Of a stretch of DNA of 36,984 nucleotides, positions 1 through 36,984 are shown piece by piece. Below the pieces are notes generated by a model that ran no database searches, was not told the DNA's origin, and saw only the letters and a list, made by a program, of their open reading frames with translations. Source of the DNA: a virus; the IMG/VR virus record IMGVR_UViG_3300010036_000002, positions 1 to 36,984 of that record. The stretch is one strand, 5' to 3'. The position numbers were made by a program, and so were the translations under genes. Position 1 is the first letter of the stretch; every line of letters starts with the position of its first letter.

Positions 1-267
1 CTGGTTCTGCTCAACATCTTCCTGATCTTCTGCTGCTGCTAGAGTAGTAGCTGCATCACGCTCTGCCTGAATTGTAGTCTGTAGCTCTGCGATCTGCGCC
101 TGTAGTGGACCAGTTAGATCACCTACACGAGCGGCCACACCTGCTACTGCCTGCTTTAGATCTTCAACGCTTGCATTTAGATCTGCCAATTTATAATTCA
201 CCTCCCGAATTTCTCTCAAAATTCGGCGGTTAGAAACTGTACCAAATACGCTGTCTAGAAAAGACAA
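1..267 (-). CDS. Coiled-coil protein, 3' part beyond window edge (partial)
   Basis: I do not recognise this protein by function. It reads open from a TTG start at 267 to the left edge, 89 codons, and continues outside the window. A strong ribosome site (AAGGAGG) lies about nine bases upstream of the TTG. The N-terminus reads MSFLDSVFGTVSNRRILREI. The rest is rich in Ala, Glu, Gln, Asp and Leu with heptad-like spacing (for example DLNASVEDLKQAVAGVAARV), so it is probably a long helix or coiled coil. It appears to have its own promoter at 291-319, separating it from the tRNA island upstream. It could be structural or a small accessory protein; the sequence does not decide. Confidence 0.7.
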   Translation of the reverse strand, partial: MSFLDSVFGTVSNRRILREIREVNYKLADLNASVEDLKQAVAGVAARVGDLTGPLQAQIAELQTTIQAERDAATTLAAAEDQEDVEQNQ

Positions 268-290
268 TGTCTCAAACCTCCTTCCATACA

Positions 291-319
291 AGGATAGCAT
301 GTCAGAAGCACTTTTTCAA
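291..319 (-). promoter_or_regulatory. Sigma-70-type promoter with extended -10
   Basis: Reading the minus strand, the -35 hexamer is TTGAAA (314-319), followed by a 17-base spacer ending in TGC, then the -10 hexamer TATCCT (291-296). The TGC just before the -10 fits an extended -10. It sits about 24 bases before the TTG start of the coiled-coil gene, with the ribosome site in between. This is a consensus match only; no transcript data are available. Confidence 0.6.
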
Positions 320-344
320 GGTTGCTTAGAGTATTTTTAGTAAG

Positions 345-430
345 CAGATGATGTAGGATTCGAACCTACGTGGGCAATTACTCCCTCTCGATTAGCAGTC
401 GAGTGCTTTAGGCCGCTCAGCCAATCACCT
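345..430 (-). tRNA. tRNA-Ser(GCU)
   Basis: A class II tRNA with a long variable arm. The 7-bp acceptor is AGGTGAT with ATCATCT (one G-U). The anticodon stem is CTCGA/TCGAG around loop CTGCTAA, giving anticodon GCU. The T-arm is GTAGG/CCTAC with a canonical TTCGAAT loop. The discriminator is G and CCA is not encoded. It is the last tRNA of the island in the direction of transcription, and it directly follows the stop codon of the membrane-protein gene at 431. Confidence 0.93.
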
Positions 431-655
431 TTAATCGCTATTATCTTCCGCCCGACTAGCTTGCCAAGCACTAAAATGTCCAACCATATTTGCATAGCAG
501 CTAATAAGCGCTATCCACAAGACGGACTCACTCCAGAATATCACTGTTGGTATGATTATCAAGAACCATACTACTGTTGCTACTAAATGAAACTTACGCC
601 AAGCAGCTGGATCTGCCGCTTTTGTCTTAATCCTACTGATAATTTTCATATGCAT
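431..655 (-). CDS. Small two-helix membrane protein
   Basis: A 74-residue protein. After a basic N-terminus (MHMKIISRIKTKAADPAAWRK) come two hydrophobic stretches, about residues 22-40 (HLVATVVWFLIIIPTVIFW) and 45-60 (WIALISCYANMVGHFS), then an acidic tail ending EDNSD. This predicts an inner-membrane protein with two spans. I see no motif that names a function; superinfection exclusion or a holin-like role are possible but unsupported. The start could be the ATG at 655 or the one at 650. No clear ribosome site precedes either. It lies inside the tRNA island, directly upstream of tRNA-Ser(GCU). Confidence 0.75.
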   Translation of the reverse strand: MHMKIISRIKTKAADPAAWRKFHLVATVVWFLIIIPTVIFWSESVLWIALISCYANMVGHFSAWQASRAEDNSD

Positions 656-872
656 ATATTAGCATAAAGTTGGCAACCCGATAGTAGTGCTTTTATTCTG
701 CTACCTTCCCCCGGATCCATGCGTGTTCCCTTTTGGACAGGGATGGGGATTTATAATTCAAGATTCAACTCGGGTCAAGATCGAACCTTTGCTCATTGTG
801 AGTGAGCCTTTATTTTATCTTTTTCCAGGCGGATATTTCTATCCTAGCTAAATACTCCTGGTATTTAGTTTG
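656..872 (-). other. Gene-free stretch with several hairpins
   Basis: No ORF or complete tRNA found. On the minus strand, directly after tRNA-Asp, come a perfect 8-bp hairpin CTAAATAC/GTATTTAG (loop CAGGA), then GGATA/TATCC (loop GAAA), then GCTCA/TGAGC around the seven-base loop CTCACAA, which looks like an anticodon arm (CAC, Val). Further on is TCCCT/AGGGA with loop GTCCAAA. I could not build matching acceptor and T-arms around these, so the stretch may hold decayed or non-standard tRNAs or another structured RNA. Confidence 0.45.
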
Positions 873-946
873 CGATCCTTACCGGACTCGAACCGGCGAC
901 ATTTCGCTCGACAGGCGAACGCTCTAACCAACTGAGCTAAAGGACC
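873..946 (-). tRNA. tRNA-Asp(GUC)
   Basis: A fully canonical cloverleaf of 74 bases. Acceptor GGTCCTT pairs with AAGGATC (one G-U). The D-arm is GCTC/GAGC with loop AGTTGGTTA. The anticodon stem TTCGC/GCGAA carries loop CTGTCGA, anticodon GUC. The T-arm is GCCGG/CCGGT with loop TTCGAGT. The discriminator is G, as expected for Asp, and CCA is not encoded. It serves as a good internal comparison for the unusual tRNAs beside it. Confidence 0.95.
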
Positions 947-966
947 TAGCCATCTAATATAAAACG

Positions 967-1038
967 TGCCACCTCTTGGTAACGCTCCAAGACTTCGAGG
1001 GCTTCAACCCCGCGTGCCTCTATTAACACTTAAGTGGC
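967..1038 (-). tRNA. tRNA-Phe(GAA) with non-canonical D and T loops
   Basis: A 72-base cloverleaf with every stem intact. Acceptor GCCACTT/AGGTGGC, D-stem GTGT/GCAC, anticodon stem CGGGG/CCTCG with loop TTGAAGC (anticodon GAA), four-base variable loop, T-stem CTTGG/CCAAG, discriminator A. The loops are abnormal: the D-loop is TAATAGAG with no GG pair, and the T-loop is AGCGTTA instead of the TTCRANY pattern. Position 8 is A rather than T. The same odd loops occur in tRNA-His and tRNA-Ile of this island. Standard tRNA finders may miss it. The compensated stems argue against simple decay. Confidence 0.85.
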
Positions 1039-1069
1039 CTGTATTAAATTGGAGTGTGCATTGGAAGTT

Positions 1070-1519
1070 TTAAGATTTTCCGTTAAGAACCCTATTGACA
1101 TGCTCTCTTCTGCAACCTACCTTATCAGCGATGGCTTGTTGTGTCAACCCCGAATGTCTCAATTCCCTAATCTTTTGCTTTTTAATTTCTTGACTAGACT
1201 GGTATTTAATCCTTGCCTCTTCAGCCCGACTTTGGCGTCTTTTGCCCAGCCAAGGGTATATTTCGTTTAAAAAAGCAATTGATTTTTTTGAATCAGAAAT
1301 ATACCAAGACCATGATTGTTTATGGTGGTCTGCCTGCTTGACGCATATTATTATTTGCCCACCATATTCTTTTTTCATTTTTTCTAAAACATCCAAATCG
1401 GTCATTTGAATGCATACTTTAATTGAGACGGAAGAATTACTAATGTTTATTGTGCCTTCTCCATCAAAAAGTCCTCCAGCCCAAGCATTTGTGATATCTC
1501 TATGTGTGTAATGATACAA
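1070..1519 (-). CDS. LAGLIDADG homing endonuclease with C-terminal HTH
   Basis: A 149-residue protein with one LAGLIDADG-type motif at about residues 12-24 (AWAGGLFDGEGTINI). A single motif predicts a homodimeric homing endonuclease that cuts a long, near-palindromic site. A C-terminal segment from about residue 115 (IRELRHSGLTQQAIADKVGC) looks like a helix-turn-helix, probably for DNA binding. The only in-frame start is the TTG at 1519: a TGA stop lies just upstream, no other start codon precedes the motif, and no good ribosome site is visible. It is free-standing rather than inside an intron, between tRNA-His and tRNA-Phe, which fits a selfish gene living among tRNAs. Confidence 0.88.
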   Translation of the reverse strand: MYHYTHRDITNAWAGGLFDGEGTINISNSSVSIKVCIQMTDLDVLEKMKKEYGGQIIICVKQADHHKQSWSWYISDSKKSIAFLNEIYPWLGKRRQSRAEEARIKYQSSQEIKKQKIRELRHSGLTQQAIADKVGCRREHVNRVLNGKS

Positions 1520-1534
1520 TCATATCACACTTGG

Positions 1535-1605
1535 AGGGAATGGTCGGTTACGCTCCGACTACACAGAAGTCACAGTTCTGTATGTTACTATTACACCACA
1601 AACCC
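1535..1605 (-). tRNA. tRNA-His(GUG) with non-canonical D and T loops
   Basis: A 71-base cloverleaf. D-stem GTGT/ACAT with loop AATAGTA (no GG), anticodon stem CAGAA/TTCTG with loop CTGTGAC (anticodon GUG), T-stem GTCGG/CCGAC with loop AGCGTAA. Acceptor GGGTTTG/CATTCCC has two central T-T mismatches, so this is the weakest helix. The discriminator is T, and the base before position 1 is C, so the G(-1) of tRNA-His would have to be added after transcription. The D and T loops match those of the Phe and Ile genes. Two bases separate it from tRNA-Tyr. Confidence 0.75.
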
Positions 1606-1607
1606 GG

Positions 1608-1678
1608 TGCCGCCGGGGAGATTTGAACTCCCAGAGTAGACTTTTACAGAGTCGCTCCCACATCCTACGGTCGTCGGC
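1608..1678 (-). tRNA. tRNA-Tyr(GUA), short variable loop, weak D-arm
   Basis: A 71-base candidate. Anticodon arm CGACT/AGTCT (outer pair C-T mismatched) with loop CTGTAAA gives anticodon GUA. The T-arm GGGAG/CTCCC with loop TTCAAAT is canonical. Acceptor GCCGACG/CGGCGGC has one A-G mismatch, and the discriminator is A. The D-arm region is poor, with only CC/GG pairing around GTAGGATGT. A bacterial tRNA-Tyr normally has a long variable arm, while this one has about five bases. It may be functional but unusual, or partly decayed. Confidence 0.65.
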
Positions 1679-1689
1679 TTATTAAATTG

Positions 1690-1763
1690 GGCCCAATCTC
1701 GGACTTGAACCGAGAACTTTTCCCTTACAAGGGGAATACTCTAGCCATTTGAGTTAATCGGGC
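1690..1763 (-). tRNA. tRNA-Thr(UGU)
   Basis: A canonical 74-base cloverleaf. Acceptor GCCCGAT/ATTGGGC (one G-U), D-arm ACTC/GAGT with loop AAATGGCTA, anticodon stem TTCCC/GGGAA with loop CTTGTAA (anticodon UGU), T-arm CTCGG/CCGAG with loop TTCAAGT. The discriminator is C, which is unusual for Thr, and CCA is not encoded. An ORF that overlaps this gene on the same strand is a shadow and is not annotated. Confidence 0.93.
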
Positions 1764-1884
1764 CTGGTGCATGCGCCATCCTAATTTTGGGAACCATGTA
1801 AATGTCGGATATTTCATGGAGTAGGACTTGCTTCTTATAAAGCCACAACCGACGCAACTTTATAACTCTGCCTTGCACCTGACA
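1764..1884 (-). ncRNA. Candidate structured RNA between tRNA-Ser and tRNA-Thr
   Basis: About 120 bases without an ORF or tRNA, but with a consistent nested fold. An outer 6-bp helix pairs 1766-1771 with 1874-1879 (GGTGCA/TGCACC). Inside it is a perfect 8-bp hairpin, 1835-1842 with 1858-1865 (TTATAAAG/CTTTATAA, 15-base loop). Next to that, a 5-bp helix pairs 1779-1783 with 1822-1826 (TCCTA/TAGGA) and encloses a 9-bp hairpin with one bulge (1794-1803 with 1811-1819, loop ATCCGAC on the coding strand). The pairings come from reading the bases by eye; stability was not computed. The function is unknown. Confidence 0.45.
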
Positions 1885-1969
1885 TGGCGGAGGGTGAAGG
1901 TATTGATCCCTTAGGATTGCTCCTAGCATGGCGTTCAAAACCACTTTGCAGACTTCTGCGCCACCCTCC
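1885..1969 (-). tRNA. tRNA-Ser(UGA), CCA encoded
   Basis: A class II tRNA. Perfect acceptor GGAGGGT/ACCCTCC, anticodon stem GTGGT/GCCAT with loop TTTGAAC (anticodon UGA), long variable hairpin TAGGA/TCCTA, T-stem AAGGG/CCTTC with the outer pair mismatched. Discriminator G is followed by an encoded CCA (1885-1887). The T-loop is ATCAATA, with A at position 54 instead of T. The D-loop is short and lacks GG. The same T-loop is found in tRNA-Glu(CUC). It starts one base after the stop codon of the HNH gene. Confidence 0.85.
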
Positions 1970-1970
1970 A

Positions 1971-2408
1971 TTATTTAGATCTAAATTTAATCCATTGATC
2001 TAATGTTTTTATATTGTTATTTCTTTTTATTGCTCTGGCAATGTGATGACAGTACGAACATCCCTTCGTCCCATTTTTATTAAAGTAAAATCCTACCAAC
2101 TCTAACGGATGATTTTTAACGCATTTACCGTTCACATCATACGTAAGCAACTCTTGCACTTCTTTAGCAGATTTAATCTTATGACATTCACTGCATAAAA
2201 TTTGACACTTAGCTATTTCTTCTTCTCGTCTAGCTTTAGACCACGACCAAATTCTATGCTCAGTCTTTGCTATTCGATCCACATGGTCTAACTCAAGATC
2301 TTCTTTTGAACTACACCGCACACAGCTTTTATCAAAAAAGAAATCTTCTCTACGTTTCCGTATCCATTCTTTTTGATATTCCTTTTTTCTTTCTCCATAC
2401 AGCGGCAT
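1971..2408 (-). CDS. HNH endonuclease
   Basis: A 145-residue HNH nuclease, probably a homing endonuclease. The core is CVRCSSKEDLELDHVDRI, with zinc-binding cysteine pair and catalytic His in LDHVD, followed by CQILCSECHKIKS. A second cysteine/histidine group, CSYCHH, lies near the C-terminus and may bind another zinc. I chose the ATG at 2408 (MPLYGERKKEYQ) because AGGA lies seven bases upstream. Longer readings would run through tRNA-Asn. The stop codon ends one base before tRNA-Ser(UGA), and the start is 18 bases after tRNA-Asn, so the gene is wedged exactly between two tRNAs. Confidence 0.85.
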   Translation of the reverse strand: MPLYGERKKEYQKEWIRKRREDFFFDKSCVRCSSKEDLELDHVDRIAKTEHRIWSWSKARREEEIAKCQILCSECHKIKSAKEVQELLTYDVNGKCVKNHPLELVGFYFNKNGTKGCSYCHHIARAIKRNNNIKTLDQWIKFRSK

Positions 2409-2425
2409 TACTATCCTTTGGTAAG

Positions 2426-2501
2426 CACTGGTAGCTGGAATCGAACCAACGGGGTAGCAATTTAACAGATTGCCGTTACTGCCAACAGTAACCCTACCAG
2501 T
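2426..2501 (-). tRNA. tRNA-Asn(GUU)
   Basis: A 76-base cloverleaf. Acceptor ACTGGTA/TACCAGT, D-stem GTTA/TAAC with loop CTGTTGGCAG (three further bases could pair), anticodon stem GCAAT/ATTGC with loop CTGTTAA (anticodon GUU), T-arm GTTGG/CCAGC with loop TTCGATT. The discriminator is G, as expected for Asn. Positions 8-9 are GG rather than the usual T8. CCA is not encoded. Confidence 0.92.
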
Positions 2502-2547
2502 AGAAACCCATAACACAAGGAAATGGGCCTTAAACTTAAAGCTAACA

Positions 2548-2611
2548 GGGATCATGTAGAGTAATTTCAACTCTACCGATATGTTAGAGACCGGTATAGT
2601 TTCTCCATCCC
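2548..2611 (-). ncRNA. tRNA-sized structured element with CUA loop
   Basis: Sixty-four bases bounded by GGGAT (2607-2611) and ATCCC (2548-2552) on the coding strand. Inside are two strong hairpins: TACCGGT/ATCGGTA around CTCTAACAT, and GTAGAGT/ACTCTAC around TGAAATT. The two share three bases, so not all pairs can form together. The first loop contains CTCTAAC, which looks like the anticodon loops of neighbouring tRNAs and would read UAG. There is no D-arm and no recognisable T-loop, so I call it tRNA-like only. It could equally be a decayed tRNA or a different RNA. Confidence 0.3.
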
Positions 2612-2639
2612 GGCCGCAAATTCAGCAACAAGCGCCAAC

Positions 2640-2775
2640 TTGCTAAGAAACGCTGTGTGAGCCTATATACGGGCTAGCTAGCTCACTCGTTAACTTCCTT
2701 GGCGGGAAGTCCCGTAACATTTAAGCGATGCATATCGCTACCAGTGGAGCGTCTTTCAGTCCCTTACTGGTAAAA
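2640..2775 (-). ncRNA. Candidate pseudoknotted RNA element
   Basis: No ORF. Helices seen by eye: 2657-2662 with 2681-2686 (GTGAGC/GCTCAC), 2669-2673 with 2711-2715 (ACGGG/CCCGT), 2693-2698 with 2705-2710 (ACTTCC/GGAAGT), 2725-2729 with 2734-2738 (GCGAT/ATCGC) and 2741-2745 with 2766-2770 (CCAGT/ACTGG). The second helix starts inside the loop of the first and closes beyond it, which is a pseudoknot topology. It lies just after the stop codon of the 53-residue gene and before tRNA-Asn. The function is unknown. Together with 2548-2611 this covers most of the gap 2502-2785. Confidence 0.4.
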
Positions 2776-2785
2776 CCATCCTACA

Positions 2786-2947
2786 TCAGAGCTCTATGCT
2801 TGTCAAGAAGATTCTTTCCTGCATATGCTCGTAACAGAGCATCTCATAGATTGGAATACCTTCACTAGTAATTCCTTCTAGATCATCTTCTGTTGCCAGC
2901 TCATGACAATCTTCTTCTACGCAGTATGCTTCAGCAAAATCTGACAT
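2786..2947 (-). CDS. Small acidic Cys/His protein, 53 residues
   Basis: A 53-residue protein starting MSDFAEAYCVEEDCHELATE. Its ATG overlaps the stop of the upstream gene (TAATG), with AAAGGA as ribosome site, so the two are translationally coupled. It carries CVEEDCH near the N-terminus and CYEHMQ near residue 38, a C-x4-C-H plus C-x2-H pattern that could bind one zinc. The rest is acidic. I do not recognise a family, and the function is unknown. Confidence 0.75.
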   Translation of the reverse strand: MSDFAEAYCVEEDCHELATEDDLEGITSEGIPIYEMLCYEHMQERIFLTSIEL

Positions 2948-3240
2948 TATGCATCCTTTCCGAGAGCATTATCTCTTGCCCGGCGGAGAACAACAATTAG
3001 ATCGTTAATCTGACCTCTATCTAAAAAATCAACCCAAACGCTGTCATACCCAATACCTTCTTCAACCGCACCTATTTCATTACCCTTGTAATCAAAGAAT
3101 TTTGCATAGGCGATTTCATCGTCTTGTTTTGGATCAAACTTAATACCTACTTGAACCTGTCCATCTTTAACCCACTGAACGGCTACAAGATTCTGCGTAT
3201 TTCTATTTCCATAAATAATTTCTTTAGGCATAAACGCCAC
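2947..3240 (-). CDS. Conserved-looking small hypothetical protein
   Basis: A 97-residue protein, MAFMPKEIIYGNRNTQNLVA onward. It looks like a small beta-rich fold (VQWVKDGQVQVGIKF) followed by a C-terminal helix (RGQINDLIVVLRRARDNALG). This C-terminal RDQIN..LRRARD pattern is one I associate with small early proteins of actinobacterial phages, but no activity is known to me. GGAG lies just before the ATG at 3240. It is coupled to the downstream 53-residue gene by a TAATG overlap. Confidence 0.75.
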   Translation of the reverse strand: MAFMPKEIIYGNRNTQNLVAVQWVKDGQVQVGIKFDPKQDDEIAYAKFFDYKGNEIGAVEEGIGYDSVWVDFLDRGQINDLIVVLRRARDNALGKDA

Positions 3241-3302
3241 TACTCCATCTCGGATAGTTTATCGACTACTCAGTCGTACTGCTTACCTATAAAAGGTAGT
3301 CT

Positions 3303-3530
3303 TTAAATTCTGAAGGGATTATTGTTTTTAGCCTCTTCGGGATCAACTTCGTACCAGTCATCCAATGCATATCCTGGATATCTATCACCAATAAGCTCGC
3401 CAAAAAACTCATCAGCATCGTCTTCTATAGCCTCATTGATATCAGCTTCATTCTCATCACCAACAATAAGGAACTCTACATATCTTTTAGTTGATTCTGG
3501 AACAAGTTCAAATCTATATGCTTTAGCCAT
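3303..3530 (-). CDS. Small acidic hypothetical protein
   Basis: A 75-residue, strongly acidic protein (MAKAYRFELVPESTKRYVEF, then a run rich in Asp and Glu). AAAGGAT lies five bases before the ATG, which supports the start. The central part (DENEADINEAIEDDADEFFG) is probably helical. The acidity could point to DNA mimicry or a binding partner, but nothing in the sequence shows this. It begins just after tRNA-Ile(UAU) in transcription order. Confidence 0.75.
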   Translation of the reverse strand: MAKAYRFELVPESTKRYVEFLIVGDENEADINEAIEDDADEFFGELIGDRYPGYALDDWYEVDPEEAKNNNPFRI

Positions 3531-3555
3531 TTTTATCCTTTCAATGATTTTGAAG

Positions 3556-3629
3556 TACCCCGTGCAGGTAATGCTCCTGCTGTCTCCAACTTATAAGGGT
3601 GGCGCATGTACTATTTATGCTCCCGGGGC
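3556..3629 (-). tRNA. tRNA-Ile(UAU) with non-canonical D and T loops
   Basis: A 74-base cloverleaf. Acceptor GCCCCGG/ACGGGGT (innermost pair G-A), perfect D-stem GCAT/ATGC with loop AAATAGTAC, anticodon stem CCACC/GTTGG (one C-T mismatch) with loop CTTATAA (anticodon UAU), perfect T-stem GCAGG/CCTGC with loop AGCATTA, discriminator A. The D-loop has no GG and the T-loop has no TTC, exactly as in the Phe and His genes. It follows tRNA-Met with almost no gap. Confidence 0.8.
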
Positions 3630-3630
3630 T

Positions 3631-3703
3631 TGGGGGCGGAGCCGGGATCGAACCGGATCGCATGGGAATGAACCATGTATTCTTCCATTTAAACTACTCC
3701 GCA
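3631..3703 (-). tRNA. tRNA with CAU anticodon (Met or Ile2), CCA encoded
   Basis: Anticodon stem CATGG/CCATG with loop TTCATTC gives CAU. The T-loop is canonical TTCGATC, but the T-stem has only four sure pairs (CCGG/CCGG). D-stem GTTT/GAAT uses two wobble pairs. Acceptor TGCGGAG/CTCCGCC has a mismatch at the first pair. The discriminator is C, followed by an encoded CCA at 3631-3633. A CAU anticodon may be elongator Met or a lysidine-modified Ile tRNA, which the sequence alone does not settle. Confidence 0.8.
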
Positions 3704-3705
3704 AG

Positions 3706-3773
3706 CGCCAGTGTCAGTAATCGAAACCGATTCAAGGACTTTGGAGATCCTATTGCTACCCTAGCTCACTGAC
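3706..3773 (-). tRNA. tRNA-Trp(CCA) with reduced D-arm
   Basis: Sixty-eight bases. Acceptor GTCAGTG/CACTGGC, anticodon stem AGGAT/GTCCT with loop CTCCAAA (anticodon CCA), T-stem TCGGT/ACTGA with canonical loop TTCGATT, discriminator G as expected for Trp. The D-region is only about 13 bases. It can form GCTA/TAGC with a three-base GGG loop, or almost no D-stem, and so is clearly shorter than normal. All other helices are intact. Confidence 0.78.
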
Positions 3774-3913
3774 TTATGTTCCCCGGCGGCAGGAACTATT
3801 ACGCCCGAAACCTTCTAGATGATTTTAAGAAGGCTGAATAAATCAACTAAGGAGAGTGCAATCCCCCTGCTCAAGCTGCCACTTGAGCTCGTGCGGTTCT
3901 TCGACGAAACGCG
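3774..3913 (-). other. Gene-free stretch with tRNA-like arms
   Basis: No ORF. On the coding strand, GCTC/GAGC with a GG-containing loop is followed by GGGGG/TCTCC around the loop ATTGCAC, which looks like a D-arm plus an anticodon arm for Ala(UGC). I cannot find a matching acceptor or a convincing T-arm. Downstream are the hairpins CCTTCT/AGAAGG (11-base loop) and GTTCC/GGAAC. Possible readings are a decayed tRNA-Ala or a non-standard RNA. Confidence 0.4.
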
Positions 3914-3985
3914 TACTGCGGACGGGAATCGGACCCGCGCGGCCAGGAGTGAAAATCCTGATTGCAAACCAGCATGCACCGCAGC
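3914..3985 (-). tRNA. tRNA-Glu(UUC)
   Basis: Seventy-two bases. Acceptor GCTGCGG/CCGCAGT, anticodon stem CAGGA/TCCTG with loop TTTTCAC (anticodon UUC), T-stem GCGGG/CCCGT with loop TCCGATT, where the usual second T is C. The D-loop keeps GG. The discriminator is A. Its first base directly follows the last base of the HNH stop codon, so 5' maturation would cut exactly at the end of that gene. Confidence 0.88.
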
Positions 3986-4630
3986 TCAAATACTATTGTT
4001 TCTTCTGTTGCCAATTCCTGGCCTTCTGCCAGAAATATTTCCTACATTTAACGCACCAAAAGTTGAAGTTAGTGTGTGGCAATTGTAGCAGAGTACTACT
4101 AGATTGTCACGACTGTTATTTTTCCAGTTTCCATCAATATGATCAATGGTCAAAATTGGCCTACCAAGTAACTCATTAGGTTCACACCAACCACATTTTG
4201 TGCATTTATTTTCTGCTTCGTTTAACATATAATTTCTAGCCCATGAAGTTAAATTTCCACTTACCGTAGTAGCTGTTATTTCTTCTTTGAGCCATTTCTC
4301 TACTACAGAGAATTTTTTATGAGCGCCAGAACAAATATATGAACAGTATTTTTTTTGGTTAGAATTCAAAGGTTTATTACAGTTTAAACAATCAGATATC
4401 TCTCTATTTTTACGTTTAGCTTTTGGATTATTAAATGTTGCTGCGTGCGATTTACTACAAAACTTAGCACGCTTATCTCTAGCTAAAAACACAATTCCAC
4501 ATTGAGGGCAGGTTTTTTCAAACCTTCCTCTTTTGTAGGCAGAACGACCTCTACAAAGCTCGCTACAGTATACTGCATTCGGCATATACGAACTAAAACC
4601 TTTAGTGCATTCTAAGCATATGAGTTCCAT
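3986..4630 (-). CDS. HNH endonuclease with N-terminal zinc ribbons
   Basis: A 214-residue protein. The N-terminal half holds three similar zinc modules of CxxC...CSxxC/H type (about residues 4-28, 40-63 and 80-99; for example CLECTKGF then YCSELC). The C-terminal half is an HNH domain: CTKCGWCEP, LTIDHIDGNWKNNSRDN with the catalytic His, then LVVLCYNCH. The fold predicts a metal-dependent nuclease, probably a homing endonuclease that targets a nearby tRNA or spacer site. The ATG at 4630 has no strong ribosome site. The stop abuts tRNA-Glu(UUC). The zinc modules resemble the protein at 13130-13447. Confidence 0.87.
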   Translation of the reverse strand: MELICLECTKGFSSYMPNAVYCSELCRGRSAYKRGRFEKTCPQCGIVFLARDKRAKFCSKSHAATFNNPKAKRKNREISDCLNCNKPLNSNQKKYCSYICSGAHKKFSVVEKWLKEEITATTVSGNLTSWARNYMLNEAENKCTKCGWCEPNELLGRPILTIDHIDGNWKNNSRDNLVVLCYNCHTLTSTFGALNVGNISGRRPGIGNRRNNSI

Positions 4631-4692
4631 GTTGTATGGAATGATACACTACACGGAGTTTTATGTCAAAGACAATTTTCAGTACACTTACG

Positions 4693-4763
4693 TATTCCTG
4701 GAGAGTATTGATCTCTCACTTAGACATTGAGAATGTCTTGTGCTGCCTTTACACCACAGGAAC
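4693..4763 (-). tRNA. tRNA-Glu(CUC)
   Basis: Seventy-one bases. Acceptor GTTCCTG/CAGGAAT, D-stem GTGT/GCAC with loop AAAGGCA (GG kept), perfect anticodon stem AGACA/TGTCT with loop TTCTCAA (anticodon CUC), perfect T-stem GAGAG/CTCTC with loop ATCAATA, discriminator A. The T-loop has A at position 54 as in tRNA-Ser(UGA). It is the first tRNA of the island in transcription order and gives the phage both Glu isoacceptors. Confidence 0.88.
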
Positions 4764-4797
4764 AAATGTAGTTTTCAATGAACAGTTTACGTTTAAA

Positions 4798-5034
4798 TTA
4801 CTTACCTAAAAAAGCATTAATGAAATTTTGCCAAAAACCTGTTGGTTTTTCTTCATCTGGAGGAATTTCACCATTTGCAATAGCTCGCTCTCGTTCTAGA
4901 TTATAAGAGAGCTGGGCTAATCTAGTCTGTTCTCTCTGTTCTTTAAGTTGGCTCTTTGAATTACGCTGCTTTTTACTACTACCTTTAACAACACCAGCGG
5001 TGCCCAACATTAAAGATTTTCTAATTAAACCCAT
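4798..5034 (-). CDS. Small basic protein, MGLIRKSL type
   Basis: A 78-residue protein. The N-terminus (MGLIRKSLMLGTAGVVKGSS) is a short hydrophobic, Gly-rich segment followed by a basic KKQRNSK stretch, then a helical middle (LKEQREQTRLAQLSYNLERE) and a C-terminal GFWQNFINAFLGK. Short proteins beginning this way are, as far as I know, common in actinobacteria and their phages, but they have no assigned function. It may sit at the membrane. The ribosome site GGAGGGA is eight bases before the ATG, and a promoter candidate lies at 5062-5090. tRNA-Glu(CUC) follows. Confidence 0.78.
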   Translation of the reverse strand: MGLIRKSLMLGTAGVVKGSSKKQRNSKSQLKEQREQTRLAQLSYNLERERAIANGEIPPDEEKPTGFWQNFINAFLGK

Positions 5035-5061
5035 GCGATTCCCTCCGTTTCCTTGCTCACA

Positions 5062-5090
5062 AGCTTACTCTACGTTCTAGAGTCTGTCAA
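5062..5090 (-). promoter_or_regulatory. Promoter with consensus -35 before the tRNA island
   Basis: On the minus strand, a perfect -35 TTGACA (5085-5090) is followed by a 17-base spacer and the -10 TAAGCT (5062-5067). It overlaps the stop codon of the gene at 5087 and precedes the 78-residue protein and the tRNA island. The -10 matches only the outer positions (TA...T). It would allow the tRNA region to be transcribed independently of the upstream genes. Confidence 0.5.
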
Positions 5091-5416
5091 CCCCTGAACC
5101 AACATCCCTTGTGTGGGCTAACATGTCGGCCGTTGTCAGTATCGCATATCGTACGTGTCTGCGCAAGGTCTTCTTCAAGATCATCTACTAGTGCTACATA
5201 CTTATTAATAATTTCATCTGCCGCGATATATGTTTCTTCGCTCCAGATATCTTTAGCGTCATACGCACGAATATAGATTCGTAGCTGGCCAAACTTTTCT
5301 TTGATCTGCACCAGCTGTACTATAGATTCTAGCGCTTCTAGCTCAGCTACGCAAGCATCAATCAGTGTCTTCCACTCCGGAAATGTCTCGTACTGTGGAA
5401 TCTCTCCGCTTAGCAC
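5087..5416 (-). CDS. Hypothetical protein of the KEKFGQLR type
   Basis: A 109-residue protein. It has a helical N-terminus (EWKTLIDACVAELEAL), then the stretch QIKEKFGQLRIYIR, and a C-terminal segment with CDTDNG and GCWFRG that may be the remains of a zinc site. I associate the EKFG-LR core with a hypothetical family of actinobacterial phages that ends in a CxxC element, but no function is known. The start is the GTG at 5416, with GGAGG seven bases upstream. It overlaps the preceding gene by 59 bases in another frame. Confidence 0.65.
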   Translation of the reverse strand: MLSGEIPQYETFPEWKTLIDACVAELEALESIVQLVQIKEKFGQLRIYIRAYDAKDIWSEETYIAADEIINKYVALVDDLEEDLAQTRTICDTDNGRHVSPHKGCWFRG

Positions 5417-5651
5417 GTTTGGCCTCCAAGGCTTCTACTTTGAGTTGCTTCACATCTTCGCACATGCCAGCTATGTTGTCAAGCAACCATTCAAGATCAA
5501 CTTCAGCTTGCTTAAAATTAGGACGCCAGTAGTTATTGTCATATCTATTCCAAGGATGCTCACGCAAGCTTGACACCACTCTTCCAATGTTCACCCAATC
5601 TACTCGCTCGGCTTCGTTGATAATTCTTATAGGTTTTTGTTCTTCGCTCAT
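5358..5651 (-). CDS. Hypothetical helical protein
   Basis: A 97-residue protein starting MSEEQKPIRIINEAERVDWV. GGGAG lies eight bases before the ATG at 5651, so I prefer this to the longer upstream reading. The middle (WNRYDNNYWRPNFKQAEVDL) is aromatic-rich, and the C-terminal third (CEDVKQLKVEALEAKRAKRR) is a charged helix. I do not recognise a family. Its 5' end overlaps the end of the upstream gene by 92 bases, and its 3' end overlaps the next gene by 59 bases. Confidence 0.65.
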   Translation of the reverse strand: MSEEQKPIRIINEAERVDWVNIGRVVSSLREHPWNRYDNNYWRPNFKQAEVDLEWLLDNIAGMCEDVKQLKVEALEAKRAKRRDSTVRDISGVEDTD

Positions 5652-5883
5652 CCTTAAGCTCCCTTGTAATACGATCAATGTGAACTGGTACACAATCTAG
5701 CTCTACACGAAGCTTGGCACAAACGATTTCTACTATAGTTTGTGTTTCTAGCTCTCCAGCAATAGTGGAGATAGGGATATACACCACGTGCTCTAAGCCA
5801 TCAAGCACATACTGTACACCATAGAAATTATATGGTGGATCGACTAGATTATATGTAAACTCAGTTATCTTCAGAGTTTTCAA
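5560..5883 (-). CDS. Hypothetical protein
   Basis: A 107-residue protein, MKTLKITEFTYNLVDPPYNF onward, starting at a TTG at 5883 with AAGGA ten bases upstream. It has a beta-rich first half (YGVQYVLDGLEHVVYIPIST) and a basic C-terminal tail (KTYKNYQRSRASRLGEHWKS). The start overlaps the end of the preceding gene by 23 bases. The basic tail is encoded in the 92-base overlap with the next gene. The function is unknown. Confidence 0.6.
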   Translation of the reverse strand: MKTLKITEFTYNLVDPPYNFYGVQYVLDGLEHVVYIPISTIAGELETQTIVEIVCAKLRVELDCVPVHIDRITRELKDERRTKTYKNYQRSRASRLGEHWKSGVKLA

Positions 5884-6238
5884 TATAGCTATGTCCTTTT
5901 TCTGTCGCCCCGTAGATCATATCCCCTGTAGTTGGATCTACTGAGCTATAGATATAGCCATCAGCCTCAAGCTTATCCAGATAGTAGTCCGCTTCAGCCT
6001 GAGCTACAGTAGCCAAGAACTTACTTAGATTAGGATTATACTCCTCGGCTTTCTCATAGTTAATATGATAGCCTTCTTCTACCTCTACAAGTATACCTTT
6101 ATCAACTAAGAATTCAGCAAAGGCTTCTCCTGGATCTTGCCCTTCTTTTATTTCCAGCGGCAAAACAGGTGCTTCAAAATCATCGTCAAGCATTAGTGCT
6201 TGAAGATATAAGTTCTCATATTCTTCACGATTATCCAT
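5861..6238 (-). CDS. Acidic hypothetical protein, possible winged helix
   Basis: A 125-residue acidic protein (MDNREEYENLYLQALMLDDD). The C-terminal part (YYLDKLEADGYIYSSVDPTT, then GATEKGHSYIE) has the helix-then-hairpin look of a winged-helix domain, but the match is weak and no recognition helix is obvious. The ribosome site GAGAGGA is five bases before the ATG at 6238. The 40-base gap upstream contains a repeated TTAAACT and no clear promoter. Confidence 0.65.
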   Translation of the reverse strand: MDNREEYENLYLQALMLDDDFEAPVLPLEIKEGQDPGEAFAEFLVDKGILVEVEEGYHINYEKAEEYNPNLSKFLATVAQAEADYYLDKLEADGYIYSSVDPTTGDMIYGATEKGHSYIENSEDN

Positions 6239-6278
6239 ACAATCCTCTCGATTAGTTTAAGTTTAACACTAAAACTAA

Positions 6279-6758
6279 TTAGCCTACAACTTTATCCCGG
6301 CGCTCAATAAAACCTATGCAGCATAACCAGCACCAATTTCTACCAGAATGCTCACAATTCTTAGGCTTCTTCTTGTACGCTGCCGGATATTTCTGTGGCT
6401 GAGGACCAGTACCACAATCAGAACAAACCTCACCAATCAAGAGAATACGACCTGAGATACAGGTTTCACACACCGTAGGTCTAGGAAGCTTGATCTGTCT
6501 AGTTCTACGTGAAGGAAGTGTTCCATCAGCATTAGGAACCAAGTTTCCCTTCTTATTATTACACTCCTGATGCATAAGCCTGAAATTATCAAAAGAATTA
6601 TCTTGAAATACAGACCAGGGTAGCCAATGATCTACTGTGGGCTTGTCTAGCTTAGTAAATGGCTTAGAGCAACCAGGATAGGCACATCTATTTCCGTCGC
6701 GCTTAATTAGATCGCTAACGATCTTCTCACGTACGTCTCTATTCATCTTAGGAGCCAT
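6279..6758 (-). CDS. HNH endonuclease next to the large terminase
   Basis: A 159-residue protein. The HNH core is CAYPGCSKPF (about residues 25-34), then TVDHWLPWSVF with the catalytic His, then NFRLMHQECNNKKGN. A C-terminal cysteine-rich part (CETCISG, CSDCG, CEHSG, WCWLCC) probably binds additional zinc. HNH nucleases beside terminase genes are known to assist packaging-end cleavage in some phages, so that role is possible; a homing nuclease is the alternative. I use the ATG at 6758, which overlaps the terminase stop (TGATG). The GTG at 6761 is also possible. Confidence 0.85.
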   Translation of the reverse strand: MAPKMNRDVREKIVSDLIKRDGNRCAYPGCSKPFTKLDKPTVDHWLPWSVFQDNSFDNFRLMHQECNNKKGNLVPNADGTLPSRRTRQIKLPRPTVCETCISGRILLIGEVCSDCGTGPQPQKYPAAYKKKPKNCEHSGRNWCWLCCIGFIERRDKVVG

Positions 6759-8542
6759 CACAGTAATCGTATATTTTCTAGAAACTCTTCCATGCCAGAA
6801 GGCATAGTTACCTTATTAGGTGGGTTGATGGGCTTAGCACCAGGGTTAACGAAAACATCATTTCTAGTTCTTCTAATATCATCATAAGTGAGAATATCCA
6901 TATCCTCATCTGGTCTTGGAGTAAGCGCACCTGCATTGAAAATAGCGCCGCAAACAGCGTCTGAGAGGTCATTACCAGTACGACCAGGGTGATCTACCTT
7001 ACCCTTATCATTAATAATTAGTGTCTTAAGCTCTTTTTTAAGAAGCTCAGAATCTGGACCTAGCAATCTATTCTCTCCCATCGTTAATGCAAACTCGCTG
7101 TAGTGATCTCTACCTACCGAGAGCTTCTCTGCTCTGATTCCAATATCGTTAAGCATACCAATGATCTGCTCAGAATTCCAGCGGTCAAATGTTACTAAGC
7201 GAATATCGAAGCCAGCACGTCTTAGTGAAACAATAAACTCTCTAATGTCAGAGAAATCTAGAGCTCTATCCTTACCTGGCTTCCAGTAACGAACTAGATC
7301 AACAACAATATTAGGAACAGGTTCTCTTGTAATGCCACCAATCTGAGGAATAACATACTTATCTACGTGTGCCATAGCTACAGCTGCATTGTCTTGTACG
7401 AGCGCAAGGTCAACATGGATATAGTACTGCACTTCATCCTTGGGTTTTATGATAATACTTCCGTCTTCAGCAACACCATTCTGTGTGGTAAAAGTTGCAT
7501 CAATCTTAGCTTTATCTTTGTACCAATCATTAAATCCGTTTGTGTCTTGTGGACATGCGGCAAATCTTCCTAGAGCATCAGCAGGATCGGCATAGAAGTC
7601 CATCATAAAGTTATCAATAGTCTTTGTAGGATTAACCTTCCAGGTAGGACAACGTAGAGCCCATACGTTAGCAAACCTATAGTTAATTATCTCATCTTCT
7701 TCCCATTCCACTGTAAATTCGTTTCCCTCCGTTCCCGGCGGAAATTCAGGATTAAGAATAAAAGTATGACTCTGTTTTGTAACTACCTTCTCAGCTACAT
7801 ACTCATTATATTTTGTCATAATGTAGCCGTCAGGTTTACGTGGGAAGGAAAGAACAAGAACCTTACCATTCTTATCAAAACGAGAAGAGACAGTACCCGT
7901 TAGAGTCTTATGCATCTTCTTTGCATTCTCAGTAGTATCGCCCTCATCAAATGAATCTAGCTCATCAAGTACAGCAACAAGAATGTTAAGACCCTCGGTG
8001 CCTTCATTCTCTGAGTTAAGACTATGAATACGGATATTCTTATCAAATTCAATATCGCCTGCGCGAGGTTTGTACTTACCATTAAACCATCTACAGTATC
8101 TAATACGAGTCTTGAGACCAGCGAAAAATACATTGTTTGCCTGTTTTGCATTCTTTGCTACGTTAACAATATCAATATGATCGCCACTTGGTTTTCCATA
8201 GTAGCTGGCTGGGTCTCTAAGACATAGTAGAAGGTACACGATGCGGCAACAGATAATTTCCGACATCAAGTCCTTGCCGCTACCTTTACCAAGCAAGAAG
8301 AATAATTCCTTCTTATTTCGGCTATCGATTACCGCAGCCTCTGTTTCGCCATACAGATCTTGCCATGTTTCTTTGCGAAGAACATTGCTGCCAAGAGCGA
8401 CGATATCTTCTTGAATATCGCTTAGAATAGGCAAGCCCATGAAGTCTTTGCTATATAAGAATGTTTTTAGATCTACAGGTTTTTCTTCCCATACATCCTC
8501 ATCTTCTAGTGCGCCAAGAAAATCAGCCCAATCAGTTGCCAA
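6758..8542 (-). CDS. terL: Terminase large subunit
   Basis: A 594-residue packaging motor that pumps DNA into the prohead and cuts it. N-terminal ATPase: Walker A GKGSGKD at 85-91, Walker B ILVAVLDELD at about 187-196 with the catalytic Glu. C-terminal RNase H-like nuclease: first acidic site HVDLALVQD (Asp378), second in VTFDRWN (Asp453), third in GNDLSDAV (Asp525/528). The length is normal for the family. The start is a TTG at 8542 that overlaps the end of the putative small-subunit gene by 11 bases. An HNH nuclease follows. The gene lies downstream of the replication block rather than with the tail genes. Confidence 0.93.
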   Translation of the reverse strand: MATDWADFLGALEDEDVWEEKPVDLKTFLYSKDFMGLPILSDIQEDIVALGSNVLRKETWQDLYGETEAAVIDSRNKKELFFLLGKGSGKDLMSEIICCRIVYLLLCLRDPASYYGKPSGDHIDIVNVAKNAKQANNVFFAGLKTRIRYCRWFNGKYKPRAGDIEFDKNIRIHSLNSENEGTEGLNILVAVLDELDSFDEGDTTENAKKMHKTLTGTVSSRFDKNGKVLVLSFPRKPDGYIMTKYNEYVAEKVVTKQSHTFILNPEFPPGTEGNEFTVEWEEDEIINYRFANVWALRCPTWKVNPTKTIDNFMMDFYADPADALGRFAACPQDTNGFNDWYKDKAKIDATFTTQNGVAEDGSIIIKPKDEVQYYIHVDLALVQDNAAVAMAHVDKYVIPQIGGITREPVPNIVVDLVRYWKPGKDRALDFSDIREFIVSLRRAGFDIRLVTFDRWNSEQIIGMLNDIGIRAEKLSVGRDHYSEFALTMGENRLLGPDSELLKKELKTLIINDKGKVDHPGRTGNDLSDAVCGAIFNAGALTPRPDEDMDILTYDDIRRTRNDVFVNPGAKPINPPNKVTMPSGMEEFLENIRLL

Positions 8543-9053
8543 TTGGTTCTACAGCTCCCGTAACCTTAGAAAGCTCAGAACTAATCTCTCTGGCGATCTC
8601 AGGGTGCTTCTTAGCTATGTTCTTGAGTATGTCCACAAGTATGCTCTGTTTACGTTCAGCTTCAGCTATCTGATCGCCAAGTGTATTATCCGCTAAGAGG
8701 CCAGCCTTAGCTAGAAGCTCCATTCGCTTAGCTTGTATATCTGCAACATTCTTTAAGCCAGCAAGGACCCCCTTTGGATCTTCGTTAAACTTAAGGTTCT
8801 CGATGGCCTCGTAAGAGTCACGAATAATAGAGTTATAGTGGGCATCTAGCTCAAGAACAATTCCTCTAGCTCGCTCGCGTATGGCACTATCTTGTGCTGC
8901 GTACTCTTTGAAATCTGCCAGGAATTTATCAATCTTGGCGTGCTCAAATCCAGTAGCCTTCTTTATATCAGTCTTAGAAGCACCCTTGATATACATATCT
9001 ACAACACGATTCTGGTCCTCATAGTGCTGGATAACTTCAAGTTCACTCGGCAT
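8532..9053 (-). CDS. Putative terminase small subunit
   Basis: A 173-residue, mostly helical protein. Residues 1-50 hold a helix-turn-helix-like segment (KGASKTDIKKATGFEHAKID), followed by long helices and a likely oligomerisation region (KGVLAGLKNVADIQAKRMEL). An HTH domain plus helical core, with the gene directly before terL, fits a small terminase that recognises DNA and feeds it to the motor. The assignment rests on layout and fold impression, not on a diagnostic motif. Start ATG at 9053 overlaps the previous stop by 11 bases. Confidence 0.7.
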   Translation of the reverse strand: MPSELEVIQHYEDQNRVVDMYIKGASKTDIKKATGFEHAKIDKFLADFKEYAAQDSAIRERARGIVLELDAHYNSIIRDSYEAIENLKFNEDPKGVLAGLKNVADIQAKRMELLAKAGLLADNTLGDQIAEAERKQSILVDILKNIAKKHPEIAREISSELSKVTGAVEPIGN

Positions 9054-9339
9054 TTGTCAGCTTCTTTCGGTATGACCTCTTAATACCAACCACGGCAGAG
9101 ACTCTATCAAGAGTTTTAGAATAGTAGCCTGTGTTTGAGCTTAGTTCCAGCCATGTCTTATCTAGAACTACATCGTGCACGAGGCAAAGAAAGGTATATG
9201 TTGCATGGTCATTCTTTAGCTTAAGCTGAGTTCCAGCTTTTACAAGCTGTTTTCTGAATTCAAATTCATATGCTACTGTTTTATTCTTGTCCAGAGCCCA
9301 ACGAGCAGTATCACCCTTATACGCTGTACGCCTAATCAT
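9043..9339 (-). CDS. Conserved small basic hypothetical protein
   Basis: A 98-residue basic protein (MIRRTAYKGDTARWALDKNK). The part KAGTQLKLKNDHATYTFLCL followed by DKTWLELSS looks like a small beta-barrel, and the end GIKRSYRKKL is basic. I associate this pattern with a family of unknown function found near terminase genes in actinobacterial phages. It starts at an ATG overlapping the FmdB-like gene (ATGA) and overlaps the putative small terminase gene. Confidence 0.72.
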   Translation of the reverse strand: MIRRTAYKGDTARWALDKNKTVAYEFEFRKQLVKAGTQLKLKNDHATYTFLCLVHDVVLDKTWLELSSNTGYYSKTLDRVSAVVGIKRSYRKKLTNAE

Positions 9340-9506
9340 CTCTTATGCCCTCCTGTGCTACTTGGTGCCCATACGGACCCATTGAAAGTAACTAATCTAT
9401 CTAGCTTATCCCCGCATTCGCACCACTGATCGTCACGCTGATCCATTGGAACATTTCGTTCAGTGTCTTCCTTAGTACAACATTTCTCATACGAATATAT
9501 AGGCAT
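9336..9506 (-). CDS. FmdB-like zinc-ribbon protein
   Basis: A 56-residue protein starting MPIYSYEKCCTKEDTERNVP, the typical MP-x-Y-x-Y start of FmdB-family zinc ribbons, with a second cysteine pair in WCECGDKLDRL. It should bind one zinc and may act as a small regulator or DNA-binding protein; the family's function is not well known. The ATG at 9506 has GGGAG five bases upstream, which is better than the longer reading. It is the first gene after the promoter candidate at 9527-9535 and is coupled to the next gene by ATGA. Confidence 0.8.
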   Translation of the reverse strand: MPIYSYEKCCTKEDTERNVPMDQRDDQWCECGDKLDRLVTFNGSVWAPSSTGGHKR

Positions 9507-9526
9507 ACTACTCCCTGTCACTTAAA

Positions 9527-9535
9527 AGTATATCA
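9527..9535 (-). promoter_or_regulatory. Extended -10 promoter before the terminase block
   Basis: On the minus strand TGA precedes TATACT (9527-9532), an extended -10 with a five-of-six hexamer. It overlaps the end of the epimerase gene and lies about 20 bases before the FmdB-like start, with a ribosome site in between. No good -35 is visible at the usual distance. Confidence 0.4.
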
Positions 9536-10423
9536 TGCTCTAAGAGCACGGCTTATTCCTTCTTCAAGAGTGATTCTTGGCTTATAGATCTGATCTATCT
9601 TATAAGAATCACCAATGCGAACTCTAACACCTACTGGTGCATCTAGAATATGCTTCAGAGTTGGATTATACCCAGCCATTCTGGTAACAATTCCAGCAAA
9701 TTCATTGAAGCTTACGCCACGACCTGTTGAAAGATTCACGGTGCATGGTTCGCAATAATCGATTGCAGCTAGTGTTCCTTCTACTATATCGTCTATATAA
9801 ATCCAGTCTCTGACCTGCTCCCCATCCCCCCAGATCTCAAAAGGATCATCTCTTCGTTTGGCACGAGCAATTAAACTAGGAAACGGATAATCCAACGACT
9901 GCTTCTCTGAATAGCCGCTGAATGGTCTAAAGATCCAAACGTTTACTCCCTGACGAGCAGCATATCTAGCTAGTTGTTCGCCTGTTAGCTTAGACCAACC
10001 GTATATACTAGGATCGGGTGTTCGTACATCATCTAGATCAATATCCGTTTCCCTTAGCTTCCGGCGATTTGGACAACCTTCCTTAGGACCGATCTCATAA
10101 TCACCCTGTAGCTTCATTGGATACGCGGCGGAAGAAGAATAGTACACTACCTTTTTGGGTTTAGTTCTCAATGCCCACTGAAAAAGTTCGCTATCTAAAT
10201 TAAAGTTATTAAAAAGCTTATGAGGGGCAAGATCAATTGTTTTTCTACCACCAACCGTTGCTGCTAGATGAATTACAAGATCAAATCTAGTATCATCTTT
10301 TCTAAAGAATTCAGCAGCATCATTGCCATCAACAATATCAATTAATGTAAGATCATGATTTTCTAGGCGTTTTGTAAAATAGCCTCCTACAAATCCTGCA
10401 TAGCCTGTTATAAGAATTTTCAT
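9533..10423 (-). CDS. NAD-dependent nucleotide-sugar epimerase/dehydratase
   Basis: A 296-residue extended short-chain dehydrogenase. Rossmann motif GYAGFVG at residues 7-13 binds NAD(P). The catalytic elements are SSSAAYP and the YxxxK pair in YGWSKLTGEQ. DWIYIDDIVEGTL and the FRPFSGYS region fit the nucleotide-sugar epimerase/dehydratase group (GalE/RmlB-like). The exact substrate cannot be told. With the adjacent methyltransferase and two glycosyltransferases it probably makes or modifies a sugar for transfer to phage DNA, virion proteins or the host surface. Start ATG overlaps the methyltransferase stop. Confidence 0.9.
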   Translation of the reverse strand: MKILITGYAGFVGGYFTKRLENHDLTLIDIVDGNDAAEFFRKDDTRFDLVIHLAATVGGRKTIDLAPHKLFNNFNLDSELFQWALRTKPKKVVYYSSSAAYPMKLQGDYEIGPKEGCPNRRKLRETDIDLDDVRTPDPSIYGWSKLTGEQLARYAARQGVNVWIFRPFSGYSEKQSLDYPFPSLIARAKRRDDPFEIWGDGEQVRDWIYIDDIVEGTLAAIDYCEPCTVNLSTGRGVSFNEFAGIVTRMAGYNPTLKHILDAPVGVRVRIGDSYKIDQIYKPRITLEEGISRALRA

Positions 10424-11049
10424 TTTCTAACACCTGTAAGTACCTGAAATATCGATGACTCTTGATGCTTAAACACTTCAAAACCTGCCTGCGTGATTAG
10501 ATTCTCGTAGGCGGGCCAGGACCATCCCCACGTATGAAGCTCGTAATGTGCCTCTGGCACCTCACCGTTGGGACTACTGATTACAATATACTTTGCTTGT
10601 TCTGCAACTTTCTCTACCATCTCATGTGGCTTATGGAAATGCTCAAGACACTCAGTAAGAATTGCTACATCTCCAATCTCAATGTCATCATTGGCTACAT
10701 CGGCAAAAACCACGTTAACATTACGTACATAATTAGCATGCCTGACAGCATCCGGTGAATACTCATAGCCGTATGCCGTAATTGCTTTTTCAGCAAAGAA
10801 AGAATTAAGGTGTTGTAGAAGTCCTCCATCACCACAGCATAGATCACTTACTGTTTGCACGCTAGGATCATTATTTATGATGTCTTTTACAAATTCTCCC
10901 GCTAAAATAAGTCTGTCTCTTTGCATACCATGCTCTTCTATATGGGGTGCATGCTCGCGATCATCATGAAATTCCTGGGAAGAGTAATACGGGACTTCTC
11001 CACCTTCATAATCGAAAAAGGCATACTCACCCTCTACAAGCTTTCTCAT
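10420..11049 (-). CDS. SAM-dependent methyltransferase
   Basis: A 209-residue class I methyltransferase. Motif I is DLCCGDGGLLQHL (about residues 67-79), the acidic end of strand 2 is in GYEYSPDAV, and motif IV-like VAILTECLEHFHKP has the CLEHF signature seen in small-molecule and sugar methyltransferases. The N-terminal part (FDYEGGEVPYYSSQEFHDDR) looks like a substrate lid. The target is probably a sugar or glycan made by its neighbours rather than DNA, since no DPPY-type motif is present. It is coupled by ATGA to the genes on both sides. Confidence 0.85.
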   Translation of the reverse strand: MRKLVEGEYAFFDYEGGEVPYYSSQEFHDDREHAPHIEEHGMQRDRLILAGEFVKDIINNDPSVQTVSDLCCGDGGLLQHLNSFFAEKAITAYGYEYSPDAVRHANYVRNVNVVFADVANDDIEIGDVAILTECLEHFHKPHEMVEKVAEQAKYIVISSPNGEVPEAHYELHTWGWSWPAYENLITQAGFEVFKHQESSIFQVLTGVRK

Positions 11050-11711
11050 TTAAGTAGTCTCCTTAGTTTTTCTGCATCGCTAGCTAGCTCTTCACTCATA
11101 TATTTTTCAAATCGAATTCTGTCGTTCGACCAATTGGCTTGAGAATTAGCTTCTCTATAAGTTAGATCCTCTACTGCCGTTCCGGCACAAGGATGCATAT
11201 GCTGGACCACAACATCCGACAAATAACTTAGCTTACCAATAGACTCCCCCAGCTTCATGAAATAGTTATCGACATACAGATGAACAAATCCTTTGGGTAC
11301 AGCGTACCCTAATGTTTTAGGAATATCAGATGTGATAGTCCACTCTGTTGCAATAGCTTCTCCCATAACTAAATCATTACCATAAACTACACCGGTACCC
11401 ATTTTATCCAGCTCCCGGCGAAATTGCTCATCCCACCTATCAGAACGGGGTACATGGTCATCTCCGAAAAAACTAATATATTTATAATCAAGATTATCCA
11501 TAACAATATCGTTATATGTGGCTGCAAATTTTTTGCGTTCTCCAATTACAAGATTCACATCTAGCTTTTTATATTCATCAAGTTTTGGATCATCGTTGTC
11601 TACGCCAACTTTCAAATCTATTCTACTGTTGGTATCTGCCAAAGCTTTAATCGCCCTAGCAATATTTTCTGGCCTTCCCCGGGAAGGAATCACCACTAGC
11701 ATTTCACTCAT
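11046..11711 (-). CDS. Glycosyltransferase-like protein (GT-A fold)
   Basis: A 221-residue protein starting MSEMLVVIPSRGRPENIARA. The V-x-PSRGRP start, the VGVDNDDPKLDEY segment and ISFFGDDHVPRSDRWDEQF, with a metal-binding GDDH in place of DxD, fit a short GT-A glycosyltransferase. The C-terminal part has HMHPCAGTAVEDLTYREANS. I associate this SRGRP form with actinobacterial phages. The acceptor is unknown; phage DNA or a virion protein are options. GAGGA is about nine bases before the ATG at 11711. It overlaps the preceding gene by ATGA. Confidence 0.78.
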   Translation of the reverse strand: MSEMLVVIPSRGRPENIARAIKALADTNSRIDLKVGVDNDDPKLDEYKKLDVNLVIGERKKFAATYNDIVMDNLDYKYISFFGDDHVPRSDRWDEQFRRELDKMGTGVVYGNDLVMGEAIATEWTITSDIPKTLGYAVPKGFVHLYVDNYFMKLGESIGKLSYLSDVVVQHMHPCAGTAVEDLTYREANSQANWSNDRIRFEKYMSEELASDAEKLRRLLK

Positions 11712-12433
11712 ATTCCAAATTCCTCTTGTAAAGTACACCATCTGCTCTTATGAATCGTTGTCTCTCTTGACCAATCATAATTAACCCATTGCGCCTCAAT
11801 AGGATTCAACGCATAGCCACTAGCATACCCACCATGAGCTTGCTGCATTATCCAACAATCAATTGGGCTGTTTAATCCTACCTTTTTTGCCCTATCGATC
11901 ATTCTTTTGGCTCCGGATTTTGTGTAGTAGATTGCTACTCCACCATAGCCGCTATAGACACGAGAGATCCAACGCTTACCTATATTAAAAATTGAATTGT
12001 CAAAACTACGTAGATTAGAATGAGTAGGAGTTCCGTCTCTATTAAATCCAGTTATATTGTAGTAATCGTCACGTTGATTTTCTGGAACCCATAGCTTTAA
12101 GAAGTCAGCACTCTTTGGAAGTTCATCAATTGCCATATAGAAATTATCTTGAAATGCTGGAATAGGAATAGCGTCGTCTTCGAACACCAGAAGACCATCA
12201 TTTTCAGCTGCATATTCCCACGCGTTAGCATTTGAATAAAATGCGCCGAACTCACCAAGCTTGAATCCAGAGGAAAGCGGAAACTTCCACTTATCTACAT
12301 TTCTTCTAAGTTGTTCAAGATCCTCGCCATTAACACACTCAACAAATACTTCTTTATCACGCATGATAGATCTTATATAGTCTTTATTTTCTTTACGCTT
12401 ATTGTTAATGCTAAGTATCGTATACTCTGTCAC
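11708..12433 (-). CDS. Glycosyltransferase family 25-like protein
   Basis: A 241-residue protein with the family 25 pattern: GFKLGEFGAFYSNANAWEYA followed by LLVFEDDAIP, where EDD is the metal-binding site, then a later VYSGYGGVAIYYTKSGAKRM typical of the LPS galactosyltransferase group. It should move a sugar from a nucleotide donor to an unknown acceptor. It starts at a GTG (12433) overlapping the stop of the 46-residue HTH gene (GTGA). It heads a four-gene sugar cassette with the SRGRP transferase, the methyltransferase and the epimerase. Confidence 0.85.
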   Translation of the reverse strand: MTEYTILSINNKRKENKDYIRSIMRDKEVFVECVNGEDLEQLRRNVDKWKFPLSSGFKLGEFGAFYSNANAWEYAAENDGLLVFEDDAIPIPAFQDNFYMAIDELPKSADFLKLWVPENQRDDYYNITGFNRDGTPTHSNLRSFDNSIFNIGKRWISRVYSGYGGVAIYYTKSGAKRMIDRAKKVGLNSPIDCWIMQQAHGGYASGYALNPIEAQWVNYDWSRETTIHKSRWCTLQEEFGI

Positions 12434-12570
12434 TTAATAATTCCTTTTTCTTTAAGTGCCCGGCGAATCGTCCGCTCGCTAACTTTTGCTTCCCTTGCCA
12501 TTTCCGCCATAGTCTTCCTGTCTTCCAGAAAGCGCTTTAACAGCCATACTTTGCTATCTACTAAACTCAT
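12430..12570 (-). CDS. 46-residue helix-turn-helix protein
   Basis: A very short gene. The protein starts MSLVDSKVWLLKRFLEDRKT and continues with MAEMAREAKVSERTIRRALK, a clear helix-turn-helix of the resolvase/sigma-like kind (a helix, a turn at EAKVSE, then recognition helix RTIRRAL). It is just an HTH with a short lead helix, so it may bind DNA as a dimer or fold on another protein. The ATG overlaps the RuvC-like stop (TAATG), and its stop overlaps the next start, so it is translated within a coupled chain. It probably has a regulatory role, by inference. Confidence 0.8.
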   Translation of the reverse strand: MSLVDSKVWLLKRFLEDRKTMAEMAREAKVSERTIRRALKEKGIIK

Positions 12571-13109
12571 TACTTCCTAGACGCAAAATGGCCAATACTA
12601 ATTGCATCGCTAGCATCTGAAGGTGCAACAACACCGTAATTTTCCGTAACCCAATCAATAATTCGCTTCTTTCGTATCTTACGTGCCTCGTTAGTATACC
12701 AGGAGGCGGGATGACCAGGATTATCTCGCTTAAGAACAAGACGTTCTGCCTTTGTTAATGTTGGCTTGCAGGTAGCCCCTTGCCAAGTGATACTAAGAAT
12801 TTCTTGGCACTTAATACCTCTGGCCTGAAAGTAACCAATAATAACTCCTGCAACCATCCCCAACTTGATGGTCACACTAGTATTATTGACGCAAGCAGTT
12901 TTTTCAATTACTACACTATCAATATTCTCGTTCTCGAATCTGCTTGCTAGCTTGATATGAAGATCACCAAGTCGTTCGTATACGGTAGAACCAACTAGCG
13001 GAATTTCTTCCCAGCGTTCTAGCTTAGTACCAACAAAAACAGAGTAGGCAAAAACGTTAGTACTGTGATCAATACCTATTGTACGTCTGCCTACTCTGTT
13101 TAGTAACAT
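12570..13109 (-). CDS. RuvC-like Holliday junction resolvase
   Basis: A 179-residue RNase H-fold nuclease. Catalytic acids fit RuvC: Asp14 in IGIDHSTN, Glu69 in VVIEKT, and Asp165/Asp168 in SDASDAISIG. It should cut four-way junctions that arise in recombination or replication before packaging. The length is normal for the family. No ribosome site precedes the ATG at 13109, but a TATAAT box ends six bases before it, so the mRNA is probably leaderless. It follows the Cas4-like nuclease and the zinc-ribbon gene in the recombination block. Confidence 0.88.
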   Translation of the reverse strand: MLLNRVGRRTIGIDHSTNVFAYSVFVGTKLERWEEIPLVGSTVYERLGDLHIKLASRFENENIDSVVIEKTACVNNTSVTIKLGMVAGVIIGYFQARGIKCQEILSITWQGATCKPTLTKAERLVLKRDNPGHPASWYTNEARKIRKKRIIDWVTENYGVVAPSDASDAISIGHFASRK

Positions 13110-13115
13110 CTAGTA

Positions 13116-13121
13116 ATTATA
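13116..13121 (-). promoter_or_regulatory. -10 box of a probable leaderless promoter
   Basis: A perfect TATAAT on the minus strand, separated by six bases (TACTAG) from the ATG of the RuvC-like gene. Transcription would then begin at or near the start codon. No -35 is obvious, and the gene has no ribosome site, which is what a leaderless transcript predicts. Confidence 0.5.
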
Positions 13122-13129
13122 CTACACTT

Positions 13130-13447
13130 TTATTCTATCTCGTCATCAATATATTGGATGCCTAGCTTAGCTAACGTTTCTTTACGTTTCTCGCTAGCTG
13201 ATTTGTTCTGACAAGAATAGCAGCTGAGATCTTTATTGTACTTTGATAATCTAGAACCACAAGCTATACAAAATCTGTCTTCCGTCAAGAGCTTCTTATT
13301 GAGATGATATCTAGCTATTAGCTTAGCATTTGTAGCTGCTCTGCAACATTCATTTGAGCAGTAGATCATATTTACTCTTTTCGCTTCAAACGAATTAGTG
13401 CAGTGCGCACATTCCTTCAAACCGTAAGTCCTATTAGCTGTTGTCAT
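13130..13447 (-). CDS. Double zinc-ribbon protein
   Basis: A 105-residue protein with two zinc modules. The first is CAHCTNSF...YCSNEC (C13, C16, C30, C34) and the second CIACGSRLS...CYSC (C60, C63, C76, C79), followed by a basic helix (SASEKRKETLAKLGIQ). The first module closely resembles the N-terminal ribbons of the HNH protein at 3986-4630, so the two may share an origin. The likely role is nucleic-acid binding. The ATG overlaps the Cas4-like stop (ATGA). Confidence 0.75.
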   Translation of the reverse strand: MTTANRTYGLKECAHCTNSFEAKRVNMIYCSNECCRAATNAKLIARYHLNKKLLTEDRFCIACGSRLSKYNKDLSCYSCQNKSASEKRKETLAKLGIQYIDDEIE

Positions 13448-14226
13448 CCCTTACCCTCAATTGTATAATCTAATATTGGTAATTCGATTATACCATCACT
13501 CTCCGCAAAGCAAGCTGTCTTGATCGGACACCCGGCGCAAATTCTAGAGTTCTTTCGATAGGGTCGAACTGGAAGCTGCTGCTCTTCCCAATTAGCACGT
13601 ACCATACGCATCCAAGCAAAAGCTTTTTCAACTTTTACCTTATTTTCAGCAGTCATTTCTACTGGAATGAGAAGTTTTTTATGATCATTCTTATTCTCGT
13701 AGAGAATCGCTCCATAGCGCTCGCCCATGATATGCATATAAATCAAGAGCTGCATCTTCTGATACTCCCGCGCTTCGTTCTTGGCTGCTAGATACGCAAA
13801 TGCTTCTGCACGTGTAGTTTTAATCTCTACAACTACATCTTTACCTTTCCAATGGTACTTAATAATACCGTCCACAAAGCATCTAATTGGAGGATCATCA
13901 TATGTAAGTTCGCGCTCACACTCTATCTCTAGACCACTTTCCGCAAAGTTCTGTTGCATACGTCTGTGTGCGTCTGTACCAGATTGCATATTATCAACTG
14001 AGTATGGATCATATGACTTTACAAACTCAACACCATTAAAAGCCATATACCAATACCTAGGACATTCCCCATTTCCATATGTAAGAGTGCTTGGAGCAAA
14101 GCCTTTCTTAGTTAAGAATTCAGTTTTATTAGACTTCTGCGTGTAGCTGGCATCCAGAATATCAGCCAGTCCATTAGCATCAAAACTAGCATTTCGATTG
14201 CTAAACATTCTGTAGAATTGACTCAT
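13444..14226 (-). CDS. Cas4-like RecB-family exonuclease with 4Fe-4S cluster
   Basis: A 260-residue PD-(D/E)XK nuclease. The motif II/III pair is RCFVDGIIKYH (Asp119) and VVVEIKTTRA (Glu134, Lys136), with His87 in DAHRRM as the preceding conserved residue. Cys55 in GECPRYWY plus C230, C233 and C239 in CAGCPIKTAC form the iron-sulfur set typical of Cas4 and AddB. No CRISPR array is present, so it most likely processes phage DNA ends for recombination with the RecA-like protein. It is coupled by ATGA to the genes on both sides. Confidence 0.88.
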   Translation of the reverse strand: MSQFYRMFSNRNASFDANGLADILDASYTQKSNKTEFLTKKGFAPSTLTYGNGECPRYWYMAFNGVEFVKSYDPYSVDNMQSGTDAHRRMQQNFAESGLEIECERELTYDDPPIRCFVDGIIKYHWKGKDVVVEIKTTRAEAFAYLAAKNEAREYQKMQLLIYMHIMGERYGAILYENKNDHKKLLIPVEMTAENKVKVEKAFAWMRMVRANWEEQQLPVRPYRKNSRICAGCPIKTACFAESDGIIELPILDYTIEGKG

Positions 14227-14555
14227 ATCCTACACATGTATTTCAGACTGGCAACAAGTTGCTCCAGAGCTTCGCTAAGACTGTACAGCATATTCTTTTT
14301 CTTATACTCTTCACTCCCGGCTTTTGGAGCAATTACATTCTTATAGTAGCTAGCTTGAATAGCGCACTTAGTAGCAACTGCTTGAAGCTGAACGATTAAT
14401 GAAGTTGCAGCCTTAGCTGGGATATCTGGCTTTAGCTGCAACTTCACTACCATGTCGAGAGCCTCTTCCAGCTGAGGATCTTTCATAAAATCTGCAAGCT
14501 CTAAAAATTCATCCACCTTAGAAATATATTCTAGGGTACTTCCATCACTCGGCAT
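14223..14555 (-). CDS. Helical hypothetical protein
   Basis: A 110-residue protein starting MPSDGSTLEYISKVDEFLEL. GGGAGG lies six bases before this ATG, so I prefer it to the TTG 21 bases upstream. It is almost all helix (LEEALDMVVKLQLKPDIPAK, then AATSLIVQLQAVATKCAIQA). Its placement between two nucleases suggests an accessory role in recombination, but no motif supports a function. Confidence 0.7.
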   Translation of the reverse strand: MPSDGSTLEYISKVDEFLELADFMKDPQLEEALDMVVKLQLKPDIPAKAATSLIVQLQAVATKCAIQASYYKNVIAPKAGSEEYKKKNMLYSLSEALEQLVASLKYMCRI

Positions 14556-14859
14556 ACTTTTCCTCCCATGCCTCAAGCATTTCTTTCATCATACTATCAC
14601 CCACCACCCACAACCTGACAATCTCAGCTCCTTCTCCCAGAGCAACCATTAATGCAGGCTGTAGACCATGCCTAGAGGCATCAGTTGAAACCTTAGCCCA
14701 GCTAGTTCGTGAAAGTCCATATGAGCTTACATACTCTTTCACGTCTATAAGGAATGGACCACGCTTGGCATCCCCCTTTTGACTACCCCGGCCAGAATTA
14801 GGTTGTGGCCTACCACCAAAACGTTTAATCTCATCTCGTTCTGATCTTTTAGTTGCCAT
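14545..14859 (-). CDS. Putative small PD-(D/E)XK nuclease, resolvase-like
   Basis: A 104-residue protein. Its pattern PNSGRGSQKGDAKRGPFLID then VKEYVSSYGLSRTSWAKVST resembles small Hjc/RecU-type nucleases: a Gly-rich loop, then KGD, then a D-x-K pair (LIDVK), then a Ser/Trp helix and a central LQPALMVALGE strand. The first conserved acid is Asp in KGD. It may act on branched DNA or DNA ends. The start is the ATG at 14859, overlapping the previous stop (TGATG). The match is by eye and only moderate. Confidence 0.6.
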   Translation of the reverse strand: MATKRSERDEIKRFGGRPQPNSGRGSQKGDAKRGPFLIDVKEYVSSYGLSRTSWAKVSTDASRHGLQPALMVALGEGAEIVRLWVVGDSMMKEMLEAWEEKYAE

Positions 14860-15068
14860 CAAGGAACCAACCAGCTTAGATCCATCTCACTAACTTCATC
14901 ATGACCGTTGTCACAATACGTCCAAACCTTCTTGGAATCTTTATCGTAGTAAACCGTATGGGCAGAGGTATTACATGTTGGACAGTACATCTCAATATCT
15001 ATCTGGACTCCAGGCTTTTTCCTCTCTGCTGGTTTACCCGCATGTAGAATGTCATCAAGATTGGTCAT
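14859..15068 (-). CDS. Zinc-ribbon protein after recA
   Basis: A 69-residue protein starting MTNLDDILHAGKPAERKKPG. The core is MYCPTCNTSAHTVYYDKDSK followed by VWTYCDNGHDEVSEM, a CPxC...CxxGH zinc ribbon. GGAG is eight bases before the ATG at 15068, which lies inside the end of the RecA-like gene. The upstream longer reading has no support. A role in nucleic-acid or protein binding during recombination is likely but inferred only. Confidence 0.72.
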   Translation of the reverse strand: MTNLDDILHAGKPAERKKPGVQIDIEMYCPTCNTSAHTVYYDKDSKKVWTYCDNGHDEVSEMDLSWLVP

Positions 15069-16071
15069 AGAGCTTCTCCAGTAATTCCTTGCGTAAACGC
15101 TCATCTTCTTTTACAAGCGCTACAACCTTCTTACGACCCTGAAGAGTTATCTTTTCGCCATTATGGTCAAGTGTATACCAAGCTCCACCTTTTGTAATAT
15201 ACCCCATGGCTTCAGCGGCATCAACAATTTCACCAACCTGATCAATACCAACTTTATCTCCACCGTAATAAAAATCGTACTCACCGTACTGATTTGGTGG
15301 ACCGATCTTATTATACTCAATCGTATAGTTGACTTTACGGCCCACTGGCTTTGAAATAATCTTATCGCCAACGGTTACTTCAGCGGTAATTTGCTCCTTC
15401 TCAGTTGCAGAAGACCATAGCTTAATAACTGTAGACGAAAAGAACATCATGCTTTCGCCACCCATAGGCTTAAGGCTCGCTCCCCAGGTATTAAATTTAT
15501 TACGTACCTGTGAGATAAACACCAGAGCTGTATTATCATTCATCAGATTAGCCTTGTTACAAAAAATAGCCATCTCCTTAGAGAAGGAACCGATCTGCTT
15601 TGTCTTATCCAGCCCAGATGCAATTTCCCCCTTATCCTCAAAATATGAAGACGGAACAAGCGCACTAATACTATCTAGTACAATAATATCCACTTTAGCG
15701 TCAAGTAGAACCTGTGTAACCGTAAGAGCATCATGAATTGATTTAGCTTCTGACAAAAGTAGCTCTTGCGTATTCACACCAAGCTTCTCCGCCCACTCAG
15801 CATCAAACGAATTCTCAGCATCAATCCAAGCACAAACCTTACCTTCTTTTTGATTCAGAGCAATCATCTCTAAGCAGCTAGAGGACTTGCCACTGCTCTT
15901 ATTGCCATAGATGAGTGTTTGTCTACCTGCTCCGATTCCCCCGCCTAGATCTTTGGTCAAGCCAACACTAGCCATGGGATACTTGATATTTATTACATCA
16001 TTGGCTCGCATAATACGAGCTTTAGTATTCTTACTTAGAGTATCAAAAATATCTTGCTTTCTATCTACCAC
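15055..16071 (-). CDS. RecA-like recombinase
   Basis: A 338-residue ATP-dependent strand-exchange protein. Walker A is GNKSSGKSS at 56-64, WIDAENSFDAEWA (82-94) is the conserved strand with the catalytic Glu, Walker B is VDIIVLDSISAL at 127-138, and loop-like region LVFISQVRNKFNTWG follows. It lacks the long N-terminal helix domain of bacterial RecA and resembles phage RecA/UvsX types. It probably drives recombination and repair with the Cas4-like exonuclease, RuvC-like resolvase and SSB-like protein. It starts at a GTG overlapping the dUTPase stop. Confidence 0.92.
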   Translation of the reverse strand: MVDRKQDIFDTLSKNTKARIMRANDVINIKYPMASVGLTKDLGGGIGAGRQTLIYGNKSSGKSSSCLEMIALNQKEGKVCAWIDAENSFDAEWAEKLGVNTQELLLSEAKSIHDALTVTQVLLDAKVDIIVLDSISALVPSSYFEDKGEIASGLDKTKQIGSFSKEMAIFCNKANLMNDNTALVFISQVRNKFNTWGASLKPMGGESMMFFSSTVIKLWSSATEKEQITAEVTVGDKIISKPVGRKVNYTIEYNKIGPPNQYGEYDFYYGGDKVGIDQVGEIVDAAEAMGYITKGGAWYTLDHNGEKITLQGRKKVVALVKEDERLRKELLEKLYDQS

Positions 16072-16483
16072 TAGAGCCGAATCCCCTCTTTGCGCGCGTA
16101 GAGCCGCTCAATTCATCTACCACTTCAAGATCAGGAAACTCACATCGCTGTACAACTAATTGAGCAATCTTGTCTCCAACTGATCCAAGATATGGCTCAT
16201 GACCTAGGTTGATTAGCACTACCTTTAATGTTCCTCTAAATCCACTATCTATAACTCCTGGAGCGTTAACAATCGAAATGCCAAATCTAGAAGCTATCCC
16301 AGATCTAGGACAGACATAACCTACATAGCTGTCTGGCAATTCAATCGCCACTCCGGTATCAATGGTTCTTCGCTCACCTGGCTGTAAGAAAAATGTATCA
16401 ACCGAGTACAGGTCTAATCCACAATCCCAATTGTTCGCCCTCGTTGGTATCTTAGCTGAAGGATGTTCCAGCTTAATCTTCAT
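16061..16483 (-). CDS. dut: dUTPase
   Basis: A 140-residue trimeric dUTP diphosphatase, which removes dUTP and supplies dUMP for dTMP synthesis. All five family motifs are present: WDCGLDLYS (1), PRSGIASRFG (2), NAPGVIDSGFRGTLKV (3), GDKIAQLVVQR (4) and the C-terminal GSTRAKRGFGSSG (5), which closes over the substrate. The active-site Asp is in motif 3 (VIDSGFRG). The length is normal. The ATG overlaps the preceding gene and the stop overlaps recA. Confidence 0.94.
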   Translation of the reverse strand: MKIKLEHPSAKIPTRANNWDCGLDLYSVDTFFLQPGERRTIDTGVAIELPDSYVGYVCPRSGIASRFGISIVNAPGVIDSGFRGTLKVVLINLGHEPYLGSVGDKIAQLVVQRCEFPDLEVVDELSGSTRAKRGFGSSGR

Positions 16484-16661
16484 CTACAGTCTCCACTAGT
16501 AATATATTCTTTGCATCTCGCTTCTCAATCACAAAGGTTAAACCTTTAATTGATTCTGTTTTAAGCTTAGCAAGAACTGTTTCTGCATCTAACTCTACCA
16601 CACCGCCTAATTCCTCAATTAATTCAACAAGAACTAATTTGATTAGTTCACCCTCATTCAT
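16473..16661 (-). CDS. Small hypothetical protein after the polymerase gene
   Basis: A 62-residue protein, MNEGELIKLVLVELIEELGG onward. It shows an N-terminal amphipathic helix and then a short alpha/beta part (GLTFVIEKRDAKNILLVETV). Its start overlaps the polymerase stop (TGATG), and its end overlaps the dUTPase start. I do not recognise it. Its position hints at a replication-linked role. Confidence 0.7.
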   Translation of the reverse strand: MNEGELIKLVLVELIEELGGVVELDAETVLAKLKTESIKGLTFVIEKRDAKNILLVETVDED

Positions 16662-19600
16662 CAGTGCACGTCCCTAATGCAGATACTTCCATCTCTCGTT
16701 CTAGCCAGCTCTAGAGCTCTTACTGATCCCAGCGGACAGGTTGCTCGTACTTTTTCAAATTCATTAGAAAATACCACAGCAGTCTTAAGGTTCTTATCTC
16801 CATCAGAAATTACTAGCGTAGCCATATTCTTTCCGGCTTTAGTAACACGCTTAGAGGCAGCAAGAATCTTAAATTGTCCTTCTGGAATTTCTTCAATCAC
16901 GGGACGTCTTAAGAAGTCAACAATAACTTCTTCAGATACATCTCCCTCATTAGCCAATGGAATCGCCTTAATAATTCTATTATTCCCTATAACAAAAATG
17001 TACATCTGTCCCTTAACGATATCTGTATTTTGATCAGTAAATGCACCAGCTGTAGCTGTACTGTCAATCATATCGACTCTAGCCCATCCCTCTCCACGCT
17101 TGACGGCTTTAACCATTGCCATCGTAATGAAAGTTTCATCGTCAGCGTACTCTTCAAGGGTGTACATTTGTTCACGCATATGCTTAGTTACTAACTTATT
17201 ATCAAAGGCTGGAATGCCTAAGAACTCAAACAAATTATCTTTATAATCTTCCACTCGTGGATTATCTGGGAAGGCTGCTCCACCAAACTTATTTAACGAG
17301 CTGAGAACTCTAGTATTAAGACCACTACCTTTACGGAGAACATACTCTTTAAAATCAGCATAACTAACATACGGGCGCTCAGCTATAATCCGATCTGCAA
17401 GCATATCTGAAATATATTTGATACCAGACAAACCCATGCGCAATGATTCACCCTCAATCGACCAGCTCTTATCAGATTTGTTAATATGTGGAAGTAGAAT
17501 CTTAATGCCCATATTCTTGCATTCGAGAAGATAGTCTGTTACCGAATCGCTATCCTTTTCATTCTCCAATACAGCACACATAAACTCCAGGGGGTAGTGC
17601 TTCTTAAGCCAAGCGGTTTGTACGCTAAGCATAGAGTACGCTACAGCGTGAGAAAGGTTGAATGCATATGCTCCAGCCTCCTCAAAAGACTTCCACAATG
17701 TCTCAGCTAGCCTAGAACTAATCTTTTTGCTAGCCCCCTCGATAAATTTAGGCTTGTATGCATCAATAATTTCACGCTTCTTCTTGCCAATCCCCTTGCG
17801 AAGCTTGTTGGCTTCACCAACAGTAAATCCAGCCAGATCTACTGACAAGCGCATCATCTGCTCTTGATATACCGGATACCCAAAAGTATCATCCATATAG
17901 TGAGCAACATCTTCATGGATGAATTGTGGTTTCTTAATACCCTTCTTGGCTTGAATATAATCTTCACCAATAGCATTCCAAGCTCCTGGACGTACTAGCG
18001 CATTTGATACAGTCAAGTCGTTAAAATCTGAACAGCCCATCTTAATTAAGAGCTTAGTGTATGGTGCGGCCTCGCACTGAAACACTCCTTGTGTATTTCC
18101 AGTAGCAAGCATCTCATAGACTGAGCTGTCTTCTAACGAAATTGCATCAGGGTCGACCAGAATTCCCTGGTTCTTCTTAATTAGCTTCACTGTATCGTCC
18201 ACAATAGAGAGAGCGGTAAGACCAAGGAAGTCCATCTTAATGAGACCTAGTGACTCACATTCATCCTTATCAAGCCCTACTACTTCTGCTCGCTCATCTT
18301 TCTTAGGAACTTTTCGAGTCTCAATTGGAGCTAGATCAGAGATAGGCTTATTGGCAATAATTACTCCAGCAGCATGCATTCCATAGCCCGTAATGCGCCC
18401 ATGGAGCTTCTCAGCAATTCGAACTACATCTGGGTACTTCTTATTGAATCCGATCGCAGCTTTCTTGAATTCGTGAATAACGTCGTGCCCCGTAACTTCG
18501 CTAATACCGTTAAGAACCTTGGTAGCTTTATTCACCTCAGAATATGGCACGCCAATGACACGTGCGGCGTCCTTAATTGCTTTCTTACCTTGATAAGTAT
18601 TTACTGTTGTAATATTCGCTACATGACCGTACTTATTAATAGTGTACTGCTTAACTTCTTCCCGGCGGGTGTCTTGAATATCAATATCAACATCAGGAAC
18701 ATCTGATCGTTCCGGATCAAGAAATCTCTCAAACAAAAGCTTATATTCTAGTGGGTCTACATCGGTAATTCTAAGCGCATAGCAAACTAGTGAACCGGCA
18801 GCTGATCCTCTTCCCCGGCCGATTCTAATCCCCTGTTGTCTAGACCAATCAATAATATCTTCAACGATGAGAAAGTAATTAGAGAAATTCTTTCCCGTGA
18901 TAACTTCGAGCTCTCGCTCCATACGATCTATATACTCTTGCTTGTTCGCAAGACCTTTCCGATCGAGACCCTTCATAACATTAGCCCTAAGGGTTTCAGC
19001 TGGATTCTCAGAGAAATTTGGAAGAGTTTCTAGCCCCTCCTCGTACGCATAATCTTCCACCTTAGAGGCGATCTCAAGGGTGTTTGTATAGAAATCCTGA
19101 CGATTGTAACCAAGCTCTTTCGTCATCTGGCTTTTTTCATCATAGCTCTGGAGGTATAGATCAAAGTCTTTAAACGTCATCTTACGATCTGGATACAAGT
19201 AATCAAATCGTTCCATTAGATCTAACTGCTGAGCTTTACCGATATCTGCGGTTTTATCCATCTTTGGGTGGGTCGATAAAATCAAAAAAATCTCTTGCAT
19301 AACTCTGTCATTTGGTGAAGCGTGGTGACAGTCATCTGTAATGACAATTCCAATTCCTAGCTCATCACCTAAGGCAATTAGCTGCTGATTAATCAGTGGA
19401 GGATTGTGTGTCTGGATTTCAATGTAAAAATTATCTCCAAATACATCTGTAAATCTTTTAGCCCAATTGTACGCTGCTTCAGTATCACCTCGATCAAATG
19501 CCTTAGCCAGAACACCATTTAGACATCCAGAAAGGACAATTAAATCTTCTGAGTATTCTGCTAGAAGATCGAAATCCCAACGAGGCTTCATGTAGAAGCC

Positions 19601-19951
19601 TTCATTGTATGCAACCCTATTTGCTGAATTAATATTCTTCAGACCATTATCATTCTTTGCAATAACGATTAAGTGATTATAGATGCTATCGGCTTCTTCA
19701 CGATTAGCTTTTGCTCGTTTATCAAAACGATCTGTAGGGGATAGATACGCTTCTAGACCAAGAATAGGCTTTATGCCTGAATCTTTTGTAAGCCGCTGAA
19801 ACTTACGCCACGAGCTTGTAGTGCCATGCTCTGTAATAGCCAGAGCATCCATTCCTACTTCTTTAGCACGTACTAGATACTCTTCAATAGACGAATACCC
19901 ATCCATAGGGCTTGCTTCGGTATGACAGTGTAAATTAATATATTCTGACAT
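16661..19951 (-). CDS. dnaE: DNA polymerase III alpha subunit (DnaE type) with PHP domain
   Basis: A 1096-residue family C replicative polymerase. The PHP domain spans about residues 1-275 and keeps metal ligands (INLHCHTEASPMDG, AITEHGT, VITDDCHHASPND), so it may proofread. The polymerase core includes GRGRGSAAGS (378-387), catalytic PDVDIDIQD (419-427) and IKMDFLGLTAL with the third Asp. The fingers and helix-hairpin region follow (YPVYQEQMMRLSVDLAGFTV, YVSYADFKEYVLRKG). The C-terminus looks like an OB-fold. It should synthesise phage DNA with the encoded helicase, primase and SSB. Start ATG has AAAGGAG upstream, after a terminator at 19986-20017. Confidence 0.95.
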   Translation of the reverse strand: MSEYINLHCHTEASPMDGYSSIEEYLVRAKEVGMDALAITEHGTTSSWRKFQRLTKDSGIKPILGLEAYLSPTDRFDKRAKANREEADSIYNHLIVIAKNDNGLKNINSANRVAYNEGFYMKPRWDFDLLAEYSEDLIVLSGCLNGVLAKAFDRGDTEAAYNWAKRFTDVFGDNFYIEIQTHNPPLINQQLIALGDELGIGIVITDDCHHASPNDRVMQEIFLILSTHPKMDKTADIGKAQQLDLMERFDYLYPDRKMTFKDFDLYLQSYDEKSQMTKELGYNRQDFYTNTLEIASKVEDYAYEEGLETLPNFSENPAETLRANVMKGLDRKGLANKQEYIDRMERELEVITGKNFSNYFLIVEDIIDWSRQQGIRIGRGRGSAAGSLVCYALRITDVDPLEYKLLFERFLDPERSDVPDVDIDIQDTRREEVKQYTINKYGHVANITTVNTYQGKKAIKDAARVIGVPYSEVNKATKVLNGISEVTGHDVIHEFKKAAIGFNKKYPDVVRIAEKLHGRITGYGMHAAGVIIANKPISDLAPIETRKVPKKDERAEVVGLDKDECESLGLIKMDFLGLTALSIVDDTVKLIKKNQGILVDPDAISLEDSSVYEMLATGNTQGVFQCEAAPYTKLLIKMGCSDFNDLTVSNALVRPGAWNAIGEDYIQAKKGIKKPQFIHEDVAHYMDDTFGYPVYQEQMMRLSVDLAGFTVGEANKLRKGIGKKKREIIDAYKPKFIEGASKKISSRLAETLWKSFEEAGAYAFNLSHAVAYSMLSVQTAWLKKHYPLEFMCAVLENEKDSDSVTDYLLECKNMGIKILLPHINKSDKSWSIEGESLRMGLSGIKYISDMLADRIIAERPYVSYADFKEYVLRKGSGLNTRVLSSLNKFGGAAFPDNPRVEDYKDNLFEFLGIPAFDNKLVTKHMREQMYTLEEYADDETFITMAMVKAVKRGEGWARVDMIDSTATAGAFTDQNTDIVKGQMYIFVIGNNRIIKAIPLANEGDVSEEVIVDFLRRPVIEEIPEGQFKILAASKRVTKAGKNMATLVISDGDKNLKTAVVFSNEFEKVRATCPLGSVRALELARTRDGSICIRDVH

Positions 19952-19985
19952 CGTTCTCCTTTATAGTTACATGAACTTTATTAAT

Positions 19986-20017
19986 AAAGGCCGGGAGGAT
20001 TTCCGCTCCCGGCCTTT
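19986..20017 (-). terminator. Intrinsic terminator after the SSB-like gene
   Basis: A 9-bp GC-rich stem, 19989-19997 with 20006-20014 (GGCCGGGAG/CTCCCGGCC), with loop GATTTCCG and three further A-T pairs outside. On the minus strand it is followed by TTTATT. It would end transcripts of the SSB-like gene before the polymerase gene. The T-runs on both sides would also make it work on the plus strand. Confidence 0.85.
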
Positions 20018-20029
20018 TAGCTTAACTTA

Positions 20030-20704
20030 TCACCAAGCGTCTGAATCGTCTTCTTTTTTAGATTCTACGGCTGCCTTTTCCTCTGCCACTGTACCTGGAT
20101 CACCATTTGGTAGGTAGTAGCTGCGCTGCTTATCAAACTCCACCTTGTATCCAATTGCAGCCTCAAGGTCTACAAGCTCAGCAAAAACTGATTCTGGAAC
20201 ATTCAATTCATTTTTTGTTTGAATAAAAGCCCATGAGGTCTGCTTACCTTCTGGTTTGGTAATCTTTAGTGTTGCATTCATTACCGATCCACCATTCTCT
20301 TCTTGAGCCCATTCGTAGAGCGGATCAAAGAATGTTCCTGGAGCTGGTCGAGAAAGAACTTTAATCTTATTGTCCTTGGCGTCTAGAACCTGAACGTACA
20401 TATTTGTCTTAGCCCACCAGTTTCCCTTAGGATCTTCCTGGTTCATCTCACAAGCAAAACAACGTCCTTCGGTCTCCATGGTGCAGAGAGCTTTACGCTT
20501 AAAGTCTTCTGGAGAAACATGTTCAACAAGGAATAATGCTGAACCATGCGCTGCATTAAAATTAGGTGCATCTGGATCTAGTTCCTGTAAGAACTGAATT
20601 CGTGCTGGATTGTTATTTGTTAATGAAAAATATGTTACCTTTGGGCGTTCCGCACGCTCAGAGCGTTCTTGCTTCTTTTTTAGAATATCTGCTAGTGTAG
20701 TCAT
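20030..20704 (-). CDS. Putative single-stranded DNA-binding protein
   Basis: A 224-residue protein. The basic N-terminus (LADILKKKQERSERAERPKV) is followed by a beta-rich core, a cysteine group (CTMETEGRCFACEMNQEDPK) that may hold zinc as in T4 gp32, and a strongly acidic end (VESKKEDDSDAW). The basic-core-acidic plan and the C-terminal acidic tail are typical of phage SSBs, where the tail recruits replication partners. It sits alone between a promoter (20755-20763) and a terminator, which suits a highly expressed protein. I infer SSB from architecture and context. Confidence 0.78.
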   Translation of the reverse strand: MTTLADILKKKQERSERAERPKVTYFSLTNNNPARIQFLQELDPDAPNFNAAHGSALFLVEHVSPEDFKRKALCTMETEGRCFACEMNQEDPKGNWWAKTNMYVQVLDAKDNKIKVLSRPAPGTFFDPLYEWAQEENGGSVMNATLKITKPEGKQTSWAFIQTKNELNVPESVFAELVDLEAAIGYKVEFDKQRSYYLPNGDPGTVAEEKAAVESKKEDDSDAW

Positions 20705-20754
20705 TTTTCTCCTGTTTTTGTATTGGCTTTCGTGTCTTTCGACTGCCTATGTAC

Positions 20755-20763
20755 ATTATAGCA
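20755..20763 (-). promoter_or_regulatory. Extended -10 promoter of the SSB-like gene
   Basis: On the minus strand TGC precedes a perfect TATAAT (20755-20760), an extended -10. It overlaps the region just after the primase stop, about 50 bases before the ATG at 20704, with AGGAGA as ribosome site. No clear -35. With the terminator downstream it makes the SSB-like gene a separate transcription unit. Confidence 0.6.
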
Positions 20764-20764
20764 T

Positions 20765-21826
20765 CTAGCTAATACTGAAATCTGCTATTTCACGTTTCCA
20801 CAACTCGTACTGAACAGATGATACTGCATTGTTTATGCATTGTGCAATCTCAACCTCTTCCATATCCCCGGCATCTTTTGCACCATGTGGATACACTACG
20901 CCGCAGTCAAAACTAGCCCACCTGATGCGCTTATGACGCATATCAGATGCTATATGCTCACCTAGCGCTCTACCAGGACTGTGGCCAGTGCAGACGCCAG
21001 GGCATCTCTTGCAGAGCAGCTCAACATGATCTTTTGGATCGTCATTGTCTGTCATGATGATAATCTCATTAAAGTATCTATTCAATAGCTGCCTATGCGA
21101 CTCTGTAAAAAAACCTCCATTGGTAGCTACTACATTAGGAAAACCTGCCTGATGAATTCGCATGGCATCCATTGAGCTTTCAACTATAATTACAGACTCA
21201 TATTTACGAACTCTATGAATATTAAATAATGTTTTTCTAGTTGGAATCTTCTTGCTATTCTCAAATCTCTTACCAACAATTGTTCTACCTATAACCCCCA
21301 CCAAGTTTGATTCCCAATCATGAACAGGAATAGCTACCAGACCTTTAGAGGCTGAATAGCCGACTTGGAAGTAAGCCATTGTTTTATCTGTAAAGCCTCG
21401 ACCCTGCATATACTCTTGAGCCGGGGAATTCCAGAAGGCGTCTGACATCTCATTCATCTTTGAATATGGAAATGTAGGCAACTCTAGTTTTTTATCAAAG
21501 ATATCAGTAACCTGACGTTCAATTGCTTTATTTTCAGATTCATACTTACTAATAATTCTCTTTGCCGGAAAGATCGTTATGTTTCCAGTACGCATAACTA
21601 GATTTAGCAGTGTGCCCTTTTGTTGACATGACGGATTATGACAAAAATATAATCCGCTCTCTTTGTTTACGGCAAAGCTAGGGGTTGAAACATTTCTATG
21701 AAATGGACAATACGAAAGCCAAACATTATCTGTTTCACTACGTACATCTACACCAATTTCAGCAAGAATACTATAGACCTGCTGCTCGGTATAGAGCTCA
21801 GGTTGCTTTGACCAATCTTCCTTCAC
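20765..21826 (-). CDS. DnaG-like DNA primase
   Basis: A 353-residue primase. The N-terminal CHC2-type zinc finger has C40, H43, C62 and C67 (SYCPFHRN, YFCHNPSCQQKG). The TOPRIM domain follows, with VIIVESSMDAMRIHQAGFP giving the catalytic Glu, and EIIIMTDNDDPKD the DxD-type acids. Just after the TOPRIM acids is an insert, CKRCPGVCTGHSPG, with spacing that could bind a second metal. It should make RNA primers for the DnaE-type polymerase. No C-terminal helicase domain is fused; a separate DnaB-like gene lies upstream. Start at 21826 overlaps the preceding gene by 29 bases. Confidence 0.9.
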   Translation of the reverse strand: MKEDWSKQPELYTEQQVYSILAEIGVDVRSETDNVWLSYCPFHRNVSTPSFAVNKESGLYFCHNPSCQQKGTLLNLVMRTGNITIFPAKRIISKYESENKAIERQVTDIFDKKLELPTFPYSKMNEMSDAFWNSPAQEYMQGRGFTDKTMAYFQVGYSASKGLVAIPVHDWESNLVGVIGRTIVGKRFENSKKIPTRKTLFNIHRVRKYESVIIVESSMDAMRIHQAGFPNVVATNGGFFTESHRQLLNRYFNEIIIMTDNDDPKDHVELLCKRCPGVCTGHSPGRALGEHIASDMRHKRIRWASFDCGVVYPHGAKDAGDMEEVEIAQCINNAVSSVQYELWKREIADFSIS

Positions 21827-22073
21827 TCCAGAAATCCCATTCTAATGCTTTCTTCTTACCAACAAATGCTGCATACATCGTCAATGCAAACGAATACTTC
21901 TTATCCAGTCTAGCAGTAGACCATAAAGGTTTCATATCATGAATAGGAAGATAGCCTAGCGAACGCATCTCATCAATAATCCCGCGTTCAAGCTCGCCCC
22001 GCAGTCGGATGAAATCAGAATCATCTCTAATCTGTCCTATGCGTTCAAATCGTTTAATATTCTTGCCATGCAT
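21798..22073 (-). CDS. Hypothetical protein between helicase and primase
   Basis: A 91-residue basic protein (MHGKNIKRFERIGQIRDDSD). It has a helical first half and an aromatic C-terminal half (KYSFALTMYAAFVGKKKALE, then WDFWSEGRLV). AGAGG precedes the ATG at 22073. It may assist the primase or helicase given its position, but no motif shows this. Confidence 0.7.
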   Translation of the reverse strand: MHGKNIKRFERIGQIRDDSDFIRLRGELERGIIDEMRSLGYLPIHDMKPLWSTARLDKKYSFALTMYAAFVGKKKALEWDFWSEGRLVKAT

Positions 22074-22082
22074 ATTTCGCCT

Positions 22083-23342
22083 CTACAATTCGTCATCAAA
22101 TGGGTCATCTTCCCATGCTTCAGTAATTGTACCATTCTCAATATCCAGCTTAACTTTAAAATCAAAAAGAGGACCATTTCTGTTTTTCTTCGCACAGATT
22201 TCTGTACTATGAAAAGAATGACCTCCTTCGGTCACCTTATTAGAAAATAGACTAAGAACTAGATCGGCATCGTACGCTGCCTGCTTTGAGCCAGCCGCCT
22301 CATAGATCTCTGGAGGCTTATTGTATTCTTTTGTATCGTTTGAGCTAGCGCTTACCACTGCAATGATTGGAATATCATTCGACATAGAAAGCGATTTGAG
22401 CTCCTTAGAAACGTTACGAATCTTATCCGTCTCACCCTGCGAACCTTTATTATCCGACATCAGCTGTAGATAATCTACAAATACAATGTCAGCTCCATAC
22501 TGATCAATCTTCCCCTGAAGCTGCGACGGAGAAAAATCACCCATCCCATCACTGGAAGACACTACGAAGGTTCCATTGGCCCCTAGGTTATCTCCTGACC
22601 AACGCTTCAAGGCATCCATATCAATTTGTGCTCTGGACAGATCAGATATCTTAAATTCGCCCTTAGACATAAAGGTATAGGCCCTGTCACGAACTGAGTT
22701 TGGTGACATTTCCAATGAAATAAATAGTACCTTGAATCCCTGAGTCCAAGCATTAATAGCTAGATCCAGAGCAAACCATGACTTACCCTGATTAGTTCTA
22801 GACATAACCCAAATGAACTGTCCTCCAGCCCAACCGGTTGGATAGCAGGCATCGATAGAGTCAAAGCCTGAACGAATACCTAGAATACCACCATTTTCTT
22901 CCATCCGGCGATGGAGCTCAGAATAATGCTCCATCGACTTATCGGCGTCTGTAATATCAAGATCTTTGATTCCACTAGTAGCTTTAGTTAGGGCTGACAT
23001 AAACTTATTCATATTGGCGATTAGCTCATCATTAGGACGAACACCAATACCTTTAGCTAGCCCTCTAGCAATACGCTCAAGAGTTGAAGAAGTATATTCG
23101 TCTCTAAGCTGCTCAAGATAATGCTTTACCGTACCTGTTGTTTTCTCGTATTTAAAATCTGCAAATTCTTCTTCAAGGATATCCAATGGGATAATTCCAC
23201 GGTGCTTATAGTAGTACTCTTTCATATATAGCCAAACATCACCATATGACTGAAAGAGCTCATCTACGTTTGCACTATTAATTACCGGAGCAATATCCTT
23301 CTGATCAATTATTGCAGAGATAAGTCTGACTTCATTGATCAC
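22083..23342 (-). CDS. DnaB-like replicative helicase
   Basis: A 419-residue RecA-fold hexameric helicase that unwinds the fork. The N-terminal helical domain (about 1-150) is followed by the ATPase: Walker A SRTNQGKSW, then the Glu-containing strand KVLFISLEMSPNSVRDRA, Walker B DIVFVDYLQLMSD, and the arginine-finger region near the end (KKNRNGPLFDFKVKLD). This is the DnaB/KaiC-like order. The start is a GTG at 23342 overlapping the upstream stop (GTGA), so it is coupled to the small gene before it. Confidence 0.92.
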   Translation of the reverse strand: MINEVRLISAIIDQKDIAPVINSANVDELFQSYGDVWLYMKEYYYKHRGIIPLDILEEEFADFKYEKTTGTVKHYLEQLRDEYTSSTLERIARGLAKGIGVRPNDELIANMNKFMSALTKATSGIKDLDITDADKSMEHYSELHRRMEENGGILGIRSGFDSIDACYPTGWAGGQFIWVMSRTNQGKSWFALDLAINAWTQGFKVLFISLEMSPNSVRDRAYTFMSKGEFKISDLSRAQIDMDALKRWSGDNLGANGTFVVSSSDGMGDFSPSQLQGKIDQYGADIVFVDYLQLMSDNKGSQGETDKIRNVSKELKSLSMSNDIPIIAVVSASSNDTKEYNKPPEIYEAAGSKQAAYDADLVLSLFSNKVTEGGHSFHSTEICAKKNRNGPLFDFKVKLDIENGTITEAWEDDPFDDEL

Positions 23343-23671
23343 TTGCCATACCTTTCTCTAAATTCACGAACGCTCTCTTCGGTTTGTCGTCTCAATTGAT
23401 TTCTCTCAAATGCTTGAGCCTTCTGAAACTCATACTCCTCAGAAATTTCAGCATACTCATATGCGAAAGAAGTTATAGTTGGACGCTTCTCTGTTCTTAG
23501 ATAAAAATCTATAAGCCTTTTAAGCTCCGTAAGAGAGAAATCCTTTAGTGCATCCTTGAGAGGATATTTCACCTTACTTCTAGGAATGACCTGGTCTCTT
23601 CCATATCTAGCTTTATACTGATCCTTGTAGTACTTTATAAGTGCTTCTGCATTCTTAAATGCTTCTACCAT
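23339..23671 (-). CDS. Small basic helical protein before the helicase
   Basis: A 110-residue, strongly charged helical protein (MVEAFKNAEALIKYYKDQYK). It includes LTELKRLIDFYLRTEKRPTI and a C-terminal helix with QLRRQTEESVREFRERYGK. Its location directly before a DnaB-like helicase and its helical, basic nature are compatible with a helicase-loading or DNA-binding protein. That is inference from context; I recognise no loader motif and no ATPase motif. Confidence 0.68.
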   Translation of the reverse strand: MVEAFKNAEALIKYYKDQYKARYGRDQVIPRSKVKYPLKDALKDFSLTELKRLIDFYLRTEKRPTITSFAYEYAEISEEYEFQKAQAFERNQLRRQTEESVREFRERYGK

Positions 23672-23881
23672 CTAGGACCACGATTTCCCTGTAGCGTTCT
23701 CAAGTTTAGTAGTAAGTTTGTCCTCTACCATAAGATAGACTCGATCAATTGCATCATCAATTTCTTCATCCGGCAAAACATATGTATCAACTTCTACGTC
23801 TAGACGAATATTTTCATAATCACCTATTTTTAAAGTTGTGCCCAGCTTAATGTTTACTTTACTCAGTTGTTCCTGCATCAT
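23672..23881 (-). CDS. Small hypothetical protein
   Basis: A 69-residue acidic protein, MMQEQLSKVNIKLGTTLKIG onward, with a beta-strand first half (DYENIRLDVEVDTYV) and a helix (DEEIDDAIDRVYLMVEDKLT). GAGGTGG precedes the two adjacent ATG codons at 23881 and 23878. It overlaps the end of the gene upstream by 23 bases. I know similar short proteins in phage replication regions but no function. Confidence 0.68.
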   Translation of the reverse strand: MMQEQLSKVNIKLGTTLKIGDYENIRLDVEVDTYVLPDEEIDDAIDRVYLMVEDKLTTKLENATGKSWS

Positions 23882-24170
23882 CCACCTCCAATTTCTCTAG
23901 CACTGCCGCCGAACCATGAAAACCAAAATTAGTTTTTAATGATTCTTTCTCGTCTTCATCTTGCTCTTCTTCGTGACCTTCTAAAAGTTCATCTAGTTTT
24001 TCACCAAATACCAGCCACTGATCTGAAATCTTTAGTAGTGAATCAACATCTCTATCAACAGTTGCGATCTCGCCAGCTAAATCCATAACTTGAACGGCTT
24101 GTGAGATTGCCACCACAAGACTAATCGTACCACCATCTTCAATTGCGGTGTATTGTATTTTCTTAACCAT
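23859..24170 (-). CDS. Acidic hypothetical protein
   Basis: A 103-residue protein (MVKKIQYTAIEDGGTISLVV). After a hydrophobic N-terminal part with helix VAISQAVQVMDLAGEIATVD comes a very acidic stretch (LLEGHEEEQDEDEKESLKTN). The ATG at 24170 overlaps the previous stop (TAATG). The function is unknown. The acidic segment suggests a flexible linker or partner-binding region. Confidence 0.68.
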   Translation of the reverse strand: MVKKIQYTAIEDGGTISLVVAISQAVQVMDLAGEIATVDRDVDSLLKISDQWLVFGEKLDELLEGHEEEQDEDEKESLKTNFGFHGSAAVLEKLEVDDAGTTE

Positions 24171-24655
24171 TACAAAGCTCTCCAGACTTGCACTTCTTCA
24201 CCATCTGAGTTTCTTACAAAATATGACGTACTACCACGCATGGCTTGTTTTAATTCTGCCCGAGTGGCTAGCTTGACGGCATGATGAGGAAACCCATCTT
24301 TTCCTCTAGGAAAAAGCTCATATATTCTATCTCGTAGCTCGAAAACATCATCTTCAGACCACAGAAGCCTTGTAGGTCTACGAGTAGCAATTTGATACTC
24401 TAACCCAGAAGGCTTCTCAATTAATTTATTCTTAAGGAATTTCTGAATCTCAACATATGGTCTTTTAATAAGTGCAGATACTTGCTTTAGGGTGTATGCC
24501 TTCTGATATGACCTGAGTGTACTGCTATAGAAATACTGTACTCTTTCTTCCTCAGGATAACAGAAGGCAACAACCGTGTCCGCTATTCTTACTATCTTTA
24601 AACGCTTATGAAGTTTGCCATTAAGAAAGAACAGAGTTGGCAGTATTTCGGCCAA
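24170..24655 (-). CDS. MerR/excisionase-like HTH DNA-binding protein
   Basis: A 161-residue protein. The central part AYTLKQVSALIKRPYVEIQK followed by FLKNKLIEKPSG is a winged helix-turn-helix of MerR/excisionase type: helix, turn, recognition helix, then a wing. The C-terminal part (DDVFELRDRIYELFPRGKDG) is helical. It is a candidate regulator or DNA-structure protein at the head of the replication genes. The start is a TTG at 24655 inside the preceding zinc-ribbon gene, with GGGAG 11 bases upstream, so the exact start is uncertain. Confidence 0.75.
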   Translation of the reverse strand: MAEILPTLFFLNGKLHKRLKIVRIADTVVAFCYPEEERVQYFYSSTLRSYQKAYTLKQVSALIKRPYVEIQKFLKNKLIEKPSGLEYQIATRRPTRLLWSEDDVFELRDRIYELFPRGKDGFPHHAVKLATRAELKQAMRGSTSYFVRNSDGEEVQVWRAL

Positions 24656-24827
24656 AATGTCCGAGCTCCCTCTTACGTTCTAATCGTGCTATTGCTTGAG
24701 CAAGCTCAGATTCTCTTCTGGCCTCCCAACGCTTACTACATCTTAGACAAAATAGCTCCACATGTCCGTAGTTACTATATGTCCTGTCTAAGAACACTCT
24801 ACCTTCACATTTAGGACAAAACAACAT
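24621..24827 (-). CDS. Zinc-ribbon protein
   Basis: A 68-residue protein with a CxxC...CxxC zinc ribbon: MLFCPKCEGRVFLD, then GHVELFCLRCSKRW, followed by a basic helix (ELAQAIARLERKRELGHFGR). It is likely to bind nucleic acid. Start ATG at 24827; GAGGGA lies rather far upstream (about 12 bases). It overlaps the HTH gene by 35 bases. Confidence 0.72.
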   Translation of the reverse strand: MLFCPKCEGRVFLDRTYSNYGHVELFCLRCSKRWEARRESELAQAIARLERKRELGHFGRNTANSVLS

Positions 24828-24835
24828 GCTTGCGA

Positions 24836-25120
24836 TTAGTCCCTCGGTGTGACCAGGCTATTAGCTAGCTTGGCTTCTACCGCCGTCCCCTCAAAGAGGA
24901 ACTTGTAAAGAAGCTGCGAGGCTGCAAATACGACACCAATTGAGGTGGCCACATCTGTTCCTGTCAGCGCACCTGTAGCAATACAGGTTACAACACCACC
25001 AACAACTGAAACTACGGTTGCAACAGCAGCCTTAGCTTTTGCTGACCAGCTTACGCTCTTAAGCAATGAGCTCACAAGCACAACCACAATACCAACAGCG
25101 GCTGAAATAGATACTAACAA
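24836..25120 (-). CDS. Putative holin-like membrane protein
   Basis: A 94-residue protein with a start at TTG 25120, chosen because GGGAG lies six bases upstream; the longer reading from 25156 has none. Hydrophobic segments: LVSISAAVGIVVVLVSSLL, then ATVVSVVGGVVTCIATGALT, then a weaker SIGVVFAASQLLYKFLF. Two to three membrane spans with small residues and a charged C-terminal tail fit a small holin. No endolysin gene is adjacent in this window, so the lysis role is unconfirmed and another membrane function is possible. Confidence 0.62.
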   Translation of the reverse strand: MLVSISAAVGIVVVLVSSLLKSVSWSAKAKAAVATVVSVVGGVVTCIATGALTGTDVATSIGVVFAASQLLYKFLFEGTAVEAKLANSLVTPRD

Positions 25121-25140
25121 TTTAATCTCCCTTGTTTTAT

Positions 25141-25938
25141 TTAACTTACATTGCAACCCATCAAGAAAACTCCACCTAGATATTTACCAAGGAAGCTTCC
25201 GTTATGCGTGCTTATATTGTATATAGTACCATCTTGTTTATCCGCACGCCATTGGGTAGGGACAGTAATTATATGATCCTGCTGCAATGTTATTGATATA
25301 GCGTTCCTATTCCGCCCCCATCTGGTTCTGTGTGGACCCCAATATGTTCCCACCCCCGCGCGAGGCGCAACATGATAAACCATATCCATAACAAAAGAGC
25401 TTTGTGCAAATACTGTTTTCATGTAGTGCATTCTGGGCTGTAAAATATTCCAATGAAAAAACGTATTAAGCCAAAGCTGTGCTTCTTCACCCGTTATATC
25501 TTGAATACATTTCCAGATCTCATCTGAATATAATGGTGGCCTTTTATGCCTAATAGAGGACGCTGCCATTCTGGCAGTCCACTCTATAAACTCATCATCT
25601 TGACTTCGCTTATACGGCTCAAATGGCTTACAGCCTAACAAAGCTTTGTTTTTTGGTGTTTTATCCATAAAAATACTATTCATCGTAACTTTGGTTAGCT
25701 CACGAGTTTTTACATCAGTTATTAGAACCGGGTGATCAGGAGTAGTTGTAAAATGTAATCCGACCTTCTTAGGGCCAATTAGACCTACGTGCTGCCACTC
25801 AGTCTTAACCTCTGAAACTACATCATACTCTGTACAATTTCTCGCCGAGTTGTAAGATATTACTCTATCCCCCGGCGATAGATCTTGAGCATGAATATAA
25901 CCTCTTGGGGTCCATACAAGTATCTTATCGGGAAGCAC
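25141..25938 (-). CDS. Free-standing intein-like Hint protein lacking splice residues
   Basis: A 265-residue protein with a Hedgehog/intein (Hint) fold. Block A-like start MLPDKILVWTPRGYIHAQDL then SPGDRVISYN; block B TTTPDHPVLI with the conserved TxxH-type His at 69; C-terminal block F-like TIYNISTHNGSFLG then GGVFLMGCN. In a splicing intein the first residue is Cys/Ser and the end is HN before Cys/Ser. Here the position is the start Met (GTG codon), and HN is replaced by MG, although the following Cys remains. Splicing should therefore be impossible. The middle (about 85-200) is unrecognised. The start overlaps the phosphoesterase stop (TAGTG). Confidence 0.8.
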   Translation of the reverse strand: MLPDKILVWTPRGYIHAQDLSPGDRVISYNSARNCTEYDVVSEVKTEWQHVGLIGPKKVGLHFTTTPDHPVLITDVKTRELTKVTMNSIFMDKTPKNKALLGCKPFEPYKRSQDDEFIEWTARMAASSIRHKRPPLYSDEIWKCIQDITGEEAQLWLNTFFHWNILQPRMHYMKTVFAQSSFVMDMVYHVAPRAGVGTYWGPHRTRWGRNRNAISITLQQDHIITVPTQWRADKQDGTIYNISTHNGSFLGKYLGGVFLMGCNVS

Positions 25939-26702
25939 TAGCCATCAAAACGCTTTCCGTCAACCCAGCAGGTTAAACCATTTGACGTATCTTTAATTCT
26001 AATCAAGTTAACATGCGCCTGATTATCTGAAATGTGGGCTGTTGCAAATCCACGCTGCCAGTTATGAACCGTCTGATAAGTATGTAGTTCAGGTCTAGTC
26101 ATATGACCGATCTCGTATCCTTCTAGCTCAATCTCAGCTAGAGGCATTGTATTGTAGTACGATCCCATTCTATGACTATGTCCACGAAGAAGAGATACTC
26201 CATAATTACCAATATCATTACGTACAGACTCACCAGAATGCTTACTAATAGCCTCACCGTGGTGAACAAAAAGACCACCGAGTCTCTTCACTGGTGGCAT
26301 CTCATAATCGTGCCAAGCAAAACCACTATTTGAAAGCCCATACAAAGATTCAGGTGTAATGTAATCCATCACATTTGGAGCATGCTTCTTAAGATAGTTC
26401 TTATATCTGTAGTAATCGTGATTGCCACCATGAAAATGCTTGTCTTCAGCTTTCTTACAAGTCGTATTGAATTCCTCTAGAAACTTCTTAACAAGATCTG
26501 CACCCGGCTTAACGCTATCATACTCTGCTGGTGTTCCCTCTACCCATCTACCAGCACACTCTGCATCATCTGCATCCCCCGCGATATCGAACGCATCTGG
26601 CTGCCACCATTTCATCACCTTAAAGAAGAGAGCCATCGCTCTAGGATCTTCCTTGGGGAAATGCATATCAGAAATAAAAGCTTGTTTTAGATCGTTTGAC
26701 AT
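25938..26702 (-). CDS. Calcineurin-like metallophosphoesterase
   Basis: A 254-residue phosphoesterase with two-metal site motifs in order: SDMHF (D-x-H), DIAGDADD (GDxxD), HGGNHDYY (GNHD), FVHHG (H) and RGHSHR (GHxH). It should hydrolyse a phosphodiester or phosphomonoester; nucleotide, RNA-end or DNA substrates are all possible. AAGGA is four bases before the ATG at 26702. Longer readings would enter the terminator. A weak promoter-like TTGCGC, 17 bases, TAGTCT preceded by TGC overlaps the terminator. The Hint gene begins on its stop codon. Confidence 0.9.
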   Translation of the reverse strand: MSNDLKQAFISDMHFPKEDPRAMALFFKVMKWWQPDAFDIAGDADDAECAGRWVEGTPAEYDSVKPGADLVKKFLEEFNTTCKKAEDKHFHGGNHDYYRYKNYLKKHAPNVMDYITPESLYGLSNSGFAWHDYEMPPVKRLGGLFVHHGEAISKHSGESVRNDIGNYGVSLLRGHSHRMGSYYNTMPLAEIELEGYEIGHMTRPELHTYQTVHNWQRGFATAHISDNQAHVNLIRIKDTSNGLTCWVDGKRFDG

Positions 26703-26751
26703 TTTTCCTTCTCTCTCGCCCTTGCGGGTAAGATCAAGACTAGCAGACAGT

Positions 26752-26776
26752 AAAAATAGGCGCAAGAGCGCCTATT
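26752..26776 (-). terminator. Intrinsic terminator at the end of the tail genes
   Basis: On the minus strand, a 9-bp stem AATAGGCGC/GCGCCTATT (26768-26776 with 26755-26763) with the four-base loop TCTT is followed by a run of five T. It lies just after the stop of the gene at 26790 and closes the tail gene group before the phosphoesterase. Confidence 0.88.
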
Positions 26777-26789
26777 CCACTTAGTACTA

Positions 26790-27230
26790 CTAGCCGTTCG
26801 GAGCTATCGCTATATACGAGATGTTTTGATCTCCAACATAAACATCTCCAGTAGATCCCTCATCACGCCAGAGGTGAACTGTAAATCCTCGACTCTCAGG
26901 GATTGCTCTACCATCTAGACCTTTTACTCCATAAAATATATTCCATCGGCTATCGATAGCTAGTCCTGTAAGAACCACTGGTCTCACACCCGGCAAAAAT
27001 GGCCTTGTATAGTACACCCCTACCGCCTGACCAGCATTCGCTGTATTTGCAATCTTTACATATCCACAACGAACCGACAGTCCTGAGTCTCTAGCTATTC
27101 CTAGTGCATTATAGTAGCCATTAATTGAGTTGTCGTAGAGGAAGTCAGAGTTACCAATCATATCATTTAGCTTTGATGACGTAATTGGTTCCTTAATACC
27201 CCATGCAAGTCTCTTATATATATTTGCCAT
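26790..27230 (-). CDS. Putative minor tail or receptor-binding protein
   Basis: A 146-residue protein. The N-terminus (MANIYKRLAWGIKEPITSSK then LNDMIGNSDFLYDN) is the type found at the start of phage fibre-attached proteins. The rest is beta-rich (FLPGVRPVVLTGLAIDSRWN, RGFTVHLWRDEGSTG, QNISYIAIAPNG), like the small trimeric tip domains of tail fibres. Its place after the large tail proteins supports a virion role in host contact. It has no good ribosome site; a TGG-TAAGAT box ends six bases before the ATG at 27230, so its mRNA may be leaderless. Confidence 0.68.
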   Translation of the reverse strand: MANIYKRLAWGIKEPITSSKLNDMIGNSDFLYDNSINGYYNALGIARDSGLSVRCGYVKIANTANAGQAVGVYYTRPFLPGVRPVVLTGLAIDSRWNIFYGVKGLDGRAIPESRGFTVHLWRDEGSTGDVYVGDQNISYIAIAPNG

Positions 27231-27236
27231 TAAGTA

Positions 27237-27245
27237 ATCTTACCA
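27237..27245 (-). promoter_or_regulatory. Extended -10 of a probable leaderless promoter
   Basis: On the minus strand TGG precedes TAAGAT (27237-27242), followed by six bases (TACTTA) and the ATG at 27230. The layout is the same as before the RuvC-like gene, where TATAAT is followed by TACTAG and ATG. No -35 seen. Confidence 0.4.
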
Positions 27246-27260
27246 TACCCAGCTACGATT

Positions 27261-27566
27261 TTACTCTACCTCTTGGTAGTCGAAGTTAAACTGTTCATCT
27301 GAAATGCTTCCACCCCAAAAACCGTTCATTTCATCTGGATCTGAAAGGTAACTTAGTGGGTATCCTGTCATCCAGTTGTTCAATGGAATGTAGGACACAC
27401 TATATAGTGCGTTATAGTTGCTAAATTCTATAACTGTGTTATCTTCTGGAAGTAAGCGCATATCCGCATGTCCATCGACTAGAGTTTCTATTTCTGAATA
27501 ATTCGATCCAGTCCATTGGATTGCATTATAAATCGGCGGCTTTGTAGTTACTGTTACTAAGGTCAT
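27261..27566 (-). CDS. Hypothetical tail-region protein
   Basis: A 101-residue acidic protein (MTLVTVTTKPPIYNAIQWTG). The pattern of an N-terminal AIQWTGSN strand, a central acidic beta part and a C-terminal GSISDEQFNFDYQEVE resembles small phage proteins that end in a YSDEEF-like element, none with known function to me. GGAGGAAG precedes the ATG at 27566. It lies among tail genes and may be a minor virion or assembly protein. Confidence 0.68.
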   Translation of the reverse strand: MTLVTVTTKPPIYNAIQWTGSNYSEIETLVDGHADMRLLPEDNTVIEFSNYNALYSVSYIPLNNWMTGYPLSYLSDPDEMNGFWGGSISDEQFNFDYQEVE

Positions 27567-27579
27567 TCTTCCTCCATGT

Positions 27580-28014
27580 TTATTGTACGACTTCTATATT
27601 TTTTCCTTTTTTATGAAAGTCTAGCTCTGGAAGAGATACTCTAACTGCATCGTCTCCGCTAAATCCCAGCTTTTCATAAAAATCAGGTGTTGCTATCAAA
27701 CAACGCTCTGGTGTAAGTATATCACTACCAGTAATATACCATGCAGTACTATCTGCTTCTGAAACAACTATCGTACCTACAGCAAATCCCACCTGCTTAT
27801 ATCTTGGATAATCTACAACGGCTTCTTCAGAGATCAATATACACCTTCTGTTCCAAGACTCAAAAGCACGCTCACTAATAAACTCCAGCTTAGATCTACC
27901 AAGTATTAGATAATACTTATCGGTGTTCTCCACTCTAGCGAAGGTCCACATTGGATATATCAATCTAGATTTTAATGGCTTAAATTCCATTGGTGGTTTT
28001 TTAAACCAACTCAT
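27580..28014 (-). CDS. Hypothetical protein of the tail region
   Basis: A 144-residue protein (MSWFKKPPMEFKPLKSRLIY). It alternates short strands and helices (MWTFARVENTDKYYLILGRS, FISERAFESWNRRCILISEE, LTPERCLIATPDFYEKLGF). No motif is recognised. The start is two bases after the stop of the coiled-coil gene upstream, so the two are probably translated together. Membership of the tail gene group is its only functional clue. Confidence 0.68.
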   Translation of the reverse strand: MSWFKKPPMEFKPLKSRLIYPMWTFARVENTDKYYLILGRSKLEFISERAFESWNRRCILISEEAVVDYPRYKQVGFAVGTIVVSEADSTAWYITGSDILTPERCLIATPDFYEKLGFSGDDAVRVSLPELDFHKKGKNIEVVQ

Positions 28015-28015
28015 T

Positions 28016-28192
28016 TTATTCCCCTACGGCGTTAGGAGCTTTGGCGCGAAGAGCTAAAAGCTCCTCTTCATACTCCTTTATAATCTTCGCAGCTTTTTTA
28101 ACATTAGCACGTGCCTGTGCTCGTTCGATACTAATACCTTGAATTTGCTGAGTCAGCTCTTCAATTATATCTTTCCAGTCTTGCTCTTCCAT
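28016..28192 (-). CDS. Short coiled-coil protein
   Basis: A 58-residue protein starting MEEQDWKDIIEELTQQIQGI, with heptad-like helices throughout (RANVKKAAKIIKEYEEELLA). AAAGGGA lies seven bases before the ATG at 28192, preferred over a TTG 15 bases upstream. It probably forms a small helical bundle. It lies between the large fibre protein and two small tail-region genes; the function is unknown. Confidence 0.68.
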   Translation of the reverse strand: MEEQDWKDIIEELTQQIQGISIERAQARANVKKAAKIIKEYEEELLALRAKAPNAVGE

Positions 28193-28211
28193 ATTATTCC
28201 CTTTCAATTTG

Positions 28212-31200
28212 TTAGAGCTTAGAGTAAGTACAATCTAAGTATATTACGGTAGCAGAACTACCACCTATTCCATACAAATAACAATCTCCCGTATCTGTCA
28301 CGAACAGCCTCGGGTTTCCCTGAGCAGCTGGTGCAGAATTTGCCTTGGTTGCTGAAATCGCTACCATCTGAATGTTAGCAGGTCTATATGCAGCGGGCAA
28401 ATTCCATAAGAATTCTTGGTTGGTAGGAACGTAGGTGCCTTTAGTAGTGATAGAACTACGCATACGTACCGTACCATCCGGCATTAATTTAACCGCACAG
28501 GTAGGCCATGCAGCAGAAACTGCATAGCCGTTATTAGCTCCTGTAGTAGGTGGTGTCAATGTATACCAGGCACCACTGTTAGTCATATTCTTTAGATAGC
28601 CGTCAGAATGGTCGAATCTAATGAATTGAGTACTAGCCGTCTTACTCTCAATCTGAATATATGTATCATTCATTGTGATGATACCTCCGCTAGTACCAGC
28701 AACTGTACCTTGGTATAGCTGGATATTTCCAGTTCCCATGGTAACTTGAGCATCTGCTACGTTCGATGTATTGTAATTTCTCATCGAAAGACCATAGTCT
28801 TGCAGGATCACAGATCCACCTAAGTACTTATAGATCCCTGCTGATGCTGTTGCCGTTTCATCAACATTTTCTAATCTAACAGAATCGATCATCCACATTC
28901 TAGGCCTAATAGTATGACCTCCAGAAACAAATGAAGCTGAGTTAACTCCAATAGCAGCTTTACCTGGAACTCCCGCCACAGATGCAGCTGCGTTGATAAA
29001 CGCTTGACTTCCATCGTTATTATTAAAGAAAATAGTCGGGAAGGTGGCATCTAGACTAGTCTGAATATTACCAGCAGCTCCAGTTACAATAAGATTACCA
29101 CGAATTGTAGCACTATTGAATTCTACGGTTCCATCACTATTGATAGACCAGCCCTTGCTACCCGGCACATAATTGGCAGCCACAACTGAGCTTAGTCCTA
29201 TTGTTCCATCCGTAAAAGCACTAGGAGTCGTTACTCCTACAGGGGCAGCTTCTACCTGTAGCCCATCTATTGATATATCGTACGCCGTCTCTGCTGCCTG
29301 AGTAGCAAAAGAAATAAATAGCTTGTTGGCCGACACCGCCGGTGCAGTTAATATTCCAGAATATCTCACCCAGGAGGTAGTAGTAACTTGATCCAGAATA
29401 GCGTTAGTGTACAGGTTTGTACTGTTCCACACGCCTATTGAAATTTTTGTATTCTTTGTTACATCGTTATTCTTCATATATATAGAGAATATATACTGCT
29501 GCCCCGGCACTAATGATAGGTTGGCTGAGGATGGAGAACAAAAAAGTGCTGAGCTTCCTAGGGCTCCTACGCCAGTAGCAAAAACACGCATTTGATATGT
29601 ACCTTGTGGAGGAGATCCAGTACTTAGCTGTTGAACTCTAAGTAGTGCCCCGTCGCCTGAAGTGGCGCTTAGCTTTGATGAGTTCGGTACGTTGGTACTT
29701 ACGTTATAATAGCTGCTTGCCGCGTCTTCAAAACTTGTATATGTTTTTGGAAGCAAGTTTCTAGAGTCATCAGGAACACCCATGACGATCTTACCACGTA
29801 CCAGAGCATCACCAATCTGCATATTACCAGCAGTATTAATAGACCAGGCAGGCTGACCAGCAACAGTAGCACTTGAAGAGCTAGATCTAATTGAACCAGT
29901 AATAATGGATCCGCCATCGATTATTGTTGTTGAAGGCGGTTTCCATGCAGAAGGATTTGTATCGGCACTAAGTTTAGGTTCAAGCTGCATCGAATCAATT
30001 AGTACATCGTATCCAGTAGTAACTGCGGTGTACTCAATATACATCTTGACCTTTGAAGCACCAGAAGGAACAGTCAATACTGCACTCTTCTGAGAGTATG
30101 TGGTGCTATTAATCAGTATATTTGATGAAATAGCAACTACAGAAGTGTCTGTATATAATCCTAGCTTAATATTCTGGTCGACCGCGCCATTTTTCTTCAC
30201 CCATACAGAAAAAATATAATCCCCTGGATTTACATCAACATTAACTCCGGTTGCAGAAGCCCCACCTGTAGCAAAATGCAATGTATGAATTGTTGCACCA
30301 GTAATCGAGGTATTATAGATACGCATTGCTTGCTGTCCAGTCTTAAAACCAGTAAACTTAGTTTCAGCAAGCATTCCTGAGGTAGCGGTCAGCTGTAAAG
30401 GATTAGGAACATTAGAAGTATCGTGATAGTAATCAGCATTGAATTCAAAATCTGCAAATGGCGGTCTGGCTATATTTTGACCATTCTGTAGAAGTAGGCT
30501 CTTAGCCGCAATTGAGCCGTTATAGATGACTAGCCCATTCTGATCTAACCGCCAGCCAGTTTGACTTCCAATGCTGAAGTTTGTTGACTGAATGTAGCCA
30601 GCTGCGCTATCTAGAGTTAGTGCTGACTGTACACTAAGATTATTAATGAACGCTGTGCCAGCAGTAAGTTTGGCAGCAGACAAATCATTTATTTTAGCAT
30701 TAGTAATTGTAGCGTCAGCTATATTGGCACCAGTTATCAGTCCCGGCAAACCTGTAGCTTGAGCAGACTGAGTAGATTTATTTCCTGTATAATCTACTGC
30801 AATAACACGCCAGTACATATTCGCAACACTGGTCGTAACTGGCACAGCAAAGTTTGCAGCCACTGTAATTCCAGGAGCAGAAGCATCTATAGTGCCTATT
30901 AAGGTAGCACTTGATGCCGTAAAACTTGTTGTACTGGATGCATGAACTTCTAGATATCTTACATCGCTCTCTAGATTGCCTCCTGCGGCTTTTGTCATGG
31001 CGTGCGAAACTTGTACTAGAGCAGTATTGAAAGACACTGAAGGCGTTGAGGGGGTAGACGGAGCAGCTGTGTCTTTGGCTGTTGTAATTGGATAGCCGCC
31101 CGTACTTGCATTAACCCATGAAGAATACACACTGACAAAACTAATTGCAGCTACACCAACGTAGTACCCTGTATCAGTTTTAAGATTGCTTATGGTTGCA

Positions 31201-32126
31201 GACGCTTGATTGCTAGGAACGGTGATGTACTGCCAAGCAATCTGATCAGTACTATATCTAACAACATAATTTGCTATATTTGTTGAAGCTGATGGAGTCC
31301 ACGATACATCGATATGGGCAGAAGCTCCATTGGCATCCGCTGCCGTTGTTACTGTAACAGCAGTAGGTCCTGCCGGTGCAGTGATATCAATTCCCGTTGT
31401 ATTGAGAGGAGTTGCACTTGCAGAAGTATACGAAGCAGACGGCTGATCATAAACATCAAGCTGTCTAATCTTGAAATAATGGATAACAAACGAACTTGTA
31501 GGAAACGTAAAAGAATTACTGGATGTCTTTGCTAGAAGATTCCCCGGCCCCGGCGTAAAACCGTTTACTGTTGAATGGTATATCTCATATACCTTGAAAT
31601 CATTTTCAGCTGTAGCATCCCAGTTCAGCTGAACGGCTTGTGGAAAACCAGTTGCAACAAGCCCCGTTAGATTTGCTGGGGCAGCATTCGTAGCAGAAGC
31701 AGTAACATCCGTAGAAAGGTTGCCTACAGTATCACGAACTTTAACACTAATGCCAACTGTTGGTTGGGGAGAACCAAACGCAGCAATATTCTGTTCAAGA
31801 CTAAAATCAAATCTAGGTTGCTGTACGATATAGACCTTCGAAACTGGACTTCCTAGAACGGTTGCAGTAACAGTAACCTGATATCCTGCAAAATCTCGTA
31901 GCGTTAACCCATTAGAGTCTGTTGTTGGTCTAACCCAAGTTCCAACAAAGCCCGTGTTATTTACCAACCAGGTTAGTGAAGTAACAGGATTCGGCGCTAC
32001 GGTGTCACTAATAGTGGTCAGCTTGAAGGTGGTAGACCAGTTAGAAACTCCACCATTTGATCCTTTGGCTCTTACCTGAATAGCGTACTGTTGACCTGGG
32101 AGAAGGTCCTTCAACAAAAGATCCAT
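28212..32126 (-). CDS. Large minor tail/fibre protein with fibronectin III repeats and duplicated sugar-binding modules
   Basis: A 1304-residue virion protein. Roughly residues 1-460 hold four to five fibronectin III domains (for example YAIQVRAKGSNGGVSNWST, AVQLNWDATAENDFKVYEIY, IDVSWTPSASTNIANYVVRY). Then come a linker with short repeats (ANIADATITNAKINDL) and two similar carbohydrate-binding-like modules, at about 545-715 and 785-950, each ending in an IDGLQ/IDSMQLE-type strand and followed by a WSIN-type beta element. The C-terminal third is beta-rich and ends in a tip-like domain. It probably binds the cell surface. Its ATG overlaps the previous stop (TAATG). Confidence 0.88.
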   Translation of the reverse strand: MDLLLKDLLPGQQYAIQVRAKGSNGGVSNWSTTFKLTTISDTVAPNPVTSLTWLVNNTGFVGTWVRPTTDSNGLTLRDFAGYQVTVTATVLGSPVSKVYIVQQPRFDFSLEQNIAAFGSPQPTVGISVKVRDTVGNLSTDVTASATNAAPANLTGLVATGFPQAVQLNWDATAENDFKVYEIYHSTVNGFTPGPGNLLAKTSSNSFTFPTSSFVIHYFKIRQLDVYDQPSASYTSASATPLNTTGIDITAPAGPTAVTVTTAADANGASAHIDVSWTPSASTNIANYVVRYSTDQIAWQYITVPSNQASATISNLKTDTGYYVGVAAISFVSVYSSWVNASTGGYPITTAKDTAAPSTPSTPSVSFNTALVQVSHAMTKAAGGNLESDVRYLEVHASSTTSFTASSATLIGTIDASAPGITVAANFAVPVTTSVANMYWRVIAVDYTGNKSTQSAQATGLPGLITGANIADATITNAKINDLSAAKLTAGTAFINNLSVQSALTLDSAAGYIQSTNFSIGSQTGWRLDQNGLVIYNGSIAAKSLLLQNGQNIARPPFADFEFNADYYHDTSNVPNPLQLTATSGMLAETKFTGFKTGQQAMRIYNTSITGATIHTLHFATGGASATGVNVDVNPGDYIFSVWVKKNGAVDQNIKLGLYTDTSVVAISSNILINSTTYSQKSAVLTVPSGASKVKMYIEYTAVTTGYDVLIDSMQLEPKLSADTNPSAWKPPSTTIIDGGSIITGSIRSSSSSATVAGQPAWSINTAGNMQIGDALVRGKIVMGVPDDSRNLLPKTYTSFEDAASSYYNVSTNVPNSSKLSATSGDGALLRVQQLSTGSPPQGTYQMRVFATGVGALGSSALFCSPSSANLSLVPGQQYIFSIYMKNNDVTKNTKISIGVWNSTNLYTNAILDQVTTTSWVRYSGILTAPAVSANKLFISFATQAAETAYDISIDGLQVEAAPVGVTTPSAFTDGTIGLSSVVAANYVPGSKGWSINSDGTVEFNSATIRGNLIVTGAAGNIQTSLDATFPTIFFNNNDGSQAFINAAASVAGVPGKAAIGVNSASFVSGGHTIRPRMWMIDSVRLENVDETATASAGIYKYLGGSVILQDYGLSMRNYNTSNVADAQVTMGTGNIQLYQGTVAGTSGGIITMNDTYIQIESKTASTQFIRFDHSDGYLKNMTNSGAWYTLTPPTTGANNGYAVSAAWPTCAVKLMPDGTVRMRSSITTKGTYVPTNQEFLWNLPAAYRPANIQMVAISATKANSAPAAQGNPRLFVTDTGDCYLYGIGGSSATVIYLDCTYSKL

Positions 32127-33007
32127 TAGATGCCCAGCTCTAACTTGTATTCGATGTCCACTGAAACCCCTGGCAATTTTCTTTCAGGAGATACAAGTAC
32201 TACCCTTGAGAGCAAGCTACCAGCCTCTCCATTATTTATAATAGGTGGGGTGTACCTAATTGCATCCAACGAGATAACACCCGCAGTACCTGTTGCTTCT
32301 ATTTCTAGAACCTGGATATTAGCCCAATCAGGGGTACCAGTTGTAGTAAAACTTGATTTAGCAATTTTATTTATATGATATCCGTTACCAACGGCCCACC
32401 CATTAGCCTCAAAATAATTTGAGGCATCCACCTTAAATCTCACTACAAGGTCTGTCAAACCGCTAGTGTAGTACGCCAGATCAAATGTTGTATTAGATGG
32501 TAAGAAGCTAAAATCTTTAATTAGCGACATATGCCCGACAGCTGAAGTAAATGCTGAGTACTGAATAGATGCCGATCCTATCCTATTATTAGTTGTGGCC
32601 AAGGTAGAAACACCTGTATCATCCATCCAATCACTCTGATCACCAAATACAGCAAGCAATAAGCTTGATCCTTGAGTAGCATTCTGGACTCCACTATAGT
32701 TTATAGAGAAGCAACCTAGCTCATGAATTTCGTAATCATCCAATGATGGTAGTGTAGCTTTAAAATATATAAATCCATTAGCGTAGTCTGTAATCACAGC
32801 ATTAACATCTGAACCCCCCGCCATAAACTCCATTGACTTATCGCTTTCAGCAGCAGCTGTACTTCCAATACCAACAACCATAGAAGACGCAAAGCCAGCT
32901 ACTTTTCCGGAAACAGCATCTAGTATTCTATTCTTTCCATCTTCAGTAATCACGTTACGATATTCCTTGACAGAGTCGCCATTGGTTATCCTGTAGCTTC
33001 CTATCAT
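32126..33007 (-). CDS. Putative minor tail protein
   Basis: A 293-residue beta-rich protein (MIGSYRITNGDSVKEYRNVI). The N-terminal half has VITEDGKNRILDAVSGKVAG followed by SSMVVGIGSTAA, a pattern I know from small tail or fibre-attachment proteins. The middle looks like a jelly-roll ligand-binding fold (IQYSAFTSAVGHMSLIKDFS), and the C-terminus VSPERKLPGVSVDIEYKLEL is strand-rich. It lies directly before the fibre gene, to which it is coupled by TAATG, and may connect the fibre to the tail. Confidence 0.72.
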   Translation of the reverse strand: MIGSYRITNGDSVKEYRNVITEDGKNRILDAVSGKVAGFASSMVVGIGSTAAAESDKSMEFMAGGSDVNAVITDYANGFIYFKATLPSLDDYEIHELGCFSINYSGVQNATQGSSLLLAVFGDQSDWMDDTGVSTLATTNNRIGSASIQYSAFTSAVGHMSLIKDFSFLPSNTTFDLAYYTSGLTDLVVRFKVDASNYFEANGWAVGNGYHINKIAKSSFTTTGTPDWANIQVLEIEATGTAGVISLDAIRYTPPIINNGEAGSLLSRVVLVSPERKLPGVSVDIEYKLELGI

Positions 33008-33381
33008 AGTGAGGCCACCACGGGTGCTACGCGGATATCGTATTCAATGACACCTGATATATCTTGCACAACTAGAACAACATTGATCGTAGAAGTGCCA
33101 TCATCCTGCATATTAACGATTTGTGATTTCACGCTCAAGATTGCTGGCGTAGCTGGATTTTGAATCGCTGCAATATCGCCAGTATAATTTGTACTCTGTA
33201 CTTCAGTATTGGTGGCTTGTTGCAAAGAAGGAGAAAGTACAGATTGCGCTGAACTTGTTGCGTTATCAACCGCCTTCTCGTTATCAACAACTGTAAACGC
33301 TAGATCTCGTGGTGGTGAAACCACAGGATTTCGCTCCGGAGTTGGAGAAGATATAATTTGGTTTTCTTTGATCTGTGTCAT
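33004..33381 (-). CDS. Hypothetical tail-region protein, Ser/Thr-rich
   Basis: A 125-residue protein. The first half is low in structure and rich in Ser, Thr, Asn and Pro (MTQIKENQIISSPTPERNPV). The second half is a probable beta-sandwich (PAILSVKSQIVNMQDDGTST, INVVLVVQDISGVIEYDIRV). No ribosome site is present; a good promoter with TATACT ends seven bases before the ATG at 33381, so translation is probably leaderless. It overlaps the next gene by ATGA. It is likely a small structural protein. Confidence 0.68.
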   Translation of the reverse strand: MTQIKENQIISSPTPERNPVVSPPRDLAFTVVDNEKAVDNATSSAQSVLSPSLQQATNTEVQSTNYTGDIAAIQNPATPAILSVKSQIVNMQDDGTSTINVVLVVQDISGVIEYDIRVAPVVASL

Positions 33382-33388
33382 TATTACA

Positions 33389-33417
33389 AGTATAACAAAG
33401 CTACACTGCGATGTCTA
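33389..33417 (-). promoter_or_regulatory. Promoter within the tail genes, probable leaderless start
   Basis: On the minus strand, -35 TAGACA (33412-33417, five of six), 17-base spacer ending TGT, and -10 TATACT (33389-33394, five of six). TGT before the -10 makes it extended. The -10 ends seven bases before the ATG of the next gene, and the -35 overlaps the stop of the large tail protein. It is one of the two promoter candidates in the window with good matches at both boxes. Confidence 0.65.
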
Positions 33418-36400
33418 TTGAACTCTACGCACAGTAATTGATGTATCTAGGCCATCAGCTGATATTGAAACTTCTTTATCTGAAACCATCCAGATCCAAT
33501 CTGGATTAATTGCAGCATTAGGAAAGTTGATTGTAACCTTATCACCTATCTGTATGTGGGTACTACAGAATGTAGTTAGCTGAACCGCGTCCATGGCGTC
33601 TGACCAGTGATCTACGATCCATGCCCCCAATGCTTGAGCTTCTTCCTTGGTAAATATCCAAGACGCGTCTAGGTCTTCCGCGAGTATACCTCTACGCTTT
33701 ATACTCAGATCGTTCTGTACAGTTTCGGTAAAGTCACCCTTGTCTTCAAGGGCATACCCATACAGCATAAGTGAGTAATCGATACTATTGGAATCGTCAA
33801 GCTCTTCAGTACCGTTTACTATTTCATTTCTATGAGAAACATTTGCTAGCGTAAAATAACCTCTCGTAGGGCTATATTTATAGTCTATAACTCTAGTATT
33901 CTGATTACTGCTAAAGACGCCGATACCCTTAGCCGGAGAATTACTTAGCTCAACATCAAAATCTCTAACTTCGTGAACTACCGCGCCGAAATCTTCATAG
34001 TACACGTCAAGGTAATGCTGAACTGGAGTATTTTCTCCAGAATAATTCGTTACAAATTTAACCTGAGGTAATGTCAGATGATCAGTTCTCTTGCTAGAAA
34101 GATACCCGCCTTTAACCAAATCATAGTACGAATTAGCAGGAGCTGTAGGTTCAGTATCCACACCATAGGGGTAGTTGCGAACTAAGGAATACTCTAGAGC
34201 CATAGAAATAGGGTTAGTAGCTGTGTACCTGATACGTAGATACCTAGCTCCGGTTTCTATCAGATCAGAGAACTGTATATTCCATCTCTGATCTGGCTTA
34301 AGTGTCATTCCGCTAGTTCCCAGAAGCTGGACTACCTTAGTTCTACCAGCAGTAGCTAACTCGATCTCGTGAATCGTAGCGTTGGTAAGGCATGTAGCTA
34401 AGCTCATAACACCTTGTCCGTCCCATCCACCATCAACAGGAAGAGTGACCGATGTTGATATATTTGTTCCAGGATCAAATCTCAAAGATACAGCATCGAA
34501 CAGATCATCATTTACATACTTAAGTTGTCCTTTAGGAGCATCAGTAGCGTAGAAGTCTTCGAAATCAACAATTGAAAGATCTTTAGCCCCCACAGCAAAC
34601 AGTGATGTAGGTCTAATATTGTCTGAGGTAACCCAGTTACCAGCAAACGCACCATCGACATAAACTTGAATTACTGATCTACCTGTCGCCAGAGAAGCAC
34701 CACCATTGGTATAGTAATCTCCTACGCCATCAGTAAATACAATATCGATATCGTACCACTTATCTGGATCTATCTTTATCTGACCAGACACGAGACCCAC
34801 TGTAGAACTTGGAGCAAATGTTAAAGCATCACCATTCTTGACCTGCACTGAAATTTCATTGAGCTGTTCCGTTCTACCTGTGGCTTCTACATACTCTGTT
34901 GTGCAAACATTTACAATATAACATCTTGTAGCATTGATAGCTTCTGTAATCTGTGCATTGGCATTATCATACCCGCTCGCATTAGACATATAGAAGGCAA
35001 TAACGGCCTTACCTTTGGTACCCCCGCGATGGCGCAAGCGTGTACCAAATTCACGATACTCTGTATTTCCAAGATCATTAACAAGAACTGTTGACTGTTG
35101 AGCAAAGTTTGCAGTTCCCGAGCTATTATTGGTAGCGTTATTAACCGTCAGCACGCTCTCATTAACCGTGCATCGTCCTTGAACCTCAGTCCAATTTGTT
35201 CTAGCAGTCCAATTTCTAACGTTGTTGTAGTTGTACAAGTTACCACCTGGCTCAAAATACTTACCTGGAAACCCCCAGCCTTTAGAGTTGGTATGCCATA
35301 GATTCATAGCATACCAACCATACGACTGACCAATAAAATGATTCTTACGTTGTCCAGAACTGTCGAGATCTCGTGTCTTGGTAACTAATCTCCCTGAGAA
35401 GCCATTCTGCTTTGCAGGATCTGCTGAGATACCACCGATTGTAGTTCCTGATGTATAGCTGAGGTAGCTTCTTCTATCCAGAACCTTTCTCTCGTCGTCG
35501 CTCTTAACAAATTGCTCATTATAGACTGGTGATCCCGTTGTATGATCCCACCAAACATATCCCTTACCTTCATACTCGATAAGCTCCCCGTCAATATTTG
35601 CTTTTCCTGAGTAAGGCCATGTTTTAACATTAGTAGGGCTAATCCAAATGTCAGCGCTGGCAGTAGGGCCCTCTGCTTCTTCGTTTATCATTTTTCTAGT
35701 AAGAGGAGAAGAACGAAGTACAACAGTATCATCTGCTTCCCACAAGCTTTGTGTTAATGGCTGCTCTGTAATATCCTCTGCATCAATTTTTGCTTCACGT
35801 TTTTTATAGTTGATTTTTACTTTATTAACTACAGTTTCGTACTTTTTCTTAAGTGAAAGAACATCAGCAACTCTAGATTCTGAATCTATTCCAGCAAACT
35901 CCCAAACAGCTTCTTCGTCTTCCTTGACAGTAATATCATTACGAGTAAGCAATCTAATAATCCCGAACTCATCAACAAACAGGGCCGCTTGATATGAATT
36001 ACAAAGTCCATCTAGCACCTCAAATACTTTTTGTTTACCATCAGTCCAAAAGTATTTAACGGTATTCGTTGTGTCAAAATCTGCATGCTCAAACTGATAA
36101 CTGTCTATGCCAGCCATATCTAACAGTATAGATATAATCTTACCTAGAGATAGGTTCTCTAGGAGAACCGCTGGACAATCCATAGACTGAAGTATCTTGA
36201 ATATATCAAAAAGCTCTACTGTGTACTGAAATTCATTGGATTGCTGCCAATCATTGGAATACATTGTTCCGGTACGTACAAGAACCTGTTCAGCTCCACC
36301 ATATGGAGACATATCATAATCAACATAGGTTCTATACTGACACCAGCCTTCCAAGGTACCAAAGAAATCAGAATTGGGATCATCATGGTTGATCTTAAGA

Positions 36401-36984
36401 TCAGAATTATTTAAGGTAATAGAGCCATTATTGGCAGACATTCTGCCAATAGGGTGGAGATAATCATGACTGTCCAGAGAAGAAGTCATTGAGTATTCCT
36501 CTAGTCTATCCGTTAGGTCGATCTCACGCTTCCCCGCGATTTCAATTACTTGAAGTCTACTAGTCTTCTTATTAACAGCAACAACATTCATCTTAACCTT
36601 AGAGATACTCTGAAAAACAGCTTCATTGAGTTGTTGAGTCTGAACCCATGCACTTCCGTTCCACCAGATTTCACACTTCCCAGTAAGGTCATCTACAACC
36701 GGATTTACTATATCTATCCAGTTGTTAGAAACCTCTTCAAACACGGACACAGTCCACTCGGTAGGCTTACACCCAAGATTTAAGTTGATTGATAGCTTAT
36801 TCATGTTTAAGAACTGGCCATAATCAACAATTACTACACCTCGCTCAACAGCGAAATCCATAGGCAGGCCACTACCAAACTCGGCTCCTCGCTCAGATTC
36901 AGCAGAAGGAGTCGGACAAGCCCAGTACTGGTAGTTTGCGCCCACATCCGAGCAGTAGTATCTATCAGAAGATAGCTGGCCATC
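33415..36984 (-). CDS. Large tail-tip/minor tail protein (5' end outside window)
   Basis: The frame is open from the right edge; the GTG at 36945 is probably internal, since DGQLSSDRYYCSD precedes it in frame. About 1190 codons are visible. The N-terminal third resembles a tail hub or baseplate-like protein (LSINLNLGCKPTEWTVSVFE; SMTSSLDSHDYLHPIGRMS; GTLEGWCQYRTYVDYD; FDIFKILQSMDC). A LamG/concanavalin-like domain lies in the middle (about 590-790, for example DPDKWYDIDIVFTDGVGDYY and VIQVYVDGAFAGNW). The C-terminus returns to hub-like folds (DLDASWIFTKEEAQALGAWI; GDKVTINFP). It is probably a virion structural protein at the tail tip that touches sugars. Confidence 0.82.
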   Translation of the reverse strand, partial: DGQLSSDRYYCSDVGANYQYWACPTPSAESERGAEFGSGLPMDFAVERGVVIVDYGQFLNMNKLSINLNLGCKPTEWTVSVFEEVSNNWIDIVNPVVDDLTGKCEIWWNGSAWVQTQQLNEAVFQSISKVKMNVVAVNKKTSRLQVIEIAGKREIDLTDRLEEYSMTSSLDSHDYLHPIGRMSANNGSITLNNSDLKINHDDPNSDFFGTLEGWCQYRTYVDYDMSPYGGAEQVLVRTGTMYSNDWQQSNEFQYTVELFDIFKILQSMDCPAVLLENLSLGKIISILLDMAGIDSYQFEHADFDTTNTVKYFWTDGKQKVFEVLDGLCNSYQAALFVDEFGIIRLLTRNDITVKEDEEAVWEFAGIDSESRVADVLSLKKKYETVVNKVKINYKKREAKIDAEDITEQPLTQSLWEADDTVVLRSSPLTRKMINEEAEGPTASADIWISPTNVKTWPYSGKANIDGELIEYEGKGYVWWDHTTGSPVYNEQFVKSDDERKVLDRRSYLSYTSGTTIGGISADPAKQNGFSGRLVTKTRDLDSSGQRKNHFIGQSYGWYAMNLWHTNSKGWGFPGKYFEPGGNLYNYNNVRNWTARTNWTEVQGRCTVNESVLTVNNATNNSSGTANFAQQSTVLVNDLGNTEYREFGTRLRHRGGTKGKAVIAFYMSNASGYDNANAQITEAINATRCYIVNVCTTEYVEATGRTEQLNEISVQVKNGDALTFAPSSTVGLVSGQIKIDPDKWYDIDIVFTDGVGDYYTNGGASLATGRSVIQVYVDGAFAGNWVTSDNIRPTSLFAVGAKDLSIVDFEDFYATDAPKGQLKYVNDDLFDAVSLRFDPGTNISTSVTLPVDGGWDGQGVMSLATCLTNATIHEIELATAGRTKVVQLLGTSGMTLKPDQRWNIQFSDLIETGARYLRIRYTATNPISMALEYSLVRNYPYGVDTEPTAPANSYYDLVKGGYLSSKRTDHLTLPQVKFVTNYSGENTPVQHYLDVYYEDFGAVVHEVRDFDVELSNSPAKGIGVFSSNQNTRVIDYKYSPTRGYFTLANVSHRNEIVNGTEELDDSNSIDYSLMLYGYALEDKGDFTETVQNDLSIKRRGILAEDLDASWIFTKEEAQALGAWIVDHWSDAMDAVQLTTFCSTHIQIGDKVTINFPNAAINPDWIWMVSDKEVSISADGLDTSITVRRVQ

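Follow-up and report, generated by a model that had tools for sequence, protein, structure and literature searches.

tRNA genes with an altered elbow in the window

The window, a stretch of 36,984 nucleotides from an IMG/VR virus record (IMGVR_UViG_3300010036_000002), carries a tRNA island and the gene for a large terminase (Table 1). The terminase served to place the phage and to gather relatives independently of elbow type. A search of IMG/VR with the single TerL protein returned no relative; relatives were found with a four-sequence alignment.

Table 1 Location and features of genes in the window
Gene	Position	Strand	Features
tRNA-Ser(GCT)	344..430	-	Canonical elbow, T-loop TTCGAAT
tRNA-Asp(GTC)	872..946	-	Canonical elbow, AGTTGGTTA/TTCGAGT
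tRNA-Phe(GAA)	967..1038	-	ARAGORN (966-1038) and loop-blind cloverleaf scan, 0 stem mismatches
tRNA-His(GTG)	1532..1605	-	ARAGORN (1532-1605); Rfam 40.8 bits (1535-1605); loop-blind scan
tRNA-Tyr(GTA)-like gene	1608..1678	-	GG D-loop, TTC T-loop; 24.9 bits, under Rfam cut-off; anticodon read from sequence
tRNA-Thr(TGT)	1689..1763	-	Canonical elbow, AAATGGCTA/TTCAAGT
tRNA-Asn(GTT)	2425..2501	-	Canonical elbow
tRNA-Ile(TAT)	3556..3629	-	Rfam 30.3 bits; loop-blind scan
tRNA-Met(CAT)	3631..3703	-	Canonical elbow, AAATGGAA/TTCGATC
tRNA-Glu(TTC)-like gene	3914..3985	-	T-loop TCCGATT; anticodon read from sequence
tRNA-Glu(CTC)	4692..4763	-	GG kept, T-loop ATCAATA; 54:58 changed to A:A, 18:55 canonical
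Large terminase	6758..8542	-	46-48% identity to Streptomyces phage terminases; 69% to IMG/VR relative L444

Three of the genes, encoding tRNA-Phe, tRNA-His and tRNA-Ile, have an altered elbow. The positions and loop motifs given for them in the first-pass annotation were recovered by ARAGORN, Rfam and our own scans, with all three on the minus strand, and each forms a four-stem cloverleaf of standard lengths. Their stems had also been described as intact, which is correct for the fully paired tRNA-Phe but not for tRNA-His, whose acceptor stem contains U.U at both 4:69 and 5:68, or for tRNA-Ile, in which G7.A66 is joined by a single anticodon-stem mismatch. A seven-base anticodon loop with U33 and a purine at 37 is present in all three, in tRNA-Ile as read from the Rfam alignment; U33 was a requirement of the scan for the class. 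A8/U14 replaces U8/A14 in tRNA-Phe, G stands at position 8 of tRNA-Ile in place of U8, and CCA is encoded in tRNA-His and not in the other two. ARAGORN did not call tRNA-Ile, and the Rfam RF00005 search did not report tRNA-Phe; tRNA-His and tRNA-Ile passed its 29-bit gathering threshold.

The D-loops are TAATAGAG in tRNA-Phe, AATAGTA in tRNA-His and AAATAGTAC in tRNA-Ile, with T-loops AGCGTTA, AGCGTAA and AGCATTA, respectively. With D-loop positions 18 and 19 assigned by motif, AATAG reads as A14-A15-U-A18-G19, and AGCRTWA as A54-G55-C56-R57-U58. All three genes have A18 with G55 in place of G18 with U55, and A54 with U58 in place of U54 with A58, and all have the bases of the outer D/T pair, G19 and C56. 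G18-Psi55 is described as a standard internal contact of the elbow, with Psi55 universally conserved (PMC4810234). The first-pass annotation described loops without GG and TTC, but only 18:55 and 54:58 are replaced, and the bases of G19-C56 are kept. Chance alone would give 0.73 loose D/T motif pairs per window, and a search for the pair is uninformative; the three genes are significant because of their cloverleaf context and the wider collections described below, not because of the bare motif pair. Judged by their sequences, they are members of a widespread A18:G55 class of tRNAs, in which AATAG/AGCRTWA is one of several subtypes.

Coupled changes in the D- and T-loops

Among genes found by the loop-blind scanner, with pattern-chosen genes removed, U55 was accompanied by G18 547 times and by A18 five times, and G55 by A18 230 times and by G18 once, these being raw counts, not weighted by phylogeny, in a class of which most loci were first found via the motif. 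The mutual information of 18:55 was 0.659 bits against a shuffle maximum of 0.009. That of 54:58 was 0.741 bits, and this pair covaried separately from 18:55 as UA, AU, GG and CA. Rare C18/G55 and G18/C55 combinations were also seen and are consistent with a direct 18:55 pair. For telling the two elbow types apart, the loop-blind scanner did better than general tRNA models, which score either type.

There are 40 anticodons in the class, which equals canonical tRNAs in stem quality, encoded CCA, R37 (a purine in 0.99 of the class) and G53-C61. Paired T and anticodon stems were present in 111 of 132 IMG/VR pattern matches and in 114 of 123 from bacterial genomes, in both cases among the matches listed. 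The first-pass annotation had proposed a co-evolved alternative elbow, to be contradicted by relatives with decaying stems and no D/T co-variation. The opposite was found: both loops change together across many isoacceptors, and stem pairing in the relatives is no poorer than in canonical tRNAs.

Among 200 Pseudomonadota searched with a general D7/V5 pattern, matches outside SAR11 were only apparent chance matches in coding sequence, at about the rate of the reversed control. tRNA arrays used as queries against cultured phages found almost exclusively canonical tRNAs, which suggests that the class lies mostly outside cultured phages.

Alternative tRNAs in cellular genomes

In a single-contig 1.2-Mb SAR11 genome, the only tRNA-Phe and the only tRNA-His found have the alternative elbow, and so do those of a Nomurabacteria genome, likewise the only ones found. 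ARAGORN missed the tRNA-His of this SAR11 genome. Because the only tRNAs found there for Phe and His belong to the class, we infer that it works in translation, and its members are presumably transcribed, processed, charged and used by the ribosome. The three genes of the window probably encode translation tRNAs of this recurrent class, with a compensated elbow. In the sequences of the class G19 and C56 are constant, 18:55 changes jointly from G:U to A:G, and 54:58 jointly from U:A to A:U, G:G or C:A. The 18:55 bases would still be in direct contact within the D/T-loop stack and 54:58 would still close the T-loop, while the exposed G19-C56 face, which is read by RNase P, by tRNA enzymes and by the ribosome, would stay in place, so that the tRNA works. 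Lacking a U at 55, the class offers no site for Psi55, and the A54 subtype, which has no U54, offers none for m5U54; the class would have to rely on its alternative pairs without modification.

SAR11 orthologues show elbow switches in place. The switch probably arose many times within isoacceptors. It is commonest in environmental phages and in tRNA-dense arrays, and essential tRNAs of SAR11 cells and of some Nomurabacteria/Taylorbacteria have become fixed for it. Its repeated origin is supported by a comparison of equal-sized pools, with which a single common origin followed by anticodon swaps was rejected. In unequal pools, alternative tRNAs with other anticodons look closer.

TruB and the cause of the switch

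It is quite possible, if short of probable, that the switch reflects relaxed constraint, in which TruB (the Psi55 synthase) or the need for Psi55/T54 is gone, U55 drifts and position 18 compensates without advantage. TruB was absent from all 13 SAR11 genomes with an alternative tRNA-Phe and present in 5 of 12 with a canonical one (p 0.015, uncorrected), and in Patescibacteria bearers it was absent from five of seven, with a sub-threshold match in the other two. Genomes of both groups are reduced. However, seven SAR11 genomes without TruB retain a canonical tRNA-Phe, and TruB is present in the SAR11 genome G008, which has an alternative tRNA-His, in a further alphaproteobacterial genome, whose tRNA-Thr is alternative, and in every Verrucomicrobiota, Bacteroidota and Actinomycetes bearer tested. 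TruB-bearing genomes with alternative tRNAs rule out TruB loss as a strict requirement, and it is neither sufficient nor required for the alternative elbow. The suggestion that these tRNAs escape modification holds in that neither 54 nor 55 is a U in the three genes, but alternative tRNAs occur in some genomes that have TruB too. Drift would also hardly yield all-alternative arrays beside canonical host sets.

Source of the three genes

Rather than changing in place, the three genes may have been acquired from other phages or from arrays by exchange, a plausible source but not one that we would call probable. In the islands of L444 and L445, the nearest relatives, tRNA-Phe, tRNA-His and tRNA-Ile are all canonical, and their tRNA-Phe has stems very unlike those of the window's tRNA-Phe. 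The alternative elbow is also rare in this phage family, in 2 of 173 tRNAs of the terminase-chosen relatives, and homing-endonuclease genes lie within the window's island. Against exchange, tRNA-His has a D-arm (GGTGTAA...) and tRNA-Phe an anticodon loop (TTGAAGC) that resemble those of L445, and no close donor turned up, with blastn of each gene against cultured phages returning no full-length relative.

Alternative tRNA arrays and possible selection on the elbow

Selection on the elbow itself is a more tentative account of the switch, by which the tRNA set of a phage or array would go unseen by host enzymes or nucleases that read the elbow, or by an effector of that phage or array, its own tRNAs being spared. 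In one case, L079, none of the 28 tRNAs has a canonical D/T pair. In a Verrucomicrobiota genome (G002), all 29 chromosomal tRNAs read are canonical, in contrast to an alternative array that includes a PIN-domain gene, and a similar array is carried by G633. A precedent in logic is provided by phage tRNAs with changed anticodon loops, proposed to evade nucleases, but that proposal is silent on the elbow (PMC10264068). No elbow-reading nuclease was identified in this analysis, many phage contigs mix both elbow types, the window included, and cellular housekeeping tRNAs are also alternative. Since essential cellular tRNAs share the alternative elbow, defence evasion is not needed as an explanation.

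A wider reading, which we consider doubtful, is that a second self-consistent elbow has evolved repeatedly and that complete orthogonal sets in phages and arrays are invisible to elbow-reading host factors, such as modification enzymes or defence nucleases, while their hosts remain canonical. Relaxed constraint fits SAR11, and set-wide selection fits the arrays.

That the three genes are decaying pseudogenes with drifted loops is very unlikely: the two stem mismatches each in tRNA-His and tRNA-Ile and the missing U8 of tRNA-Ile would be in keeping with decay, but relatives keep their stems as canonical tRNAs do, D- and T-loops remain coupled, and a SAR11 genome yielded no tRNA-Phe or tRNA-His outside this class. 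Less probable still are tRNA-shaped RNAs outside translation, such as regulatory decoys, since, although some non-translational tRNAs do depart from the canonical elbow, as in staphylococcal cell-wall tRNA-Gly, this class has 40 anticodons, normal anticodon loops and encoded CCA and supplies the sole tRNA-Phe and tRNA-His found in SAR11 and Nomurabacteria genomes.

Implications

A matched A18:G55 in many natural tRNAs would mean that an elbow can be made from other pairs without giving up the G19-C56 face. SAR11 are abundant ocean bacteria, and in one genome the only tRNA-Phe and the only tRNA-His found belong to the class. The class is a direct natural test of the purpose of Psi55, T54, TruB and TrmA, may offer ready-made tRNA sets for orthogonal translation, and explains tRNAs overlooked by standard annotators, by ARAGORN in SAR11 (tRNA-His) and in the window (tRNA-Ile), and by Rfam in the window (tRNA-Phe).

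Comparison with known systems

Like canonical tRNAs (RF00005; G18-Psi55, G19-C56 and T54-A58), the class has a cloverleaf, U33, R37, G53-C61, G19, C56 and often CCA. It differs in that 18:55 is A:G and not G:U, in that 54:58 is A:U, G:G or C:A in many members, in lacking the Psi55 site, and the m5U54 site when 54 is not U, and in that ARAGORN or Rfam overlooks some members. Suppressor tRNAs from the Steinberg laboratory, selected from randomised D- and T-loops, reportedly function in E. coli with altered 54:58 and D/T contacts; these are laboratory selections, whereas the class is natural and follows a fixed A18:G55 rule. Staphylococcal cell-wall tRNA-Gly is one isoacceptor with a non-translational role, in contrast to the many anticodons of the class, among them sole tRNAs for Phe and His.

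No description of A18:G55 was found in the open-access literature searched, subscription journals lying outside the search, and the class is apparently undescribed. Eukaryotic initiator tRNA has A54, with 54:58 as A54-A58 (PMC7912444); as described, 54 alone departs from the universal set there, whereas in the class 18 and 55 change jointly and 54:58 covaries. Metazoan mitochondrial tRNAs are natural elbow departures, many without the elbow or a whole arm (PMC4810234), unlike the class, which keeps both arms and G19-C56. The phage tRNAs proposed by van den Berg 2023 to evade host nucleases (PMC10264068, in which D-loop, T-loop and elbow are not mentioned) are, like members of the class, phage-borne with changes in otherwise conserved loops, but their changes lie in the anticodon loop, whereas those of the class lie in the elbow and occur in cellular tRNAs as well.

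Elbow loops of the window tRNAs

The window covers 36,984 bases of a virus record and encodes a terminase with 46-48% identity to those of Streptomyces phages of the Stanwilliamsviridae. In one of these phages, Annadreamy, a large tRNA island follows the terminase gene. The D- and T-loop motifs given in the first-pass annotation for tRNA-Phe, tRNA-His, and tRNA-Ile are present in all three genes, but all stems are perfect in tRNA-Phe alone (see table). Relative to the ordinary D-loop AATGGTA, AATAGTA has A in place of G18 and retains G19; relative to TTCRANN, AGCRTWA has A for U54, G for U55, and U for A58, and retains C56. From this base-by-base comparison, both loops read as non-canonical as proposed, with the buried 18:55 and 54:58 pairs each replaced, but the exposed G19-C56 pair is untouched rather than lost. 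G19-C56 forms the flat face read by the ribosome and many other partners, and G18-Psi55 and U54-A58 are conserved internal contacts (PMC4810234; PMC7912444).

Of the homing-type endonuclease matches between the island tRNA genes, two are HNH and one combines LAGLIDADG and helix-turn-helix. The tRNA-Ser(TGA)-like sequence was read by eye and reported by no tool.

Features of the window and of tRNAs at other loci
Feature	Locus	Position	Strand	D-loop	T-loop	Remarks
tRNA island	Window	344-4763	minus			about a dozen tRNA genes
tRNA-Phe	Window	967-1038	minus	TAATAGAG	AGCGTTA	alternative; stems perfect
Homing-type match	Window	1070-1519	minus			weak
tRNA-His	Window	1532-1605	minus	AATAGTA	AGCGTAA	alternative; two U.U pairs in acceptor stem
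tRNA-Ser(TGA)-like	Window	~1885-1969	minus		ATCAATA	long variable arm; CCA encoded
Homing-type match	Window	1971-2402	minus			weak
tRNA-Ile	Window	3556-3629	minus	AAATAGTAC	AGCATTA	alternative; two stem mismatches
Homing-type match	Window	3986-4630	minus			weak
tRNA-Met(CAT)	L305, Aeromonas phage 4_4572	3431		CACAGAGC	TGCAATA	unannotated in record
tRNA-Cys	L304, Pseudomonas phage XD2	3820		GAGCGTCTTA	TTAAACT	position 56 not C
tRNA-His	L163	5751				loops AAAAATG and GGTAGTA; position 56 not C
CTA tRNA	L449	10768		AACGATT		amber-reading
CTA tRNA	L456	8697		AACGATT		amber-reading
C18 with G55	L157, L173, L078, L079, L089, L230
G18 with C55	L234, L102, L036, L065, L410

Positions 18 and 55 change together

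tRNAs were collected with a cloverleaf scanner that relies on paired stems, spacing, and U33 and ignores the sequence of the D- and T-loops (2 matches in 335 kb of shuffled sequence). Among 894 tRNAs, with pattern-chosen genes taken out, from loci that were themselves mostly motif-found, and uncorrected for phylogeny, U55 accompanied a GG D-loop in 547 and AG in 5, and G55 accompanied GG in 1 and AG in 230; ambiguous AGG D-loops had U55 in 69 and G55 in 8. Alternative (A18:G55) and canonical (G18:U55) tRNAs match in stems, encoded CCA, R37, and G53-C61, which, with the coupling of 18 and 55, upholds the proposal of a co-evolved change in both loops. The 54:58 pair varies independently, with UA, GG, AU, and CA each seen across both classes. 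A few otherwise good cloverleaves carry C18 with G55 or G18 with C55 (see table), combinations that fit, and would strengthen, a direct 18:55 pair.

In the window tRNA-Phe, A8/U14 replaces U8/A14, possibly another swapped tertiary pair; the two occur together in 40 of the 894 tRNAs. The non-C56 tRNAs of L304 and L163 may represent a compensated 19:56 change, U:A or A:U.

Distribution among viruses and bacteria

A pattern scan of viral contigs (D/T motif, U33, and R37 at tRNA spacing) gave paired T and anticodon stems in 111 of the 132 matches listed, those with paired stems covering at least 20 anticodons; the alternative class as a whole spans 40. In bacterial genomes, 114 of the 123 matches listed were cloverleaf-consistent, mainly tRNA-His and tRNA-Thr(GGT) in SAR11 and other Alphaproteobacteria and tRNA-His in Nomurabacteria and Taylorbacteria, with others in Verrucomicrobiota and elsewhere. 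Cellular use seems confined to a few clades, since the AATAG/AGC form had no further bearers in 240 Patescibacteria genomes and the general D7/V5 pattern gave nothing above chance in 199 Pseudomonadota outside the SAR11 genome G005.

Contig L079 has 28 tRNAs within 3.4 kb and a canonical D/T pair in none; the L033 and L089 arrays nearly lack it. Dense Verrucomicrobiota arrays (L173, L178, and L541) carry the alternative elbow in nearly every tRNA. That of genome G002 (L173; G002:C42:10159-13161) is almost wholly alternative and contains a PIN-domain (VapC-like) gene, and the chromosomal tRNAs read, 29 of 29, are canonical; the array of G633 (L541) is similar.

The cultured phages examined were canonical save for a few departures and the tRNA-Met of Aeromonas phage 4_4572, the sole clear alternative case among them. 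The window trio belongs to a class common elsewhere, yet is unusual within its phage family, where only 2 of 173 tRNAs were alternative at 80 terminase-chosen loci (elbow not a criterion) and Phe, His, and Ile are canonical in the nearest relatives, L444 and L445. Two other relatives, L449 and L456, have amber-reading tRNAs with an odd D-loop.

Alternative elbows in essential cellular tRNAs

Among the 32 tRNAs found in the SAR11 genome G005, which is one contig of 1,199,990 bases, the only Phe (AGGAGTA/TGCGAAT), the only His (AATAGTA/AGCGTAA, missed by ARAGORN), and Val(GAC) are alternative. The same three are alternative in the partial SAR11 genome G001, where the other tRNAs read are canonical, and the general pattern matches 18 of 40 genomes of the family (reversed control, 0). 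In the Nomurabacteria genome G082, Phe and His alone are alternative among the tRNAs read. Its contigs C7 and C9, perhaps contaminating mitochondrial contigs, have very short tRNA-like matches (~58 bases) on both strands.

Repeated origins of the switch are probable, because for 242 of 298 alternative tRNAs, compared outside the loops in equal-sized sets, canonical tRNAs with the matching anticodon are nearer than alternative tRNAs with a different one, a count uncorrected for phylogeny and from mostly motif-found loci. SAR11, where tRNA-Phe and tRNA-His genes lie near each other, shows the switch in place. Orthologous tRNA-Phe sharing the variable loop GTGTC carry one of three loop pairs, AGTTGGTA/TTCGAGT, AGGAGTA/TGCGAAT, and AGTAGTA/TGCGATT; the anticodon stem is identical in the first two. 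The tRNA-His of G008 differs from close relatives in its loop motifs chiefly by G18A and U55G.

Mechanism and possible causes

These results show coupled replacement of 18:55 and 54:58, retention of G19 and C56, and use of the products as sole tRNAs. A18 and G55 would be in direct contact within the same stack, and such tRNAs would function without Psi55, the A54 subtype also without m5U54.

Uniform alternative arrays beside canonical host tRNA sets suggest that the elbow itself is under selection. Relaxed constraint fits SAR11, where TruB, the Psi55 synthase, is present in 31 of 58 genomes of the order (14 of 14 controls) and its loss is associated with the alternative elbow: it is absent from 13 of 13 genomes with alternative tRNA-Phe and present in 5 of 12 with canonical tRNA-Phe (p 0.015, uncorrected). 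TruB loss as a requirement is ruled out by G008, where an alternative tRNA-His occurs alongside TruB, and by other TruB-positive bearers. Evasion, raised in the first-pass annotation, may also be a cause.

We found no prior description in the open-access papers searched, a set that leaves out subscription literature, including older suppressor-tRNA selections. SAR11 tRNA-His has been described for its G-1 and discriminator traits (PMC3937112); the alternative elbow is tRNA variation at a position taught as universal.
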